DNA of 64,000 nucleotides from Roseofilum casamattae BLCC-M143 (GTDB lineage Bacteria > Cyanobacteriota > Cyanobacteriia > Cyanobacteriales > Desertifilaceae), in contig NZ_JAQOSQ010000001.1 of the NCBI RefSeq assembly GCF_030068455.1, forward strand, positions 124,001 to 188,000, read 5' to 3'. The first letter of the stretch is position 1; every line of letters starts with the position of its first letter. Below, piece by piece: positions 1-64,000 of this stretch. A program made the translations under genes and the position numbers. Below the pieces are notes generated by a model. The model saw nothing but the letters and a program-made list of their open reading frames with translations, was not told the origin of the DNA and ran no database searches.

Positions 1-53
1 TTGCTCGCCGCGCGATCGCTCTCAACAGGGGTAGATTTCTTGTTTTTAGCCAT
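1..53 (-). CDS. N-terminus of an unidentified protein (runs off the window)
   Basis: An ATG at 53 reads leftwards off the window edge for 17 codons without a stop. The visible peptide begins MAKNKKSTPV and is lysine-rich and polar. That is too little to name a family. It would be transcribed divergently from the ABC ATPase gene at 280. The gap of about 225 bases between them is AT-rich and presumably holds both promoters, but no clear -35/-10 pair stands out. Confidence 0.4.
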   Translation of the reverse strand, partial: MAKNKKSTPVESDRAAS

Positions 54-279
54 GAGGTTAATATTGGGTAATTGACAGATTAAAATTCACTGGTTTTTCC
101 ACATTGTGGATAACTCTTGCAATCCCGATTCGAGCATCGAATAAGCATTTTAGGTATTGTACCTCAGAGACAATCGCTTGTTCTTGTTCCCTATTCCCAT
201 TCCGCAAACTCATCCATTTGAGAAAATCTATAGAAAATAAAGTAATCTGAGAACCATCACCCATTGCTTGCCATCGCCT

Positions 280-1908
280 ATGACTGCCCCTCTCTTACAG
301 CTCGATCGCCTCTCCATCGCCTATACTGCTGATGCCGAATGGGCTGCTAAAGAGGTCTCTTTAACCCTGAATGCTGGGGAACGCTTGGGTCTGGTGGGGG
401 AGTCTGGTTGTGGAAAATCGACTCTAGGACGGGCAATTATGCGCCTCTTACCGTCTGGCTCGAAAGTTGAGGGAGATATTTTGCTGGAAGGGAACTCGGT
501 TTTTGCTTTGAGCGAGGAGGAACTGCAACGGTTTCGGGGAGAGCGAGTGGCGTTGATTTTCCAAGATCCCATGACTCGTCTCGATCCGCTGATGACCATT
601 GGCGATCATTGCATCGAAACGCTACAATCTCATCAGCCCCTATCCTATAAAGAGGCAAAAGAGCGGGCGATCGCCGTTTTGGAAACCGTGAGTATTCCGG
701 CATCGCGCTGGTCTCAGTATCCTCACGAGTTTAGTGGCGGAATGCGACAGCGAGTGGCGATCGCATTAGCCTTATTATTAAATCCGAAATTGATTATTGC
801 CGACGAACCGACGACTAGTTTAGACGTAACGGTTTCCGCGCAGATCTTGCAAGAGCTTACACGTCTGTGTTCCGAGCGGGATATGGGATTATTGCTCATT
901 TCCCACGATTTGGCGTTAGTGGGGGAATATTGCTCGGAAATTGCAGTAATGTACCGAGGAGAGTTAATCGAGCGCAATCTCTCTGACGAAGTTTTGTTCA
1001 ATCCGCAAGCCGATTATACCAAATCCTTGTTGGAAGCCGCCCTACACATTCAGGCGATCGAGACGAAAGCCGCGACAACCCAGGCAGAAAGCCAGCCTTT
1101 ATTACAGGTGCAGGACTTAAAACAGCACTACAGCCTTGAAAGTAATTTAATTCAACAGCTATTTTCGCAAAGCAAAACCACGATTAAAGCCGTCGATGGC
1201 GTTAGCTTTGAACTTTATCCTGGAGAAATATTAGGCTTAGTTGGAGAATCCGGCTGCGGAAAAAGTACCCTATCGCGAACCATCCTGCAACTGATTCGTC
1301 CGACTTCCGGTGGCGTAGAATTTCTCGGAAATGCGATCGCTCAACTTCAAGGAAATGCCTTGCGCGAAATCCGCCAACAGATGCAAATGGTCTTCCAAGA
1401 TCCTCACGCCTGTCTCAATCCCCTGATGACCGTGGGTCAAAGCATTGCCGACCCCCTCCTCATTCACCAACTCGAAACCCCGAAGACGGCGAAACAGAGG
1501 GTGCTAGAGATGCTCGAGCGAGTGGGTTTAACCCCCACCGAAACCTACTACGATCGCTATCCGGCAGAGCTGTCTGGAGGACAACAACAACGAGTTGCGA
1601 TCGCGCGCGCGTTAATTACTCGTCCAAAACTAGTTATTTGCGACGAACCCGTCAGTATGCTCGATGCAAGCGTACAAGCGCAAGTATTGCAATTGATGTT
1701 AGACCTGAAACAAGATTTTGAATTAACCTATTTGTTTATTACTCACGACTTGTGGGTGGCGCGATTTTTATGCGATCGCATTGCCGTTATGAATCAAGGA
1801 AAAATCGTCGAACTCAACACCACTCACCAAATCTTTACCCATCCCCAACATCCCTACACCCAAACCTTGCTCTCCGCAGCTCCCTTGCTTGCCAAATCTT
1901 CAAATTGA
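280..1908 (+). CDS. Fused two-domain ABC transporter ATPase, peptide/nickel (DppD-DppF or YejF) type
   Basis: This is a cytoplasmic ATPase expected to energise uptake of oligopeptides or a similar solute. Two complete nucleotide-binding domains lie in tandem. The first has Walker A GESGCGKST near residue 40, signature FSGGMRQR near 152 and Walker B LIIADEP. The second has GESGCGKST near 322, signature LSGGQQQR near 432 and LVICDEP. Each domain ends in the short extension typical of oligopeptide ATPases, where DppD and DppF are usually separate proteins. An in-frame TTG lies 12 bases upstream, but the ATG at 280 gives the usual family N-terminus. No permease or binding-protein gene is adjacent, so the partner subunits must be encoded elsewhere. 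The substrate cannot be told from the sequence. Confidence 0.9.
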   Translation: MTAPLLQLDRLSIAYTADAEWAAKEVSLTLNAGERLGLVGESGCGKSTLGRAIMRLLPSGSKVEGDILLEGNSVFALSEEELQRFRGERVALIFQDPMTRLDPLMTIGDHCIETLQSHQPLSYKEAKERAIAVLETVSIPASRWSQYPHEFSGGMRQRVAIALALLLNPKLIIADEPTTSLDVTVSAQILQELTRLCSERDMGLLLISHDLALVGEYCSEIAVMYRGELIERNLSDEVLFNPQADYTKSLLEAALHIQAIETKAATTQAESQPLLQVQDLKQHYSLESNLIQQLFSQSKTTIKAVDGVSFELYPGEILGLVGESGCGKSTLSRTILQLIRPTSGGVEFLGNAIAQLQGNALREIRQQMQMVFQDPHACLNPLMTVGQSIADPLLIHQLETPKTAKQRVLEMLERVGLTPTETYYDRYPAELSGGQQQRVAIARALITRPKLVICDEPVSMLDASVQAQVLQLMLDLKQDFELTYLFITHDLWVARFLCDRIAVMNQGKIVELNTTHQIFTHPQHPYTQTLLSAAPLLAKSSN

Positions 1909-2060
1909 TATATCGTACTTTTTGATTCACATGTTTTTTTAAACACAACAGTCTTTTTAGCGAAAACTTAGCTACGATTAAGGAAATATTGACTTAAGTT
2001 GCTTATACTAAGAGTGTTGTACTCCTTCCCTAATATAGTAGGACGCGAGGTCATCTCGTT

Positions 2061-2405
2061 ATGTCAGATTCACAAGAGGATACATCCGTTTCCGAACCGA
2101 CATCTTCTGCGGAAACCGCCTCAGACGAACCAGCTCCCAGCTCTTCGCGATGGGCGATCGCATTTCCTCCCGGAATGCTTGCCGGTTTCGGGTTTGCCAT
2201 CGTGTTTCTTCTCTTACAATTTCCCTGGCTAGATAGCCTAGTATGGGGATTAGTTGGAGGCATCTCCAGTTGGTGGATTGAAACCTCTTGGAATACCGGC
2301 GACGACGCCAATTCAAAATTTCGCAGTTTGCCGGCTAATACTGGAATCGATCGCAAATCATTAGCTCGAAATCGCACCCGAGGAGAGCGTTGGGAGAAAC
2401 GTTAG
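2061..2405 (+). CDS. Small membrane protein of unknown function
   Basis: A 114-residue protein. Residues 1-30 are acidic, Ser/Thr-rich and probably disordered. They are followed by a long hydrophobic stretch (about residues 31-75, starting WAIAFPPGMLAGF) that could make two membrane passes. The C-terminal tail is polar and Arg-rich. I do not recognise the family. It reads in the same direction as the YdcF gene 50 bases downstream and could share its transcript. The start ATG is the first in frame after the upstream stop, and no strong Shine-Dalgarno site is visible, as is common in cyanobacteria. Confidence 0.55.
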   Translation: MSDSQEDTSVSEPTSSAETASDEPAPSSSRWAIAFPPGMLAGFGFAIVFLLLQFPWLDSLVWGLVGGISSWWIETSWNTGDDANSKFRSLPANTGIDRKSLARNRTRGERWEKR

Positions 2406-2454
2406 TTATTCGAGAAATAGTAGTTATTAATAATCGCGATCGCTCGCTGGTGAT

Positions 2455-3249
2455 ATGTTTCTATTCCTCTCAAAATTTTTACCTCTATTTCTCTATCCGA
2501 TGGGATTAAGTTGCCTGTTAATGGCCATCTCCCTCGTCTTGCTGTGGAAACGGCCAAAGCGAGCAGCAATTACTATTTCTTTAGCATTACTTGTTTTATT
2601 GTTAGGGGGAAATGGTTGGATTAATCGCGCCCTGATTCAGTCCCTAGAACTGCGCCATATACCTCCAGAGAACTACCCTAATGTGGAAGCCATTGTGGTT
2701 CTTGGAGGAGGAATTAAAGCGCAAATTTATCCGCGACCTTGGGTTGATGTTTCCGAAGCCGGCGATCGCATTTTACACGGCTCCCAGTTGTTTTTACAAG
2801 GAAAAGCCCCCCTATTAGTCTTGAGTGGCGGGCGTATTGACTGGAAAAATGGCGGCCCTCCAGAATCCCAAGATATGGCGCAAATTGCCGTAGCATTAGG
2901 AGTTCCGCCCGCAGCCATCTTGCAAGATCCCAGCTCTCTCAATACCCATCAAAATGCCGTAAACGTGCGTCAGATTCTCAACGGACGCGGACTAAATAAA
3001 GTATTATTAGTTACTTCTGCCATGCATATGCCGCGATCGCTCCTCGTCTTTCAAAAGCAAGGCATTGAAGCCATTCCCGCCCCCACCGACTTTTTAAGTC
3101 CTCCCGGCCGTAATAGCAGTCCAGCAGCAACCACCTGGGAATCTGCTCTACTGAGTCTGATACCCGACAGCCATCGCCTGCGAGATACTACGAATGCCCT
3201 GAAAGAATATTTAGGCATGTTTGTCTACGGTCTCAAAGGTTGGATTTAA
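2455..3249 (+). CDS. YdcF/ElyC/SanA-family (DUF218) membrane protein
   Basis: A 264-residue protein with two N-terminal membrane segments (about residues 5-28 and 35-55) followed by a DUF218 domain. The domain core is visible: VVLGGG near residue 83, the LVLSGG strand near 122, the acidic helix ESQDMA, and TSAMHMPRS near 193, which is the conserved polar motif of the family. E. coli ElyC and SanA relatives act in envelope or peptidoglycan maintenance, so a periplasmic envelope role is likely here, but the reaction is not known. It ends 37 bases before the SDR gene at 3287 and the two are probably co-transcribed. Confidence 0.82.
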   Translation: MFLFLSKFLPLFLYPMGLSCLLMAISLVLLWKRPKRAAITISLALLVLLLGGNGWINRALIQSLELRHIPPENYPNVEAIVVLGGGIKAQIYPRPWVDVSEAGDRILHGSQLFLQGKAPLLVLSGGRIDWKNGGPPESQDMAQIAVALGVPPAAILQDPSSLNTHQNAVNVRQILNGRGLNKVLLVTSAMHMPRSLLVFQKQGIEAIPAPTDFLSPPGRNSSPAATTWESALLSLIPDSHRLRDTTNALKEYLGMFVYGLKGWI

Positions 3250-3286
3250 TTCACTCAATCTGCCCGCTACATTTTCCCACACCATC

Positions 3287-4036
3287 ATGGATCTCAATCA
3301 AAAAGTTGCCCTAGTCACCGGTGGCGGCGTTCGACTCGGACGCGCTCTGGTTTTAGCATTAGCCAAAGCCGGATGCGATGTTTTTATTCATTACGGTCAG
3401 TCCAAAGATGCAGCGAACGAAGTCAAACAAATTGCTGAATCTTTCGGAGTTCGAGCAGTTACCTATTCTGCCGATCTCGCCGATGCAACTGCCACAGATA
3501 CAATTATTCCCCAGGCAATTGAATCTTTAGGTAAAGTCGATATTTTAATTAACAGCGCCTCTATTTTTCTCCCCGAACAAGATTCATTTCTAAAAACCAA
3601 TATAGATCTCTGGAATCGTTTCTTCAACATTAATCTGCGCGCTCAATTTCAGCTATCGCAAGCCTTTGCCCATTATCTACTCCCTGAAGGCAAAGGCAAA
3701 ATTATTAATCTGAATGACAGTCGCATTACTTATCCTCAAACTGACAACTTTACTTACCGCTTAACCAAACGGGGTTTGTGGGAGATGACCGAAATAATGG
3801 CTTTAGAACTCGCTCCAAATATTACAGTCAATGCTCTCGCATTAGGCACTATTCTCGAACCTCCAGGTACGCCTAACCCAGACAAGTTTCTCCAAGAGTT
3901 TGCTCGGGAGAACATCCCTCTACAAATTCCGGCAAGTCTCAAAGTCGTTACGGATAGTGCCCTATTTTTACTCCAACATGATTTCTTAACCGGAACGACG
4001 CTAACGGTTGATGGCGGTCAATATATCTACGACTAA
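3287..4036 (+). CDS. Short-chain dehydrogenase resembling pteridine reductase (FolM/PTR1 type)
   Basis: A 249-residue Rossmann-fold NAD(P)H oxidoreductase. The cofactor loop TGGGVRLGRA lies near residue 10, NSAS in the middle of the fold, and VDGGQ at the C-terminus. The active site is unusual for a generic SDR: Asp144 (motif NDSR), Tyr157 and Lys161. The 13-residue Asp-to-Tyr spacing and YxxxK match pteridine reductases (Asp181-Tyr194-Lys198 in Leishmania PTR1), with Asp replacing the usual catalytic Ser. Reduction of dihydrobiopterin, dihydromonapterin or dihydrofolate is therefore the best inference. An ATG 66 bases upstream would overlap the YdcF gene and adds 22 residues with no family character, so I chose 3287. 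Confidence 0.8.
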   Translation: MDLNQKVALVTGGGVRLGRALVLALAKAGCDVFIHYGQSKDAANEVKQIAESFGVRAVTYSADLADATATDTIIPQAIESLGKVDILINSASIFLPEQDSFLKTNIDLWNRFFNINLRAQFQLSQAFAHYLLPEGKGKIINLNDSRITYPQTDNFTYRLTKRGLWEMTEIMALELAPNITVNALALGTILEPPGTPNPDKFLQEFARENIPLQIPASLKVVTDSALFLLQHDFLTGTTLTVDGGQYIYD

Positions 4037-4071
4037 TATCAATTAACACTTATTTAAATAACAATGAGACA

Positions 4072-5769
4072 TTATCTTTCAGAAGAACGCTTCAGATCGA
4101 ACGGAATATCAATTATAAATCTGGTTCCTTCAGCAGCAGAGGATTGGCAGTGAAAGGTACCGTCATGCTTTTCGGTGATGATTTTGTAACTGATGGACAT
4201 CCCCAGACCTGTCCCCTTACCAATAGGCTTTGTGGTAAAGAACGGATCGAAAATTTGCTGGCGAATTGTTTCTGGAATCCCCGGCCCGTTATCCTCAATA
4301 CAAATCATCACTCGATCGCTCCCAACCCGCTGAGTTTGAATTTTGATGGTACTAGGATTTTGGTCGATCGCTTCTAAAGACCGATCGCGATCGCGTTCTT
4401 CTAAAGCATCTAAAGCGTTAGCCAAAATATTCATAAATACCTGATTCAATTGCCCTGGAAAACAGTTCACCAGAGGCAAGTCACCGTAGTCTTTTTCAAT
4501 TTGAATCCTCGGCCGTTCGGAAGTCGCTTTGATTCGGTGCTCTAAAAGCAAAAACGTGCTATCAAGGCCTTCATGAATATCTGCTTCCTTGTACTCCGAC
4601 TCATCCAAGCGCGAGAAGTTTTTGAGGGAACTCACAATCTGGCGAATGCGTTTTGTCCCGACTGTCATTGAGGTTAGAATTTTGAGAGAGTCCTGCTTTA
4701 AAAAATCCAGATCGATGTCCTCAATTTTCTCTTCAATCTCAACGGATGTAGTGGGATAAGTCGCTTGATAAAGCTGAATTAGATCGAGCAAATTTTGAGT
4801 GTTCTCAGCCAGTGGAGGAATGTTGCCGTGAATAAAGTTCACTGGGTTATTAATCTCGTGGGCGACACCTGCAACCAATTGCCCAAGAGAGGACATTTTC
4901 TCACTTTGGATGAGTTCGAGTGTTTGGCGATCGACCCTTGATTGCAATTGTTCTTGCTGAGCAACTAATGCCATAGAGCGAGACTCAATCTCTTCGGCCA
5001 TATACTCAAACGATCGGATGAGACGGTCAATTTCCTCGATTTCTGAATGCTTGGGAAATTCAGCTTTTTCCCCTTCACCAATTCTGAGTGCGAGTTTAGC
5101 TAGATCGGTAAGGGGTATAACCACCTTGGTATTGATTCCAATAAAACCAAGCACAAGCACAACAATAACAATGATGAATGCAGAAACATACCAAATCTGC
5201 GCCGTAAACGTTGTCGTTTTAAATCGCTCCTGTCGCTCCTGTAGAAGACGCAACTCTTCCTCGGTGAAGTCGTAAAGGATAGGGCGCATATCATCCATCA
5301 GTTGCTTTCCCTCGTCAGTTTTGACGAGGGCTAGAGCTAGATCTTTCTTTCCGCTTGTTGTCAGGTCAATCGTCTCCTGCAACTCCGCAAACTTCTGTTG
5401 CATCAATCCCTGGATTGTTTCTAATCGCTGCTGTTGAGCATCGTTGTCACGGGTCAGAAATTTAAGCCGGTTTAATTTTTCCGTTGCTCCTCGCCTGCCC
5501 GTGTAGTAAGGCTCCAAATATGTCGGCGAATCCGTCAGCAGAAATCCTCGCTGCCCAGTTTCTGCGTCCACTAACTGCTTCTCAAAATTGGCAGTGGTAG
5601 CGATTACCTCATGGGTGTGCGTCACCCAATAGTTATCTTCTGAAGCCTGTTTTTCCCCGGCGACGAACACCACTAAACCGATGGCACTAATCAGCGTCAT
5701 CGTCAGGAAAAATATTCTATAGATATTTGTAATTGTTTTTTTTGTTCTTATTTGGCGCATTCCGAGCAA
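4072..5769 (-). CDS. Membrane sensor histidine kinase, CHASE3-HAMP-HisKA-HATPase
   Basis: A 565-residue two-component sensor. The order is TM1 (about residues 17-39), an extracytoplasmic helical CHASE3 domain (motifs [10 protein letters not shown] and [12 protein letters not shown]), TM2 (about 188-210), a HAMP linker, a coiled coil, the H-box GVAHEINNP with phosphoacceptor His near 304, then the ATPase with N-box [10 protein letters not shown]1 DNGPGIP and G2 [14 protein letters not shown]3 kinases of this layout are frequent in cyanobacteria. The ligand is unknown. No response-regulator gene is adjacent, so it is an orphan in this window. It converges with the SDR gene at 4036. Confidence 0.92.
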
Positions 5770-5930
5770 AATTTTATTGGTATAGGATACGAGGGTGCGA
5801 TAGGCACAATTTCTTCAAACCATTTCAAGAGTTCTTAAAGCATAACCTTGCAATAATACAGAAACAAAACTGGCGATCGCCAACATCGGTTATACTACAC
5901 ACCGACATGATACGCCGATCGCGCAGGGGT

Positions 5931-5990
5931 TAGGGCGGGTTCACAAAGGTTATTGGTAGGAAATGGGGGATATAGGAGAACCCGCCCCTA
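5931..5990. repeat. Cyanobacterial dispersed inverted-repeat element at the 3' end of ileS
   Basis: Arms TAGGGCGGGTTC (5931-5942) and GAACCCGCCCCTA (5978-5990) are complementary apart from one extra C, and flank a 35-base AT-rich centre. It ends five bases from the ileS stop codon, so the folded RNA could serve as its 3' end or terminator. I know this GGGCGGGTTC-type repeat as a widespread non-coding element of cyanobacterial genomes. Only this one copy was seen in the window. Confidence 0.7.
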
Positions 5991-5994
5991 CAGT

Positions 5995-8900
5995 TTAGAA
6001 CTCGCCATCTAGCGCAGAAACGCAACGCTCGCAGAGAGTGGGATGGTTGCTACTGGTGCCGACGTGGGTGGAATAATTCCAACAGCGATCGCATTTTTCT
6101 CCATCCGCAGCCACCACAGCAACTCCTAAGCCATCGGAACTGCTGCTGTACTCGATGCCTTCCAGCGCTTTCGGGCTATCCACCAGTTCCACCTGCGAGG
6201 TAATCAACAGATAGCGCAACTCATCGACTCCATTACCCACACCCCCTGTTGCTGGTGGTGCAGATACGGGTTTCGAGGGAGCTGGAGCGCTTTCTACAGA
6301 AGGCTCGGCCGTCTCTGAAGCAAGAACTGTATCCTCGCCAATAAACTCGCAGAACCAAGTATTAGCTTGCTTAAGTACCACAGAACGCTCGGCAGCGGGA
6401 ACCAGTCGTTTTGCGACAAACCATGCTGCATAGCCAACTCCGACTAATTCGAGCAACAGGGAAAGTATGGGAAGTCTGAGCATGGACTGGGATGTTGTCC
6501 AAGCAACGTTTAATGTCACCGCTCCACCGAGAAGCGTTGATAGAGTCAAGAACGCGCGCGGATAGTCTTTCACCAAAACTTGTCCCCGTTGCAACCATTG
6601 CTGCGGGACGGCTAATAACTCGGCAAACGATCCGGGAGTTGCCGGAGAGGACTCTGACTTGGGAGCAGAGGGAGCGTTCCCTTCAACCTCTTCAACCTTT
6701 CTCTCTTCCATTTCCGGTTTCTCGCTCTTCAAGGCAACCGAAAGAGCGGGATTAAACTGTTCTAAGATATCGCGAGTCTCGCGATCGCCAACATAAAGCA
6801 AGACTTTCGCTTCCAAAGCAGAACCGATCGCTTTTGCCGTTCTCGCCGATTCTAAGACCTTATTCACCTCCGTGCGAATTTGGCGCAGTTTCGTCCATTT
6901 TTCTGCCAGGGGAGGATTATGCCAATAGGGTTCTGTGGTAATCCATCCCGCTTGGAATACGGACTCGTGAGGAGTATCGTAGGGAAGGTTTTGCCAGATA
7001 TCTTCCGCCATATGGGAGAGGACGGGTGCGATCGCGCGAGCCAAGTTTTCTACGGCAATACTCAGCACTGTCTGGCAACTGCGCCGCCGTTTGCCGTTCT
7101 CGCTACTGATATACAACCGATCTTTGGCAATATCTAAATAGAAATTGGATAAGTCCACCACGCAGAAATTTTGCACCGTTTGGAAGAAGCGGAAAAACTG
7201 ATAATTCTCAAAGGCATCCGTAATTTCAGCAAACACCTCGCCCATGCGATGCAACATGTATCGGTCTAACTCGGGCAACTCTTCGTAAGGAATGCGATCG
7301 CGATCGGGCACAAAATCATACAAATTCCCCAGTAAGAACCGAGAAGTATTGCGAATCTTCCGATAGACATCCGATAACTGTCTGAGAATTGTCTTTCCAA
7401 TGGGTACGTCCGAAGAATAATCCACCGACGAAACCCATAACCTGAGCACGTCAGCGCCATAAGCCGGATCTTGCTTCTTATTGTTACCGCCATTAATAAT
7501 ATCGCGCGGATCGACCACATTACCCAGAGACTTACTCATTTTCCGTCCTTGCTCGTCCAAAGCAAACCCATGAGTCAGTACGGTTTTATACGGCGCAACT
7601 CCATTAGTTGCCACGCTCGTCAGCAAGCTGGACTGGAACCATCCCCGATGCTGATCGGAACCTTCCAAATACAGGTCTACTGGATACTTCAGCTCTTCCC
7701 GCGCGTTAGCCACTCCCGACCAAGACGACCCCGAGTCAAACCAGACATCCATGGTATCCTGACCCTTGCGATAGGTTTTGCCATTATTCCGATAAGACTC
7801 CGGCAGCAACTCCTCTACGGGCATCGTCCACCAAGCATCCGAACCATGCTCGGCAATAATTCCTTTTACGTGGGCGATGGTTTCTTCCGTCAGCAACGGC
7901 TCGCGAGTTTCCTCATCATAGAATACCGGAATGGGCACGCCCCAACTCCGCTGACGAGAAATGCACCAGTCCGAGCGCTCCGAAACCATAGCCGAGATCC
8001 GGTTTTCTCCCGTTCCTGGAATCCACTCTACCTCTGCGATCGCTGCCATGGCTTCGTCGCGGAACTTATCCACCGACGCAAACCACTGTTCCGTCGCTCG
8101 GAAAATCGTCGGTTTCTTCGTCCGCCAATCATAAGGATATTTGTGTGTATACGGTTCTTGTTTTAACAACGAACCCGCTTCCGTCAGTGCCTCAATAATT
8201 GCCGGATTCGCATCTTTGAGCACGTTCAATCCTTCAAATCGTCCGGCAAGCTTGGTAAAACAACCTGCTTCATTTACCGGTGATAATACGGGCAACCCAT
8301 AGCGCTGTCCGACAATAAAATCTTCTTGTCCGTGACCGGGAGCCGTATGTACCAAACCGGTTCCCGACTCCGTCGTCACGTAATCCCCACCAATGACAAT
8401 CGGACTTTCGCGGTTAAATAAAGGATGCTTGTACGTGCAGTGTTCTAAATCCCGTCCCTTAATCTTCGCCTTCAACGTCAATGTCGTGTTCCATACATCA
8501 TTCAGGCGCGCGATCGCCTCTTCTGCCACCAACAAATATTTCGGCAGCACTCCTTTGGGACTACTACTCTCAGCGCGATCGGAACCTCCAGCAAATCCTT
8601 TGCTTGCCTTCTTCTTCGCTGTCTTTTTCCGTCCCGTATCTACCACCGCATAGGTCAAATCCGGATTAACCGCAACGGCAAGGTTCGCCGGAATTGTCCA
8701 AGGAGTTGTCGTCCAAATTGCTACCCCCAAATCGGCCCGATACTCTCCCAGAGCTGGAAACGCCTCATCGTTAATGTGCGCTATGCGAAACGCCGCATAA
8801 ATACTATCCGAAGTATGACCTTCCGGATACTCCAATTCCGCTTCTGCCAAAGCCGTGCGCGAACTCGGACTCCAGTGTACGGCCTTCAGTCCTCGGTAAA

Positions 8901-9441
8901 TATACCCCTTCAGCGCCATTTGGCCGAACACTTCAATTTGCGCCGCTTCGTATTCCGGCTCGAGAGTCATATACGGCCGGTCCCAATCCCCCCAAATTCC
9001 GTAGCGCTTAAATCCCTCTCGCTGTTCCTCAACTGTCTGCTGCGCAAACTCGGCCGCCTTTTGCCGCAACGTAATCGGAGTCAGCTTTTTCCGCTCCTCA
9101 GACTTCATCGCTTGCAACACTTTCAACTCAATTGGCAACCCATGACAGTCCCAACCCGGCACGTAACGAACCTTGTGCCCTTGCAGTAATTTATACTTAT
9201 TAATAATATCTTTCAGAATTTTGTTTAAAGCATGACCCATATGCAGCGAACCATTGGCATAAGGCGGCCCGTCGTGCAGGACGAAAAGCTCTCCCGGATT
9301 CTCTTGCGAGAGTTTTTCGTAGATTTGGCGATCGCGCCAAAAGGCTTGCAGTTCCGGTTCTTTCTGCGTCGAGTTTGCCCGCATCTCAAAGCTGGTTTTG
9401 GGCAAATTTACGGTGGTTTTATAGTCTTGTTCTGCTGTCAC
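5995..9441 (-). CDS. ileS: Isoleucyl-tRNA synthetase with an inserted CAAD membrane-anchor domain
   Basis: A class I synthetase charging tRNA-Ile. The HIGH motif (HMGH) is near residue 67, KMSKS near 635, and the C-terminal zinc motif CDRC...CERC near 1118-1137. It has 1148 residues against about 950 usually. The excess is mostly an insertion at about residues 905-1080: a Pro/Ser/Glu-rich linker, then a block of about 90 residues ([16 protein letters not shown] onward) with two hydrophobic helices, then a second Pro/Ala linker before the zinc domain. This is the layout of CAAD, the cyanobacterial aminoacyl-tRNA-synthetase appended domain that anchors such enzymes to thylakoids. A separate Lys/Ser-rich insertion (about 267-298) sits in the editing region. 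Confidence 0.97.
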
Positions 9442-9600
9442 GGTGCTAGGGAAAAGGCTAGGGTGGGAGCTATGTAGCCTGATTGTAACAAGAAATGGAC
9501 GATCGCCGATCGTCAGTAAATGGTTGGGGTTTTGGCTTGACTCGCTGCAATGGATGAAAGGGCGATCGCCATCCGAGCTGATAGACTGAGAAAGATAAGT

Positions 9601-9835
9601 CCTGAGGGGGCGACAAGAGTCTCATAAGCCTTGATGGATAAGGGTTTTAACCGCGATCGCTTCATGAAGATGCAGCCGACGATCGCGATCGAGATTGACA
9701 AGGTTGACGAAGAAATGGGGTTTTCCAACTATGCGATCGCTTCTTTGCGATCTACAGACTGTCAATCTTTGCTAAGCTAATCTAGCTCAAAAGCAACATT
9801 CATAAGGCTTTCAGCATCCTTGTCGCCCCCTCAGG
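9601..9835. mobile_element. MITE with 17-bp perfect terminal inverted repeats (copy 1, complete)
   Basis: A 235-base non-coding element bounded by CCTGAGGGGGCGACAAG at 9601-9617 and its exact complement at 9819-9835. The interior has several GCGATCGC octamers and no credible ORF. A second copy (52390-52598) shares nearly the whole left and central part, and a third locus (49910-49942) retains only the right end. It fills the space between ileS and rnc, where nothing else is seen from 9442 to 9896. No obvious target-site duplication flanks it (AAGT left, AAAT right). The mobilising transposase is not in the window. Confidence 0.8.
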
Positions 9836-9896
9836 AAATCGATACCAGTCTTAAAGGCAAAACACTATCTTAGGTAAGCACATAATCGATATCGCT

Positions 9897-10610
9897 CTAT
9901 TCTCTTTCTCCTACCCGATGCAAAGCACTCTCCGCTGCTTGCTTTTCCGCTTCCTTTTTCCGGCGACCTTGTCCTTCACCATACTTGGTCTCATTCACCC
10001 AAACTTCAACCACAAAAACTTTATCATGATCGGCTCCCGACTCGCCGATTAATTTATAAACTGGGATTTGTTGATGGTGTTTGAGGGCCCATTGTTGAAA
10101 CTGACCTTTACTATCAATTAACGTCGCGTCGGAATCTTCTGTGACTGAAGACATCAAGCGATCGGCAATTTCCGTGAATAAACGATGGACAAATTGCCTG
10201 ACTTTAACTACTCCCGCATCTAAATAATATGCCGCAATAATGGCCTCAAATGTATCGCTCAATAAAGATGGATTTTCTTGCGCATTGGTTTGCATTGCTC
10301 CTTTTCCCAAGCGAATGAGATCGGCAACTCCTAATTCGCGAGCAAGTTCGGATAACTGGGTTTCATCAACTAATTTCGCGCGCAAACGAGTCATCTGCGC
10401 TTCGGTAATATTCTCGGAATTACCATAGCGTTTATAGATTAATTCGCCCACTAAAAATCCTAAAATTGCATCTCCCAAAAACTCTAATTGTTCGTTATGT
10501 CCGGAAGCGTGGGGATGCTCGTTAATATAGGAGCGGTGAGTGAGCGCGCGCAGCCATAGTTCTTCATCTTTGAGCGTTGGTAGTTCGAGGGGTTGAGGAG
10601 CGCGAGGCAT
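9897..10610 (-). CDS. rnc: Ribonuclease III
   Basis: A 237-residue double-stranded RNA endonuclease that processes rRNA precursors and mRNAs. The signature NEQLEFLGDAIL lies near residue 40. The second acidic cluster DTFEAIIAAYYLD near 120 supplies the remaining metal-binding residues. A C-terminal dsRNA-binding domain covers about residues 165-235 and ends GRRKKEAEKQAAESAL. Length and order are normal. It starts 21 bases after the stop of the upstream gene on the same strand (10632-11198), so the two probably form an operon. Cyanobacteria often have more than one RNase III-like gene, but this is the full catalytic plus dsRBD form. Confidence 0.95.
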   Translation of the reverse strand: MPRAPQPLELPTLKDEELWLRALTHRSYINEHPHASGHNEQLEFLGDAILGFLVGELIYKRYGNSENITEAQMTRLRAKLVDETQLSELARELGVADLIRLGKGAMQTNAQENPSLLSDTFEAIIAAYYLDAGVVKVRQFVHRLFTEIADRLMSSVTEDSDATLIDSKGQFQQWALKHHQQIPVYKLIGESGADHDKVFVVEVWVNETKYGEGQGRRKKEAEKQAAESALHRVGERE

Positions 10611-10631
10611 GATAGTTATAGAGAGGTCTAG

Positions 10632-11198
10632 CTAGTTGGCAATTTCAGTCAGTTCGATCACTCGTCCTTGCAGATCTTTGACTAAAAAGTTGAGGGGTTT
10701 ATCGCGGCGAATTTTGTTTTTCACGGCTCGTAATTGCACCCGCATTAAGACTTGTTCGAGACAGTCGCGATCGAAGCAGACATGGCGCTGGCGATCGTTA
10801 TGTCCTAAACTGGCTCCAGAGATCACGTGTAGTTGGGTATTTTTTTTCAGTTGATACCACAATCCTTCCGGTATTTCTTTTTGCACGGCTTGCGTCATTC
10901 CTGGGGAAAGGTAAAGGGGATCGATGCCTGTAGTGCCTAGAGTTTGCTCGTAGTTGTAGTAGTAGTGCAGGGGAACATCCGCTTCCGGCAGCGCGAGCAA
11001 ATCTTCGTATAATTGTCGAGCAATACTGAGATCGGAGACCATAATGGTATAAACTTTCGGAGCGCTACTGAGGAACATCCACATGGCTCCAGCATAGGCC
11101 ATCAATAACATGACCATGATTCCTTGCGTAGACATTACGGAATCGATGGGTAAGAAGGAAAACAAGGAACCAATTAGGGGAAAAGTAACGCTTGTCAT
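10632..11198 (-). CDS. Membrane-anchored protein with a possible glyoxalase/VOC-like domain
   Basis: A 188-residue protein. A hydrophobic segment at about residues 25-43 (MVMLLMAYAGAMWMF) is followed by a soluble domain starting YTIMVSDLSIARQLYEDLL. The pattern of a strand then a helix with ARQLYEDLLALP is what glyoxalase/bleomycin-resistance (VOC) domains show at their N-terminus. The usual metal ligands are not obvious, so enzyme activity is uncertain. I think it is a conserved cyanobacterial protein, but I cannot name it. It sits 21 bases upstream of rnc on the same strand, which suggests a shared transcript rather than a shared function. Confidence 0.6.
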   Translation of the reverse strand: MTSVTFPLIGSLFSFLPIDSVMSTQGIMVMLLMAYAGAMWMFLSSAPKVYTIMVSDLSIARQLYEDLLALPEADVPLHYYYNYEQTLGTTGIDPLYLSPGMTQAVQKEIPEGLWYQLKKNTQLHVISGASLGHNDRQRHVCFDRDCLEQVLMRVQLRAVKNKIRRDKPLNFLVKDLQGRVIELTEIAN

Positions 11199-11363
11199 AA
11201 ATGGTTGATTTACGATTGTGAACTCAACAACTATAGAGAGGATCTCTAGACTAAATTAATCTAGGATAGCGGAGTAGATGGGAGAAGATGGAACGAGTCC
11301 GCCATGGGATGTCTATAATGTCCATTATTTTAGCAAGGTTCAGTTGAACGGGAGTTAAATCCG

Positions 11364-12158
11364 GTGTGGTTAGCATTAGTGATGGGAAATTCTCGGTTTC
11401 ACTGGGGATTGTGCGATCGCCGCTCCCTCCTCTATCGTTGGGATACTCCCCATCTATCCCCATCTGAAATCGATCGCATTGCTTCAGACTGGGATAAGGG
11501 AACGGTTCCAGAGTTTCTCTTACAAGAACTAGCCTTAAATCATCATCTTTCTACAGTAACTTTAGCAACTCTTCCTCTCGTTCTTTCCTCCGTCGTTCCC
11601 GCACTCACACCACTCTGGACGAAGTATTCCCAGACTCGTATCCTGACACTTGCCGATCTTCCTTTAAACAATACTTATCTCACTCTAGGTATCGATCGCG
11701 CTCTAGCTGTCGTCGGTGCTGGAGAGCATTGGGGATGGCCGGTTTTGGTTATCGATGGGGGAACCGCACTGACGCTGACTGGCGCCGATCGCGATCGCAA
11801 CTTAGTAGGTGGAGCCATTTTACCCGGTTTAGGGCTGCAAATTCGCGCTCTAGCAAGTCAAACCGGCGCTTTACCTCAAATTAGTCTCTCGCAGCCTCTG
11901 CCGCCGCGCTGGAGCCAAAATACGGAAGATGCGATCGCCAGCGGAATTTGGTACGTTTTGTTATCCGGTCTCCAGGACTTTATCCAAAATTGGCACGAGA
12001 GCTATCCCGATTCTGCCATTATTTTTACCGGAGGCGATGGGGAAATCTTGCACGAGAGAGTCCAACAGGCTTATCCTCAACTGAGTTCTTATCTGCACTG
12101 CGATCGCGATCTCGTCTTTCGCGGCTATTTGGCCCTACATGACTTAGAAATAATTTAA
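11364..12158 (+). CDS. coaX: Type III pantothenate kinase
   Basis: A 264-residue enzyme catalysing the first step of coenzyme A synthesis, ATP-dependent phosphorylation of pantothenate. The fold is of the ASKHA type. The phosphate-binding N-terminus is GNSRFHWG rather than the DIGNT of most CoaX, a form I recall from cyanobacterial members. GIDRALAVVGA near residue 113 holds the catalytic Asp, VLVIDGGTALTLT near 132 is the second nucleotide motif, and GGAILPGLGLQ follows. Type III enzymes need a monovalent cation and are not feedback-inhibited by CoA. The start codon is GTG. An alternative ATG six codons later would delete the first strand, so GTG is preferred. Confidence 0.88.
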   Translation: MWLALVMGNSRFHWGLCDRRSLLYRWDTPHLSPSEIDRIASDWDKGTVPEFLLQELALNHHLSTVTLATLPLVLSSVVPALTPLWTKYSQTRILTLADLPLNNTYLTLGIDRALAVVGAGEHWGWPVLVIDGGTALTLTGADRDRNLVGGAILPGLGLQIRALASQTGALPQISLSQPLPPRWSQNTEDAIASGIWYVLLSGLQDFIQNWHESYPDSAIIFTGGDGEILHERVQQAYPQLSSYLHCDRDLVFRGYLALHDLEII

Positions 12159-12232
12159 CCTCTATTGTGAATAAGAAGTGGATGGTTTCCCGACCTATTC
12201 CGATCTCGAATAAGCCAAGTTTTGCTCGAGGC

Positions 12233-12264
12233 TTGACTCTCCCGTCAGGCAGAGAGTTTATGCT
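12233..12264 (+). promoter_or_regulatory. MerR-type promoter/operator upstream of the multicopper oxidase
   Basis: A -35 TTGACT (12233-12238) and a -10 TATGCT (12259-12264) are separated by 20 bases, longer than the 17 optimal for sigma-70 and typical of promoters remodelled by MerR-family activators. Between them lies the dyad ACTCTC (12236-12241) - 10 bases - GAGAGT (12252-12257). The site at 13751-13782 has the same -35, the same dyad and the same spacing. A metal-responsive MerR regulator (CueR- or CoaR-like) is the inferred ligand. No such regulator gene is in the window. Confidence 0.6.
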
Positions 12265-12329
12265 AATAAAGTGACCAAATCTTACAGACAAAATACGAAC
12301 TGAGAAGTCTCGACTCAGAGATTAAGATT

Positions 12330-13754
12330 ATGGGCTTCAATCGCCGCCAACTTTTAGTTATTGGAATGGCAAGCTTGGGAACCACTTGGGCAAGCCATCG
12401 AGTTTTTCGTCCTCGTATGTTCTCTAGCGAAAAAAATGAGAGCAGCGCTCCAGTGTATCGCAGCCAAGACGGAAGATTAGAAGTGGCACTCACAGCGAGC
12501 GATCGCCGAATTCGACTCGGCAATAAATCTGCCCGGTTAATGACCTATAATCAACAGCTTCCCGGTCCTCGTTTAGAAGTGAAACCTGGCGATCGAGTTC
12601 GGATTCACTTCACTAATTATCTCAACGAAGCCACGAATCTTCATTACCATGGGTTGCATATTCCTATTTCTGGAAATGGAGATAACGTCTTTCTCCAAAT
12701 TCGGGAAAATGAAACATTCACTTACGATTTTCAGATTCCCAGCAACCATCGTGCTGGATTATTTTGGTATCATCCCCATCATCATGGCTTAGTTGCGAAA
12801 CAACTCTTTGCTGGACTTGCCGGACTGTTTGTCGTGCGCGGAGAACTCGATCGCATTCCCGAAATAAAAGACGCTGACGAACAGTTTTTAGTCTTACAAG
12901 ATTTTGGATTAGATGAAAAAGGAAATCGATTAGACGATCGCGATCTTTCGATAATGACCGGACGAGAAGGAAATGCGATCGCAGTTAACGGACTGCAAAA
13001 TCCTACCTTAACCATTCCTGCGGGTAAACTATTGCGTTTGCGAATTTTGAATGCTTCTCCCTCGCGCTTTTATCGCTTGGCACTAGAAGAGCATTCCTTT
13101 CATCTCATCGCAACAGATGGAGGAGCGTTATCGAAACCCATCGCTTGCGAAGAGATCTTACTGTCTCCAGGAGAACGAGCCGATGTTTTAGTGCAAGGAA
13201 ATCGAGAACCGGGACAATATCGCCTGTTGAATTTACCCTACGAACGAATTAGAATGGGCATGATGGGAAGTGGCGATCGCAACTCGTCTTCAGTTCTGGC
13301 AACAGTTAGTTATGCCACCTCCAGCCATCCTCTTTTGCCTCAGCAACTTATTCCCATCGAACCATTACCCGAACCTAAATTTACTCGCCAGTTTATCCTC
13401 AATCATGGCATGAGTTCCTCGCGAGGAATGTCTTTTCTAATTAACCGTCAATCCTACGATCCAGAACGTATCGATACTGCCGTGAAATTAGATACCGTTG
13501 AAGATTGGGAGTTGCAGAATACCGGAATTATGGATCATCCCTTTCACGTTCATGGAAATTCGTTTCAAATCTTAAGCCGAAACGGCATATCCGAACCTTA
13601 TTTATCTTGGAAAGATGTGGTCTTAGTCAAACCTGGAGAAACAGTAAAGATTCGCCTGAAATTTCGTGATTTTACCGGAAAAGCCGTCTATCATTGCCAT
13701 GTTTTAGACCATGAAGATTTAGGCATGATGGGCAATTTACAAATTGGGGCTTGA
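12330..13754 (+). CDS. Multicopper oxidase with Tat-type signal
   Basis: A 474-residue exported oxidase, probably acting on Cu(I) or phenolic substrates in the periplasm. The N-terminus has a twin-arginine pattern (NRRQLLVIG) and a hydrophobic stretch. The four copper-ligand blocks are present: HYHGLHI near residue 108, WYHPHHHG near 149, HPFHVHG near 403, and HCHVLDHEDLGM near 457, which includes the type 1 Cys, its His and a Met axial ligand. The Met-rich helix of CueO is absent. With DUF411 and CopA downstream, a copper-detoxification role is likely. The MerR-type promoter lies 66 bases upstream of the ATG. Its stop codon overlaps the next operator. Confidence 0.92.
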   Translation: MGFNRRQLLVIGMASLGTTWASHRVFRPRMFSSEKNESSAPVYRSQDGRLEVALTASDRRIRLGNKSARLMTYNQQLPGPRLEVKPGDRVRIHFTNYLNEATNLHYHGLHIPISGNGDNVFLQIRENETFTYDFQIPSNHRAGLFWYHPHHHGLVAKQLFAGLAGLFVVRGELDRIPEIKDADEQFLVLQDFGLDEKGNRLDDRDLSIMTGREGNAIAVNGLQNPTLTIPAGKLLRLRILNASPSRFYRLALEEHSFHLIATDGGALSKPIACEEILLSPGERADVLVQGNREPGQYRLLNLPYERIRMGMMGSGDRNSSSVLATVSYATSSHPLLPQQLIPIEPLPEPKFTRQFILNHGMSSSRGMSFLINRQSYDPERIDTAVKLDTVEDWELQNTGIMDHPFHVHGNSFQILSRNGISEPYLSWKDVVLVKPGETVKIRLKFRDFTGKAVYHCHVLDHEDLGMMGNLQIGA

Positions 13755-13782
13755 CTCTCCATCAAGCTAGAGAGTGTACGGT
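13751..13782 (+). promoter_or_regulatory. Second MerR-type promoter/operator, upstream of DUF411-copA
   Basis: TTGACT (13751-13756), a 20-base spacer and TACGGT (13777-13782), with the dyad ACTCTC (13754-13759) - 10 bases - GAGAGT (13770-13775). The site repeats the architecture of 12233-12264. It overlaps the last codons and the TGA of the multicopper oxidase, so DUF411 and copA can be transcribed from their own inducible promoter as well as by read-through. The long spacer and central dyad are the evidence for MerR-family control. The inducing metal is inferred from the genes to be copper. Confidence 0.6.
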
Positions 13783-13846
13783 GGGATTAAAGCAATGAGT
13801 CGCATCATCGGCCAACTGCTGCAATACCCTATCCCCGCACAGCATC

Positions 13847-14389
13847 ATGAAGGAAAACTTTAGCTTACACCGAAAAAAAATAGCGATCGCCGGTATTAGT
13901 CTTGCCGTTATCTTAACCGCTACCTATGGGTTGACAAACCGTAACGCTCCCGATCCAGTCGCAGCAGAGATCGCCCCGGTTTCCGTCGCCACTGTTAGCG
14001 ATAGTCAGTTAAAAATGACGATCTATCGCACCCCAACCTGTGGCTGTTGTGAAGGATGGATGCAGCACATGGAAGAGCAGAATTTTGAAGTAAGCGATCG
14101 CATTCTTTCCAACGACGAAATCGACAGTATTCGCGAGCAACATAACTTACCCAAATCTCTTTCCTCTTGCCATACTGCTGTCATTAATGGCTACTTAGTA
14201 GAAGGACACGTTCCCGCTGCTGATGTGAAACAATTAATTGCGCAAAAGCCCGATATCGCTGGCATTGCCGTACCGGGAATGCCTATTGGAACTCCAGGTA
14301 TGGAAATAGGCGATCGCAAGGAATCTTTCGAGGTTTTAGGATTTACGTCTGAGGGGAAAATTTCTACGTTTAATTCCTACACCTATTAG
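13847..14389 (+). CDS. Exported DUF411 protein (metal-binding, copper-locus associated)
   Basis: A 180-residue protein. Residues 1-40 are a signal peptide or N-terminal anchor (IAIAGISLAVILTATYG). The DUF411 domain begins near residue 55 with TIYRTPTCGCCEGW, a CxCC thiol cluster like a thioredoxin-fold metal site. Later come CHTAVINGYLVEGHVPA and PGMPIGTPGME, both characteristic of the family. Family members are repeatedly found beside copper or heavy-metal resistance genes, and the neighbours here agree. A periplasmic copper-binding or delivery role is inferred, not proven. copA starts 26 bases after its stop, so the two form an operon. Confidence 0.87.
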   Translation: MKENFSLHRKKIAIAGISLAVILTATYGLTNRNAPDPVAAEIAPVSVATVSDSQLKMTIYRTPTCGCCEGWMQHMEEQNFEVSDRILSNDEIDSIREQHNLPKSLSSCHTAVINGYLVEGHVPAADVKQLIAQKPDIAGIAVPGMPIGTPGMEIGDRKESFEVLGFTSEGKISTFNSYTY

Positions 14390-14415
14390 AGATAAAATCT
14401 TTCCAGGTATGAGTC

Positions 14416-16662
14416 ATGGAACAAGCAATATTTAAACTAGAAGGTATGAGCTGTGCCGCTTGCGCCAGCGCTGTCGAACGACTGATTAATCGCGTTTCTG
14501 GAGTGAGCGAGTGTCAGGTTAATTTTAGTTTAGAAGAAGCAACAGTACGCTACAATCCAGCAGAAACAACGATCGCAACAATTGAAGCTAAAGTCGCGGG
14601 TGGCGGCTTTCATGCTTCCTTGATTCCAGAGGAAATATCGGCGACAGAATATCCCGAGGAAAGCGATCGCAATCCAGCAAATCTAGCCTTACAGAAAAAA
14701 GTATTTTTTGCCGCGATCGCCAGTAGTTTCCTAGTCATCGGTTCACTGCCAATGATGACGGGTTTATCCATTCCTTTCATTCCCATGTGGCTGCATAATG
14801 TTTGGGTGCAATTTATCTTCGCAACTCCCATTCAATTTTGGTGCGGATTGCAGTTTTATGGGAATGCCTGGAAAGCTTTAAAACAAAGAACGGCAACCAT
14901 GGATACCTTAATTGCGTTGGGAACTAGCGTGGCTTATGGCTATTCTTTAGTTGTTTCGCTCTTTCCCAGTATTTTAGGCGATCGCACCTCCCATATTGAA
15001 GTTTATTACGAAGCTTCCGTTGTCATTATCACCTTGGTTCTCGTCGGACGACTATTAGAAGAACGAGCGAAAAAACAAACCTCAGCCGCCATTTATCAAT
15101 TAATAGGATTGCAACCAAAAATGGCTTGCGTTCTGCGCAATGGAGCAGAAGAGCAGATTTCCATCGAACGAGTCAAAATCGGAGATATTGTCTTAGTTCG
15201 TCCCGGTGAAAAAATTCCCATCGACGGGGAAGTGATTCGAGGAGAATCTACCGTGGATGAATCTATGGTAACCGGGGAAAGTATTGGAGTGCAGAAAGGA
15301 AAAGGAGATGAGGCGATCGCCGCTACAATAAATCAAACCGGTTCCTTGCAGATTCGTACCACTCGCATTGGCAACAATACGCTTTTAGCCCAAATTATTC
15401 AACTGGTGCGGGATGCACAACGCTCGAAAGCACCGATCCAACGATTAGCCGATCGCATTACTCATTGGTTTGTCCCAACAGTGATGGCGATCGCATGTTT
15501 AACTCTGCTACTCTGGATAACCCTCACCGGAAACATCACCCTCGCCTTACTCTGCGCCGTCGGAGTCCTGATTATTGCCTGTCCTTGCGCCTTGGGGTTA
15601 GCAACTCCCACCTCCGTCATGGTAGGGACGGGGAAAGGCGCGGAATACGGCATTTTGATTAAAGGGGGCGAAAGTCTGGAACTGGCTCATTCCTTGCAAA
15701 CCATTGTTCTGGATAAAACCGGTACTCTCACTCAAGGCAAACCCACCGTCACCGATTTTATTACCGTTCGCGGAACTGCCGACGAGTTGCACCTATTGCA
15801 ATATGCTGCTGCTGTGGAGCGCTATTCCGAACATCCCCTCGCCGAGGCAGTGGTGCGCTACGGGCGATCGCAAGAACTTGAAATCTTGGAAGCGCAAGAG
15901 TTTCAGGCAGTTGTGGGTAGCGGCGTTACCGGAACCGTCGCTCGTCGTCAAGTCCGCATCGGCACTCGTCGCTGGATGGAAGAGTTGGGGATGGACGCTG
16001 GAGAGTTGCAATCTCGCGCTACGGAGTTAGAAGCTTTGGGAAAAACCGTGATTTGGATCGCAGTTGATGGCACAATTGCGGGCATTATGGGAATCTCCGA
16101 TGCCTTAAAACCTTCCTCCGCGCCAGTAGTTTCGCAATTGCAACGGATGGGTTTGGAGGTAGTCATGCTCACCGGCGATAACCGGTTTACGGCTCAATCT
16201 ATTGCCCGAGAAGTGGGTATTACTAGGGTGTTGGCAGAGGTACGTCCCGATCGCAAAGCGGAGACCATTCGGCAACTGCAAGCAGAAGGAAAGCGAGTGG
16301 CCATGGTGGGAGACGGGATTAATGATGCTCCCGCACTGGCACAAGCCGATTTGGGAATGGCCATTGGAACGGGAACGGATGTGGCGATCGCCGCCAGCGA
16401 TATTACCCTGATCTCCGGCGATCTGCAAGGCATTCTGACTGCGATCGAACTCTCCCGCGCCACCATCGGAAATATTCGGCAAAATCTGTTCTTTGCGTTT
16501 ATTTATAATAGTTTCGGAATTGCGATCGCCACCGGTATTTTCTTCCCAATTTTTGGCTGGTTGCTCAATCCCGTTCTTGCCGGTGCTGCCATGGCATTGA
16601 GTTCGGTTTCCGTGGTGACGAATGCTCTGCGGTTGCGCCACTTTCACCCAAAATCAATCTAA
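14416..16662 (+). CDS. copA: Copper-translocating P1B-type ATPase
   Basis: A 748-residue membrane pump. One N-terminal heavy-metal-associated domain has GMSCAACAS (CxxC near residue 14). Eight membrane segments are expected. The A-domain has VTGES. TM6 carries the Cu(I) motif CPC near 388. The phosphorylation site DKTGTLT is near 433, followed by SEHPLAEA with the P1B His-Pro pair and [10 protein letters not shown] near 632. CPC, the C-terminal metal motifs and linkage to an oxidase and DUF411 indicate Cu(I) export. Cyanobacterial paralogues CtaA and PacS instead move copper in for thylakoids, and sequence alone does not fully separate them. The copper gene block ends here. Confidence 0.92.
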
Positions 16663-16694
16663 GGTTGAAGAAACCAGGTTTTTCGCTAAACCCA

Positions 16695-16722
16695 GTAGAG
16701 ACAAGGCATGCCTTGTCTCTAC
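16695..16722. repeat. Perfect 28-bp palindrome between copA and the Ca2+ ATPase
   Basis: GTAGAGACAAGGCA is followed immediately by its exact reverse complement. It sits between two convergent genes (copA ends at 16662, the Ca2+ ATPase stop is at 16765), where it could terminate both. I know the GTAGAGAC palindrome as a dispersed repeat of cyanobacterial genomes. A poly-T tail is lacking, so termination is inferred from position only. Confidence 0.6.
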
Positions 16723-16764
16723 GGCAGAGAAAACTTGAAAGAAACTGGTGTTCTAGCTCCAGAG

Positions 16765-19704
16765 CTAGGATTCGGTTTTCGCCGTCATTCGTGCCAACAA
16801 GCGTTCGATTTCCCCCACCCAGAGAATGGCGGAGGTTCCTCCCCAAATAATTAACCAATCCTGGAGAGAAAGAGGAACGGTTCTAAAGACGGTTCCGCCC
16901 CATTGCACCATGGCAATTTGTCCGAATAGGATAATTGCAGAGATGCTTAAAAATCCGGGACTATCCGACAGATTTTTGAAGATGGATTCTTTAACTCCGA
17001 AGCATTTTGCATTGAACAGGTTCCACCAGTTGACAATAACAAAGGTGGTGAAGAATAAGGAGAGTTCGTAAGGACTGACTTCGCCATCTTGCTGAATATA
17101 GAGCAGGAAAGCAACGAAGAAGACCAAGAACAGAGCTGCCACCGTGAGAATTTGCCGCGCCATAGCTGGGGTAATGATAAAGGCTTTCGGGTCCCGGGGG
17201 CGATCGCGCATGACTTTGGGATTTGCCGGTTCTGTCGCCAGAGCTAAGGCGGCAAAGGTGTCCATAATTAAGTTCACCCATAATAATTGGGTTACTGTTA
17301 GCGGCAGATTGATGTTGATGAACGGTCCGAGGAGAGCGAGGGCACAAGCGGCGACGTTAATAGTGAGCTGGAATAAGAGAAACTTCTGGATATTTTGATA
17401 GAGCGATCGCCCCCACATTACCGCATTCTCAATACTCTTGAAGGAGTGGTCGAGAATAATAATATCGCTGGCATCTTTCGCCACGGAAGTACTCTCTTGT
17501 CCCATAGCCAAACCCACCTGAGCTTGATTCATCGCCGGAGCATCGTTGGTGCCATCTCCAGTGACGGCAACCACTTCGCCATTGTCTTGCAACAGTTTCA
17601 CCAGCCGTTGTTTGTCTCCAGGACGAGCGCGAGAGAGCACTTTTAAATCTTTGACAGCGGTGCGAGCTTCTTCATCATTGAGTTGCGCAAAAGCTTTTCC
17701 GGTAATAAAGCACTCCGAACCATCCTCTTCCGTGACTAATCCGATTTCTCGGGCAATGTGCTGGGCAGTGTTAGAGTTATCGCCGGTGACAATTTTCACT
17801 CCGACACCAGCTCGCTTGCAGGTTTTAATCGCTCGGGGAACATCGGGACGAATGGGATCGGAAATGGCAAAAAAGCCCAGCCAGATCATCGGTTGATTCA
17901 GCATTGGTTCGATTTCAACGTCACTTTCTCGATCGAGAGCAGGGATAGTATCTAAATAGGCTAATCCTAAAATCCTCATGCCCTTGGCTTCGTACTGCTG
18001 GATATCGTTGGCAATTTCACTATGGCTGCGGATCGGTTGTACGCCATCTTTAGTGACCATACGGTTGCATCGGGGGAGGATGACTTCTGGCGCCCCTTTG
18101 ATGTGGAGGATCGGGCATTCAAATCCGGGTGCATAGCCTAAGGTTGCCATGTATTTTCGTTCCGGCGAAAAGGTAAGCTGAGTGAGGATATTGAAAGACT
18201 GGCGTTGGTCTTGATAGTTGCGATCGCGCTCTTCCAACCAGAGCAGGAGAGCGCCCTCGGTAGGATCGCCAATGACGGAAACATTTTCTTTTCCTCCATC
18301 CAAGTCGCAACTGCGTTCTAGGTTGGCCGTACTATTAACGGCGATCGCTTCGGCGATTAAATCCATCTCTCCTGCCAAACAGGCTTGGCTGACTTCCATC
18401 TTATTTAAGGTAATGGTTCCGGTTTTATCGGAACAAATAACCGTAGTCGCGCCAATGGTTTCGCAGGCTTGCATTTGTCGCACCAGAGCATTCTGGCTGG
18501 TCATGCGTCGCATACTGTAGGCGAGGCTGAGGACGACGCTCAGGGGAAGACCTTCGGGAACGGCAACTACAATGATGGCAACGGCGATCGTGAAGTAGGT
18601 GAGTAAGGAGGTGGCGGCGGCTTTGGTAATCCAGGATTGGGGGTTGCTGGGAACCCAATGCAAGAGCCAGCCTACCCCCAATCCGGCCCCCAGCACTAGC
18701 GCTCCGATGGCAAAACTTTTCAGCCATTCCAGGATGCTTTCGTCTTCCAGCCATTCCGGCATTTCGAGTTCGGGTTTGAGGAAACTCAGGCCGTCGTAGA
18801 CAATAGGCAACCAAACTTTAACTAGGGCAATAGCTGCGCTGAGAATGACTAAACCGGTGACGTACCACTGTTGATAGGTGAGAGCGAACTCGTGGGTGAG
18901 GATGCCGCGAAAAATCAGTGCCGCATCGATGAAAACGGCGATCGCCAGTCCGCAAACTCCAATTAACTGACTGAGGCGATCGAGTTGTTGATTGAGGGGA
19001 GTTTTTTCATTCGTCGGACCGCTAGCAGCGCGGGCAGTGTCGCCAATTTCGGTGCGATCGCCCACGGCAATAATTTCCAGGATGCCATGGCCGTCTACGA
19101 CAATCGTACCCCGCAGAGCGCGATCGGGCGAGTAAGCCGTACTATCGACTGAGAGCGTCTCCAGTTGATGAGAAGTTACTTTGGTTACTGGGAGAGTTTC
19201 GCCGGTAAGGCTCGACTCGTTGATTTGAAAAGAAACCGCCCCAACGACAACGCCATCGGCAGGCACTTCATCCCCCGCTTCGAGCAAGATAATATCGCCA
19301 ACGACAATATCTTTTTTTGGAACCGTGGTAAAGATACTATCGCGAACTACGGTAATGGGGACTTCATCATTAACTTGATTGAGAATATTAAACTCTTGCG
19401 TCGCTTTGTACTCGTTAATAAACGCAACGGTGGTGGCGAGAAAAATCGCGATCAGAATGCCGACGCCTTCGATATAATCTCCATCAACAAAACCAATGGC
19501 GATCGCGACCAGAGCAGCAACAATGAGAATGCGAATAATTGGGTCTTCATATTTTTCTAAATAAAGAGTCCACCAGGGAGTTTGTTCGCCAGGAGTGAGT
19601 ATATTAGGGCCGTGGCGATCGCGACTTTCGTCTACTTGTCGGGCAGTTAATCCCCGGAGGTGTTTGGAGTTATCTAGAGTAGCTGTATAGCGTTCAATCG
19701 TCAT
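16765..19704 (-). CDS. Calcium-translocating P2B-type (PMCA-like) ATPase
   Basis: A 979-residue cation pump. The N-terminal cytoplasmic region ends HGPNILTPGEQTPWW, followed by TM1-2, the A-domain with SSLTGETLPV, and TM4 with VPEGLPLSV, which holds the Ca2+-ligand Glu-Gly-Leu-Pro typical of plasma-membrane-type pumps rather than PEGLP of SERCA. The phosphorylation site DKTGTITLNKM is near residue 423, then GDGTNDAPAMNQA, and a C-terminal TM5-10 bundle with NLIMDTFAALALATEP. Export of Ca2+ to the periplasm is expected. There is no calmodulin-binding tail as in animal PMCAs. It converges with copA and lies downstream of bciB on the same strand with a 256-base gap. Confidence 0.93.
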   Translation of the reverse strand: MTIERYTATLDNSKHLRGLTARQVDESRDRHGPNILTPGEQTPWWTLYLEKYEDPIIRILIVAALVAIAIGFVDGDYIEGVGILIAIFLATTVAFINEYKATQEFNILNQVNDEVPITVVRDSIFTTVPKKDIVVGDIILLEAGDEVPADGVVVGAVSFQINESSLTGETLPVTKVTSHQLETLSVDSTAYSPDRALRGTIVVDGHGILEIIAVGDRTEIGDTARAASGPTNEKTPLNQQLDRLSQLIGVCGLAIAVFIDAALIFRGILTHEFALTYQQWYVTGLVILSAAIALVKVWLPIVYDGLSFLKPELEMPEWLEDESILEWLKSFAIGALVLGAGLGVGWLLHWVPSNPQSWITKAAATSLLTYFTIAVAIIVVAVPEGLPLSVVLSLAYSMRRMTSQNALVRQMQACETIGATTVICSDKTGTITLNKMEVSQACLAGEMDLIAEAIAVNSTANLERSCDLDGGKENVSVIGDPTEGALLLWLEERDRNYQDQRQSFNILTQLTFSPERKYMATLGYAPGFECPILHIKGAPEVILPRCNRMVTKDGVQPIRSHSEIANDIQQYEAKGMRILGLAYLDTIPALDRESDVEIEPMLNQPMIWLGFFAISDPIRPDVPRAIKTCKRAGVGVKIVTGDNSNTAQHIAREIGLVTEEDGSECFITGKAFAQLNDEEARTAVKDLKVLSRARPGDKQRLVKLLQDNGEVVAVTGDGTNDAPAMNQAQVGLAMGQESTSVAKDASDIIILDHSFKSIENAVMWGRSLYQNIQKFLLFQLTINVAACALALLGPFININLPLTVTQLLWVNLIMDTFAALALATEPANPKVMRDRPRDPKAFIITPAMARQILTVAALFLVFFVAFLLYIQQDGEVSPYELSLFFTTFVIVNWWNLFNAKCFGVKESIFKNLSDSPGFLSISAIILFGQIAMVQWGGTVFRTVPLSLQDWLIIWGGTSAILWVGEIERLLARMTAKTES

Positions 19705-19960
19705 TAGATTCTACTATCGAATGGGGTTAAAGGAGGATAAAAGCAGGGCATAGGGCTATTGCTCTCTGTTTTCATCATGACTGAAGTCAAGAGAAATGGC
19801 AGGAACTTCGCCCTAGAACTCGGGCAGCTCGCGATCGCAGTTACGTGTCTCTGCGTCGATGGCTTGGAGAAGAGTCTTGTGGTAATAGAACGGGACGGTA
19901 TTGCGATCGCCCGTTGTCTGCGATCGATCGGATAACGAGCGAGGTACTCATGGCAGCGTA

Positions 19961-21157
19961 TTAGTCCGGAAGCTGATATTGACCGACAATTTTCTTCGCA
20001 AACTCGGGCACGTGTTCCTCGAGTTTTTCTGGATGCTGGCGCTTGACGTATAGGTAGTTGCGGGTAAAGTGAGAGTCGATGGAAAAGCGGGCGTATTCCA
20101 AACCTTTCGGGCCGACTCGTTCGATGACCACTCCCATGAGTTTCGCCGCCCACATGGGTAGGGTAACGCCTTTATCGTAAGCGGGAATACTTTGCTGTAC
20201 GGCATTGCGGCGATCGCCTTTCGACATCACCGGTTGCGTTTCCAGTTGATTCCAGGCGCTATCGAGCAGTTCTTGTCCGGTTTCATTACGAACCATAATC
20301 CACTGCCAACCAAAGGGAGCGCCCATGTATCCGACAACTAAATCGGCCAGAGCATTGGTATAGTCAAAACAACTCATGCACGAGGGCGCAAACACATCTT
20401 TGAGTTCCTTTGTATTCAGTCCAAAAAAGGGTACGGTTTCCGTAGAACCATCTTCGTGTTTAAAGTGGACGCGGAAGTCTTGCATGAATTCGTAATGAAC
20501 CACCGTATCCGGCGATCGGCTCGTGGTATCTAAGAATTTTTGCAAGCCCGCGCGAGTCACATTATCGACGCAAGGGGTTCCTAACACATAGAGTTTTTCC
20601 AGTCCGAGTTCTTTTTCCACCGCCCGCAGTGCTTGGATTTGGCAGCCAACTCCAATAACTAGCAGGCGTTTCATCCCCGACTGTTCTACTTCCTCTAGTA
20701 TAGACAAATTTGGTGACAGTGTGGGCTTATTCACTCGAGCCGCCAGAATTTCTTCCGGAGTACGGGCAATGACGGGCATGGGTTGAAAACGATCCTCAGC
20801 CGTGTTTTGTACGCATACAACGCCTTCTACCTTGCCCTGAGTCAACATTTCGATCGCAATAGTACTGACAATTCCCGTCCATTGCGCTCCGGCGATCGGT
20901 TCGATCTTCCGCGCCGCCATCATTGTGTCATGAACGCCAAAGTAGAGTTCTTCCGGATTATCTAAATCTCTCGCTCTCCCATGACTCTGGGTTTCCAGTT
21001 CCGGAATTTGCTGATTGATAAACGCACAGGCTTCTTTGACGTAGTGGATATAGGAGGTATCGCACAGTCCGCATTCGCTACAGAGTTCTTTTGCCGGACG
21101 GACGCTCCCTGGCTTGAGTCCTTTGGCTTTATGATGTTTGCGGGCAGTAGAGGTCAT
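19961..21157 (-). CDS. bciB: Ferredoxin-dependent divinyl (proto)chlorophyllide 8-vinyl reductase
   Basis: A 398-residue iron-sulfur flavoprotein of the F420-hydrogenase beta-subunit superfamily, which also contains plant 7-hydroxymethyl chlorophyll a reductase. It reduces the 8-vinyl group to ethyl during chlorophyll synthesis, using ferredoxin electrons. Cysteine clusters are CSECGLCD near residue 27, GTPCVDNVTR in the middle, and SCMSCFDYTNALADLVVGYMG, which together supply two [4Fe-4S] sites. The length equals that of Synechocystis Slr1923, the cyanobacterial BciB. In this lineage it presumably replaces the NADPH-dependent BciA. It is divergent from hspA, with 265 bases between the starts. 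Confidence 0.9.
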   Translation of the reverse strand: MTSTARKHHKAKGLKPGSVRPAKELCSECGLCDTSYIHYVKEACAFINQQIPELETQSHGRARDLDNPEELYFGVHDTMMAARKIEPIAGAQWTGIVSTIAIEMLTQGKVEGVVCVQNTAEDRFQPMPVIARTPEEILAARVNKPTLSPNLSILEEVEQSGMKRLLVIGVGCQIQALRAVEKELGLEKLYVLGTPCVDNVTRAGLQKFLDTTSRSPDTVVHYEFMQDFRVHFKHEDGSTETVPFFGLNTKELKDVFAPSCMSCFDYTNALADLVVGYMGAPFGWQWIMVRNETGQELLDSAWNQLETQPVMSKGDRRNAVQQSIPAYDKGVTLPMWAAKLMGVVIERVGPKGLEYARFSIDSHFTRNYLYVKRQHPEKLEEHVPEFAKKIVGQYQLPD

Positions 21158-21255
21158 GAAAAAAAGAGAGTTGTAAAAGGATCGGGTTGTATGGCCATAC
21201 CGCTACCGAGAAACCTGGCGTTATGGACGAATTTTCCTTAATTTTAGCAAAACCT

Positions 21256-21308
21256 GGGGCAACCCACCCCTCTAGCTCCCCTCCCAGAAGATGGGGGTGG
21301 GTTGCTCC
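21256..21308. repeat. Inverted repeat between bciB and hspA
   Basis: GGGGCAACCCACCCC (21256-21270) pairs with GGGGGTGGGTTGCTCC (21293-21308), leaving a 22-base loop. It lies between two divergent starts, about 115 bases upstream of hspA and 100 bases upstream of bciB, so it would fold in a leader or sit beside the promoters. It looks like another dispersed cyanobacterial hairpin rather than the HrcA operator: the CIRCE half-site TTAGCACTC is absent. Confidence 0.55.
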
Positions 21309-21422
21309 CACGAGTACGGAGAGTTGCACTTCTTTGGGGAGAAGAACCGAACTCCATCGCTGGGACGGGTTTGTTAGAGTAAATTCATGAAACAAAACCA
21401 AGTCTTTTAGGAGATCTAAATC

Positions 21423-21860
21423 ATGGCTTTAATTCGCTTAGAACCCTTTCGCGAAATCGATACAATTCAACGACAAATGAATCGCTTATTAGATGAAATA
21501 ATGCCGAAAGAAGTGATGTACGATCGCGCTAGTTTTATTCCTGCTGCGGAATTAGAGGAAACGCCGGAAGCCTTTACGCTGAAGCTGGAAGTTCCGGGAT
21601 TGAATGCGGAAGATCTCGATATTCAAGTGACGGCGGAATCTGTTTCTATTGCGGGCGAACGGCGCAGCGAAAAGACTTCGGAAGACAATGGTGTCAGTCG
21701 CTCTGAGTTTCGCTACGGTAAGTTCCAACGGGTTATTCCTCTACCCAACCGCGTACAAAATAATCATGTGGAAGCGGAGTATAAAGATGGGATTTTGCAC
21801 TTGACTCTGCCGAAGGTTGAAGAGGAGCAACATAAGGTGGTGAAAGTCAAAGTTGGCTAA
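21423..21860 (+). CDS. hspA: Small heat-shock protein (Hsp20, alpha-crystallin family)
   Basis: A 145-residue chaperone that holds unfolding proteins and, in cyanobacteria, also associates with thylakoids and phycobiliproteins under heat. The alpha-crystallin domain spans about residues 40-140, with FTLKLEVPGLNAEDLDIQV, the GERR strand, EFRYGKFQRVIPLP and AEYKDGILHLTLPK, all family hallmarks. The C-terminal IxI/V-type motif is present as VVKVKV. A good Shine-Dalgarno AGGAG stands 9 bases before the ATG, unusually clear for this genome. A strong intrinsic terminator follows at 21937. Heat induction is expected, but no CIRCE element is seen. Confidence 0.95.
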   Translation: MALIRLEPFREIDTIQRQMNRLLDEIMPKEVMYDRASFIPAAELEETPEAFTLKLEVPGLNAEDLDIQVTAESVSIAGERRSEKTSEDNGVSRSEFRYGKFQRVIPLPNRVQNNHVEAEYKDGILHLTLPKVEEEQHKVVKVKVG

Positions 21861-21936
21861 TCTGATTTTCGGGAGAATGATTTGGAGTGCGCTCTCTTCG
21901 TTGCGATCGATAATTCTCCCATAGTTTTCTAGGTTC

Positions 21937-21978
21937 ATTGGTTGAGTTTGTATTGCCGAACTCAACCAATTTTTCTTT
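21937..21978 (+). terminator. Intrinsic terminator of hspA
   Basis: A 12-bp perfect stem, ATTGGTTGAGTT (21937-21948) and AACTCAACCAAT (21959-21970), with a 10-base loop, is followed by TTTTCTTT. It lies 76 bases after the hspA stop. On the opposite strand it is followed by fewer T residues and lies beyond the stop of cobW (22006), so it may stop both converging transcripts. Confidence 0.85.
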
Positions 21979-22005
21979 GCTTTAAGCTAAATCTGCTTTT
22001 GCACG

Positions 22006-23040
22006 CTAAATGTTTGCGATCGCATCGAGTGGCTCGCGCTTCAATTCTCGACCGATAAATACCAGACGAGTTTGTCTGGGTTCGTCGGGTTTCCAAAGGC
22101 GATCGTAAAAGGTATCGAAACGGTTGCCAACCCCTTGCAAAACTAAGCGCATGGGTTTATTTGGAACGGAAACAAATCCTTTAATTCGATAGATTTCTTG
22201 TTCGGCAACCTGTTGCTGTAACTGGTCGATTAAGGCTTGCGGATCGAACGCGCGATCGCAAATTAACTCCACTGAATTAATGTCATCATCGTGGTCGTGT
22301 TCTTCTTCATGGTCGTGATGGCTGGGACGACTGTCTAAGTTATCTTCAACAGCGGCATTAAATCCGAGCAAAACCTGTGCGTCAATTTCCCCATTGTTGC
22401 AGTTCACTTGCTTCACTGAAGGCGAAACTTCTTGCTGCAACCAAGATTGAACTTGCTCTAAACCAGCGGACTCTACTAAATCGGTTTTCGTCAATAAAAT
22501 TAAGTCAGCACAGGCTAATTGATCTTCAAATAACTCCTCAATTGGGGTTTCGTGGTCTAGATTTGGATCGGCTTGTCGCTGTTCTTCTAATGCGTCTAAG
22601 TCGCCGACGAGAGTTCCACTCGAAAGTGCGTGCGCATCAACGACAGTTACCACTCCATCCACGGTGGCTCCATTCCGAATTTCCGGCCAGCGAAAGGCTT
22701 GGATGAGAGGTTTGGGAAGCGCGAGTCCGGAGGTTTCAATGACAATAGAATCGATGGTTTCTCGCCGTTGCAATAGTTGTTGCATGGTGGGATAAAATTC
22801 TTCTTGCACGGTGCAACAGAGACAGCCATTGGTCAGTTCGACAATATTATTCTCAGCTTCATTTTCATCGTCGCACACTTGACAGGAACGCAACAGGTCG
22901 CCATCAATGCCGACTTCCCCAAATTCATTGACTAAAACGGCGATTTTACGACCGTCGTTATTTTGCAATAAATTGCGGATGAGGGTGGTTTTTCCGGCGC
23001 CAAGAAATCCAGTGATGATGGTTACGGGAATTTTATGCAT
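22006..23040 (-). CDS. cobW: CobW-type metallochaperone GTPase (COG0523)
   Basis: A 344-residue G3E P-loop GTPase. Motifs are Walker A GFLGAGKTT near residue 10, NEFGEVGIDG, the metal-binding CxCC (NGCLCCTV, a COG0523 hallmark) and TKTDL. An internal His/Asp/Glu-rich stretch (SHHDHEEEHDHDDD) lies before the C-terminal domain ending in VFIGREL. CobW proteins deliver Co(II) for cobalamin synthesis; other COG0523 proteins handle zinc. Lying directly downstream of cbiMNQO argues for cobalt. The frame is open upstream for another 42 codons, but that segment crosses a dispersed repeat, and MHKIPVTIITG is the normal family start, so 23040 is chosen. Confidence 0.87.
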   Translation of the reverse strand: MHKIPVTIITGFLGAGKTTLIRNLLQNNDGRKIAVLVNEFGEVGIDGDLLRSCQVCDDENEAENNIVELTNGCLCCTVQEEFYPTMQQLLQRRETIDSIVIETSGLALPKPLIQAFRWPEIRNGATVDGVVTVVDAHALSSGTLVGDLDALEEQRQADPNLDHETPIEELFEDQLACADLILLTKTDLVESAGLEQVQSWLQQEVSPSVKQVNCNNGEIDAQVLLGFNAAVEDNLDSRPSHHDHEEEHDHDDDINSVELICDRAFDPQALIDQLQQQVAEQEIYRIKGFVSVPNKPMRLVLQGVGNRFDTFYDRLWKPDEPRQTRLVFIGRELKREPLDAIANI

Positions 23041-23110
23041 GGTAGATAGTTTATTGCGAGTATAGTTTGATAATACAATGCTTTGCGCTGAAGAATAGAT
23101 AGTAAAGCCA

Positions 23111-23166
23111 ATGAGAGCTGAGCAAAGTCGAAGCTCGGCCGGACTTCGACTTCGCTCAGTCCTCAT
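23111..23166. repeat. Imperfect hairpin repeat between cbiO and cobW
   Basis: Arms at 23111-23133 and 23143-23166 pair around GCTCGGCCG: GCAAAGTCGAAG against CTTCGACTTCGC, with the outer ends ATGAG and CTCAT also pairing. The CTTCGACTTCGCTCAGTC type is a common dispersed cyanobacterial repeat. It separates cbiO from cobW and could reduce read-through from the riboswitch-controlled transcript or protect the upstream message. Confidence 0.6.
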
Positions 23167-23177
23167 GCAATCCCTAC

Positions 23178-24017
23178 CTAAGATTGGGAGTTAAATCGGG
23201 TTTTCCAATCTCGTATAGTTCGCGGAACTGGAGTATTGGGAGGACGAATATCCCTGGGGAGAGAATGCCATAATTCCCAGATAGATGGAAGTCCTAAACC
23301 CATTTCTTCCAGTCGAGATTGTTGGGAAAATACGGTAGTTGCATCGCCTTCGAGAATGAGGTTACCGCGATCGATGATAATAAACCAATCTGCCCATTGA
23401 TAGGCAAAATTGAGGTTGTGAGTTGCGATCGCAATTGTCGTTCCCCGTTCTTCTATTTTGCCTAATTCTTGCAATAAGGTTTGCATTTGTTGGGGATCTA
23501 AATAAGCGGTAGGTTCGTCGAGCAGAAGTAGTTGCGGTTGAATGGCCATGACTCCGGCTAGGGCAACTCGTCGCTTTTGTCCTAAGCTGAGATGATGGAG
23601 GGGAGTATGAGCAATCTCTTGCAGTTGAAAATTTGCGATCGCCTCGTCAATCCGGCGCAGAATTTCTGCTTCTGGAAGTTCTAAATTGCACAGTCCGTAA
23701 GAGATATCGTCGGCAACAGTTCCCGCGACTAATTGGTGTTCGGGATTTTGAAAAGCCAATCCAATATTTTCTCGCCATTGTCTTAATTGGTTTGCTCGAT
23801 AATCCAGCGGTTGACCTTGCCAAAAGATCTGACCTTGGTTAATTTGATATAAGCCAGTCATTAAGAGTAGCAAGGTCGATTTTCCCGAGCCATTACGACC
23901 TAATAAGACAATTTTGCGATCGCGCTCCAGCTTCAGGCTAAACCGATCGAAGGTTGGCATAGTTTGCCCTGGATAACAATAGCTAATTTGGTTCAGTTCG
24001 AGCAACGGTACGGCCAT
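23178..24017 (-). CDS. cbiO: Cobalt ECF transporter ATPase CbiO
   Basis: A 279-residue ABC ATPase that powers the cobalt energy-coupling-factor transporter. It has Walker A GRNGSGKST near residue 40, Q-loop LAFQNPEHQL, signature LSLGQKRRVALAG, Walker B LLLLDEPTAYLD and the switch His in IATHNLNF. QNPEHQ and SLGQKRR are typical of CbiO/EcfA rather than of importers with periplasmic binding proteins. It is the last transporter gene of the cbiM-N-Q-O unit, starting 12 bases after the cbiQ stop. Confidence 0.93.
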   Translation of the reverse strand: MAVPLLELNQISYCYPGQTMPTFDRFSLKLERDRKIVLLGRNGSGKSTLLLLMTGLYQINQGQIFWQGQPLDYRANQLRQWRENIGLAFQNPEHQLVAGTVADDISYGLCNLELPEAEILRRIDEAIANFQLQEIAHTPLHHLSLGQKRRVALAGVMAIQPQLLLLDEPTAYLDPQQMQTLLQELGKIEERGTTIAIATHNLNFAYQWADWFIIIDRGNLILEGDATTVFSQQSRLEEMGLGLPSIWELWHSLPRDIRPPNTPVPRTIRDWKTRFNSQS

Positions 24018-24029
24018 AGCTATCTGAGG

Positions 24030-24827
24030 TTATGCGAATCGCAAATAGAGGTCTAAACCCATAAGGAAGGCGAGAGATAAGGTTGCTTCCCGTTCGTGAC
24101 GCGGCGATCGCTGATAGGTTTGGGTTGACAAAATTTGGAATTTGTGCATAAAACCCCGCGCGATCGCCCCTAAAGCAAAGCGATGGTAGTCGGTTAAGCT
24201 GCGATGCAATAGTTGTTGAATCAATAAACTAGAACTGCGCAAACTAAGACCGAATGTGCGATATCCCCCTCTTGCTTGCTGGGCTAATTTTAGCTCTCTC
24301 GCTGTTTTCTGCAATACCCAAATTAAGCGATACATGAGCAACATTAACTCCAAGAGAATTTCCGGACAACGCCATTGGCGCAAGATGGAAATAATTGCGA
24401 TCGCGGGAACGGTGAGCATGAGAAAAAAGAAACAAGAAAGACCAGCCAGAGCGCGCAAGATGAGCTGAGTAAATAATTCTAGATTCGTCTGAGAAACCGA
24501 CCAATAGATTGACCCCATTGCTCCGCCCAAAATCTGTTGAGTGGTATTAATATTCTCGGAACTTGCCCACTGAATATCTACGAGCAATGCCAGAGAACTC
24601 ATCATAATAAAGGAGGAACCACCCAGCAACAGCTTCAGGTAAAACTGGAGAGGAATTTTAGCGTAGATAATCGTCCATACAGCCATTAACAGACTAATAC
24701 AAACTTGGGTGACTGGTTGGGCAACTAGGGCAAAAAGCAATCCCAGCAAACTAAACGTTAACTTTTGTTCCGGAGGCAGTCGCTTCAAACTATTAGTGTA
24801 TGCCCAAGTATCCGTCGGTAGACCCAT
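24030..24827 (-). CDS. cbiQ: Cobalt ECF transporter transmembrane subunit CbiQ
   Basis: A 265-residue T-component linking the substrate subunit to CbiO. It has about five hydrophobic helices, for example LTFSLLGLLFALVAQPV and FILMSSLALLV-like stretches. The coupling-helix signatures of the family are visible as ELKLAQQARGGYRTFG (the first Ala-Arg-Gly motif) and FALGAIARGFMHKF (the second). These two Arg-containing motifs contact the ATPase. The gene lies 20 bases after cbiN and 12 bases before cbiO, consistent with one transcript under the cobalamin riboswitch. Confidence 0.9.
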   Translation of the reverse strand: MGLPTDTWAYTNSLKRLPPEQKLTFSLLGLLFALVAQPVTQVCISLLMAVWTIIYAKIPLQFYLKLLLGGSSFIMMSSLALLVDIQWASSENINTTQQILGGAMGSIYWSVSQTNLELFTQLILRALAGLSCFFFLMLTVPAIAIISILRQWRCPEILLELMLLMYRLIWVLQKTARELKLAQQARGGYRTFGLSLRSSSLLIQQLLHRSLTDYHRFALGAIARGFMHKFQILSTQTYQRSPRHEREATLSLAFLMGLDLYLRFA

Positions 24828-24847
24828 GGAAATTAACTCAATTCAAC

Positions 24848-25180
24848 CTACGAGTTCGAGTCATCAGGTACTGCAGTGTTTGGCTGAGAACGACCGCGAT
24901 ACCAACCGATGCCATAGCCCAAGATTCCCGCACCGAAGGCAGCTTGCAGGGCAAATAATAATGATTCGGTCTCGCCACCGGGAGGTTCGAGTAGGGGGTT
25001 AAACCAAGGTTCGTATTCGGAATTAATGTCGGTAATAATATCTTCGGCTTGCCCGTCCGCACCACCAAATTCGCTATCTTTAATGACGATTAGAGGAAAG
25101 ACGGTTATGGCAATAATGGCGAGCAATAATATCTGGTTCGGCCAGCCACGAGAATTGGAGTCAAGTTCAGTTTTATTCAT
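24848..25180 (-). CDS. cbiN: Cobalt transport auxiliary protein CbiN
   Basis: A 110-residue protein with two membrane helices: [16 protein letters not shown] (about residues 17-33) and [21 protein letters not shown] (about 74-94). They are joined by an acidic extracytoplasmic loop containing [15 protein letters not shown], the CbiN hallmark. CbiN loads Co2+ into the CbiM cavity. Its ATG overlaps the cbiM stop by four bases (ATGA), so translation of the pair is coupled. Confidence 0.92.
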
Positions 25181-25971
25181 GCGGTTTTGGAGTCGATTAA
25201 ATTCAATACTTTTAATTCGGTTTGGGAATAGGCCGTCAAACCATTCCAGACCATGACGGTTAATAATCCTTCAATAATTGCCAGCGGAATTTGCGTTAGA
25301 GCAAAGATACTAGCAAATTTAAGAAATGCACCGACAATTCCACCGGTCTCTAGTGGAAAAGCGAGAGCTAATTGCAAGGAAGTGACCAGATAGGTGGCGA
25401 GATTGCCAATAGCAGCGGCGAGAAAAATACTTAAACTTTGGCGATCGCAAATGGCCATAACGAGACGATAAACCCCAAAGGCGACAAAGGGCCCGACAAC
25501 AGCCATAGAAACCGCATTGGCTCCCAGAGTCGTCAGACCTCCATGGGCGAGTAATAAGGCTTGGAAGAGCAGCACTAAACTGCCCAATACGGTCATGGTA
25601 GACGGGCCGAATAAAATGGCTCCGAGTCCCGTACCGGTGGGGTGGGAAGAACTTCCGGTAACCGAAGGAATTTTCAGTGCGGAAAGGACGAAAGCGAAGG
25701 CTCCGGAAAGAGCGAGCAGGAGCTTGAGTTCGGGATGCTGTTGTACGGTTTGGTTAATCCGATATAACCCTAAACCGAAGAAGGGAAGAAAGAGGAGCCA
25801 CCAAAACAGGGCCCAGCCGAAGGGAAGAAATCCTTCCATCACGTGCATGGCTTGCGCGGGGGCAGGAATGAGAGATAGTAATAGGGTAGTGGCAAAAGCA
25901 AGCAGGGTCCAAAGAAGCCGACGACCCCATCGCAATGGCCGAAATGGCGCTGTACGCTGGCGATAATTCAT
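25177..25971 (-). CDS. cbiM: Cobalt ECF transporter substrate-specific subunit CbiM
   Basis: A 264-residue S-component. An N-terminal signal-like segment ends [15 protein letters not shown]. The His in MHVMEG becomes the N-terminal Co2+ ligand region in mature CbiM, and this motif distinguishes CbiM from unrelated permeases. Six or seven further hydrophobic helices follow, with [14 protein letters not shown] and [21 protein letters not shown] matching the family. An upstream in-frame start (26022) adds 17 unsupported residues, so the ATG at 25971 is chosen. A cobalamin riboswitch lies 187 bases upstream, meaning the operon should be shut off when B12 is plentiful. Confidence 0.94.
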
Positions 25972-26157
25972 TATGAGATTCAGTGAAAAATAATGGAATT
26001 GAGTAGAGAGCTGCGATCGCAACAGCGGGCGAGCTGAATCGTCTCTCCACTAATTTGGGGTTACTGCAGACTCTGGCAGCTAGGACTTAATGTAATGTTA
26101 AGGAATTCAAGGAAGACGTTCATTCTGTACCTCGCAGAATTATCATGGCAACAGTCA

Positions 26158-26298
26158 ATTCGGCGGGCATCCTGACTTAGAGATATTCTCAGCAACAACA
26201 GACATAGCTGAAGATCTCCTTACAGTTGCGGGACAGCGCTGGATTTACACCAGACTTTCCCCGTTACCTCTGATGGCTGCTCCCCACCAGAACCGAAT
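26158..26298 (-). promoter_or_regulatory. Cobalamin (AdoCbl) riboswitch controlling cbiMNQO
   Basis: Read on the minus strand, the closing stem is ATTCGG/CCGAAT at the outer ends. Inside it are the family's conserved segments: GGGGAAAGTCTGGTG, the B12 box AGCGCTGTCCCGCAACTGTA, and the 3' segment GTCAGGATGCCCGCC. Their order and spacing are those of the cobalamin aptamer. The aptamer lies between a TATAAT box (26308) and cbiM (start 25971). The 186 bases after it must hold the expression platform; I did not resolve whether it acts on termination or on ribosome access. Confidence 0.95.
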
Positions 26299-26307
26299 TA
26301 TCCCAGG

Positions 26308-26316
26308 ATTATACCA
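26308..26316 (-). promoter_or_regulatory. Extended -10 promoter of the cobalt operon
   Basis: On the minus strand the sequence TGGTATAAT gives a perfect -10 hexamer with an extended TGN element. It places the transcript start about at the first base of the riboswitch closing stem. No good -35 is seen, which fits an extended -10 promoter. Confidence 0.65.
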
Positions 26317-26424
26317 TTACGGGGGGATATGAAACGTTTCAGCAGTTACGGAGGCAGCAAGCATTCTTTGCTATAGAATAAAATATTCGCCAAATCTGGA
26401 TCCCTTGTCTTCCCGGAACTTTCT

Positions 26425-27657
26425 ATGGACTTACTCGAGTATCAGGCAAAGGAATTGTTTGCAGAGACAGGAATTCCCACATTGCCTTCGGAGTGCATTA
26501 ACCACCCTGCCCAACTCAAGGACTTAAAAATTCCCTATCCGGTTGTGCTGAAATCTCAAGTGCGCGCGGGAGGGCGCGGGAAGGCTGGAGGGATTAAGTT
26601 TGTTCAAAATACCATCGATGCGGTGGCAGCGGCTCGGGCGATCGCCAATCTACCGATTATGGGCGACTATCCAGAAACGATTTTAGCTGAAGTTCAATAT
26701 AATCCCGATCGCCAATTTTATTTAGCCGTCGTTCTCGATACGAGCAGCCGCCGTCCCCTTTTGCTCGGTTCCCACAAAGGAGGAGTCGATCTCGAGGCGG
26801 CTATGGTGACGATGCAAACCGTGGTGGTCGATCGCGGATTTTCCCCGTTTTATGCCCGTCACTTGGCGTTGAAAATGGGACTGAAGGGCAAGCTGATCCG
26901 ATCGGTGAGCCAGATCGTGGAAAAAATGTATCGGTTGTTTGTCGAAAAAGACTTGGATTTGGTCGAGATCGATCCCTTAGGGGTGAGCGCCGATGGTAGC
27001 ATTATGGCTCTCGATGGTAAGGTAACAGCCAACGATCGCGCCTTAAGCCGCCATCCCGAACTGGTCGAGTTATTGCTGAAAAATAACCATTGCGGCGATC
27101 GCTGCCCTCCCCTGCGCTCCGAACTGTCCCAAACCAACGAACCCACAGATTTAGGGTTAGAGGCGATCGAGTTGGGAGGAACCGTTGGGTTGCTCTGCAA
27201 TGGGGAAGGGTTGATGATGGCGACATTGGATTTAATTTACGACAGTGGCGCGCACCCGGCCAGTTGTGTGAATATTACGGGAGAATTGCAAGGTATCTGG
27301 TTGCCCGAAATGCTCTGCGATCGCCTCGAACAAGGATTGGAGTCAGTCTTGACCAATCCCGAGATGGAAGTGTTGTTAATTAATTTAATTACCACATTAA
27401 CCCCCAGCGATCGGATTGCCGAAACGATTCTCCGGGTGTTGCAACGGCGATCGCAAGCGGACGGAGAACGCCCCATTTCAATAATTTTGCGCTTAGTTGG
27501 CGATCCGATGAGTGCTGCCACGCAAGAAGCACTGGAGAATTTTCCCATCTACGCGATCGCAGACCTAGAAACAGCGGTCAATTCCATTGGCACTATAGAC
27601 ACAATGCAACCCGAACCCCCGTTAACTCTAACCGCGATCGCCACTGATGAACTTTAA
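26425..27657 (+). CDS. sucC: Succinyl-CoA synthetase beta subunit, cyanobacterial type
   Basis: A 410-residue ATP-grasp subunit of succinate-CoA ligase, which interconverts succinyl-CoA and succinate with nucleotide phosphorylation. The ATP-grasp domain opens MDLLEYQAKELF and contains KSQVRAGGRGKAGGI and VEIDPLGVSADG. The CoA-ligase domain covers about residues 240-370. There the conserved nucleotide-phosphate loop normally written NGAGLAM is GLLCNGEGLMMAT, and NITGELQG stands where most enzymes have D-GG. The divergence matches that of its partner subunit. The stop overlaps the sucD start by 11 bases, so the two are translationally coupled. Confidence 0.88.
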   Translation: MDLLEYQAKELFAETGIPTLPSECINHPAQLKDLKIPYPVVLKSQVRAGGRGKAGGIKFVQNTIDAVAAARAIANLPIMGDYPETILAEVQYNPDRQFYLAVVLDTSSRRPLLLGSHKGGVDLEAAMVTMQTVVVDRGFSPFYARHLALKMGLKGKLIRSVSQIVEKMYRLFVEKDLDLVEIDPLGVSADGSIMALDGKVTANDRALSRHPELVELLLKNNHCGDRCPPLRSELSQTNEPTDLGLEAIELGGTVGLLCNGEGLMMATLDLIYDSGAHPASCVNITGELQGIWLPEMLCDRLEQGLESVLTNPEMEVLLINLITTLTPSDRIAETILRVLQRRSQADGERPISIILRLVGDPMSAATQEALENFPIYAIADLETAVNSIGTIDTMQPEPPLTLTAIATDEL

Positions 27658-28627
27658 CAAGACTCAAAACGTATTGGTCCAGGGCATTACCGAACCCTTG
27701 GGACGAGTTCATGCCGCCTTAATGAAGGAGTATGGAACGCCCATCGTTGCCGGAGTCTCCCCCGGAGATGGGGGACAAGAGATTAATGGCATCCCCATTT
27801 TCGATCTGGTGGCAGAAGCCGTGAAGCAGTTCGAGGGCATTGATACGACGTTGATTTTTGTTCCGCCTTACGAAATGCTGGATGCGGCTCTCGAGGCGAT
27901 CGCCAGCGGCATCGAACAGATCATTTTAATCCCAGCGGGAATGCCTCCTCTGGATATGGTCAAACTTCTGGAAAAAGCGGAAGCCACCGATACGTTGGTG
28001 CTCGGTCCCAACTGTCCGGGAATTATCGTGCCCGGACAAGTCCTTTTGGGGACTCATCCGGCTCAATGTTATAGTCCGGGTCGGATTGGCTTAATTAGCT
28101 GTAGCGATACCCTCACCTACCAAGTTGCCCTGGAATTAACCCAAGCGGGATGGGGTCAGTCCATTGCCCTCGCTCTCGGTCGCGAAACCATCTTAGGCTC
28201 GTCCTTTTCTCAATGGTTGCAAATTTTGGAAGAGGACGAACAGACCGATGCGATCGTTTTGGTCGGAGAAATAGATGGGGTGGGGGGTGAAGCGAGAGCG
28301 GCGGAATATATTATCGAGTCTATTGATAAACCGGTAGTTGCCTATTTAGCCGGACAAAAAATGCCCCACTCTCGTCCGCGAGGTCATGCGATCGCATTAC
28401 TTACATCGCGCATTGCCTCCCAGCTCTCGGTTGGCGAAACTCCGGTAACGTCTTGGGAAGGGACCAAGAATTGGCGCGATCGTAAACTCGCCGCATTTGC
28501 CGCTGGTAAGATTCCCGTCGCCCAAAAACCGTCCGATATTCCGCGTTTGCTCCAAGAACAATTAAAGCCGGTAAAACCGTCTCGCTCGACTCGCAATTCC
28601 AGAAAGCAAACTAATCCAAAACGTTAA
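27647..28627 (+). CDS. sucD: Succinyl-CoA synthetase alpha subunit, divergent
   Basis: A 326-residue CoA-binding and phosphohistidine subunit. The N-terminal Rossmann CoA domain has VLVQGITEPLGR and GVSPGDGG. The ligase domain has GPNCPGIIVPGQ. The catalytic phosphohistidine is His247 in PRGHAIALL. Most SucD proteins read GHAGAI followed by GGKGTA here, and that Gly-rich loop is missing. The preceding loop is also changed (CSDTLTYQ instead of RSGTLTYE, GRETILG instead of GGDPIPG). A basic Ser/Arg/Lys tail of about 20 residues extends the C-terminus. It is probably still an acyl-CoA ligase subunit, but substrate or kinetics may differ. Confidence 0.85.
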   Translation: MNFNKTQNVLVQGITEPLGRVHAALMKEYGTPIVAGVSPGDGGQEINGIPIFDLVAEAVKQFEGIDTTLIFVPPYEMLDAALEAIASGIEQIILIPAGMPPLDMVKLLEKAEATDTLVLGPNCPGIIVPGQVLLGTHPAQCYSPGRIGLISCSDTLTYQVALELTQAGWGQSIALALGRETILGSSFSQWLQILEEDEQTDAIVLVGEIDGVGGEARAAEYIIESIDKPVVAYLAGQKMPHSRPRGHAIALLTSRIASQLSVGETPVTSWEGTKNWRDRKLAAFAAGKIPVAQKPSDIPRLLQEQLKPVKPSRSTRNSRKQTNPKR

Positions 28628-28634
28628 TTGTTTT

Positions 28635-29648
28635 CTAAGAGTCTGGAGGGTTCTGGCTGCCCGGCATCAGTTTGCGATGAATCGGAATTCTGGGAGCGAT
28701 CGCAATATCGTAATTAATAAACGATAAAATCAGTTGAACTCCTAGAATAATCGGTAAGGCTGCTAACATCACCGTGCCCGCTGTCGCCGGCTCCCCAGTC
28801 AGAAAGCTGTTCAGCCAAGCCACACTACCAAAGCCAAAGCCAAAGAGCAAGAGCGGAATGGCTAGGAGCAATTCTAAAGAGGCAATGGAAAAACTTCTCA
28901 GATAATAGTTATAGAAAATTCGCTTCGTGAAGTTATAGCAATTCCCCCAGAAAAACGGCCAGAGTACGGATAAAATTTTCAGATTGCTCTCTTCATCGCC
29001 ATAGCGAGAGGCCATGGGAATATCCATGACGACGGCTTGGATTGTATTTAAGCGAAACAGCAAGTCCGACTCAAAGAAAAAGCGCTGACTGAGTTTGTGG
29101 AGGGGAATCAGTTCGAGGGCTAAATGATGAATGGCGGTATAGCCGTTGGTGGGATCGAAGAGTTCCCAATATCCGGAGGAAAGTTTGGTTAGAAATGATA
29201 ATCCGGCATTGCCAAAGATGCGCAGCGCTGGCATTTCTTGCAAGTGTTCGGGATAATAAAAACGATTGCCTTTAGTATAGTCGGCTTCTCCGGCAATAAT
29301 GGGGGCAATTAGGTGCGGAATAAATTGCGGATTCATTTGTCCGTCACCATCGAGTTTAATTAAGATAGTAGCGCCGTCAGTTAAGGCCTGTTGATATCCA
29401 GTAATAACGGCTCCACCAACTCCTTTGTTTGTCTTGTGGTAGAGAACGTGAATCCGGCGATCGCCATTACAATCTTGGTTGTATTTTTCGACTAAACTAC
29501 CGGTATTGTCGGGACAGCGATCGTCTACCAGATAAATGCAATGGACTTCAGGGCCGATTCGGGATAAGACCGAGTAAATGTTGTTGCCCACTCGGTAGCA
29601 GGGAATGATGACGGCAACGCGATGGGAAAATTGGCGATCGGTCTCCAT
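28635..29648 (-). CDS. Membrane-bound family 2 glycosyltransferase (polyprenyl-phosphate type)
   Basis: A 337-residue enzyme. A GT-A catalytic domain covers about residues 10-230, with VAVIIPCYR, the VDDRCPDNT acidic motif, KGVGGAVITGYQ and the metal-binding DGDGQMNP. Two C-terminal hydrophobic helices (about 255-280 and 293-315) anchor it. This layout is that of dolichyl- or undecaprenyl-phosphate sugar transferases (DPM1, GtrB, ArnC). The four-helix flippase-like gene ends 3 bases upstream of its start, so the two are co-transcribed. The sugar and the final glycan are unknown. Confidence 0.87.
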   Translation of the reverse strand: METDRQFSHRVAVIIPCYRVGNNIYSVLSRIGPEVHCIYLVDDRCPDNTGSLVEKYNQDCNGDRRIHVLYHKTNKGVGGAVITGYQQALTDGATILIKLDGDGQMNPQFIPHLIAPIIAGEADYTKGNRFYYPEHLQEMPALRIFGNAGLSFLTKLSSGYWELFDPTNGYTAIHHLALELIPLHKLSQRFFFESDLLFRLNTIQAVVMDIPMASRYGDEESNLKILSVLWPFFWGNCYNFTKRIFYNYYLRSFSIASLELLLAIPLLLFGFGFGSVAWLNSFLTGEPATAGTVMLAALPIILGVQLILSFINYDIAIAPRIPIHRKLMPGSQNPPDS

Positions 29649-29651
29649 AGT

Positions 29652-30011
29652 TTATCGATAGTTCATAATAATTAATCCTGCCATAATCAGTGCAACTCCA
29701 ACTAGGTAGCGAGCATCGACTTTTTCACCTAAGAAGAGACTGCTGAGTAAGGGAACAATGACGAAGGCAAGGGCCATAAATGGATAAGCTTGATTTAAGG
29801 GAACAGAGCGCAATAACCCCATCCAGAATAGGGTCGCCGAACCATAGATAACCAGCGCGCTCCACAGATAGGGATTTATCATATAGCTCGTCAGCGTTAT
29901 CTCTTGAGGCGAGTGGGTGGTGCTATAGTTAGCGGCAAGTTTAAATAGGAGTTGTCCGACGCTAATGCTGAAGACACAAGCGATTAGGTAGGCGATCGTT
30001 GGTAAAGTCAT
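29652..30011 (-). CDS. Small multidrug-resistance/EamA-like four-helix protein, candidate lipid-sugar flippase
   Basis: A 119-residue membrane protein with four helices (about residues 4-24, 47-65, 73-93 and 99-117). Motifs LLFKLAANYS and NQAYPFMALAFVIVPLLSSLFLGEKV are typical of the EamA/SMR superfamily. The resemblance is to ArnE/ArnF-type half-flippases, which move undecaprenyl-phosphate-linked sugars across the membrane. SMR drug exporters have a membrane-embedded Glu in helix 1, which is absent here. Being upstream of a polyprenyl-type glycosyltransferase with only 3 bases between them supports the flippase reading. Confidence 0.78.
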   Translation of the reverse strand: MTLPTIAYLIACVFSISVGQLLFKLAANYSTTHSPQEITLTSYMINPYLWSALVIYGSATLFWMGLLRSVPLNQAYPFMALAFVIVPLLSSLFLGEKVDARYLVGVALIMAGLIIMNYR

Positions 30012-30208
30012 GATGGTTGGCTATTTCTGGGCGGTGCTGGTCTTATGGAGTATAGTCAAAGAGGTTAGCTTAGAAGCAAAAGACTTACTTAAAAAAATGC
30101 AAATTTTCAGACTTTTTACAAGATTATTTTGATGAGAGGGTTGACGCGATCGCCCATCTGGAAGATAATGGTAATTCTGTGTAAAATTTAAGAAATAGAG
30201 GGAATTTA

Positions 30209-30817
30209 ATGTCGAGATACCGAGGCCCGCGCCTGAGGATTACCCGGCGTTTGGGGGACTTACCTGGTTTAACTCGCAAAACTGCTCGACGCGCATACCC
30301 CCCTGGCCAGCACGGTCAGGCTCGGAAGAAGAAGTCAGAGTATGCGATTCGTCTAGAGGAGAAGCAAAAACTACGGTTTAACTACGGCTTAAGCGAGAAG
30401 CAACTGCTGCGCTACGTGAAAAAAGCCCGTCGGATTACTGGTTCTACCGGACAGGTGTTGTTGCAACTGCTCGAGATGCGGTTGGATAACACTGTCTTCC
30501 GTCTCGGACTGGCTCCCACCATTCCCGGCGCTCGCCAGTTGGTGAACCACGGTCACGTTACGGTGAATGGCAAACCGGTTACTATTGCCAGTTATCAGTG
30601 CAAACCTGGGGAAGAAATTGGCGTACGCAACCGCGAACGTTCGCGCAAGTTAGTCGAAGCAAACTTGCAATATCCCGGTTTAGCCAACATTCCCAGTCAC
30701 TTAGACTTTGATAAAGCCAAAATGACAGCAAAAGTCAATGGCGTGATTCAACGGGAATGGGTCGCTCTGCAAGTGAACGAACTACTGGTGGTGGAATACT
30801 ACTCTCGTCTGGTATAG
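30209..30817 (+). CDS. rpsD: 30S ribosomal protein S4
   Basis: A 202-residue primary 16S rRNA-binding protein that nucleates 30S assembly. The N-terminus is [24 protein letters not shown], the bacterial/chloroplast form without the zinc cysteines. The S4 RNA-binding domain covers about residues 90-155, with [11 protein letters not shown] and [13 protein letters not shown]. It is a single-gene locus, as in other cyanobacteria. Its last codons and stop (CTG GTA TAG) are part of an 81-base sequence that occurs again, inverted, at 49661-49740. Confidence 0.97.
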
Positions 30818-30888
30818 CACGAGATTCAAAACCTATTGACTGCCAGAAGCCGGGTTTCTTCAAGAAACCCAGCTTCTTCTGTTGAGAG
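30808..30888. repeat. rpsD 3' end and hairpin repeat (copy A)
   Basis: This 81-base segment starts in the last codons of rpsD and contains the hairpin AGAAGCCGGGTTTCTT (30845-30860) / AAGAAACCCAGCTTCT (30862-30877), with one C-A mismatch. It is the likely rpsD terminator. The reverse complement of 49661-49740 matches it at about 73 of 81 positions, including TCTGGTATAG and the central ATTCAAAACCTATTGACTG. Only the hairpin part recurs a third time at 50337-50369. Confidence 0.75.
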
Positions 30889-30987
30889 AATGGTGCTAAA
30901 GTAAAAAGATATGGAATGTATATGAAAACCAGATTTTGATTGTGGGTGTCGGGCGTAAAATTCTAGAGTACAAATCTATAAACCAAA

Positions 30988-31060
30988 CGAGCACGGAGGG
31001 ATTTGAACCCCCGACACCCAGAACCGGAATCTGGTGCTCTATCCACTGAGCTACGTGCCC
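30988..31060 (-). tRNA. tRNA-Arg (CCG anticodon)
   Basis: A 73-base cloverleaf on the minus strand. The acceptor stem is GGGCACG/CGTGCTC with one G-T pair. The D arm contains AGCTCAGTGGATAGAGC. The anticodon stem CCAGA/TCTGG encloses loop TTCCGGT, giving anticodon CCG for codon CGG. The T arm contains GGGGGTTCAAATCCC. Discriminator base is G. The 3' CCA is not encoded, so it must be added enzymatically. The gene lies alone between rpsD and 31293. Confidence 0.95.
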
Positions 31061-31292
31061 TTATCTCTAAAAGTATATCATATCCAAAGGCAATTTGCGA
31101 TCGCACTTTCGGTTGACCTCCTATCTACAACTTCCGACCGTAAAGATTGTTGAGTTGCGCCGTACTTAACCGAGGCAGTCCCGATCGCAATTACTGAGGG
31201 TTGATTTCAGCCGTATGTCAACTTGCCGCTAGGATGGCTGCGGCGATCGCCAAATATCTTGTAGAACGCCAATTTCTGGTTTCCAGACTGCT

Positions 31293-31820
31293 TCAAAGAG
31301 AAACCGCCGTTGCAATTGTCCAAGCATCGATGACTAAGAGCAGTAAGGTGAATGCCAGTAAAATTAGGTACATCCAAGGTTGAGCCAGGGGACGAACATC
31401 AGTAGTATCAATCCCTGTTTTTGCTTCGACCTCTCTGACTAATTTCGCAAACCCAGCTACCCGTACCGGAAGTAAATAGGCTCGTTCTGACAATCGGCTC
31501 AGAAAATAGTAAACGAGTCCGCCTTGCCCGGTCGTGCGCGGCTTGAGGGCGGTAATTTCCGACCAGGAAAGAGACCATCCTTTGTGCAGCAAGTCGGGAA
31601 CCCAAAACGGATAGCACACCTGAATTTTCTCATCGTCTAATACCACTTGTTCGGAAAGAGCGGCATAGAGAATAATTCCGCCAAAGCCAATGCCAATCCA
31701 CAATAGCCCAGAAGGAATTGTTGTTGTATTGAGTTGGGCTAAAAATGGTAGGGGAACGGTCAGAGCAATGTAGAGACTGAGGAGGGTAATTTTAATCAGA
31801 GGAGAAATGTAAAAGGTCAA
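31293..31820 (-). CDS. Conserved-looking membrane protein, possible PH-like domain
   Basis: A 175-residue protein with two N-terminal helices (about 8-28 and 38-56), a soluble central domain of about 85 residues and a C-terminal helix (about 150-172). The central part alternates short strands: LDDEKIQVCYPFWVPDLLHKGWSLSWSEITALKPRTTG. Strands of this kind with a W-S-EI turn resemble bacterial PH-like (bPH2) domains, but the match is by eye only. No catalytic residues are seen. It stands alone, reading away from hemB across a 224-base gap. Function unknown. Confidence 0.65.
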   Translation of the reverse strand: MTFYISPLIKITLLSLYIALTVPLPFLAQLNTTTIPSGLLWIGIGFGGIILYAALSEQVVLDDEKIQVCYPFWVPDLLHKGWSLSWSEITALKPRTTGQGGLVYYFLSRLSERAYLLPVRVAGFAKLVREVEAKTGIDTTDVRPLAQPWMYLILLAFTLLLLVIDAWTIATAVSL

Positions 31821-32044
31821 GGCTTATACTCCAATCATTCACTTACAGGGCTTTCTGCTTGTTGCGAGAAGGCATACCTAAAGAAGATATTGTTCTCGCA
31901 TTTCAGGCTCCAGAACGTCGGAAATTTACAGAGTTTGCGATCGCCTAAATTGCACTTATCTAAATCTAGGATAATTGCTCGCGATCGGGCGATCTGCGAA
32001 GTGCACCGATCGCTTCCAACTCTCCTTCTCTAGCTCGTATAATG

Positions 32045-33025
32045 CTATGCCAGCCAGCGAGCGGCATCTTTAGCATGATAGGTGAGAATCAGATCGGCTC
32101 CGGCGCGCTTAAAGCTGGTTAGGGTTTCCAGGACGACGCGCTGTTCGTCGATCCAGCCATTGAGAGCAGCCGCTTTCACCATGGAGTATTCCCCAGAGAC
32201 GTTATAGGCAGCAACGGGTAAGTTAGAGGCTTGCTTCACTTGCCAGATAATATCCATGTAAGCTAGAGCGGGTTTCACCATCAGCATGTCGGCGCCTTCC
32301 GCCACGTCCAGTTCGATTTCTTTGATGGCTTCGCGACTATTAGCCGGATCCATTTGATACGTGCGGCGATCGCCAAATTCGGGGGCAGAGTCGGCTGCAT
32401 CCCGGAAAGGCCCGTAGTAAGAGGAGGCATATTTCGCCGCGTAGGAGAGGATGGGAATATCCTGATATCCGGCTTCGTCCAATCCGCTCCGAATGGCTTG
32501 GACGAAACCATCCATCATTCCCGAGGGAGCAATCACATCGGCTCCGGCTTTCACTTGGGAAACGGCAGTTTTCTTCAGCAGTTCGAGGGTGGGATCGTTG
32601 AGAACGCGACCGGTGAGATCGCCCACTTCTAAGTAGCCGCAATGGCCGTGGTTGGTATATTCGCACAGACAGGTATCGGCAATGACCACTAGTTCGGGAA
32701 CGGCTTCTTTAATGGCGGTCGCTGCTTGTTGAATCATGCCGCAATTATGCCAAGCGCCCGTAGCTTCCACGTCCTTGGTTTCCGGAATGCCGAAGAGAAT
32801 GACGGAGGGAATGCCCAGGTCGCGGACTTCTTTGGCTTCGTCTACAATTTTATCAATGGAGAGCTGGTAGACTCCGGGCATCGATCGCACTTCATTCGCT
32901 ACGGCTTCTCCAGGGACGGCGAATAAAGGATAGATGAAGTCGTTGGCGGTGACGGTGGTTTCTTGCACCATCCGACGCAAGGTGGCAGAGCTACGGAGAC
33001 GACGAGGGCGATGAGTTGGAAACAT
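32045..33025 (-). CDS. hemB: Porphobilinogen synthase (delta-aminolevulinic acid dehydratase)
   Basis: A 326-residue enzyme condensing two 5-aminolevulinate molecules to porphobilinogen, an early common step to heme, chlorophyll, bilins and B12. Visible hallmarks are [14 protein letters not shown] near residue 118 (metal-binding Cys/Asp cluster), the Schiff-base lysines in [10 protein letters not shown] and [10 protein letters not shown], and the C-terminal [12 protein letters not shown]. The start at [11 protein letters not shown] gives the usual family length. An in-frame ATG 39 bases upstream would add 13 residues without support. It is divergent from proA. Confidence 0.96.
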
Positions 33026-33230
33026 AGTTCGGGGCGTTACGGGCGATCGCAATAATGTAATCATGAACGGTATGAAGCATTGTATAGCGATTGGCGATCG
33101 CCATTTCCGTTTCTACCTGGTTTCTCAATGTTTTGTAATGCTTTTGCCTGGAGAAATTAATCTAACTTAATCTTGGGTCAAATTTTGATACAATTGGCGG
33201 TTATCGAATTCTTTCACCCTTCCTCCATAC

Positions 33231-34535
33231 ATGACTGCACCTTTGATGACTCCTTGCTCGTTAGTCGAACTGGCCCGAAAAACCCGAGAAGGGGCCCGTC
33301 AGTTAGCTGGATTGACCGCAACAGAGAAAAATCTGGCTCTAGAGGCGATCGCTAAATCCCTAGAAAAGGCAGCTCCAGATATCGTAGCCGCTAACCAAGC
33401 GGACTGCGAAGCCGCAACGGCCGCCGGAATTGCCAAACCGTTATATCACCGCCTGAAACTCGATGAGAATAAGCTCAAGGCGAATATTACCGGAGTGCGT
33501 GACGTGCAAAAGTTACCCGATCCGGTGGGAGATATTCAAATCCATCGAGAGTTGGATGAAGGATTGATCTTGAAGCGAGTGACTTGTCCTTTGGGGGTTT
33601 TAGGTGTCATCTTTGAGGCTCGTCCGGAAGCGGCCATTCAGATTTCGACTCTGGCGATTAAATCGGGGAATGGGGTTATTCTCAAAGGAGGTAAGGAAGC
33701 CATTCGTTCCTGCGAAGCCATTGTTACCGCAATTCGAGATGGCTTATCGAACACGGCAGTGAGTCCGGATGTGGTGCAGTTATTGACCACTCGCGAGGAA
33801 ACGGTAGAACTGTTGAAGTTAGACAAGTACGTCGATTTAATTATTCCTCGAGGCTCCAACTCCTTCGTTCGCTTCGTCCAGGAGAATACCAATATTCCGG
33901 TGTTGGGTCATGCCGATGGAGTGTGTCATTTATATCTCGATCGCGCCGCCGATCTCGAAAAAGCGATCGCCATTACTGTGGATGCGAAAACCCAGTATCC
34001 AGCTGCCTGTAATGCCATTGAAACCTTGCTGGTGCATGAAGATTGGGCGCGGCAGAACCTACCCGCTGTTGCCAGAGCACTGCAAGAAAAAGGAGTGAAG
34101 TTACTCGGCGATCGCAAAACCTGCGAATTATTAGACATTGCCGAAGCCACAGACGCCGACTGGTCAACCGAATACAGCGACCTCATCTTAGCAATTAAGC
34201 AGGTGAGCAATGCGGACGAGGCGATCGCCCATATCAATACCTATGGCTCGAAACACACGGATGCGATCGTCACTGAAAATACAGATTCCGCCCGTATCTT
34301 TCTCAACCAAGTCGATGCTGCCGGAGTCTATCACAACTGCTCCACTCGGTTTGCCGACGGATTCCGCTACGGTTTTGGCGCCGAAGTGGGAATTAGTACG
34401 CAACAAATGCCACCGCGCGGCCCGGTCGGTTTAGAAGGATTGATAACTTACAAATATCAAGTTACTGGCAACGGTCATATTGCTGCGAATTATAGCGGAG
34501 ATAACGGGCGAGAGTTTACTCACCGAGATTTGTAA
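33231..34535 (+). CDS. proA: Gamma-glutamyl phosphate reductase
   Basis: A 434-residue NADPH-dependent enzyme making glutamate 5-semialdehyde for proline synthesis. It belongs to the aldehyde dehydrogenase fold. The catalytic Cys lies in [16 protein letters not shown] near residue 263. Cofactor and substrate motifs include [38 protein letters not shown] and [23 protein letters not shown]. Length is normal and no fusion to ProB is present. The gene stands alone, with 148 bases before the next gene. Confidence 0.97.
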
Positions 34536-34683
34536 TATCGCTGAGATTAAGACAAATAATACTCATTAAAATTAAGTGTAATTCCTGTAGATGACTGGGC
34601 TTAAGGTGAGTTAGATTAGCGTTTGCTTCCGTTATAAACGGTAACCTTATTACACTTTAGGTATAGGGAACTGGCTAGCCGAG

Positions 34684-35385
34684 ATGATGCTGTTTATTTC
34701 ACCTCTATTAACCCAAATTAGACAACAACGTTGGATCGTATTTATTCTAACTGCGTTGCTAACTTGCAGCCTGATTGTCAGTTATGCTCCATCAGCCCCT
34801 CGTATTGCGAATCTACACAACGGTCTGGGAAAGCAGATCGTTATCTTAGGCGATAGCATTGCCTCCGGTTATGGAGTTGCTCCTGAAGAAGCATTTCCAG
34901 CGCTTCTGAGCCGTCGAATCAATGTGGAAGTGCTCAACCGAGGCGTATCGGGAGACACCACTGCTATGGGATTGGCTCGGCTAGAGTCAGACGTGCTCGA
35001 CGAAGACCCTTGGTTGGTTATGGTTGAGTTAGGAGCCAATGACTATCTGCGCCAAATTCCAGAAGTAGAAACCGAAGAAAACCTACGGGAGATTATTACC
35101 CGAACGCAAGCAGAGGGCGCTATTGTTGTTCTGATTGGCGTTAATCTCGGATTTGTGAAGGATACTCGCAAGCAAATGTTTGAAAGAGTCGCTGATGAGA
35201 CGGGTTCGTACCTAATTCCGCAGATCTTGACAGGTATTATTACCAATCCCGAATACCGACAAGATGATGTCATCCATCCCAATGCAGCAGGGCACCAAGT
35301 GATTAGCGATCGCGTTTTTAAGGGACTGCAACCTCTTTTACAACACGCCAAAGTTCCTTCAGACCTTAAATCTCTCACCTTTTAG
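34684..35385 (+). CDS. SGNH/GDSL-type esterase (TesA-like)
   Basis: A 233-residue exported hydrolase. The N-terminal hydrophobic stretch (VFILTALLTCSLIVSYAPSAPR) is a signal peptide or anchor. The four SGNH blocks are intact: I GDSIASGYG (catalytic Ser), II NRGVSGDTT (Gly), III GANDYLR (Asn), V DVIHPNAAGH (catalytic Asp and His). This resembles E. coli TesA, a periplasmic multifunctional thioesterase/lysophospholipase/arylesterase. Substrate is unknown; lipid or ester turnover in the envelope is the best inference. Confidence 0.88.
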   Translation: MMLFISPLLTQIRQQRWIVFILTALLTCSLIVSYAPSAPRIANLHNGLGKQIVILGDSIASGYGVAPEEAFPALLSRRINVEVLNRGVSGDTTAMGLARLESDVLDEDPWLVMVELGANDYLRQIPEVETEENLREIITRTQAEGAIVVLIGVNLGFVKDTRKQMFERVADETGSYLIPQILTGIITNPEYRQDDVIHPNAAGHQVISDRVFKGLQPLLQHAKVPSDLKSLTF

Positions 35386-35484
35386 GCGATCGCGTTATTA
35401 ACCTTTGTAAACCCTCCCTACCCCTTCAAAGAACCTGCTAAGATACCAGTCGAACTGGTCAATCGCAATCTAAGGATATCCGTT

Positions 35485-35799
35485 ATGAGTTGGGCAAACA
35501 CGCGTCGCCACCTTTCCGAACTAGCTGAATTAATCAGTAAATTAGAATACCAAAATCTGACTCCAGCACAACAACAAGCAAAAGCGGGCCTGGTTGAGAC
35601 CTTTGAAGCATTGAGAACCCGAGTTATCGAGGACTACTGGCGCGAAATTGAAATGACAGGCTCTTATACGATTGAAGAGAAAGGATTAATTGGAATAACC
35701 GAAAATTTGAAGGATGAATTAGAAGCGGATGGAAACTACTTGGATAAAACCCAAGAGGCGTTTGATTCGTTTGTTCGAGAACTGGAAAAATTCCGTTAA
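35485..35799 (+). CDS. Hypothetical helical protein
   Basis: A 104-residue soluble protein that looks entirely alpha-helical, with heptad-like patterns in LSELAELISKLEYQNLTPAQQQAKAGL and LKDELEADGNYLDKTQEAFDSFVRELEKF. It has no Cys and no signal peptide. An AAGGAT sequence 9 bases before the ATG may be the ribosome site. I do not recognise a family. It lies between the esterase and, in the opposite orientation, the bilin lyase, with no functional link visible. Confidence 0.6.
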   Translation: MSWANTRRHLSELAELISKLEYQNLTPAQQQAKAGLVETFEALRTRVIEDYWREIEMTGSYTIEEKGLIGITENLKDELEADGNYLDKTQEAFDSFVRELEKFR

Positions 35800-35893
35800 C
35801 TTTTTCTCCTGTCCGATAGCTTTTCTCAAATTTTGGGAACGAGGAACGGAAATAGGCGATGCGATCGCCTATTTTCGAGAATTTGGCAACCAA

Positions 35894-36400
35894 TTAAGAT
35901 GGTTTTCCTCCCAAGCGAATTTCAGTACACAACGAGGCCAAAACCGTTTGTCCGGAGACATGAGTTAAACTGGTGCGCAAGCGGAAATTCTCAGACGCAA
36001 ACCAGATTCGATCTTCGGAAACTCGATCCTCAGTTTCTACTGTTAAGGTTAAAATTTCATCCTCACCCAAACAATACTTCCCGGAGGCAAAGGTATCCGC
36101 AGACGAGAAGAATTGGCCTGTGGGTGACTCGTTGCTACCCACCCACACCAATAATCTCTCTCCTTTATAAGTGGTTGGCGAAGGATCGATCGTCCCTTCC
36201 CAACTGAGTTTGGTTCCCGCTAAGCAGGAGTTCAGACCATAGCGTTGCGCCAGCGCTTGCATCTGTGGATCGTCGCTCGGTAAAAAATCCAGATAGAGTG
36301 TTGACTTTCCCGTCTGAGTTTGGCTGGCTTCCACCTGATGAGCCGTGCGTTGAGAAAACCATTTTCCAGCAGTCTGTTGTAAAAATTCTGTAATATTCAT
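35894..36400 (-). CDS. CpcS/CpeS-family phycobiliprotein lyase
   Basis: A 168-residue calycin-fold chaperone that attaches phycocyanobilin (or phycoerythrobilin) to cysteines of phycobiliproteins, usually Cys84. Family features are the N-terminal FLQQTAGKWFSQRTAHQ, the central LSWEG and GKYCLGEDEILTLTVE, and the C-terminal RIWFASENFRLRTS followed by VLASLCTEIR. Cyanobacteria carry several paralogues (CpcS, CpcU, CpeS, CpeU). Which one this is cannot be told here, nor whether it needs a CpcU partner. No phycobiliprotein structural gene is in the window. Confidence 0.87.
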   Translation of the reverse strand: MNITEFLQQTAGKWFSQRTAHQVEASQTQTGKSTLYLDFLPSDDPQMQALAQRYGLNSCLAGTKLSWEGTIDPSPTTYKGERLLVWVGSNESPTGQFFSSADTFASGKYCLGEDEILTLTVETEDRVSEDRIWFASENFRLRTSLTHVSGQTVLASLCTEIRLGGKPS

Positions 36401-36553
36401 TAAACTCTAGTACATAGGGAAGCAACATATCATTTTAAGCAAAACCGGACAATTGACGCGATAGGTACGCTTCGCGGATCGCATCTTATGAGATGATGGA
36501 TCGTGTTGTTTCCGAATTTGCTATCTGCGGCCTCTGCCACGATTCACTCCAGC

Positions 36554-37615
36554 ATGACCCAATCACCTGAGATTCCCTATTTATTACGCGCCACCCGTGG
36601 AGAAACTTTAGCACGTCCGCCCGTTTGGATGATGCGACAAGCCGGACGGTATATGAAAGTCTACCGAGACCTGCGCGACAAGTATCCCAGTTTCCGCGAG
36701 CGCTCCGAAAACGCAGCCCTCTCTCTCGAAATTTCCCTGCAACCGTACCGAGCCTTTCAACCGGACGGAGTTATTTTATTTTCTGATATTCTAACGCCGC
36801 TGCCAGGAATGGGAATCCCATTTGATATTGTTGAGAGTAAGGGACCGGTTATCGACCCCCCAATTCGATCGCTAGAACAAATTGAAGCCTTAACCCCACT
36901 CAATCCAGAAGAGTCTTTACCCTTTGTCGGTGAAGTGCTGCAAGCGTTGCGCGAAGAAGTGGGCAATGATGCTGCAGTCTTGGGTTTTGTTGGTTCTCCA
37001 TGGACGTTAGCGGCTTATGCCATTGAAGGAAAGACCTCCAAGAGTTACACCAAAATCAAGCAGATGGCGTTTAGCGAGCCAGCCATGCTGCACAAGCTAT
37101 TGGGTAAAATTGCGGATGCGATCGGCAGCTACGTTATCTACCAAATTGAGAAAGGCGCTCAGGTCGTACAGCTCTTTGACTCTTGGGCTGGCAACCTCAG
37201 TCCTCTTGACTACGAAGCCTTTGCACTGCCTTACCAAAAGCAAATCGTAGACAAAGTGAAAGCGGTTTATCCAGACACGCCATTGATTCTCTACATTAGC
37301 GGTAGTGCTGGCGTGTTCGACCTAATGCCCAAGTCCGGCGTAGATATTATTAGCGTGGATTGGACGGTGGATATGAAAGACGCTCGCTCTCGACTCCCGG
37401 AAACCATGGGCGTTCAAGGTAATGTCGATCCGGGTGCATTATTTGGTACTAAAGACTTTATCCGCGATCGCATGTTCGATACGGTTCGCAAGGCAGGCAA
37501 TAAACGGCACATCCTCAACTTGGGCCATGGCATTCTCCCAGGTACTCCGGAAGAAAACGCCCAGTTTTTCTTTGAAACCGCCAAACAACTCGATACCCTT
37601 CTCGCCAATGGCTAG
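36554..37615 (+). CDS. hemE: Uroporphyrinogen decarboxylase
   Basis: A 353-residue enzyme removing four carboxyl groups from uroporphyrinogen III to give coproporphyrinogen III, toward heme and chlorophyll. The signature [13 protein letters not shown] lies near residue 22 with the substrate-binding Arg residues. [14 protein letters not shown] carries the catalytic Asp. [16 protein letters not shown] and [15 protein letters not shown] are also typical. The frame is open 51 bases further upstream, but [13 protein letters not shown] is the normal family start. It is followed after 2 bases by an SDR gene and the two must be co-transcribed. Confidence 0.97.
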
Positions 37616-37617
37616 TT

Positions 37618-38655
37618 ATGGTAACTTCACAGGCATCAACGGCTCGGCAAAAGACCAGTAAAAAGCGAATTTTCATGACGGGTGCGAGCGGATGTATCGG
37701 TCACTATATTGCCGATGCCTTAATCCAACACACCTCTGACGAACTCTTTTTGTTGGTGCGCACCCCGGAAAAGCTGCAGTTTGACTATGAATCCCGGCCT
37801 GGAGTGACGATTTTGCAAGGAGACTTGCGCCAGATTGGTCAGCACGCTGAGTTGCTCAAAACAGTTGATGTCGCGATTTTAGCGGCCACAGCATGGGGAG
37901 GGCCGGGAGAAGTATTTGATGTAAATGTGGTGAAAACCTTAGAGCTGATCAGATTGCTCGACCCTAATATCTGCGATCGCGTTATTTACTTCTCTACGGC
38001 AAGTATCTTAGGCCAGGATAACCAGTTGTTGCCGGAAGCCGGACAATTGGGAACGGATTATATTCGTTCTAAATACGATTGCTATCAACAACTGAGCAAG
38101 TTAACCAGTGCTCCGCCGATTTCAGTGTTTTTTCCGACGTTGGTGTTTGGAGGAGACGAGCAGAAGCCCTATTCTCATATCTCTTCCGGATTATCGGAAG
38201 TGCCGAAATGGGCGAACTTGGCTCGTTTTTTCAGCGTCGATGGTAGCTTTCATTTCCTCCATGCTTATGACATTGCGCAAGTGGTCGTACATCTCATCGA
38301 CCATCCGCTAGCAGCAGACGAGCGAGAAAGTTTCGCTTTTACCAATCATGTGGTGCTAGGCAATCCAGCAATCTCTGCTGACGACGCAGTCGCCGAAATT
38401 TGTCAATATTTGCAGAAGAAAATTTACTTCCGGATTCCTCTATCTGTAGGCTTGGCAGATGCCCTGATTTCTGTATTGCGGGCGATCGGGATTAAAATTG
38501 AAATGGCATCTTGGGATCGCTTCTGTATGCGCTATCGCCATTTCCGCTATCAAAACCCGATTAGTCCGGCGACCCTAGGGTTGAAAACCTATTGTCCGAC
38601 CCTCAGTGATTTGCTGAAAATTAGCGGAGTTGGTCGTAACAAAACTCAAGAATAG
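37618..38655 (+). CDS. NAD(P)-dependent epimerase/extended SDR, hemE-linked
   Basis: A 345-residue Rossmann protein. The cofactor loop TGASGCIGHYIAD lies near residue 22, then an acidic loop in LQGDLRQ and a catalytic-type YxxxK (DYIRSKYD) near 138-142. The C-terminal 100 residues contain a hydrophobic stretch (VGLADALISVLRAIGIKI), suggesting membrane association, as in some NmrA- or sterol-dehydrogenase-like SDRs. The substrate is unknown. The 2-base spacing after hemE suggests coupled expression, so a tetrapyrrole-related role is possible but speculative. Confidence 0.8.
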   Translation: MVTSQASTARQKTSKKRIFMTGASGCIGHYIADALIQHTSDELFLLVRTPEKLQFDYESRPGVTILQGDLRQIGQHAELLKTVDVAILAATAWGGPGEVFDVNVVKTLELIRLLDPNICDRVIYFSTASILGQDNQLLPEAGQLGTDYIRSKYDCYQQLSKLTSAPPISVFFPTLVFGGDEQKPYSHISSGLSEVPKWANLARFFSVDGSFHFLHAYDIAQVVVHLIDHPLAADERESFAFTNHVVLGNPAISADDAVAEICQYLQKKIYFRIPLSVGLADALISVLRAIGIKIEMASWDRFCMRYRHFRYQNPISPATLGLKTYCPTLSDLLKISGVGRNKTQE

Positions 38656-38726
38656 AGCAGAGCACTTCAGCTAGAGACATTCCCTCTAGAGGATACATTA
38701 CTAAATTGTGACTTGGCTATTGGCGT

Positions 38727-39347
38727 TTAAAAGCGATCGCACTTTTGGTTGATGCACAGTCGCACGGGAACCGCTCTCCCCTGCCTATCCACTTTAATTT
38801 CGACGACGAAGGGTTGGGCTTCTTGCTGCTGAGCGGTGGCAATTTCTCGGTTAATGCGATCGCGCCGATCCTCAGGAATATAATAAGTTTCTAAACCGTA
38901 AATTAGCTGACCGCGCTCGAAATGTCCGCGCAAGGCAATCTGAGATAAGGGTAAGGTTTGCGGCAGTGTGGCAGAAATTGCGATCGCTCTCCAAGGGACG
39001 GGAATGCCCTCTCGGATTTGCTCTTCCGGCTGTTCTAAAATAAGATAAAATTCCCGATTCAGTTGTTCCGGGCGATCGGATAATGTCTTCCATCCGGGTA
39101 AATCTTGCAACGTCTCCCATTGCGAAATATCATAGCTTAGGGTTTGCGAGTATCCGCGCAATAGGTCGTAGGGATCCACTGGTTGGGTTTGCAGAATGAC
39201 TGTTGTTCCGGTAACTAATGTATAAACGGCTCGGGCTGGAATGGACGCGATTAACAGGATTTGCAGAATGAAGGGCACGAGAAAGTGCCACAGTTTCTGC
39301 TGGCGATCGGATCTTTCGGCTATGATTTCAGAGTCAGTGGGAGTCAT
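38727..39347 (-). CDS. GDYXXLXY-family membrane protein
   Basis: A 206-residue protein with one N-terminal helix (LVPFILQILLIASIPARAVYTLVTG) and an exported domain. The motif VDPYDLLRGYSQTLSYDIS is a variant of the defining GDYxxLxY sequence, in which Gly is replaced by Pro-flanked Asp. Conserved RGHF and VRLCINQ strands follow. Members of this family are often found beside DUF2157 membrane proteins, but none is adjacent here. The function is unknown. Confidence 0.75.
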   Translation of the reverse strand: MTPTDSEIIAERSDRQQKLWHFLVPFILQILLIASIPARAVYTLVTGTTVILQTQPVDPYDLLRGYSQTLSYDISQWETLQDLPGWKTLSDRPEQLNREFYLILEQPEEQIREGIPVPWRAIAISATLPQTLPLSQIALRGHFERGQLIYGLETYYIPEDRRDRINREIATAQQQEAQPFVVEIKVDRQGRAVPVRLCINQKCDRF

Positions 39348-39480
39348 GGCAATAATCTACGACAGGGTGCGATCGCATCATTAGGAATAATTGTATCGAG
39401 ATCGCGAGTCTGGATGCACTCGGATAGGAGAGAACTGATATCCTAGATAAGGATAATTGTTCAGCTATAGGATTGATTTC

Positions 39481-39669
39481 ATGACCGTTCTTATGGAAGT
39501 GGGGACATTTCCCCTTGCTTTTACCCTAGTGTATGTGGTTGGGTTTATTGCTGCGGTCAGTATTGGTTCGATCGCCTGGTACAATTCTAAGCGTCCCGCC
39601 GGATGGGAAGATGCGGAAAAACCGGATTTTATTCCCGATATGGATAACAAAAAGAAAGGCGATTCTTAG
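39481..39669 (+). CDS. psb35: Psb35-like photosystem II assembly protein
   Basis: A 62-residue single-pass thylakoid protein. The helix is FPLAFTLVYVVGFIAAVSIGSIAWY, followed by the cytoplasmic/stromal motif NSKRPAGWEDAEKPDFIPD. I recognise this tail from the Synechocystis Ssl2148 (Psb35) family, which stabilises the CP47 module and high-light-inducible proteins during photosystem II assembly. That assignment is from memory of the motif. An in-frame TTG lies 24 bases upstream, but the ATG at 39481 gives the normal short N-terminus. It is a single gene. Confidence 0.68.
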   Translation: MTVLMEVGTFPLAFTLVYVVGFIAAVSIGSIAWYNSKRPAGWEDAEKPDFIPDMDNKKKGDS

Positions 39670-39870
39670 ATTTTGCGATCGGCGATCGGTGTATTTTCTC
39701 CTGACATCAGCCACAAAATTAGGAAAGAGTCTGGATATGAGGTTACACGAAAATGAACGGGAGCTTTAGCCGCTGTAAGACGGTGTATAGTGAAGATGTG
39801 AGTAACAGCAAAGTCGGGAGGTCCGTCTGGTTGTAGTCATTGGGACTGGTAGTAGCAGAGCGCTTTGGGT

Positions 39871-40036
39871 TGTCATCTCAAGTCCGGTTAAACTCCTGTC
39901 ATTGCGACCGCAGGGAAGCAATCGCTAAGACTCCCGAGAGACAAGAGATTGCTTTCGGCTGTCGCCGACATGAACATTCCACTACGTTCCATTCGCAATG
40001 ACTTATTGTAGCTGATTTAGCGGACTTGATATGACA
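39871..40036. repeat. Nested inverted-repeat element (MITE-like)
   Basis: Three hairpins lie inside each other. The outer ends TGTCATCTCAAGTCCG (39871-39886) and CGGACTTGATATGACA (40021-40036) pair with one mismatch. Inside are TGTCATTGCGA (39897-39907) / TCGCAATGAC (39993-40002), and in the centre AAGCAATC / GATTGCTT. It occupies most of the 424-base gap between psb35 and the DUF5615 gene. The remainder (39670-39870) shows nothing recognisable. The ATTGCGA-GAAGCAAT core resembles a dispersed bacterial repeat. Confidence 0.6.
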
Positions 40037-40093
40037 CCTGCCAAACGGCGATCGTACTCTTATCGATCGCATGATTTGGATGGCGATCGCACT

Positions 40094-40426
40094 CTAAAAC
40101 AAGGTTAATATTCCCACATTTGTCTCCTGACTCAGAGAGACCACTGCATCATAATTATCTCGCAGTAACTGCTCTAAATCTCCTGTCGAACAATTCCCGC
40201 GCCTAATCCAGATTACCTTGGGCGGAAAACCCAATAAGATGCTAAGTTCGCTAAAATCTGCATCTTTAGTCACGATTAGATCATTATGTAGACTTGCATA
40301 ATCCCAAACTTCGCGATCGGGCACTGAGGCTAATCCCAGCAGATCGACATGCATGGAATCGGGATAAATATCTGCCAGACGATTAACTAAGCGAGGCGAG
40401 AGATTCTGATCGAATAACAGCATCAT
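40094..40426 (-). CDS. DUF5615 (PIN-like) protein, putative toxin
   Basis: A 110-residue protein with the family opening LLFDQNLSPRLVNRLADIYP, where the first Asp is the conserved acidic residue. The further acidic cluster VTKDADFSEL and the IWIRRGNC strand follow. DUF5615 belongs to the PIN-like nuclease group, including Mut7-C-type domains, and is usually encoded with a DUF433 partner, as here. The start overlaps the partner's stop by one base. A toxin role is inferred from this arrangement. Confidence 0.85.
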   Translation of the reverse strand: MMLLFDQNLSPRLVNRLADIYPDSMHVDLLGLASVPDREVWDYASLHNDLIVTKDADFSELSILLGFPPKVIWIRRGNCSTGDLEQLLRDNYDAVVSLSQETNVGILTLF

Positions 40427-40656
40427 TACTCAACTACTACCATGGATCGCTCCCGTTGAGCCGCAAAACTTAAACAAGCCAAAATGTCTTCTTGGGTGAG
40501 ATAAGGAAAATCTTCTAATATCTCTTCATAAGTCATACCCGAGGCTAAGTATTCCAGAACATCATAAACCGTAATTCTCATCCCTCGAATACAGGGTTTT
40601 CCTCCCCGTTTCCCCGATTCAATCGTAATGCGGTCGGTAAGGTTGGCAGGTGGCAT
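40426..40656 (-). CDS. DUF433 protein, putative antitoxin
   Basis: A 76-residue DNA-binding-like protein. The DUF433 hallmark GGKPCIRGMRITVYDVLEYLASGMTYEEIL forms a helix-turn-helix, and LEDFPYLTQEDILACLSFAA follows. It is the upstream gene of a DUF433-DUF5615 pair with a one-base overlap, the typical antitoxin-first order. It probably represses its own promoter. The pair lies next to a nested repeat, in a region of small genes. Confidence 0.87.
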   Translation of the reverse strand: MPPANLTDRITIESGKRGGKPCIRGMRITVYDVLEYLASGMTYEEILEDFPYLTQEDILACLSFAAQRERSMVVVE

Positions 40657-40802
40657 AAGGATTTGGCAAACTAGACAGCCGTATCATCTTCCGATATATC
40701 TTAGCCCAGATAAGAGCGATCGCGATCCTCCCGAATTAGCATCGTACTATCCCCCAAGAGCTTGGCTTGGGGATTCACTCTCATCGGAATGCTCCCTAGC
40801 AC

Positions 40803-41558
40803 TTAATAAAGCCGATCGCTCACTGTTTTGACGAATTCTTGTCCGTTTTCTTCGAGTACCACGATCGGATTGCCACTGGAAGCAATTTCAATGCGCTTTA
40901 CCCGAATCTCGCCATTAGACAAAGATTCCCCAGCTACAACATAGCGCGATGTGGGTTCGTCGGGAGCTTTCACGATCGCTCGCATTCCGTCTGGTAGTTC
41001 TGCCACTCCCGTCACTTGCACGGACTCCGACTTGGGTGGTGGTTCGACTGCAATGGGTTCGATCGCAATTGCAACAGGTGGAGCGCTAACGACCTCAATA
41101 GGACTGGGTTGTAGCGTGGGGAGTTGGGCAACCGGGATCGGTGGAGGCGGCGGCGCGATCGCAGTTGGTGGGGGTGGTGGTACGATCGCTGGTAAGGGGG
41201 CAGGATTCGGTTTGACGGTAACTTCTGGGACGGCAGACACTTGTGGTTTGGATATCGCAGATGGAGGCGTAACCGTTACGGGAACTACAATTGGGTTCGC
41301 TTGCAAAGGGCTAAATGGGTCTCGTTTTTGCTCTTGCAGTTGAGCTAAGCGCTCTTCCGGATTGGTGGAAGGGGTGAGCAAAGAAATCGTATCGAGAGCT
41401 TTCCTCGCTTCCGCAGCAGGAGGAGCGGGAGTTGGGGGAGGAACAACCGAGCTATCTGTCTCGACAGGTTCTGGAACTGCAACCGTTTCTGGAGGAGAGC
41501 AACTTGCTATACCCAGTGACATTACGGCGATCGCGCTTATTTCTCTCCAACGACTCAT
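40803..41558 (-). CDS. Proline-rich lipoprotein of unknown function
   Basis: A 251-residue exported protein. The signal ends in the lipobox IASC (Cys20), followed by a long Pro/Ala/Val-rich low-complexity linker (about residues 22-170) with runs such as PPPPPTAIAPPPPPIP. The C-terminal 75 residues (VTGVAELPDGMRAIVKAPDEPTSRYV onward) form a compact strand-rich domain ending with VVLEENGQEFVKTVSDRLY. The layout of anchor, periplasm-spanning Pro linker and small binding domain resembles TonB or pilus-accessory proteins (PilP-like), but no specific family is recognised. Confidence 0.75.
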   Translation of the reverse strand: MSRWREISAIAVMSLGIASCSPPETVAVPEPVETDSSVVPPPTPAPPAAEARKALDTISLLTPSTNPEERLAQLQEQKRDPFSPLQANPIVVPVTVTPPSAISKPQVSAVPEVTVKPNPAPLPAIVPPPPPTAIAPPPPPIPVAQLPTLQPSPIEVVSAPPVAIAIEPIAVEPPPKSESVQVTGVAELPDGMRAIVKAPDEPTSRYVVAGESLSNGEIRVKRIEIASSGNPIVVLEENGQEFVKTVSDRLY

Positions 41559-41749
41559 GACTTTTCGCTCCCCAATACCGACTCTTTCCCTCTAAGGATA
41601 GCGGTTCTACGATCGCTTGTTAGAGGAGATTTGGACAAATCTTAAGAAAGAATTTAGATTTGTGGCAAATAGTAGTGTAGAATACGAATTATATCCATAA
41701 GGAGTTTATATAGATCGCTGCCCCAGCCTATGGTGGAGCGATGGGCGCT

Positions 41750-41947
41750 CTAGCGCAAACCTTTACCTTGAGCTGTTAATTGTAACTGCTGTAGCAAGCA
41801 CTCTACTTCGGCTTCAAGGTGCAAATATTTAACCTGTTGATCGGCTTGGTACAGAGATTGCATCCGCTTCCAAGAGTCTTTGGCTTGAACTTTGGATTGG
41901 CCTAAAGTTTGCTTAGAGTTGCCAGCTAAATCGGAACGGTTATTCAT
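41750..41947 (-). CDS. Small conserved-looking helical protein
   Basis: A 65-residue protein. The C-terminal half, MQSLYQADQQVKYLHLEAEV followed by ECLLQQLQ, is a strongly amphipathic helix that I believe recurs in many cyanobacterial small proteins. The N-terminus is Ser/Gln/Asn-rich and probably unstructured. It has no membrane segment, and its function is unknown. It is on the same strand as the 56-residue membrane protein upstream (42040-42210), with 92 bases between them. Confidence 0.6.
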   Translation of the reverse strand: MNNRSDLAGNSKQTLGQSKVQAKDSWKRMQSLYQADQQVKYLHLEAEVECLLQQLQLTAQGKGLR

Positions 41948-42039
41948 AGCACGTTTAGTAGTATATACTTATGCACTCCACGGGTAGATTGTACCCTAAT
42001 GGATAAGTATTGTCAATTTTTGTGAAGCAAAGTCAGCTC

Positions 42040-42210
42040 TTAAAAGCGAGCTTGGCTCAATTGCAGCAGTCCGAGAGCAATGGCAGCGATCGTGAGGAAG
42101 AGGATAATTCCTCCCGGCAGGAAAGTGAGTACTCCCACTCCTCGCAGTATCCAGATCGCTAAAGCGATAGCCGCAGTTGCAATTAACAACCGATTTAACC
42201 ACTGACTCAT
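42040..42210 (-). CDS. 56-residue membrane protein
   Basis: An ATG at 42210 opens a 56-codon frame closed by TAA at 42040. The product starts MSQWLNRLLIATAAIALAIW and has two hydrophobic segments (about residues 7-22 and 29-50) joined by RGVGVLTFLPGG. The hairpin with a Leu-Pro-Gly-Gly turn is a pattern I associate with conserved small cyanobacterial membrane proteins. There is no Shine-Dalgarno. The frame on the same strand shifted by one (41996-42202) gives a Cys/His/Arg-rich product without any family character and is rejected. Confidence 0.65.
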   Translation of the reverse strand: MSQWLNRLLIATAAIALAIWILRGVGVLTFLPGGIILFLTIAAIALGLLQLSQARF

Positions 42211-42357
42211 GCGATCGCCACCTCTAGTTCTACCTCAGCCTTCCATTACAGACGAAATTGGGTCGGGGATTGCTTCCCTTCAGGTTCGTTCAATGACAAA
42301 ATTATATGTCATGGCTCGCTCCCTCTGACATTGACGGCATTTGGTCTTTATCGTTCC

Positions 42358-43491
42358 ATGACTTCATCGACTCTCGCTCCTTCCCAACATCCCCTCGCTG
42401 CCTACATCGAACGTCTGGAAGCAGGAGGCAACCTTCTCCCCGACTCTGTAGATAACACCCTCGAAGTCGTTGGTATCTTAAAAAGCTACGGAGTGGTTCT
42501 CGATGCCTACTCGAATAATCTAATTTACATGGCGCAAGAGCAATTCTTGGTGCTCTTCCCCTTCTTCAAATATTTCAATGGAGACGTCTCCTTCCCGAAA
42601 CTCCTACAGCACTGGTGGCACGATCGCATCAACTACGAGTATGCCGAATACGTAATGCGCGTGATGCTCTGGCATGGAGGTGGCGAACTCGATACCTATT
42701 TGGATACAGCAGAGTTTCGTCAGGATGCGGAAGTTGCGATCGCGGCCAAACTGCAAGGCAACCCGCCAATGCAACTGCTGCACAAACTATTTCCCGACTT
42801 TCTCCCCGAACAAATTCGGCAAATGGTTTATACCAGCGAACTCGGTCAATTTTGGCGGATCATGAGCGATCTGTTTATCGACTTGAGCGATCGCTACGAT
42901 CGCCGGGAAATAACCACCATTCCAGAAGTCGTCGAGCATATTCTCGCCGGTTTAGTCGCCGCCGCCAGCACTCCCATTTCCTACACCGTAGACATCAAAG
43001 GCAAACCCTACGATATTCTTCCCCCAGCCAAAGGCTTTACCTTCCTAATGGATACCGCCGTTCCCTACGTCGATACCATCTTCTTTCGCGGAACTCCCTT
43101 CTTAGGCACCATTTCCTACAACGCTCAAGCTCAACAAATTCCAGGAAACCAAGCCGAATTTGGCTATGGCGCTCTCTATGCCGATCCCTTACCCACCGGT
43201 GGCGCCGGAATTCCGCCGACATTGCTCATGCACGATATGCGTCACTTTGTCCCCGACTACTTACACGACTTTTATCAACGCAGTCGCCGTCAAGAAGACG
43301 ATCTGTTAGTGAAAATTTGCGTTAGTTTCCAGAAATCAATGTACTGCGTCACGACAGCAGCCATTAAAGGACTCGCTCCCCATCCCATCGGAACGACAGA
43401 GCCAGAAGAACAAGCAGCAAACCGAGCCTATTTTGAAGCGTGGATGGATCGATTTCTCACGTCTCGTTTAGTTAACGTTAATCAAAGCTAG
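42358..43491 (+). CDS. CO2 hydration protein of the ChpX/ChpY (CupB/CupA) family
   Basis: A 377-residue protein that, with a specialised NDH-1 complex on thylakoids, converts CO2 to bicarbonate for the carbon-concentrating mechanism. Family stretches include LEVVGILKSYGVVLDAYSNN, FKYFNG, HWWHDRINYEYAEY (with His and Trp residues thought to matter for metal binding), EVVEHILAGLVAAAS and IFFRGTPFLGT. The closeness to Slr1302 favours ChpX (constitutive form), but I cannot separate the two firmly. NdhD4/NdhF4 genes, often adjacent, are not in the window. A TTG start 27 bases upstream is possible; the ATG matches relatives. Confidence 0.88.
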   Translation: MTSSTLAPSQHPLAAYIERLEAGGNLLPDSVDNTLEVVGILKSYGVVLDAYSNNLIYMAQEQFLVLFPFFKYFNGDVSFPKLLQHWWHDRINYEYAEYVMRVMLWHGGGELDTYLDTAEFRQDAEVAIAAKLQGNPPMQLLHKLFPDFLPEQIRQMVYTSELGQFWRIMSDLFIDLSDRYDRREITTIPEVVEHILAGLVAAASTPISYTVDIKGKPYDILPPAKGFTFLMDTAVPYVDTIFFRGTPFLGTISYNAQAQQIPGNQAEFGYGALYADPLPTGGAGIPPTLLMHDMRHFVPDYLHDFYQRSRRQEDDLLVKICVSFQKSMYCVTTAAIKGLAPHPIGTTEPEEQAANRAYFEAWMDRFLTSRLVNVNQS

Positions 43492-43787
43492 AGAAGCGAC
43501 AAAAAAAAGGGGAAGCTACACCTCAGACAGTCCAGTTAAAGAGTGAAATACTTTGACATTGGCCAAGATAATGGCAACCGCAAAGCTAGGAATTTGGGTG
43601 TCCTGTTAACCTCCTTAACCGGCGATCGCGAGTAGCCTCCCCCTTCGGAAGGGTTTCTTTCGCTCTTTCTGATAAAGATGATAACCTAAGAATATGGATA
43701 GGGGTAACCCACTATTACTAATCATTAGGATAGATTCATACCTATGGTCAGATCGTTTTGATTTGGAGTTAATTTGAGGAACCACTC

Positions 43788-44732
43788 TTGAGGCAAGCCA
43801 CCCTGCACCAACTGAAAGTATTTGAAGCCGCAGCTCGTCATGGCAGTTTTACCCGTGCCGCCGAAGAATTATATTTAACTCAGCCAACCATTTCTATGCA
43901 AGTCAAGCAATTGACGAAAGCGGTGGGAATGCCTTTGTTCGAGCAGATTGGCAAGCGGCTTTACTTAACAGAAGCAGGTAAGGAATTGTTTGCATCATGT
44001 CGTGATATTTTTGACCGTATATCCCAGTTAGAGATGACCATTGCTGACTTGAAAGGGTTAAAACAAGGACAACTCAAGCTCAGTGTAATTACGACAGCTA
44101 AGTATTTTGTTCCGCGATTATTAGGGCCGTTTTGTCAGCGCTATCCGGGAGTTGATTTTGCTCTACAGGTGATGAATCACGAAGGGTTGCTGGCGCGGAT
44201 GAATGAAAATTTAGACGATCTTTATATTCTCTCCCAAGTTCCCAATCATTTGGATGTCGCCTCTCACCGGTTTCTGGAAAATCCTCTCGTGGTATTAGCG
44301 CAACGGGAGCATCCTTTAGTTGGCGATCGCCAGATTCCTCTGGAGCGTTTGTCGGGAGAGCCGTTTATTATGCGCGAAGAAGGTTCGGGAACTCGGCAAG
44401 CGGTAGAGCAGTTATTTGCCAAAAACAATATTAATGTGAAGGTGAAGCTAGAGTTGGGTAGCAATGAGGCGATTAAGCAGGCGATCGTCGGTGGGTTGGG
44501 GTTATCCGTCCTCTCGTTGCATACCTTAGCTCTAGAAGGAGCCACCGGTAAACTTGCCGTCCTTGATGTCGAAAATTTCCCCATCGAGCGCCATTGGTAT
44601 GTGGTGTATCCCAGTGGCAAACAGCTATCGGTAGTCGCGACGGCGTTTTTAGAGTATTTGTTGGATGATGGGAAAAAAGTTGCTGAAGAAACAGCAATGG
44701 GTAAAATGCTGGGCGGCACGCGATCGCGTTGA
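43788..44732 (+). CDS. LysR-type regulator of the CmpR/NdhR (CbbR) group
   Basis: A 314-residue transcription factor. The N-terminal winged helix contains QLKVFEAAARHGSFTRAAEELYLTQPTISMQVKQL. ADLKGLKQGQLKLSVITTAKYFVPRLLGPFC opens the effector domain, closely like cyanobacterial CmpR and NdhR, which sense 2-phosphoglycolate, 2-oxoglutarate and related signals of inorganic-carbon status. Its place 296 bases downstream of a CO2-hydration gene fits control of carbon acquisition. The start is TTG at 43788; no ATG precedes the HTH closely enough. The 43492-43787 gap holds no other recognisable feature. Confidence 0.9.
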   Translation: MRQATLHQLKVFEAAARHGSFTRAAEELYLTQPTISMQVKQLTKAVGMPLFEQIGKRLYLTEAGKELFASCRDIFDRISQLEMTIADLKGLKQGQLKLSVITTAKYFVPRLLGPFCQRYPGVDFALQVMNHEGLLARMNENLDDLYILSQVPNHLDVASHRFLENPLVVLAQREHPLVGDRQIPLERLSGEPFIMREEGSGTRQAVEQLFAKNNINVKVKLELGSNEAIKQAIVGGLGLSVLSLHTLALEGATGKLAVLDVENFPIERHWYVVYPSGKQLSVVATAFLEYLLDDGKKVAEETAMGKMLGGTRSR

Positions 44733-44765
44733 TGGCTCTGAATCGCTCTTGTTGGAATAAAATAC

Positions 44766-44796
44766 AAAAAACAAGCCTGTAGCAGAAGCAGGCTTG
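44766..44796 (-). terminator. Intrinsic terminator of the sigma factor gene
   Basis: Read on the minus strand, CAAGCCTG pairs with CAGGCTTG around a 9-base loop and is followed by TTTTTTGTATT. It lies 44 bases past the sigma factor stop. On the plus strand the hairpin also follows the LysR gene, but without a T-run. Confidence 0.85.
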
Positions 44797-44840
44797 CTTG
44801 AGAGGGAGAATCAATATCTGGTTAACCGATCGCGCTAGTC

Positions 44841-45797
44841 TTAGCTGGCAATGTACTCGCGCATATCTGCTTTGCGCTTGCGCAGCTTACCGAGAGCTTC
44901 TCGTTCGATTTGCCGAACTCGCTCCCGGCTAATGTTCAGGCGATCGCCAATTTTAGCTAAGGTCATGGACTGGCCGCTTTCTAAGCCAAAGCGCAAAGAC
45001 AAGACTTGCTGTTGCTGGGGAGTCAGATCCGCCATCATTTGCGCCAGCTCCGATCGCAACGAAGTATTCATGGTGAAGTCTTCTGGAGACGGGCCGGTAT
45101 CTTCGAGCAGATCTCCAAGTTCCGTATCTTGATTGTCGCCAACGCGTAAATCGAGGGACAGGGGAAGTCGAGAGCGCTCTAAATATTCCCGTACTTGCTT
45201 GGGAGTCAGATCTAGGGCTTCAGCTAACTCGTTTATCGTTGCAGAACGCCCGAATTTTTGAGAAAGCTGCCGCTGGGCTTTTTTAATCTTGTTCAGCTTT
45301 TCGGTAATATGGATGGGCAAGCGAATGGTGCGTCCTTTCTCGGCGATGGCGCGAGTAATTGCTTGTCGAATCCACCAGTACGCATAAGTAGAGAACCGAT
45401 AGCCCTTAGTGGGGTCAAATTTTTCTACTCCTCGTTGCATTCCGATGGTCCCTTCCTGGATCAAATCGAGCAAATCGACATTGCGCTTAATATATTTCTT
45501 CGCAACCGAAACAACGAGACGCAAATTTGCCTCGACCATTTTGCGTTTAGCTCGTTCGCCTTGAGAGATGGCCTGGCGTAGTTCCTCTACAGCAATCCCA
45601 GCCGCTTCTGCCCACTCGACTAGGGTTAACTCGCGTCCTAGCTGCTTCTGCTGTTCTTCTTTTGTCTCCTGCAGGTCAGTTAAATACTTGACCCGTTTCC
45701 CTAACGTTATTTCTTGTTCGTGGGTCAGTAGAGGGACGCGGCCAATTTCGCGAAGATAGGCGCGGACGGGATCGGTGGGGCTTTGAGTGATTTTCAT
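44841..45797 (-). CDS. Group 2 RNA polymerase sigma factor (RpoD-like)
   Basis: A 318-residue non-essential sigma-70 relative. Region 1.2 is [21 protein letters not shown]. Region 2 contains [24 protein letters not shown] and [15 protein letters not shown] (-10 recognition). Region 3 follows with IRLPIHI. Region 4 ends [21 protein letters not shown] (-35 recognition). The long region 1.1 of the housekeeping SigA is missing, which marks group 2. The length equals Synechocystis SigD as I recall it, but SigB/C/D/E cannot be separated by eye. Such factors respond to light, redox, nitrogen and heat. Confidence 0.93.
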
Positions 45798-45879
45798 GGG
45801 TCTGCCTCTTGAAAGGACAACAATCGAGGGGGCGCACTCAGGCTAGAAAGAAAATACTCTCTAATGAGCGAAAGCGTAC

Positions 45880-46020
45880 TTAGTTTTCATCCGTCTCAAC
45901 CGGAATGGGAATGACTTCAGCTTCTAAATTGGATTCGGAGCGATCGCCGATCGCCCATTCAGCGGCAAGTAGGGCAATTAATGAAGTTGCTGTGACTACA
46001 ATAAGTTCGCTTGTCATCAT
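45880..46020 (-). CDS. Candidate 46-residue membrane peptide upstream of the sigma factor
   Basis: An ATG-ATG at 46020-46015 opens 46 codons closed by TAA at 45880. The product starts MMTSELIVVTATSLIALLAA, a hydrophobic helix preceded by a short N-terminus, and ends in an acidic tail (EAEVIPIPVETDEN). GGAAAAAAG just before the start may be a weak ribosome site. I do not recognise a family. It is on the same strand as the sigma factor, 82 bases upstream, and lies in an otherwise gene-free 473-base gap. Confidence 0.42.
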   Translation of the reverse strand: MMTSELIVVTATSLIALLAAEWAIGDRSESNLEAEVIPIPVETDEN

Positions 46021-46216
46021 CTTTTTTCCAACCAAATATATTATGTTAAGTATTGTAACACTATTTTAAGCTAGCGTCTACTGGTATGGTTTTCTCCAAG
46101 TTCAGTAGTTGTCTTTGCAGTTATACTTCTAGATTACCCAATAAATTTATGAAGAAATGCATCGTTTACAACAGTTTTGTAAATGCATTCCTTATCTATC
46201 CTATAGAGTGATATTA

Positions 46217-46242
46217 GGTGATGGCGTTTAGGCGCCATCACC
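46217..46242. terminator. Hairpin downstream of carB
   Basis: A perfect 10-bp stem GGTGATGGCG (46217-46226) / CGCCATCACC (46233-46242) with loop TTTAGG lies 28 bases after the carB stop on the minus strand. There is no T-run, so it is either a terminator of the weaker kind or a 3'-end stabiliser. Confidence 0.55.
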
Positions 46243-46270
46243 TGGCAAGAGTATATTCAACAGATAATCG

Positions 46271-49200
46271 CTATTGAATATACTCTTGCAGAGCCTTCAC
46301 CTCGAGAGGCGAATACTTGAGCGAGCGGATGGCTTCGGCAGTTGCTTTGGCTCCGGCAATGGTGGTCACGATGGGCAACTTATAGGTAAGAGCCAAGCGC
46401 CGCAGCAAGCGACCGTCACTTTGGGCTTCTTCCCCAGAAGGAGTATTAATCAACAGTTGAATCTTTTCATTCTTGATCTCATCCAAGATATTGGGACGAC
46501 CTTCGTGGGCCTTATAGACTCGGGATATATTCTCAATGCCATTCTCCTCCAAGACTTGCTGAGTTCCTCGAGTCGCCATGACCGAGAACCCTAAGTCCAT
46601 CAAGTCTTTCACCACTGGCACGATCGCGGCTTTGTCGCGATCGCTCAACGAGACAAAGACACACCCAGCAAGAGGCAAATCGACCGCTGCCGCGATCTCC
46701 GCTTTCGCAAATGCCGTAGCAAAACTAGAATCCATACCCATAACCTCGCCCGTCGATCGCATTTCCGGCCCGAGGAGGGTATCCGAACCGGGGAACTTCT
46801 CAAACGGAAGAACGGCTTCTTTCACCGAAACATGTTGGGGAAGAATCTCTTCAGTAAAATCAACGTCAGTTAAGGTTTCTCCGGACATCACTCGCGAAGC
46901 CAGTTTTGCTAGGGGTTTGCCGATCGCTTTCGAGACAAAGGGAACCGTACGGGAAGCGCGGGGATTGGCTTCGATGATGTATACGGTTTCTCCTTGTACC
47001 GCAAACTGAATATTCATCAAACCAATAACATTGAGCGCTTTCGCCAGTTGGGTAGCGCTAGTGCGAATCGTGGCGAGAACGGTTTCCGAGAGGGTTAGGG
47101 GAGGAATGGCACAGGCCGAATCTCCGGAGTGGACTCCGGCTTGTTCGATATGTTCCATGATACCGCCGATGGCGACCGCACCGGTAGCATCAGCTAAGGC
47201 ATCCACATCGACTTCGATCGCCCCTTCCAAGAATTTATCGATCAAAATGGGATGGTCGGGTTCCACTTGCACCGCTGTCGTCATGTAGCGCTCCAGGTCG
47301 CTATCGGAATAAACGATTTCCATAGCCCGTCCGCCAAGGACGTAGGAGGGACGAACGACGACGGGGTAACCAATGCGACCGGCAACCGCGATCGCCTCTT
47401 GAGTGCTGCGGGCAATTCCATTTGGCGGTTGCAAGATATTTAAATCTTGACAAATGGCTTCAAAGCGCTCCCGGTCTTCGGCAGTATCGATGGAGTCGGG
47501 AGAGGTTCCCCAAATCTTAGTATTGGGTCGCTCGGCTAGCGCTTGCGCCAGAGGGACGGCCAGTTTTAGGGGAGTTTGTCCGCCAAACTGAATAATAATC
47601 CCTTCCGGTTGTTCCGCATCAATGATATTGAGGACGTCTTCCAGGGTGAGGGGTTCAAAGTAAAGGCGATCGCTAGTATCGTAATCGGTCGAAACGGTTT
47701 CCGGGTTCGAGTTCACCATAATCGTTTCAAAACCGGTGTCTTGCAGGGCAAAACTGGCATGACAGCAGCAGTAGTCGAACTCAATTCCCTGGCCGATACG
47801 GTTCGGTCCGCCACCGAGGATCATCACTTTCCGGCGATCGGAGGGAATCACTTCCGTATCGGCTTCGTAGGTAGAATAGTGATAGGGAGTGAAGGCTTCA
47901 AACTCCGCCGCGCAGGTATCGACAGTTTTGTAGACGGGAGTAATCTTCAGTTCCGTACGGCGATCGCGCACCTCCTTCTCTGTGGTTTGAGTCGCGAAAG
48001 CAATTTGGCGATCGCTGAATCCCAGTTGTTTAATCGAAAGGAAATCCTCGGCGCTAATGTCGTCCAACTTCGTCCGCTTCAGGAATTTTTCCCCGTCAAG
48101 AATTTGCCCCAACTTACCCAAAAACCAAGGATCGATCCCGGTGAGTTCGTAGATTTCTTCCGGAGCCATTTTCGCCATCAGAGCGTGACGGACGGTAAAG
48201 ATGCGATCGGGATTTGGAGTGCGCAGTCCGTGGCGGATAGACTCGAGACTGGGCAACAGTTCTTGGCGATCGCATCCCCATCCAGCGCGCCCGGTTTCTA
48301 AGGAACGCAGGGCTTTTTGGAAGGATTCGCAGAAGGTACGGCCGATAGCCATAGCTTCGCCAACCGATTTCATTTGCGTGGTCAGAATAGCTTCAGTTCC
48401 GGCAAATTTCTCGAAGGTAAACCGAGGAATTTTGGTAACCACGTAGTCGATGGTGGGTTCAAAAGAAGCGGGAGTTTTCTTGGTAATATCGTTGCTAATT
48501 TCGTCCAGGGTATAGCCGACAGCCAGTTTTGCCGCAAATTTGGCGATGGGAAATCCGGTAGCTTTGGAAGCGAGAGCCGACGATCGCGATACCCTGGGAT
48601 TCATTTCAATGACAATAATATCTCCATTAACCGGATTAACCGCAAACTGAATATTCGATCCGCCCGTTTCCACCCCAATTTCGCGAATAATTTTAATCGA
48701 GGCATCCCGCAGGCGCTGGTATTCTTTGTCAGTTAGGGTTTGGGCCGGAGCAACGGTAATCGAATCTCCAGTATGAATTCCCATAGGATCGAAGTTTTCA
48801 ATGGAGCAAATAATCACGACGTTGTCGGCCAGGTCGCGCATGACCTCGAGTTCGTATTCTTTCCATCCAATTAAGGATTGTTCCACCAGAATTTGGGAGA
48901 CAGGAGAGCAGTCAATCCCGTACTGAGCCATGTTTTCAAATTCTTCTTGGTTGTAGGCAATACCGCCTCCAGTGCCGCCGAGGGTAAAGGCGGGACGAAT
49001 GATGAGGGGATAGAGGCCAATTTGAGCGGCAATTTGTTTGGCTTCTTCGAGAGTACTGGCAATTCCAGACGGACAGACGCTAACGCCGATTTTCTCCATG
49101 GCTTCTTTAAACAAGAGTCGATCTTCGGCTTTTTCGATGGCGTCAAGTTTGGCACCAATGAGTTCGACACCATAGTTCTCGAGGGTGCCGTCTTTGGCTA

Positions 49201-49504
49201 AAGACACGGCAAGATTGAGAGCGGTTTGTCCCCCCATAGTGGGGAGAAGAGCATCGGGACGTTCTTTGTCAATAACTTTGGCAACAATTTCGGGGACTAG
49301 AGGCTCGATATAGGTGCGATCTGCTGTTTCCGGGTCGGTCATGATCGTCGCCGGGTTGGAGTTAATTAAGACAACTTCATATCCTTCCGAGCGTAAGGCT
49401 TTGCAGGCTTGGACGCCGCTGTAGTCAAATTCGCAGGCTTGACCGATGACGATGGGTCCGGAGCCGAGAAGGAGAATTTTTTTGATATCGTTGCGACGGG
49501 GCAT
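46271..49504 (-). CDS. carB: Carbamoyl-phosphate synthase large subunit
   Basis: A 1077-residue enzyme making carbamoyl phosphate from bicarbonate, ammonia (via CarA) and two ATP, for arginine and pyrimidines. Two homologous ATP-grasp halves are visible. The first starts [23 protein letters not shown] and has [13 protein letters not shown]; the second starts [21 protein letters not shown] and has [12 protein letters not shown]. The C-terminal allosteric MGS-like domain ends with [14 protein letters not shown]. An in-frame ATG 51 bases upstream is rejected because the MPRR start is universal. The gene is alone; carA is not in the window. Confidence 0.97.
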
Positions 49505-49660
49505 ATCGATGTTGATGTTTGAGTGTAATGGGAATGGCGATCGCACTCTAGCCACCAGTCCCTAGAGATTGAGGAATGGGGATTGGCGAACAGGCCATGG
49601 TTATTCTACGTTTTTTTTCTGTCGTACTGTGTTTGCTGTAGCCAAAATTGGCGATCGCGC

Positions 49661-49740
49661 TCTCAACATAAGCAGCCGAGTTTCTTCAATAAACCCGGCT
49701 TCTGGCAGTCAATAGGTTTTGAATCTGATGCTATACCAGA
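49661..49740 (-). repeat. rpsD 3' end and hairpin repeat (copy B, inverted)
   Basis: On the minus strand this begins TCTGGTATAG, the last codons and stop of rpsD, and continues through the hairpin to TGTTGAGAG. About 73 of 81 positions match copy A at 30808-30888. Bases just outside on the rpsD-coding side do not match, so the boundary is sharp. The hairpin arms here have drifted more than the single-stranded flank. Confidence 0.72.
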
Positions 49741-49909
49741 TAAGCTGAAGGAGCGACAAGCAAGCGAGAAGAAAGACTGCAAAAGGGAAATAGCCCTTAA
49801 ACCTTTCTGATAATGGTGGCGAGATTGAGGTGAAAAAGACATCATCAATTCTACCTCATCGGCAAAATCAGCCAGGGAATCAAGCCAAACACCTCCTTGT
49901 AATCCGAGC

Positions 49910-49942
49910 TAAGGTTTTCAGCCTCCTTGTCGCCCCCTCAGG
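49910..49942. mobile_element. Right-end fragment of the CCTGAGGGGGCGACAAG MITE
   Basis: CTAAGGTTTTCAGCCTCCTT followed by GTCGCCCCCTCAGG matches the right end of the complete copy (9803-9835) with two or three changes. The terminal 17 bases are identical. Nothing of the interior or left end precedes it. Confidence 0.65.
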
Positions 49943-50336
49943 TTGCGATCGCGAAATAGGACATCTGCGCGATCGCCAAAACTATCTTCTGAGGAAAAAT
50001 CAGATATAACTCAGGTATAACTCTGCTGCGATCGCGGTAAATGCAGGTCTTTACTCAAGAATGGGTTTGAGATGCTGAAAGGGTAAAGATTTCCGAGCGG
50101 GATAGAACTAATGGAACGTGAAGACCGACAGGGGAGTACTTCTGCCAAAGTGCATTCACTCATGCAGTCGATGGAAACTCTGGAAACTGCGATCGGTGTC
50201 GATCCGAAACGGCAAAGTGCGATCGTTTCCTCCTCTCCCGAACTTTCCTTAGTCTTGCACCTTGAGTTTTTCATTCTCTTGTGCTTGCACTTTTTTGTGT
50301 TATTGCGGATTAAACCCAAGTCATAAGCTGCGATTA

Positions 50337-50369
50337 AGAAGCCGGGTTTCTTCGAGAAACCCGGCTTCT
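50337..50369. repeat. Perfect 15-bp hairpin, third copy of the rpsD terminator-type element
   Basis: AGAAGCCGGGTTTCT (50337-50351), loop TCG, AGAAACCCGGCTTCT (50355-50369). It lies 34 bases past the yoeB stop and can act as its 3' end. The same arms occur at 30845-30877 and, degenerate, in 49661-49740. This is a commonly dispersed cyanobacterial hairpin. Confidence 0.75.
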
Positions 50370-50402
50370 GGCATCCCCAAGGGAATTTGGTAAAAGTAAA
50401 AT

Positions 50403-50669
50403 TCATTCGTCAATCTGATAATGAAATCGGCAAGCTAAAATAAAAATCTCTTCTTCAGTTGCAGTATAGACTAACCGATGTTCGGCGTTAATTCGTCGAG
50501 ACCAATAACCAGAGAGATTACCTTTCAACTGTTCGGGTTTGCCAATTCCTTCAAAAGGACTGCGCTGCATATATTTAATTAGAGAATTTATTTTTTTGAG
50601 CAACTTTCTGTCATTTTCTTGAAACCATAAGTAATCCTCCCATCCTACTTTACCAAAGGTTATATTCAT
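50403..50669 (-). CDS. yoeB: YoeB-family mRNA-interferase toxin
   Basis: An 88-residue RelE-fold toxin that cleaves mRNA in the ribosomal A site. The N-terminus ITFGKVGWEDYLWFQENDRKLLKKINSLIK, then PFEGIGKPEQLKGNLSGYWSRRINAEHRLVY and ACRFHY, follow YoeB closely. The catalytic Glu, Arg and His-Tyr end (Glu in GIGKPEQL, Arg of EHRLVY, C-terminal RFHY) are all retained, so it should be active. Its ATG overlaps the antitoxin's stop by four bases. Confidence 0.94.
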   Translation of the reverse strand: MNITFGKVGWEDYLWFQENDRKLLKKINSLIKYMQRSPFEGIGKPEQLKGNLSGYWSRRINAEHRLVYTATEEEIFILACRFHYQIDE

Positions 50670-50920
50670 TCTTCAATCAGCTCCCGCTTAACCACTTCAC
50701 CTGCTTTAGCTGATTCAATTGCATTTAAAAGATGAGCTGCATTTGCTGGATTTGACAGGAGATACACAGTTTCTTGCCATGAGTTGAATTCATCGAGAGA
50801 CATCAGTACTGCTCTGTCTCCTTTATCAGTGCAAAGAATGATCTGTTCGCTGTCTGCGATCGCGCGTTCAATCAAACCATCTAAATCCTGTCCTGCTTGC
50901 TTCGTCGTCATGGCATCCAT
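50666..50920 (-). CDS. yefM: YefM/Phd-family antitoxin
   Basis: An 84-residue antitoxin. It opens with a Phd/YefM DNA-binding domain (TKQAGQDLDGLIERAIADSEQIILCTDKGDRAVLMSLDEFNSWQETVYLL). The charged C-terminal tail (AKAGEVVKRELIEE) wraps and inactivates the toxin. The order antitoxin-toxin with ATGA overlap is standard. The HTH-AAA gene ends 50 bases upstream on the same strand, so read-through from it is possible, although the pair usually has its own autoregulated promoter. Confidence 0.93.
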   Translation of the reverse strand: MDAMTTKQAGQDLDGLIERAIADSEQIILCTDKGDRAVLMSLDEFNSWQETVYLLSNPANAAHLLNAIESAKAGEVVKRELIEE

Positions 50921-50970
50921 TGCGCGATCTCCTTATGGTAACTATCCATCTAATTATAAATCAAAATACA

Positions 50971-52116
50971 TCACTGTCTTAAATTTTCTGGTATTCTATC
51001 TAGGCGATCGCACTCTGCATAATAAGCTTTAATATCCATATCAATACGTTCTTGATTGGCATAAATTCCAGCTTCGGTGGGTGCATCTTGCAAAAGTCGT
51101 TCCCGATCGTTTGTTTCCGGAGAATACTGAGAAAAGGCTTGCTCGATTAAATAGGGATGTCCTCCCACCATTTCCATCAACTGTTGCAGCGCAGATTCAC
51201 TCCAATTCTGTTGATGCTGTTCCGCGAATTCTTGTACCTGAGATAAGGTCAGTTCTGGTAACTCAATAGGGACACCAACGTTAAAGGGAGATTCGTTAAT
51301 ATTGAGGGGAATATAAACTTCTGTGGAATGAACGACAACCAACCGCAATTTCTGCCAAATGAGTTCGACTTTTCCCCGTTCGTGCCATGCTCGCAGCAGT
51401 CCCAAAAACTCCGACGCCACTTGCGGATAAGGAAAGAGTCGGTCAACTTCATCCAAACATAAAATAACCGGAGTTTTGATGTTCGCCAGCAGATAATTTT
51501 GCACGTAGTCGGTACTATCGACTTTGGCGGTGGAAAATTCTTCATCCCAGTACTCCGCCAATTTATTCGGAATGCCTAAACTTTGACCAAAACTAATACA
51601 AAACCATTTGAGAAATGTATCGACTCGAGCGAAGTCCGTTTCATTAGCTAAGTGAAAATTGAGATAGGCGCAGCGATCGCCTTCCTGACTCCGTTGTGCT
51701 AAAATCCGAGCCATCAGCGTAGTTTTCCCCATCAGACGTGGAGACTTAATCCGCAACAGAGCGCCGGGATAAGCGATCGCCTTGAGACAAGATGATTCGA
51801 TGGGAGGACGTTCGATATAAACGAGAGACGGGTTATCCAGCACGGGAATTTGGCTCGCGCTCTGGGAATCGTCTTCCGGTAACCGGTCTGTGGTATCCTC
51901 GAAAAGCGCGATCGCCGGCCAATCTTGCTCCAGTCGTTCGCTAATCTCCTGGAAATTCACATTATCCACCGGTTTCCCATTCAAATAATTGCTCACCGTC
52001 GCCAAAGATAACTGCAACTCATCTGCCAAATCTTTCTGACGGGGATAACCCTGGCGTTTCACCACTGCTTTCACCTGGGAAACAAATTGAGGAGAAACTT
52101 TGAGCGATCGCGACAT
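50971..52116 (-). CDS. HTH-AAA (AAA_35-type) ATPase
   Basis: A 381-residue protein. Residues 1-65 form a helix-turn-helix domain (YPRQKDLADELQLSLATVSNYLNGKPVDNVNF). This is the N-terminal module I associate with large cyanobacterial AAA/NACHT/WD40 regulatory proteins. Residues 85-350 are an AAA_35-like ATPase opening YIERPPIESSCLKAI, with atypical Walker A SPRLMGKTTL (Lys131), Walker B VILCLDEVDRLF and a winged-helix part GGHPYLIEQAF. Relatives usually carry a C-terminal WD40, TPR or effector module; here the protein ends soon after the AAA domain. The ATG at 52116 gives the usual N-terminus. Function unknown; a signalling or defence role is conceivable. Confidence 0.8.
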   Translation of the reverse strand: MSRSLKVSPQFVSQVKAVVKRQGYPRQKDLADELQLSLATVSNYLNGKPVDNVNFQEISERLEQDWPAIALFEDTTDRLPEDDSQSASQIPVLDNPSLVYIERPPIESSCLKAIAYPGALLRIKSPRLMGKTTLMARILAQRSQEGDRCAYLNFHLANETDFARVDTFLKWFCISFGQSLGIPNKLAEYWDEEFSTAKVDSTDYVQNYLLANIKTPVILCLDEVDRLFPYPQVASEFLGLLRAWHERGKVELIWQKLRLVVVHSTEVYIPLNINESPFNVGVPIELPELTLSQVQEFAEQHQQNWSESALQQLMEMVGGHPYLIEQAFSQYSPETNDRERLLQDAPTEAGIYANQERIDMDIKAYYAECDRLDRIPENLRQ

Positions 52117-52236
52117 GAGAAAATACCAATACGCTACCCCGATAATAGCGGCTTTCTCTACCCCCTCCTCAAACTCAGGCATAACTCAGGTATCTTCATT
52201 TCCCACTCTCTAAACGTGTAGTCTTCCCATTCACAA

Positions 52237-52389
52237 TTAGGTTGAAGTATCGGGGTTAATACCCATTTGTGCTAAGCGCTCTTGGAGCTGTTGAATCTTT
52301 TGGTCTTTTTCGTCAATAACGGCTTCGGCGCGATCGGCTCTTTCGCGCTCCTGTACTGCCAGTTCTTCTGGCAACGGTACTAAGTTGCC
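52237..52389 (-). pseudogene. C-terminal remnant of a Uma2-family (DUF820) endonuclease gene
   Basis: Fifty codons plus stop on the minus strand read GNLVPLPEELAVQERERADR, then a charged coiled coil, and end QLQERLAQMGINPDTST. This is the characteristic tail of cyanobacterial Uma2 proteins, in which a G-N-L-PxxE strand is followed by an ERERAERAE coiled coil and a final LG-I-PD. The catalytic PD-(D/E)xK domain that should precede it is absent. The frame ends exactly where the MITE begins (52390), so the gene was interrupted there and its 5' part lost. Confidence 0.7.
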
Positions 52390-52598
52390 CCTGAGGGGGC
52401 GACAAGGGTCTTATAAGCCTTGATGGATAAGCGTTTTAACCGCGATCGCTTCATGAAGATGCAGCCGACGATCGCGATCGAGATTGACCGGATTGACGAA
52501 GAAATAGGGTTTTCCAACTCTGCGATCGCTTCTTTGCGATCTACAGACCGTCAATCTTTGCTAAGCTAATCTAGCTCAAAACCCACATTCATAACGCT
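52390..52598. mobile_element. MITE copy 2, right end missing
   Basis: It begins with the 17-base TIR CCTGAGGGGGCGACAAG and aligns nearly base for base with 9601-9809, with only scattered changes and the GCGATCGC octamers in the same places. It then stops before the right TIR, at ATAACGCT. The left end abuts the truncated Uma2 reading frame. The loss of the right end and of the Uma2 5' part suggests one deletion that removed both. Confidence 0.78.
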
Positions 52599-52663
52599 AT
52601 GGTTGTGTAACCTCGGTTGTGGAGAACCTGCCTCTTGACATCCAAGACAGTATCGATCGGATA

Positions 52664-53242
52664 CTATCGCGAATAATTTTGCGGAGTCGATCGCTCGGGA
52701 AAGGTTTGCCGGGTGGTGCGCGGCGTCGGTTCCAGCAAAAATTGGGACATCACCCAATACCCAGCATAAGCAGGAATTGCCATCGCCAGCAAGAGCGCGA
52801 TCGCCGCCAACCAAATCCGAGCCGCTCCAGAAGAACCATAATGGCAGCGATAGGGATCGAAACCCAGCTTATCGAAGCGATATTTATTGCGCGTGGCAAT
52901 CGAGCGGCGAAATCGCACTCGGCGATCGTCGAGTTTTTCCAGCAAAGTCCAACCCGCTTGCGCTTCTTCCCGACATAAGGTATTGAACGTGGCTGGATCG
53001 TGGAAAAGATTGCCGCGAGCGCGGACAATTTTAAACTCCCATCCGCGATGGGCCGAACCATTTTTACTGCTATTTGCCTCAGTGCCAAAGTCTTCTTTCG
53101 GTTCGTAGTGAGTCAAGAGTTCCTCCTCATCCTCATTCCGTTTCTCGATTCGTATCTGCTGCCGATACAGATAATGGCTTGTGGCGATCGCATTGACCCC
53201 CCAACTGGCAAAAAATAGACTACCAAGAACAAATTCGAGCAT
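52664..53242 (-). CDS. Two-helix membrane protein of unknown function
   Basis: A 192-residue protein. An N-terminal helix (VLGSLFFASWGVNAIATSHYL) and a C-terminal helix (IWLAAIALLLAMAIPAYAGYWVM, about residues 143-166) flank a soluble domain. The central segment GWEFKIVRARGNLFHDPATF and then EEAQAGWTLLEKLDDRRVRFRR looks strongly conserved, with the Asp-Asp-Arg-Arg-Val-Arg-Phe motif at its end. I believe relatives exist in many cyanobacteria, but no function is known to me. It ends 66 bases from the truncated MITE. Confidence 0.7.
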   Translation of the reverse strand: MLEFVLGSLFFASWGVNAIATSHYLYRQQIRIEKRNEDEEELLTHYEPKEDFGTEANSSKNGSAHRGWEFKIVRARGNLFHDPATFNTLCREEAQAGWTLLEKLDDRRVRFRRSIATRNKYRFDKLGFDPYRCHYGSSGAARIWLAAIALLLAMAIPAYAGYWVMSQFLLEPTPRTTRQTFPERSTPQNYSR

Positions 53243-53263
53243 GGCTAGAGAGTAGGCAAGTCA

Positions 53264-54433
53264 TCATATTGCGAAAGTTAAGCGACCCTCAATTAATATA
53301 TCGTCTCCGATGGTGTGGTAATGCACATTCTCCAAAAGAAACGCCCGATCCATCTGAGTTAATCCGAGATCGCCCACTGGAGACGGAGCGCCATCGCCCC
53401 CAATAATTTTCGGTGCAATAAACGCATATATCTTTTGCACGGCTCCCGATGCGATCGCCTCCGCGCCCAAACGTCCTCCACATTCCCACAATACCGATAA
53501 GAAACCCCGTCGATAACCCTCCTCCATTACTGCTTGGGGAGTCAGTTGCTCGAACTCAATTACTTCCACGCCACGATCGCGCAAACTCTGGATCGTCTGT
53601 GGATTCGCGCCTTCTTGAGTCAAAACCACCGTCGGAGCGATCGCCACATCCCAAAGTTTTGCTGTTTCGGGCAAATCCAAGGAACGACTCATCACCATCC
53701 GTACCGGATTATGCTCCATTGTGCCATGAGTCGTTAACAACGGATTATCTTTACGCACCGTATTCCCGCCAACAATAATGGCATCGCAAGCTCCGCGCAA
53801 CTGATGAACCCACTGCCTGGACTGGCTTCCCGTAACCCATTTACTGTGGCCGGTAGTGGTGGCAATTTTTCCATCGAGGGTCATTGCATACTTCAGGATG
53901 CCCCAAGGACGATGATGCTGAATGCGGTGAATGAATGCTTCGTTTAAGCGGCGACAGGCCGCTTCTTCCACGCCAACGGTTACCTCAATCCCGGCTTGCC
54001 GCAAGCGCTCGATTCCTTGCCCGGAAACTCTCGGATCGGGATCGACCGTGCCCACAACCACCCGGCGTACCCCTGCTTTGATTAAGGCTTCGCTACAGGG
54101 GGGAGTCCGGCCGTAATGATTGCAAGGCTCTAAATTAACATAAACCGTACTATTTCGGGCGCGATCGCCAGCCCCTTGTAGAGCAAAGACTTCGGCATGG
54201 GGAGCGCCCGCACGGGGGTGATATCCTTCACCAACCACAACCCCCTCATTGACAATAACTGCCCCTACTAATGGATTAGGGGCAGTTTGTCCTAATGCTT
54301 GGCGAGCCAGTTCAATGCACCGATTGATGTATAGCCGATCGTTGCGATCGCTAGAAGATGAAATCAAGGTCAAAGCCGAGTGGATAGGGGATAACGAACT
54401 ACGGCCAGTCCGATAGAGGACAGGGCAGAGCAA
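53264..54433 (-). CDS. ribD: Bifunctional riboflavin deaminase/reductase RibD
   Basis: An enzyme for two steps of riboflavin synthesis: deamination of the pyrimidine intermediate and reduction of its ribose. The N-terminal CMP/dCMP deaminase domain has HAEVFAL and PCNHYGRTPPCSEAL, the zinc ligands and catalytic Glu. The reductase domain starts near residue 190 with YAMTLDGKIATTTGHSKWVTG and continues through GCDAIIVGGNTVRKDNPLL. Length with the ATG at 54433 is 389, about 20 more than typical. The first 25 residues are not conserved-looking, so a TTG start near LISSSSDRND is also possible. Confidence 0.93.
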   Translation of the reverse strand: MLCPVLYRTGRSSLSPIHSALTLISSSSDRNDRLYINRCIELARQALGQTAPNPLVGAVIVNEGVVVGEGYHPRAGAPHAEVFALQGAGDRARNSTVYVNLEPCNHYGRTPPCSEALIKAGVRRVVVGTVDPDPRVSGQGIERLRQAGIEVTVGVEEAACRRLNEAFIHRIQHHRPWGILKYAMTLDGKIATTTGHSKWVTGSQSRQWVHQLRGACDAIIVGGNTVRKDNPLLTTHGTMEHNPVRMVMSRSLDLPETAKLWDVAIAPTVVLTQEGANPQTIQSLRDRGVEVIEFEQLTPQAVMEEGYRRGFLSVLWECGGRLGAEAIASGAVQKIYAFIAPKIIGGDGAPSPVGDLGLTQMDRAFLLENVHYHTIGDDILIEGRLTFAI

Positions 54434-54493
54434 CGGATTTTATTATCCATTGTCTGTATATGTCTTGTCCACTATCCACCGATCTCCCTAAAC

Positions 54494-56641
54494 CTACATC
54501 GCTTGTTGTGTGGCCCGTTTGGCTTCATCGGGATGAATACCCAATCGAGTCAGGTTAATCCGTCCCCGATTGTCAATTTCGCGAATTTTCACCACGACTC
54601 GATCGCCAACAGCAACCACATCTTCCACTTTACCCACTCGTTCGTCTTTGAGCTGAGAAATATGAATCATTCCTTCTTTGCCCGGTAGGAACTCGACAAA
54701 GGCACCAATGGCAATAATCCGAGTCACCTTACCCAGATAAACTTCGCCGGGGTACAAGACTTTAGTCATGCCTTCAATAATCTGGCGAGCTTGGTTGGCT
54801 TTGTCGGCATCGGAACTGTAGACCATCACCGTACCGTTGTCTTCAATATCGACTTTGGCTCCGGTTTTTTGGGTGATTTCCTTGATGGTTTTACCGCTCG
54901 GCCCGATGACCAAACCAATTTTATCCGGGTCAATTTTGAACGTAATTAACCGAGGAGCATAGGGAGATAGGCTCTCGCTGGGGGTCGAGATGGTGGCGAG
55001 CATTTTCTCGAGGATGTGCAAGCGAGCCGGTTTGGCTTGTTCGATCGCATCAGCAATGACTTTTACCGGCAGTCCAGTAATTTTCATGTCCAGTTGCAAT
55101 GCGGTAATTCCGGTATCGGTTCCAGCAACTTTGAAGTCCATGTCACCCAAGAAGTCTTCGATACCTTGGATATCCGTAAGAATGCGGATTTCATCTCCTT
55201 CTTTGATTAATCCCATGGCAGCTCCGCTCACCGGCTTGGTCAGGGGAACTCCAGCGTGCATGAGTCCGAGGGTGGAACCGCAGACCGATCCCATGGAGGT
55301 GGAACCGTTGGACGAGAGGACTTCCGAGACGACTCTGATCACGTAGGGGAAATCATCTTTCGGGGGCAGAACCGGTAGAATTGCTCGTTCGGCCAGAGCG
55401 CCGTGGCCGATTTCCCGACGACCCGGCGATCGCATCGGTCGAGTTTCGCCGACGGAATAGGGCGGGAAGTTGTAGTGATGGAGGTATCGTTTTTCACCAT
55501 TAGGATGTAGGTCGTCCAACTCTTGCGCATCCCCAGAGGTTCCCAAGGTGACGATAGACATCACCTGAGTTAATCCGCGATTGAATAAGGCACTGCCATG
55601 GACGCGCTGGGGCAGTAAGCCCACCATACAAGAGATGGGTCGCACGCGATCGAGAGTCCGGCCGTCAACGCGCATCCCTTCTTCCACGATTTGGGCCCGC
55701 ATCAGTTTCTTAGTCAGGCTTTTGAACGTTTTGGAGATAATCTGTGCGTCGGCGTCTACAGCTTGACGAATGGGATTATCGTCGTCCATTTCCGCGATCG
55801 CCGCCACAATTTTGCTCGCTTTAATCTCGTCGAGCTGGCTGTCGCGAGCATTTTTATCTAGATCGTACTGCGACAGGACTTGTTTAATATCTGCCGTTAC
55901 CGTTTCGCTGACAAAGTTAGCTAGGGTTTCATCCGTTTCTGGCGGCTCCAGGGTAACCAGCTCGATCCCGAGTTCGGCAATCAGTTCTCGTTGTGCCTGA
56001 ATTAACTCAATTACGGCCTCGTAACCAAAATCAATGGCTTCAATGATATCTTGCTCCGGGAGTTGATTGGCACCAGCCTCCACCATAATCACGCCATCGG
56101 GCGATCCAGCCACTACCAAGTCTAGCTCTCCTTTTTCGACTTCAGTATAAGTGGGATTGATCACGAAATCATCGCCGACCAAACCGACGCGCACTGCTGC
56201 CATCGGCCCGTTAAACGGAATTTTGGCCAGCATCACCGCGAGAGAGGCTCCAGTTACCGCTAAGATATCGGGAGGGACGCGATCGTCCATGGAGAGAGTC
56301 GTCGCTACAATTTGAATATCATCGCGCAGCCAGGACGGGAACAGGGGACGCAAAGGACGGTCGATCAACCGACTGGTCAGAATTGCTTTTTCTGAAGGTT
56401 TTCCTTCCCGACGCAAAAAACCACCGGGAACTCGTCCCGCTGCATACAACCGCTCTTCATAGTCAACCAACAAGGGTAAAAAGTCGATTCCTTCTCTCGC
56501 TTCTGCACGCGTTGCAGTGACCAGAACTGCCGTATCTCCGGATTGAATCAGAACAGAACCACCAGCTTGAGGCGCAAGAATTCCGACTTTGAGGCGAATA
56601 TCCCGTCCGTCAAAGGATATTGACTTGTCTATTTCTACCAT
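54494..56641 (-). CDS. pnp: Polyribonucleotide nucleotidyltransferase (PNPase)
   Basis: A 715-residue phosphorolytic 3'-5' exoribonuclease. Two RNase PH domains are joined by a helical domain, followed by a KH domain (near residue 565, [22 protein letters not shown]) and an S1 domain (near 630, [11 protein letters not shown] and [15 protein letters not shown]). The second PH domain carries the catalytic Asp/Arg motifs ([25 protein letters not shown]). Cyanobacteria lack poly(A) polymerase I of the E. coli type and use PNPase for tail synthesis. The upstream 167 bases lead to the divergent Rieske gene. Confidence 0.97.
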
Positions 56642-56808
56642 GCAATTCGTTACCTTCTATTGATACGTCTTTTCGATTCTTCTCTGTGGCAATCCTAACA
56701 TTGATGCAGTGCTTCGCGTTGGAGAATCGGTAAAGAGATAGAGAGAATGGCTTGTGGTAAGGCGGTTGTCAGGATTACACTGTAGTCTCTGACAACAATT
56801 TACTGATT

Positions 56809-57258
56809 ATGGAACGGCGTTATTTTATCAGTTGGATGACCTTGAGCGCGATCGCCAGTCTTCTCCCCGCCGGACTCTCCGCTTGCGAGAGTTCTGACAA
56901 TCCCCCAACCGGCGACACCACCAAGATCGATACTACCATTCGCGAAGATGGATTTCAAGCCCTCGGAACCCTGGGACAACTCAAAGAGAAAGGAGCGATT
57001 ATCGACCGTCGCAATGCCCCCAAACCCGTCCTCATTTTCCGCCATCCGGAAACGCAAGTTGTAACGGCTTTGAATCCTATGTGTCCCCATCAGGGATGTA
57101 CGGTGGAGTTTTTTGCCGATGAAAAGATTTTTGAATGTCCGTGCCACAGTTCCCAATTTGGTTTAGATGGCGAGTTATTAAAAGGACCTTCGGAAAAACC
57201 TCTCCTTTCATTTCCAGTCAAACAAGAAGGAGATCTGATTTTAGTTAAAGCTCAGTAA
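56809..57258 (+). CDS. Exported Rieske [2Fe-2S] protein
   Basis: A 149-residue protein. The N-terminus has two arginines (MERRYFISW), a hydrophobic stretch and a candidate lipobox ending LSAC, so it may be a Tat-exported lipoprotein. The Rieske ligands are CPHQGC near residue 103 and CPCHSSQFGLDGE near 120. Unlike PetC it lacks a long transmembrane hinge and the C-terminal b6f-type domain, and it is not next to petA. It is more likely a periplasmic electron-transfer protein of unknown partner than the cytochrome b6f subunit. Confidence 0.85.
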   Translation: MERRYFISWMTLSAIASLLPAGLSACESSDNPPTGDTTKIDTTIREDGFQALGTLGQLKEKGAIIDRRNAPKPVLIFRHPETQVVTALNPMCPHQGCTVEFFADEKIFECPCHSSQFGLDGELLKGPSEKPLLSFPVKQEGDLILVKAQ

Positions 57259-57295
57259 TTGACCCAGCGTGACGATCTGCCAGATGTAGGATGAT

Positions 57296-57634
57296 TTAAT
57301 CTTGTGGAATGCAATCGGGTTGGATGTAATGTCTTTTGAAATCGTCTAAACTCTGGGATAACAGGTTCAGCACATCAGGGAGATCGCAGTAGGGGCACTG
57401 CTCGTAGCGTTTTTCTTTAGATGTCGCAATTCCACCATCTAGCTCGAGATCGGGAATGGCTTGTGAATAATTGTATCTGAGCTTAATGCATAGCTGGCTG
57501 GCTTGTTCGGTGAGGAGGTGAAACTCATCGGGATCGCTCGTTCGTTTAATGTCATCAAGTAAGTAGAGAATCTCGCTCAGTGTCTGATACGTTAATTGCC
57601 TTTCTTCCAACAGCGTCGTGGGGTGGATACACAT
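57296..57634 (-). CDS. Hypothetical soluble protein with a CPYC motif
   Basis: A 112-residue mostly helical protein (TLSEILYLLDDIKRTSDPDEF and LTEQASQLCIKLRYNY), with CPYC near residue 80 preceded by another Cys and followed by LPDVLNLLSQSLDDFKRHYI. CPYC is a redox or metal motif, but no thioredoxin fold is apparent. The family was not recognised. It sits alone between converging and diverging neighbours. Confidence 0.55.
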   Translation of the reverse strand: MCIHPTTLLEERQLTYQTLSEILYLLDDIKRTSDPDEFHLLTEQASQLCIKLRYNYSQAIPDLELDGGIATSKEKRYEQCPYCDLPDVLNLLSQSLDDFKRHYIQPDCIPQD

Positions 57635-57743
57635 AGGTCAAAAACCAAACCGCTTTATTTGATAGTATCGCTGAAATCAGTAAATGTTCCCTCATCTTAT
57701 TGGGTGAACCGGTCGTGTGGTTTTTGCTTGGTTTGACGATCGC

Positions 57744-59363
57744 CTATTGATTTATGGTTTGTGCTCGTTCGATCATTTCTGGAAAAAGACTCTGAAAAAT
57801 CTTTTCAGTTTCCCAACGCTCGAATTGCTCGTGTAACGTGTCGTAAGCGGAGAAGATGACTCCAGCTAGGTTGCGATCGCGAATCTGTTGCACGGTCGAT
57901 TTCATTTGTTCTAGGGACGTTGGGTCTGTTGCCATGCCGACGCTTACAGGAATTTCGTATTGAGCTAGCTTGATGAGGGGAGTATCGAGACTGGATGAGA
58001 GATCGCCAGAGGGAAGCACGATGAGTTCTTCGAGCAGTTTATCCTGTTGCCAAATTTGCCAATCTTGCAAGGGAGCGGGATCGTCGAGATTGGCGACTAA
58101 ACTGAGGATGCAATAGGGTTTGTAGTCTTTCATCACCCAATAGATGCGTTGCAATAAGTTGGTGAGGCGATCGCAACGCCATTGTTTCCAGGTGCTCTCT
58201 TCGGGATTGGTGGGGGGGCGCTGGCCGCGATGTTCCCGTTGATAGAGCTGGGTGGTAAAGCGATCGTAGCCGAATTCGAGGGGAATGCTCAAGGAGGAGT
58301 CGAACTGAATGCCGTCAATCTCATAGGAACTGACGACTTCGACGACGAGGTCGAGCAGAAACTGTTGCACTTGTGGATGAAACGGATTGAGCCACACGTA
58401 ACTTTCTTCGCTATCACCGGCCATGGAGCTGCCATCAGCGCGGGTGGTTATCCAATGAGGGCGCTGTTCGACAATGGGAGAGTAGGAGGGGACGCGCAAA
58501 CCTCCTTGGAACCAGGGAATTACGGTGAGGCGGTTGCTGCGCGAGGGAGGGAGCAGTTCGGCGAGAGGATCGTCGGCAGGTGTCGGGTTCTGGGTTAACC
58601 GCTTCAGGACGGAGCTGGGATAGTGGGTTTGTCCGCGATGCCAAACGCTGGGATAGAGGGTATTGAAGTTAAAATTTGCGATCCGATCGATCGCGCTAGC
58701 AGCGAGCTGTTTGGGATCGGCACTCCACAGTCCTCGAGTTTCTCCCGTGAGTAGGATTGGCGGAGCGAGAGTGACTTTGGCAATATATTGATCGGGGACG
58801 GGAGAAACGGTATCTTCGGTTTGGAGAGCTTGTGCGAGTATGGCAGTAATTTCGGCGCGGGTGGCGATCGCTTCGGGACGTAATTGTTTAACGTGGGGAT
58901 AGTTTACCACCAAGTTATGTTCGGCGGCGGCAGCGATGGCCGATTTGGCATAGTCGGGAATGGCTTCGGCATCGTCGAAGGTATCGTTTAGGGTGAGGTC
59001 TACCGGTTGTTGCGGTTGGTAGTTGAGGCCGTTAGCGAGGGCGAGCAAGGCTTGCATCCGCGAGAGCTTGTCCGTGGGTTTGAAGCGCCGGTTGGGATAT
59101 CCGCTCAAGAACCCGGCTTGGTAGGCACTGCGAATGACCCCATATGCCCAGTAAGAAGGGGGCACGTCGCTAAATTTAATCGAATGTCGCGTTTTTTTGC
59201 GGCGAGGGAAGGCGCGACCGAGCATGGCGGCAAATTCAGCCCGATTCAGCGGGGCATCGGGTTGGAAGCGACCGTCGAGATAGCCGCTGAGGATATTGCG
59301 ATCGCTCAGTTGTTCGATGGCTGCTCGGGCCCAGTGGTTGGTGATGTCGGTGAATTTTGCCAT
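57744..59363 (-). CDS. S-layer-homology protein with a glycoside-hydrolase-like (DUF187/GHL10) domain
   Basis: A 539-residue protein. Three SLH modules lie at about residues 1-60 (TDITNHWARAAI), 62-120 (FSDVPPSYWAYGVI) and 125-190. They are followed by a TIM-barrel-type domain starting GLWSADPKQLAASAIDRIANFNFNTLYP and containing VIPWFQGG, LNPFHPQVQQFLLDLVVEVV and DGIQFDSSLS, the usual DUF187 order. The catalytic acid in relatives is the Asp of DGIQFD. SLH modules normally bind cell-wall polymers, yet no signal peptide is seen at the N-terminus. The actual substrate is unknown. Confidence 0.85.
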   Translation of the reverse strand: MAKFTDITNHWARAAIEQLSDRNILSGYLDGRFQPDAPLNRAEFAAMLGRAFPRRKKTRHSIKFSDVPPSYWAYGVIRSAYQAGFLSGYPNRRFKPTDKLSRMQALLALANGLNYQPQQPVDLTLNDTFDDAEAIPDYAKSAIAAAAEHNLVVNYPHVKQLRPEAIATRAEITAILAQALQTEDTVSPVPDQYIAKVTLAPPILLTGETRGLWSADPKQLAASAIDRIANFNFNTLYPSVWHRGQTHYPSSVLKRLTQNPTPADDPLAELLPPSRSNRLTVIPWFQGGLRVPSYSPIVEQRPHWITTRADGSSMAGDSEESYVWLNPFHPQVQQFLLDLVVEVVSSYEIDGIQFDSSLSIPLEFGYDRFTTQLYQREHRGQRPPTNPEESTWKQWRCDRLTNLLQRIYWVMKDYKPYCILSLVANLDDPAPLQDWQIWQQDKLLEELIVLPSGDLSSSLDTPLIKLAQYEIPVSVGMATDPTSLEQMKSTVQQIRDRNLAGVIFSAYDTLHEQFERWETEKIFQSLFPEMIERAQTINQ

Positions 59364-59895
59364 GGTAGATGGGGTCGAGGTCGATAGGGCAATGTAACGG
59401 TCTTCGCAATCGGATACTTACTTTTGCGTAACGTTTATTTGCGATCGCTTGATTATAGAAGATAAACTATTTAAACTAAAAATATGAAGCAAGTAAAGCT
59501 TCTCTGGCAGATAAACAAATTGCTCCGTACTAATACTAAAGTTGAGAGGTAAAACACCGATCTATTGTTGTCTGTCTCACGATAACACGGCAGCACCCCT
59601 ACCGAAACTCGAAACTTCCTAAAATGTGGAGATAATGGGAGATTAATCGACTGAAGATTCGCAATTTTGAGTTGCGGGCAAGGTCGAACTCCAGATAGGC
59701 TCAGATGAGATTTGGAAGTTACTCGAGGAGTACGACATCCGGGTGCTGCTGTCATTTTAAAGGCTATGGTTTAGCGCGCAATCTAGCTAATACTAATTAA
59801 CACGCAATTTCCGCGATCGGCAACCTTCAGATAAAAGCTTTTGATAGAATGGAAAATATCTTTCAGCTGCGATCGCCTTTCCCCTATTTTCTTAA
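59364..59895. other. Gene-free interval
   Basis: Between the SLH gene and the SQR-like gene there is no frame with family character, start context or codon bias, and no repeat shared with the rest of the window. A frame ending at about 59757 reads VAGKVELQIGSDEIWKLLEE up to a stop, which could be the tail of a decayed gene, but the fragment is too short to name. Confidence 0.5.
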
Positions 59896-61137
59896 TTAGG
59901 GTTTCTTTGCCAGGAAAGAACGCTCGAACTGTTTTCCTTTAATCATGCGATTCCAATAGAGAAAAGGCAGTCCGTAGCGTTTCAGCAACCACATGCTATA
60001 GCGCTCTTGAGTAGGATCGAGAGGAAAGGTTGGGGTTGGCTTTTTCTCATAGTCAAATTCGGCGAAAATCACCTTGCCATATCCGGTAACTAAGGGACAG
60101 CAAGCATAGCCATCGTAATTGGCAGTTAAGGATTTTCCATCCATTAATAAGAGCAAATTACTCGCGACTACGGGAGCTTCGGAACGAACTGCTGCCGCTG
60201 TTTTTGAAGTGGGTAAAGAGGAGGCATCTCCGAGAGAGAAGACATTGGGATAGCGCTTGTGTTGGAGAGTAAACTTATCGACTTCAACCCAACCTTTTGC
60301 CGGCCCTTCCGTTCCTGCTAAAGGACTCTGTTTAATAAAGTCTGGAGCGCTCATGGGTGGGGTAACGTGAATCATATCGTAGGGAATAGTAACTGATTCT
60401 ACCCCAGCATCTGTGGTGACATCAAAGGTTGCTTCTTTCCGTTCCCCGTTAATGGCTTTCAGATTATGTTTTACCTTCAGATCGATGGTTTTGCGATCGA
60501 CAATTTCCATCAAGGGTTTGGCATACGCGGGAACGCCGAAAATACCGCCGCCTGCGGTGCAGTATAAGATTTTGCTGCGATCGCGCACGCCGTTTTTGCG
60601 AAACGTTTCATCCGCTAAATACATAATCTTTTGCGGCGCGCCGGCGCATTTAATCGGAGTATTCGGATACGTGAAAATCGCTGTCCCGCCTTGGAAATTA
60701 CGAATAATCTCCCAAGTTTTCGGTGCTTGCTCGTAGAGATAATTACTACAGACTCCATTTTTACCTAAAGTCTCTGGCAGTCCTTCAACTAAATGCCAAT
60801 CCAGTTGAATTCCAGGACAAACCACCAGATAGTCATAGGTAATAACTGCCCCATCTCGGGTAGTCACTTGGTTGTTATCGGGATTAAATTCTTGACAATA
60901 AGCTTTAATCCAACTGGCTCCCGAAGGCACGCATTCTTGCTCCGGCTTCATCGTATCTTCAGCAGCAAAGACTCCGCCTCCGACTAACGTCCAAGCTGGC
61001 TGATAATAATGCTTCTCCGAGGGTTCGATAATGGCAACATCTAAACTTTTGTTTGCCGCTAAAAGTTGAGAGGCAACGGTGAGTCCTGCCGAACCGCCGC
61101 CAATAATTAGGATCTGGTGATGGGTGGAGTTAGTCAT
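59896..61137 (-). CDS. sqr: Type II sulfide:quinone reductase-like flavoprotein
   Basis: A 413-residue FAD enzyme. The dinucleotide fold GGGSAGLTVASQLL near residue 14 is followed by HYYQPAWTLVGGG, the DYLVVCPGIQ strand with a redox Cys, CAGAPQK near 180 and LGDASSLPTSKTAAAVRSEAPVV near 318. The C-terminal YACCPLVTGYGKVIFAEFDY matches type II SQR and the eukaryotic SQRDL group. It oxidises sulfide and passes electrons to quinone at the membrane surface, allowing sulfide tolerance or use. The lineage of anoxygenic-capable cyanobacteria more often uses type I (SqrA); type II is usually detoxifying. Confidence 0.86.
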   Translation of the reverse strand: MTNSTHHQILIIGGGSAGLTVASQLLAANKSLDVAIIEPSEKHYYQPAWTLVGGGVFAAEDTMKPEQECVPSGASWIKAYCQEFNPDNNQVTTRDGAVITYDYLVVCPGIQLDWHLVEGLPETLGKNGVCSNYLYEQAPKTWEIIRNFQGGTAIFTYPNTPIKCAGAPQKIMYLADETFRKNGVRDRSKILYCTAGGGIFGVPAYAKPLMEIVDRKTIDLKVKHNLKAINGERKEATFDVTTDAGVESVTIPYDMIHVTPPMSAPDFIKQSPLAGTEGPAKGWVEVDKFTLQHKRYPNVFSLGDASSLPTSKTAAAVRSEAPVVASNLLLLMDGKSLTANYDGYACCPLVTGYGKVIFAEFDYEKKPTPTFPLDPTQERYSMWLLKRYGLPFLYWNRMIKGKQFERSFLAKKP

Positions 61138-61281
61138 AAGCTGTACGCATAACTTATTTTTTTTTGAGTTACCATACTAGCGCTATTTTTCCGATCCAAA
61201 CCATAAAATAATCTAAAGCTTTAATCAATCCGTAGGGTGAGCATTGCCAACCCTACAACTGCAGTAATCATCAGAAGTTTT

Positions 61282-61710
61282 TTAGTCTTCATCTAAGGCA
61301 AAATCAGTTTGTTCGCGAACGTATTCCAGAACTTCTTGGTAGGCTTGTTCGTGAATTTTAGGGCTGAGCACAATTTCAGTCTGACTATTGGGCAACCAAA
61401 ACGTGAGTTTCTTGTTGCCTGGATGATAGGCAAACAAACTAATTTGCAATAGATTAATGAAATAATCATTGCGATCGTAGTGAAACTTAATCCAATTTTT
61501 GTCTTTTCGTCCTTCCAAACATTCGTGAATGTAGTTTTTGACTTGAAGATAACCATCAGATGATGACTGAGGCATCAGCACAATTGGCGTGCGGCTTTCA
61601 GGCAACCAAAATGATATTTTGCCATTGGCAGCACAAATAAATGTATCGATTCGATCGAGATCGATCGCATAAATTTGACGTTCAAATGGAATCTTAGCCC
61701 AAAATGACAC
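61282..61710 (-). CDS. Hypothetical protein with an internal duplication, coupled to pyrG
   Basis: A 142-residue soluble protein built of two similar halves: ...GKISFWLPESRTPIVLMPQ... and ...KKLTFWLPNSQTEIVLSPK..., each preceded by a Asp/Arg-rich strand and followed by a Tyr-containing helix. No family is recognised. On this strand the ribosome site GAGGAGG ends 7 bases before a GTG at 61710, and 4 bases before an in-frame TTG; I favour GTG. Its start is 27 bases after the pyrG stop, so it is probably co-transcribed with it. Confidence 0.62.
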   Translation of the reverse strand: MSFWAKIPFERQIYAIDLDRIDTFICAANGKISFWLPESRTPIVLMPQSSSDGYLQVKNYIHECLEGRKDKNWIKFHYDRNDYFINLLQISLFAYHPGNKKLTFWLPNSQTEIVLSPKIHEQAYQEVLEYVREQTDFALDED

Positions 61711-61737
61711 CAATGCTCCTCCTCGCAAATCTCAATC

Positions 61738-63426
<1,689 letters not shown>

Positions 63427-63537
63427 CTAGTACTTGCACGTTTACTTACGCTTTTCATTTATTTTGCCATAGCTGCTACGATTACATCGGAGAGAATTGA
63501 TTGAGAATGGGTTCGGAAGAGAAGGAGAGCGCAGTCA

Positions 63538-64000
63538 TGGTAGAATTCCTCGGGCAACGGTGGTTGAATCGTATTTTTACCGGGATAGCGATCGCCGCAT
63601 TCTCGATCGCGATCGAGCCAATTCCTGTCAGAGCGAGCACCCCGCCAATTCAAATTGCAGAAGAAGACGAGACAGATCGCCCTTCCATTGACGATGCGAT
63701 CGCCGGCTATCTCAATCGTACTCCACTTGGTGCGATCGCAACCAACTGGAGTTTAGAACAAGCCATGGAGTGGCAAACTCAGTTCGTGCGGGGTCTCATT
63801 CCCCATCTAGGCCCCATCGTCGGCTACAAAGCCGCATTAACCAATCCCAAAGCGCAAGAGAGTTTCGGAGTATCTCATCCCTTGCGCGGTACCCTACTCC
63901 AACAGATGTTACTCCCAACCGGAGCAACGGTTCCCCTCAATTTTGGCACGCGCGGAGTCTTTGAAGCCGATCTAATTGTGCGAGTTAGCGACGAAGACAT
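63538..64000 (+). CDS. Exported fumarylacetoacetase/hydratase (FAH, MhpD-like) family protein, N-terminal part
   Basis: An open frame from ATG 63538 runs off the window after 154 codons. A signal peptide (residues 1-34, IFTGIAIAAFSIAIEPIPVRAS) precedes DAIAGYLNRTPLGAI and a domain with VGYKAALTNPKAQESFGVSHP, LRGTLLQQMLLP and GTRGVFEADLIVRV. The GYK-LT-(K/A)-Q--(L/F)GV order is that of 2-keto-4-pentenoate hydratase and related FAH proteins, which are normally cytoplasmic. AAGGAG 9 bases before the ATG supports this start; an in-frame ATG at 63508 lacks one. The C-terminal metal site is beyond the window. Confidence 0.75.

Follow-up and report, generated by a model that had tools for sequence, protein, structure and literature searches.

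CueR of E. coli and its relatives belongs to the MerR family, and its targets copA and cueO, which encode a Cu-ATPase and a multicopper oxidase, are located away from the regulator gene. For the CueR-type CopR the ligand set is given as Ser77, Cys112 and Cys120, whereas divalent sensors have a Cys at position 77 (PMC11591864). A CueR variant, S77C, responds to divalent ions as well as to Cu(I) (cited in PMC11591864).

Most work on cyanobacterial copper resistance has dealt with Synechocystis and its CopRS system. The portion of PMC4284471 available to us assigns copper to CopRS and cobalt to CoaR, mentions the MerR family (reference list apart) for CoaR only, and reports that CopRS does not control ctaA, pacS or atx1. 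For Slr0701 of Synechocystis PCC 6803, binding to an inverted repeat shared by its own upstream region and that of merA was described, with HgCl2 as the inducer; the slr0701 mutant had a growth defect on HgCl2 and matched the wild type in growth on every other metal tried, including copper (data not shown there; PMC6741143). A primer printed in PMC6741143, used here to look for Slr0701, had no match among the 388 genomes that we searched. Sites of MerR-type regulators, 22 cyanobacterial regulators among them, have also been built, and those of the MerR and HMRTR types comprise 22 bases (PMC5045206). These papers thus already document cyanobacterial sites of the MerR type and a MerR protein of this phylum that regulates itself (PMC5045206, PMC6741143). 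No description of MerR copper control in cyanobacteria was found among the matches listed in a search of titles and abstract starts of open-licence PubMed Central papers, and none of five cyanobacterial terms occurs in an earlier comparative paper (PMC1526738).

Here we analyse a copper gene cluster in a window of 64,000 nucleotides from Roseofilum casamattae BLCC-M143 (contig C1; NZ_JAQOSQ010000001.1, positions 124,001 to 188,000). Two sites in this window are quite probably operator-promoters of one MerR-family activator that is encoded on another contig, C2, with copper as the likeliest signal.

Promoters and genes of the copper cluster

The first MerR-type promoter (TTGACTCTCCCGTCAGGCAGAGAGTTTATGCT, positions 12233 to 12264 of the window, forward strand) consists of a −35 box TTGACT, the dyad ACTCTC-N10-GAGAGT and a −10 box TATGCT. 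It precedes the gene for a multicopper oxidase of 474 aa (12330 to 13754, forward strand) with three Cu-oxidase domains and, near the N terminus, RRQLL, which we take to be a Tat-like motif; the protein is a probable periplasmic Cu(I) oxidase. The second promoter (TTGACTCTCCATCAAGCTAGAGAGTGTACGGT, 13751 to 13782, forward strand) has the same −35 box and dyad and the −10 box TACGGT. It is followed on the same strand by genes for a DUF411 protein of 180 aa (13847 to 14389), whose N terminus is hydrophobic and whose sequence includes TCGCC, and for CopA, a copper-type P1B ATPase of 748 aa (14416 to 16662). CopA reached 648.6 bits against the model of copper-translocating ATPases (TIGR01511, cut-off 397) and contains GMSCAAC, CPC, YN and MALSS, motifs that presumably bear on Cu(I).

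The initial annotation had described the sites as identically spaced, with 20 bases between the −35 and −10 boxes, and the second as an internal promoter overlapping the oxidase stop codon. All of this was borne out letter for letter: both 32-base sites are exact, 20 bases separate TTGACT from TATGCT and from TACGGT, and the TGA at 13752–13754 lies inside the −35 box of the second site. At both sites the dyad fills the spacer and overlaps the 3′ end of the −35 box, which in both cases matches sigma-70 well. The symmetry of site 1 is limited to 6 of 11 dyad pairs, which counts against its reading as a MerR operator.

A scan of positions 12100–16900 revealed no ordinary promoters with 16–18-base spacers in either gap. 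Between the stop codon of the oxidase gene and the start of the DUF411 gene, a pattern scan turned up nothing resembling a terminator; transcription from site 1 may therefore read through. Directly after copA, a second P-type ATPase of 979 aa, calcium-type by eye, is encoded convergently (16765–19704).

Occurrence of the pattern in the genome and the regulator gene

In the window, seven matches to the pattern with up to three mismatches were found (two of them the same two dyads read on the opposite strand), compared to a mean of 1.48 in shuffled sequence; none of 100 shuffles gave seven or more. In the whole genome (5,107,095 bases in 74 contigs) TTGACTCTC-N10-GAGAGT occurs without mismatch exactly three times, at the two window sites and at C2:363304, once each before the multicopper oxidase gene, DUF411-copA and a merR gene. 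The worry that the pattern might turn up at many unrelated loci is thereby removed for this genome. N-TA follows all three exact matches, although it was not specified in the search. When up to three mismatches were allowed, the genome count (79+72) was close to that of the reversed control (71+59), so the exact sites alone carry weight. Only one other place, C23:59657, departs from the pattern by a single mismatch on its strand, and it falls within a minD-like gene. Adding the −10 box at the tolerance of three mismatches left nine genome matches (five forward, four reverse), while the reversed pattern gave 5 and 0. The nine are the three sites, two opposite-strand readings of them, the C23 place on both strands, and one place each on C25 and C47. 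We accepted none of the C23, C25 and C47 places as further members of a regulon in this genome.

The third exact site, with the same 20-base spacer and the −10 box TATCCT, is located directly before a small merR gene of 137 aa (contig C2, L002:1474–1887), whose product exceeded the Pfam cut-offs for MerR_1 and MerR-DNA-bind. A TTG of the reading frame falls inside the site, and the ATG at L002:1474 is the likelier start. The same pattern and spacer in front of merR suggest that the regulator has likely been found, and the protein is probably self-regulated. As the initial annotation had stated, the regulator gene is absent from the window: MerR_1 matches occur on C2, C13 and C29 and none on C1. 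The search for MerR genes that it had proposed, and whose failure would have spoken against its idea, thus yielded a gene with the same promoter. The two other MerR_1 proteins have 395 aa and 378 aa; the latter is CoaR-like, a label that we assign from knowledge of the family, and the ATPase motif DKTGTLT can be read divergently upstream of its gene. Only the C2 gene has the exact site upstream.

Among NCBIfam models, that of Hg-type MerR matches the C2 protein best but without reaching its cut-off (89.9 of 150.85 bits), and the score against the CueR model TIGR02044 is too low as well (86.2 bits, cut-off 147.4). Identity to the best match was 52–55% in five other genomes of the genus and 65–67% in two more distant genomes, a hint of transfer or differential loss.

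The motif and the regulator in other genomes

We searched 243 genomes, our own and those of relatives, with the pattern extended by the TA of the −10 box and with one R allowed. The motif was present in 46 genomes at 64 places, while the reversed pattern occurred in 1 of 243. Although the search left position six of the −10 box free, it is T in all 64 sites; these represent 59 distinct sites over 40 bases, and the frequency of T in these regions is 0.283. In a phylum-wide sample of 292 genomes, searched without the R, the motif was found in 10, namely in 10 of 83 within the order Cyanobacteriales and 0 of 209 outside it (split counted by hand).

The first downstream gene was read at all 61 sites outside our own genome and tallied by hand. 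It encodes MerR at 13 sites (one split in two frames, one just 35% identical), DUF411 at 11 (each time with an oxidase match next, two of these cut by contig ends), CopA at 7 and a small HMA-type protein at another 7 (four called by Pfam, three by eye: L095, L097 and L138, with CopA next). Thus MerR, CopA, DUF411 or an HMA-type chaperone comes first at 38 of 61 sites. DUF305 is first at 5 sites, a small exported or hypothetical protein at 11 (CopA next in at least two), and a fused glutaredoxin-MauE protein, with an oxidase-like gene next, at one; no first gene was called at 6 sites because of contig ends, gaps or the lack of a clear frame. Altogether, 18 of the 61 sites have a downstream gene without a clear copper role or without assignment, a point against the proposed regulon.

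Some loci deserve separate mention. In a single genome, copA follows identical sites twice (L101 and L102, G161:C1), and the open frame that contains one of these copies spans 1390 aa. The merR gene after a perfect site in L106 (4514–4878) is split over two frames, which may reflect decay of the gene or an error in sequencing. Two other members of the genus (L108 and L109, 4459–5028) have the site divergent to merR, before genes for a small protein containing His and for a membrane protein that is PepSY-like by eye; the two L108 proteins had no Pfam match.

Presence of the motif was also compared with presence of the regulator in 119 genomes, including our own. Where a MerR relative was found at E ≤ 1e-20 (90 genomes), 26 genomes have the motif; none of the 29 others does (p about 2e-4, a value for a threshold chosen after viewing the table and uncorrected for relatedness). 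Among the 30 top regulator loci (about 3.4 kb each, with that of our genome among them), a site with no more than two mismatches is present in 14, compared to 1 of 600 shuffled loci in which single-base content alone was preserved. A CopA match lies within 12 of the 30. The other 16 have no site at this tolerance, so the operator varies or is missing in some lineages, which counts against a universal operator; near-dyads with 4–5 mismatches are present in some of them, such as L028, L030, L032 and L033. In two loci merR is divergent from a gene of the glutaredoxin-MauE type with the dyad in the gap, exact in L107 (3590–3818) and with one mismatch in L225 (1818–1992). In L235 (G017:C1 4427000–4431400) the MerR homolog frame, from about position 2015, extends into a thioredoxin-like tail with CKKC (by eye).

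Metal-site residues and the likely signal

For the alignment, E. coli CueR served as reference, matches shorter than 85 residues (e.g., the split merR of L106) were left out and identical proteins were collapsed. This left 51 cyanobacterial sequences with at least 45% identity, 18 below this value, 6 from loci L145–L150 and 82 others. All 51 close homologs, our own protein included, have Cys at the Ser77 position, all 51 keep the equivalent of Cys120, and the 112 region is free of Cys throughout. The same pattern was seen in the six sequences of L145–L150 and in the MerR of L225, while 3 of the 18 less similar cyanobacterial homologs do have a Cys in the 112 region. Position 77 of the 82 others is Cys in 44 and Ser in 25. 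The two-cysteine pattern recurs in 12 of these 82, one from Scytonema and the rest non-cyanobacterial by record title, and is hence not confined to cyanobacteria.

Judged by the aligned residues, the C2 MerR family fits neither the copper-sensor nor the divalent-sensor ligand set. Of the features of the CueR subfamily, it has matching predicted sites before copA and the multicopper oxidase gene, and lacks Ser77, the loop with Cys112 and Cys120, and a TIGR02044 score above cut-off. Of the set shared by Hg MerR, ZntR and CadR, the Cys77 and Cys120 equivalents are present and that of Cys112 is absent. Since CueR S77C also answers Cu(I), Cys77 does not rule copper out.

The main rival explanation retains this MerR protein and its promoters, with Hg(II) or a broad mix of soft metals as the signal and the copper genes as part of a general defence against thiophilic metals. 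It draws on the Cys at the Ser77 position, the residue of divalent-metal sensors (PMC11591864), on the HgCl2-dependent activation by Slr0701 of its own promoter and merA (PMC6741143), and on the Hg-type model being the top NCBIfam match, though under cut-off. The recognisable targets across the relatives are copper genes, however, and the Cys112 equivalent of divalent sensors is missing. Moreover, our genome has no MerA above the curated cut-off, and merA was rejected as a further target: no site lies within the approximately 300 bases upstream of the matched stretch of the most MerA-like gene. We therefore consider mercury or mixed soft-metal sensing unlikely, and retain copper as the preferred signal.

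That the promoters are real and answer to another regulator, i.e., CoaR, a two-component system or a CsoR-type protein, appears very improbable. The genome does encode the CoaR-like MerR, many response regulators and one CsoR-family protein, for which nickel-type InrS would be our guess, but among the three MerR genes the exact site stands upstream of the C2 gene alone. CopRS was discarded, as the best CopR-like gene scored below cut-off and no kinase or RND pump was seen among the frames of its 3.65-kb stretch. The view that MerR control would be a circuit unlike those of CopRS and BlaI-type repressors agrees with the gene content: our genome has no BlaI-type match and no response regulator above the curated CopR-type cut-off, the latter being weak evidence, as just 1 of 14 control genomes passed that cut-off. 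Constitutive promoters or chance resemblance, for which the sigma-70-like −35 boxes could be cited, can practically be dismissed in view of the 20-base spacer, the T in 64 of 64 −10 boxes, the link to merR, and the genome rarity and reversed control that rule out chance dyads.

A model for metal-dependent activation

It is very likely that the sites are under MerR control, in which the C2 protein would bind and activate them, and likely that copper is the signal, as the target genes suggest. A MerR dimer on the 22-base dyad between the −35 and −10 boxes would keep the over-long 20-base spacer poorly shaped for initiation. Binding of cytoplasmic metal, most likely Cu(I) and possibly also Ag(I) or Hg(II), would untwist the DNA and allow polymerase to start. 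Site 1 would then drive the oxidase gene and perhaps, by read-through, the remainder of the cluster, site 2 DUF411-copA, and site 3 the regulator itself. The predicted 5′ ends are at about 12271 and 13789, 7 bases past the −10 boxes.

We also put forward, with somewhat less than even confidence, that the Cyanobacteriales have MerR copper sensors of a lineage of their own, an exception to the rule "Ser77 means monovalent", with a two-cysteine Cu(I) site, a widespread regulon and one fixed operator. With Cys112 absent, Cu(I) would have two cysteines per site as its ligands, one subunit supplying the equivalent of Cys77 and its partner that of Cys120, as a linear bis-thiolate across the dimer. 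The regulon under such a sensor would comprise MerR, CopA, DUF411 with the multicopper oxidase, an HMA chaperone, DUF305 and small exported proteins.

If the MerR circuit is true, other Cyanobacteriales would have a cytoplasmic copper sensor of another kind, set over CopA, the oxidase and chaperones. Its two-cysteine site would offer a test of how MerR proteins discriminate copper from divalent metals, and the operator is strict enough for predicting regulon members and building metal reporters.

Comparison with described systems

With CueR, the C2 regulator would share activation of over-spaced promoters and targets that encode a Cu-ATPase and a multicopper oxidase. CueR has Ser77 and Cys112, whereas here position 77 is Cys and a Cys112 equivalent is lacking; its site has 21 bases (PMC5045206), compared to the 22-base dyad and 20-base spacer found here. 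The HMRTR-type cyanobacterial sites of PMC5045206 agree with ours in having a 22-base dyad whose centre is 8 bases from the −35 box and a spacer of 19–20 bases: the window dyad covers positions 4–25 of the site and the −35 box ends at 6. The accessible part of that paper names no cyanobacterial copper regulon or target genes.

Slr0701 is likewise a cyanobacterial MerR protein that acts on its own promoter and a distant target through a shared inverted repeat, but its reported signal is HgCl2 and its target merA (PMC6741143). CoaR/CoaT of Synechocystis resembles the present case as MerR-family control of a cyanobacterial P1-type ATPase (PMC4284471); CoaR differs in answering cobalt and in its precorrin-isomerase domain, and our genome has a separate CoaR-like gene. 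Copper-responsive control in cyanobacteria is described for CopRS/CopBAC (PMC4284471) and for BxmR (cited in PMC11591864), which are a two-component system and a repressor of the ArsR type, respectively, and neither is a MerR activator. What is new in comparison to these systems is the pairing of a copper regulon and a two-cysteine sensor of the Cys77 type.
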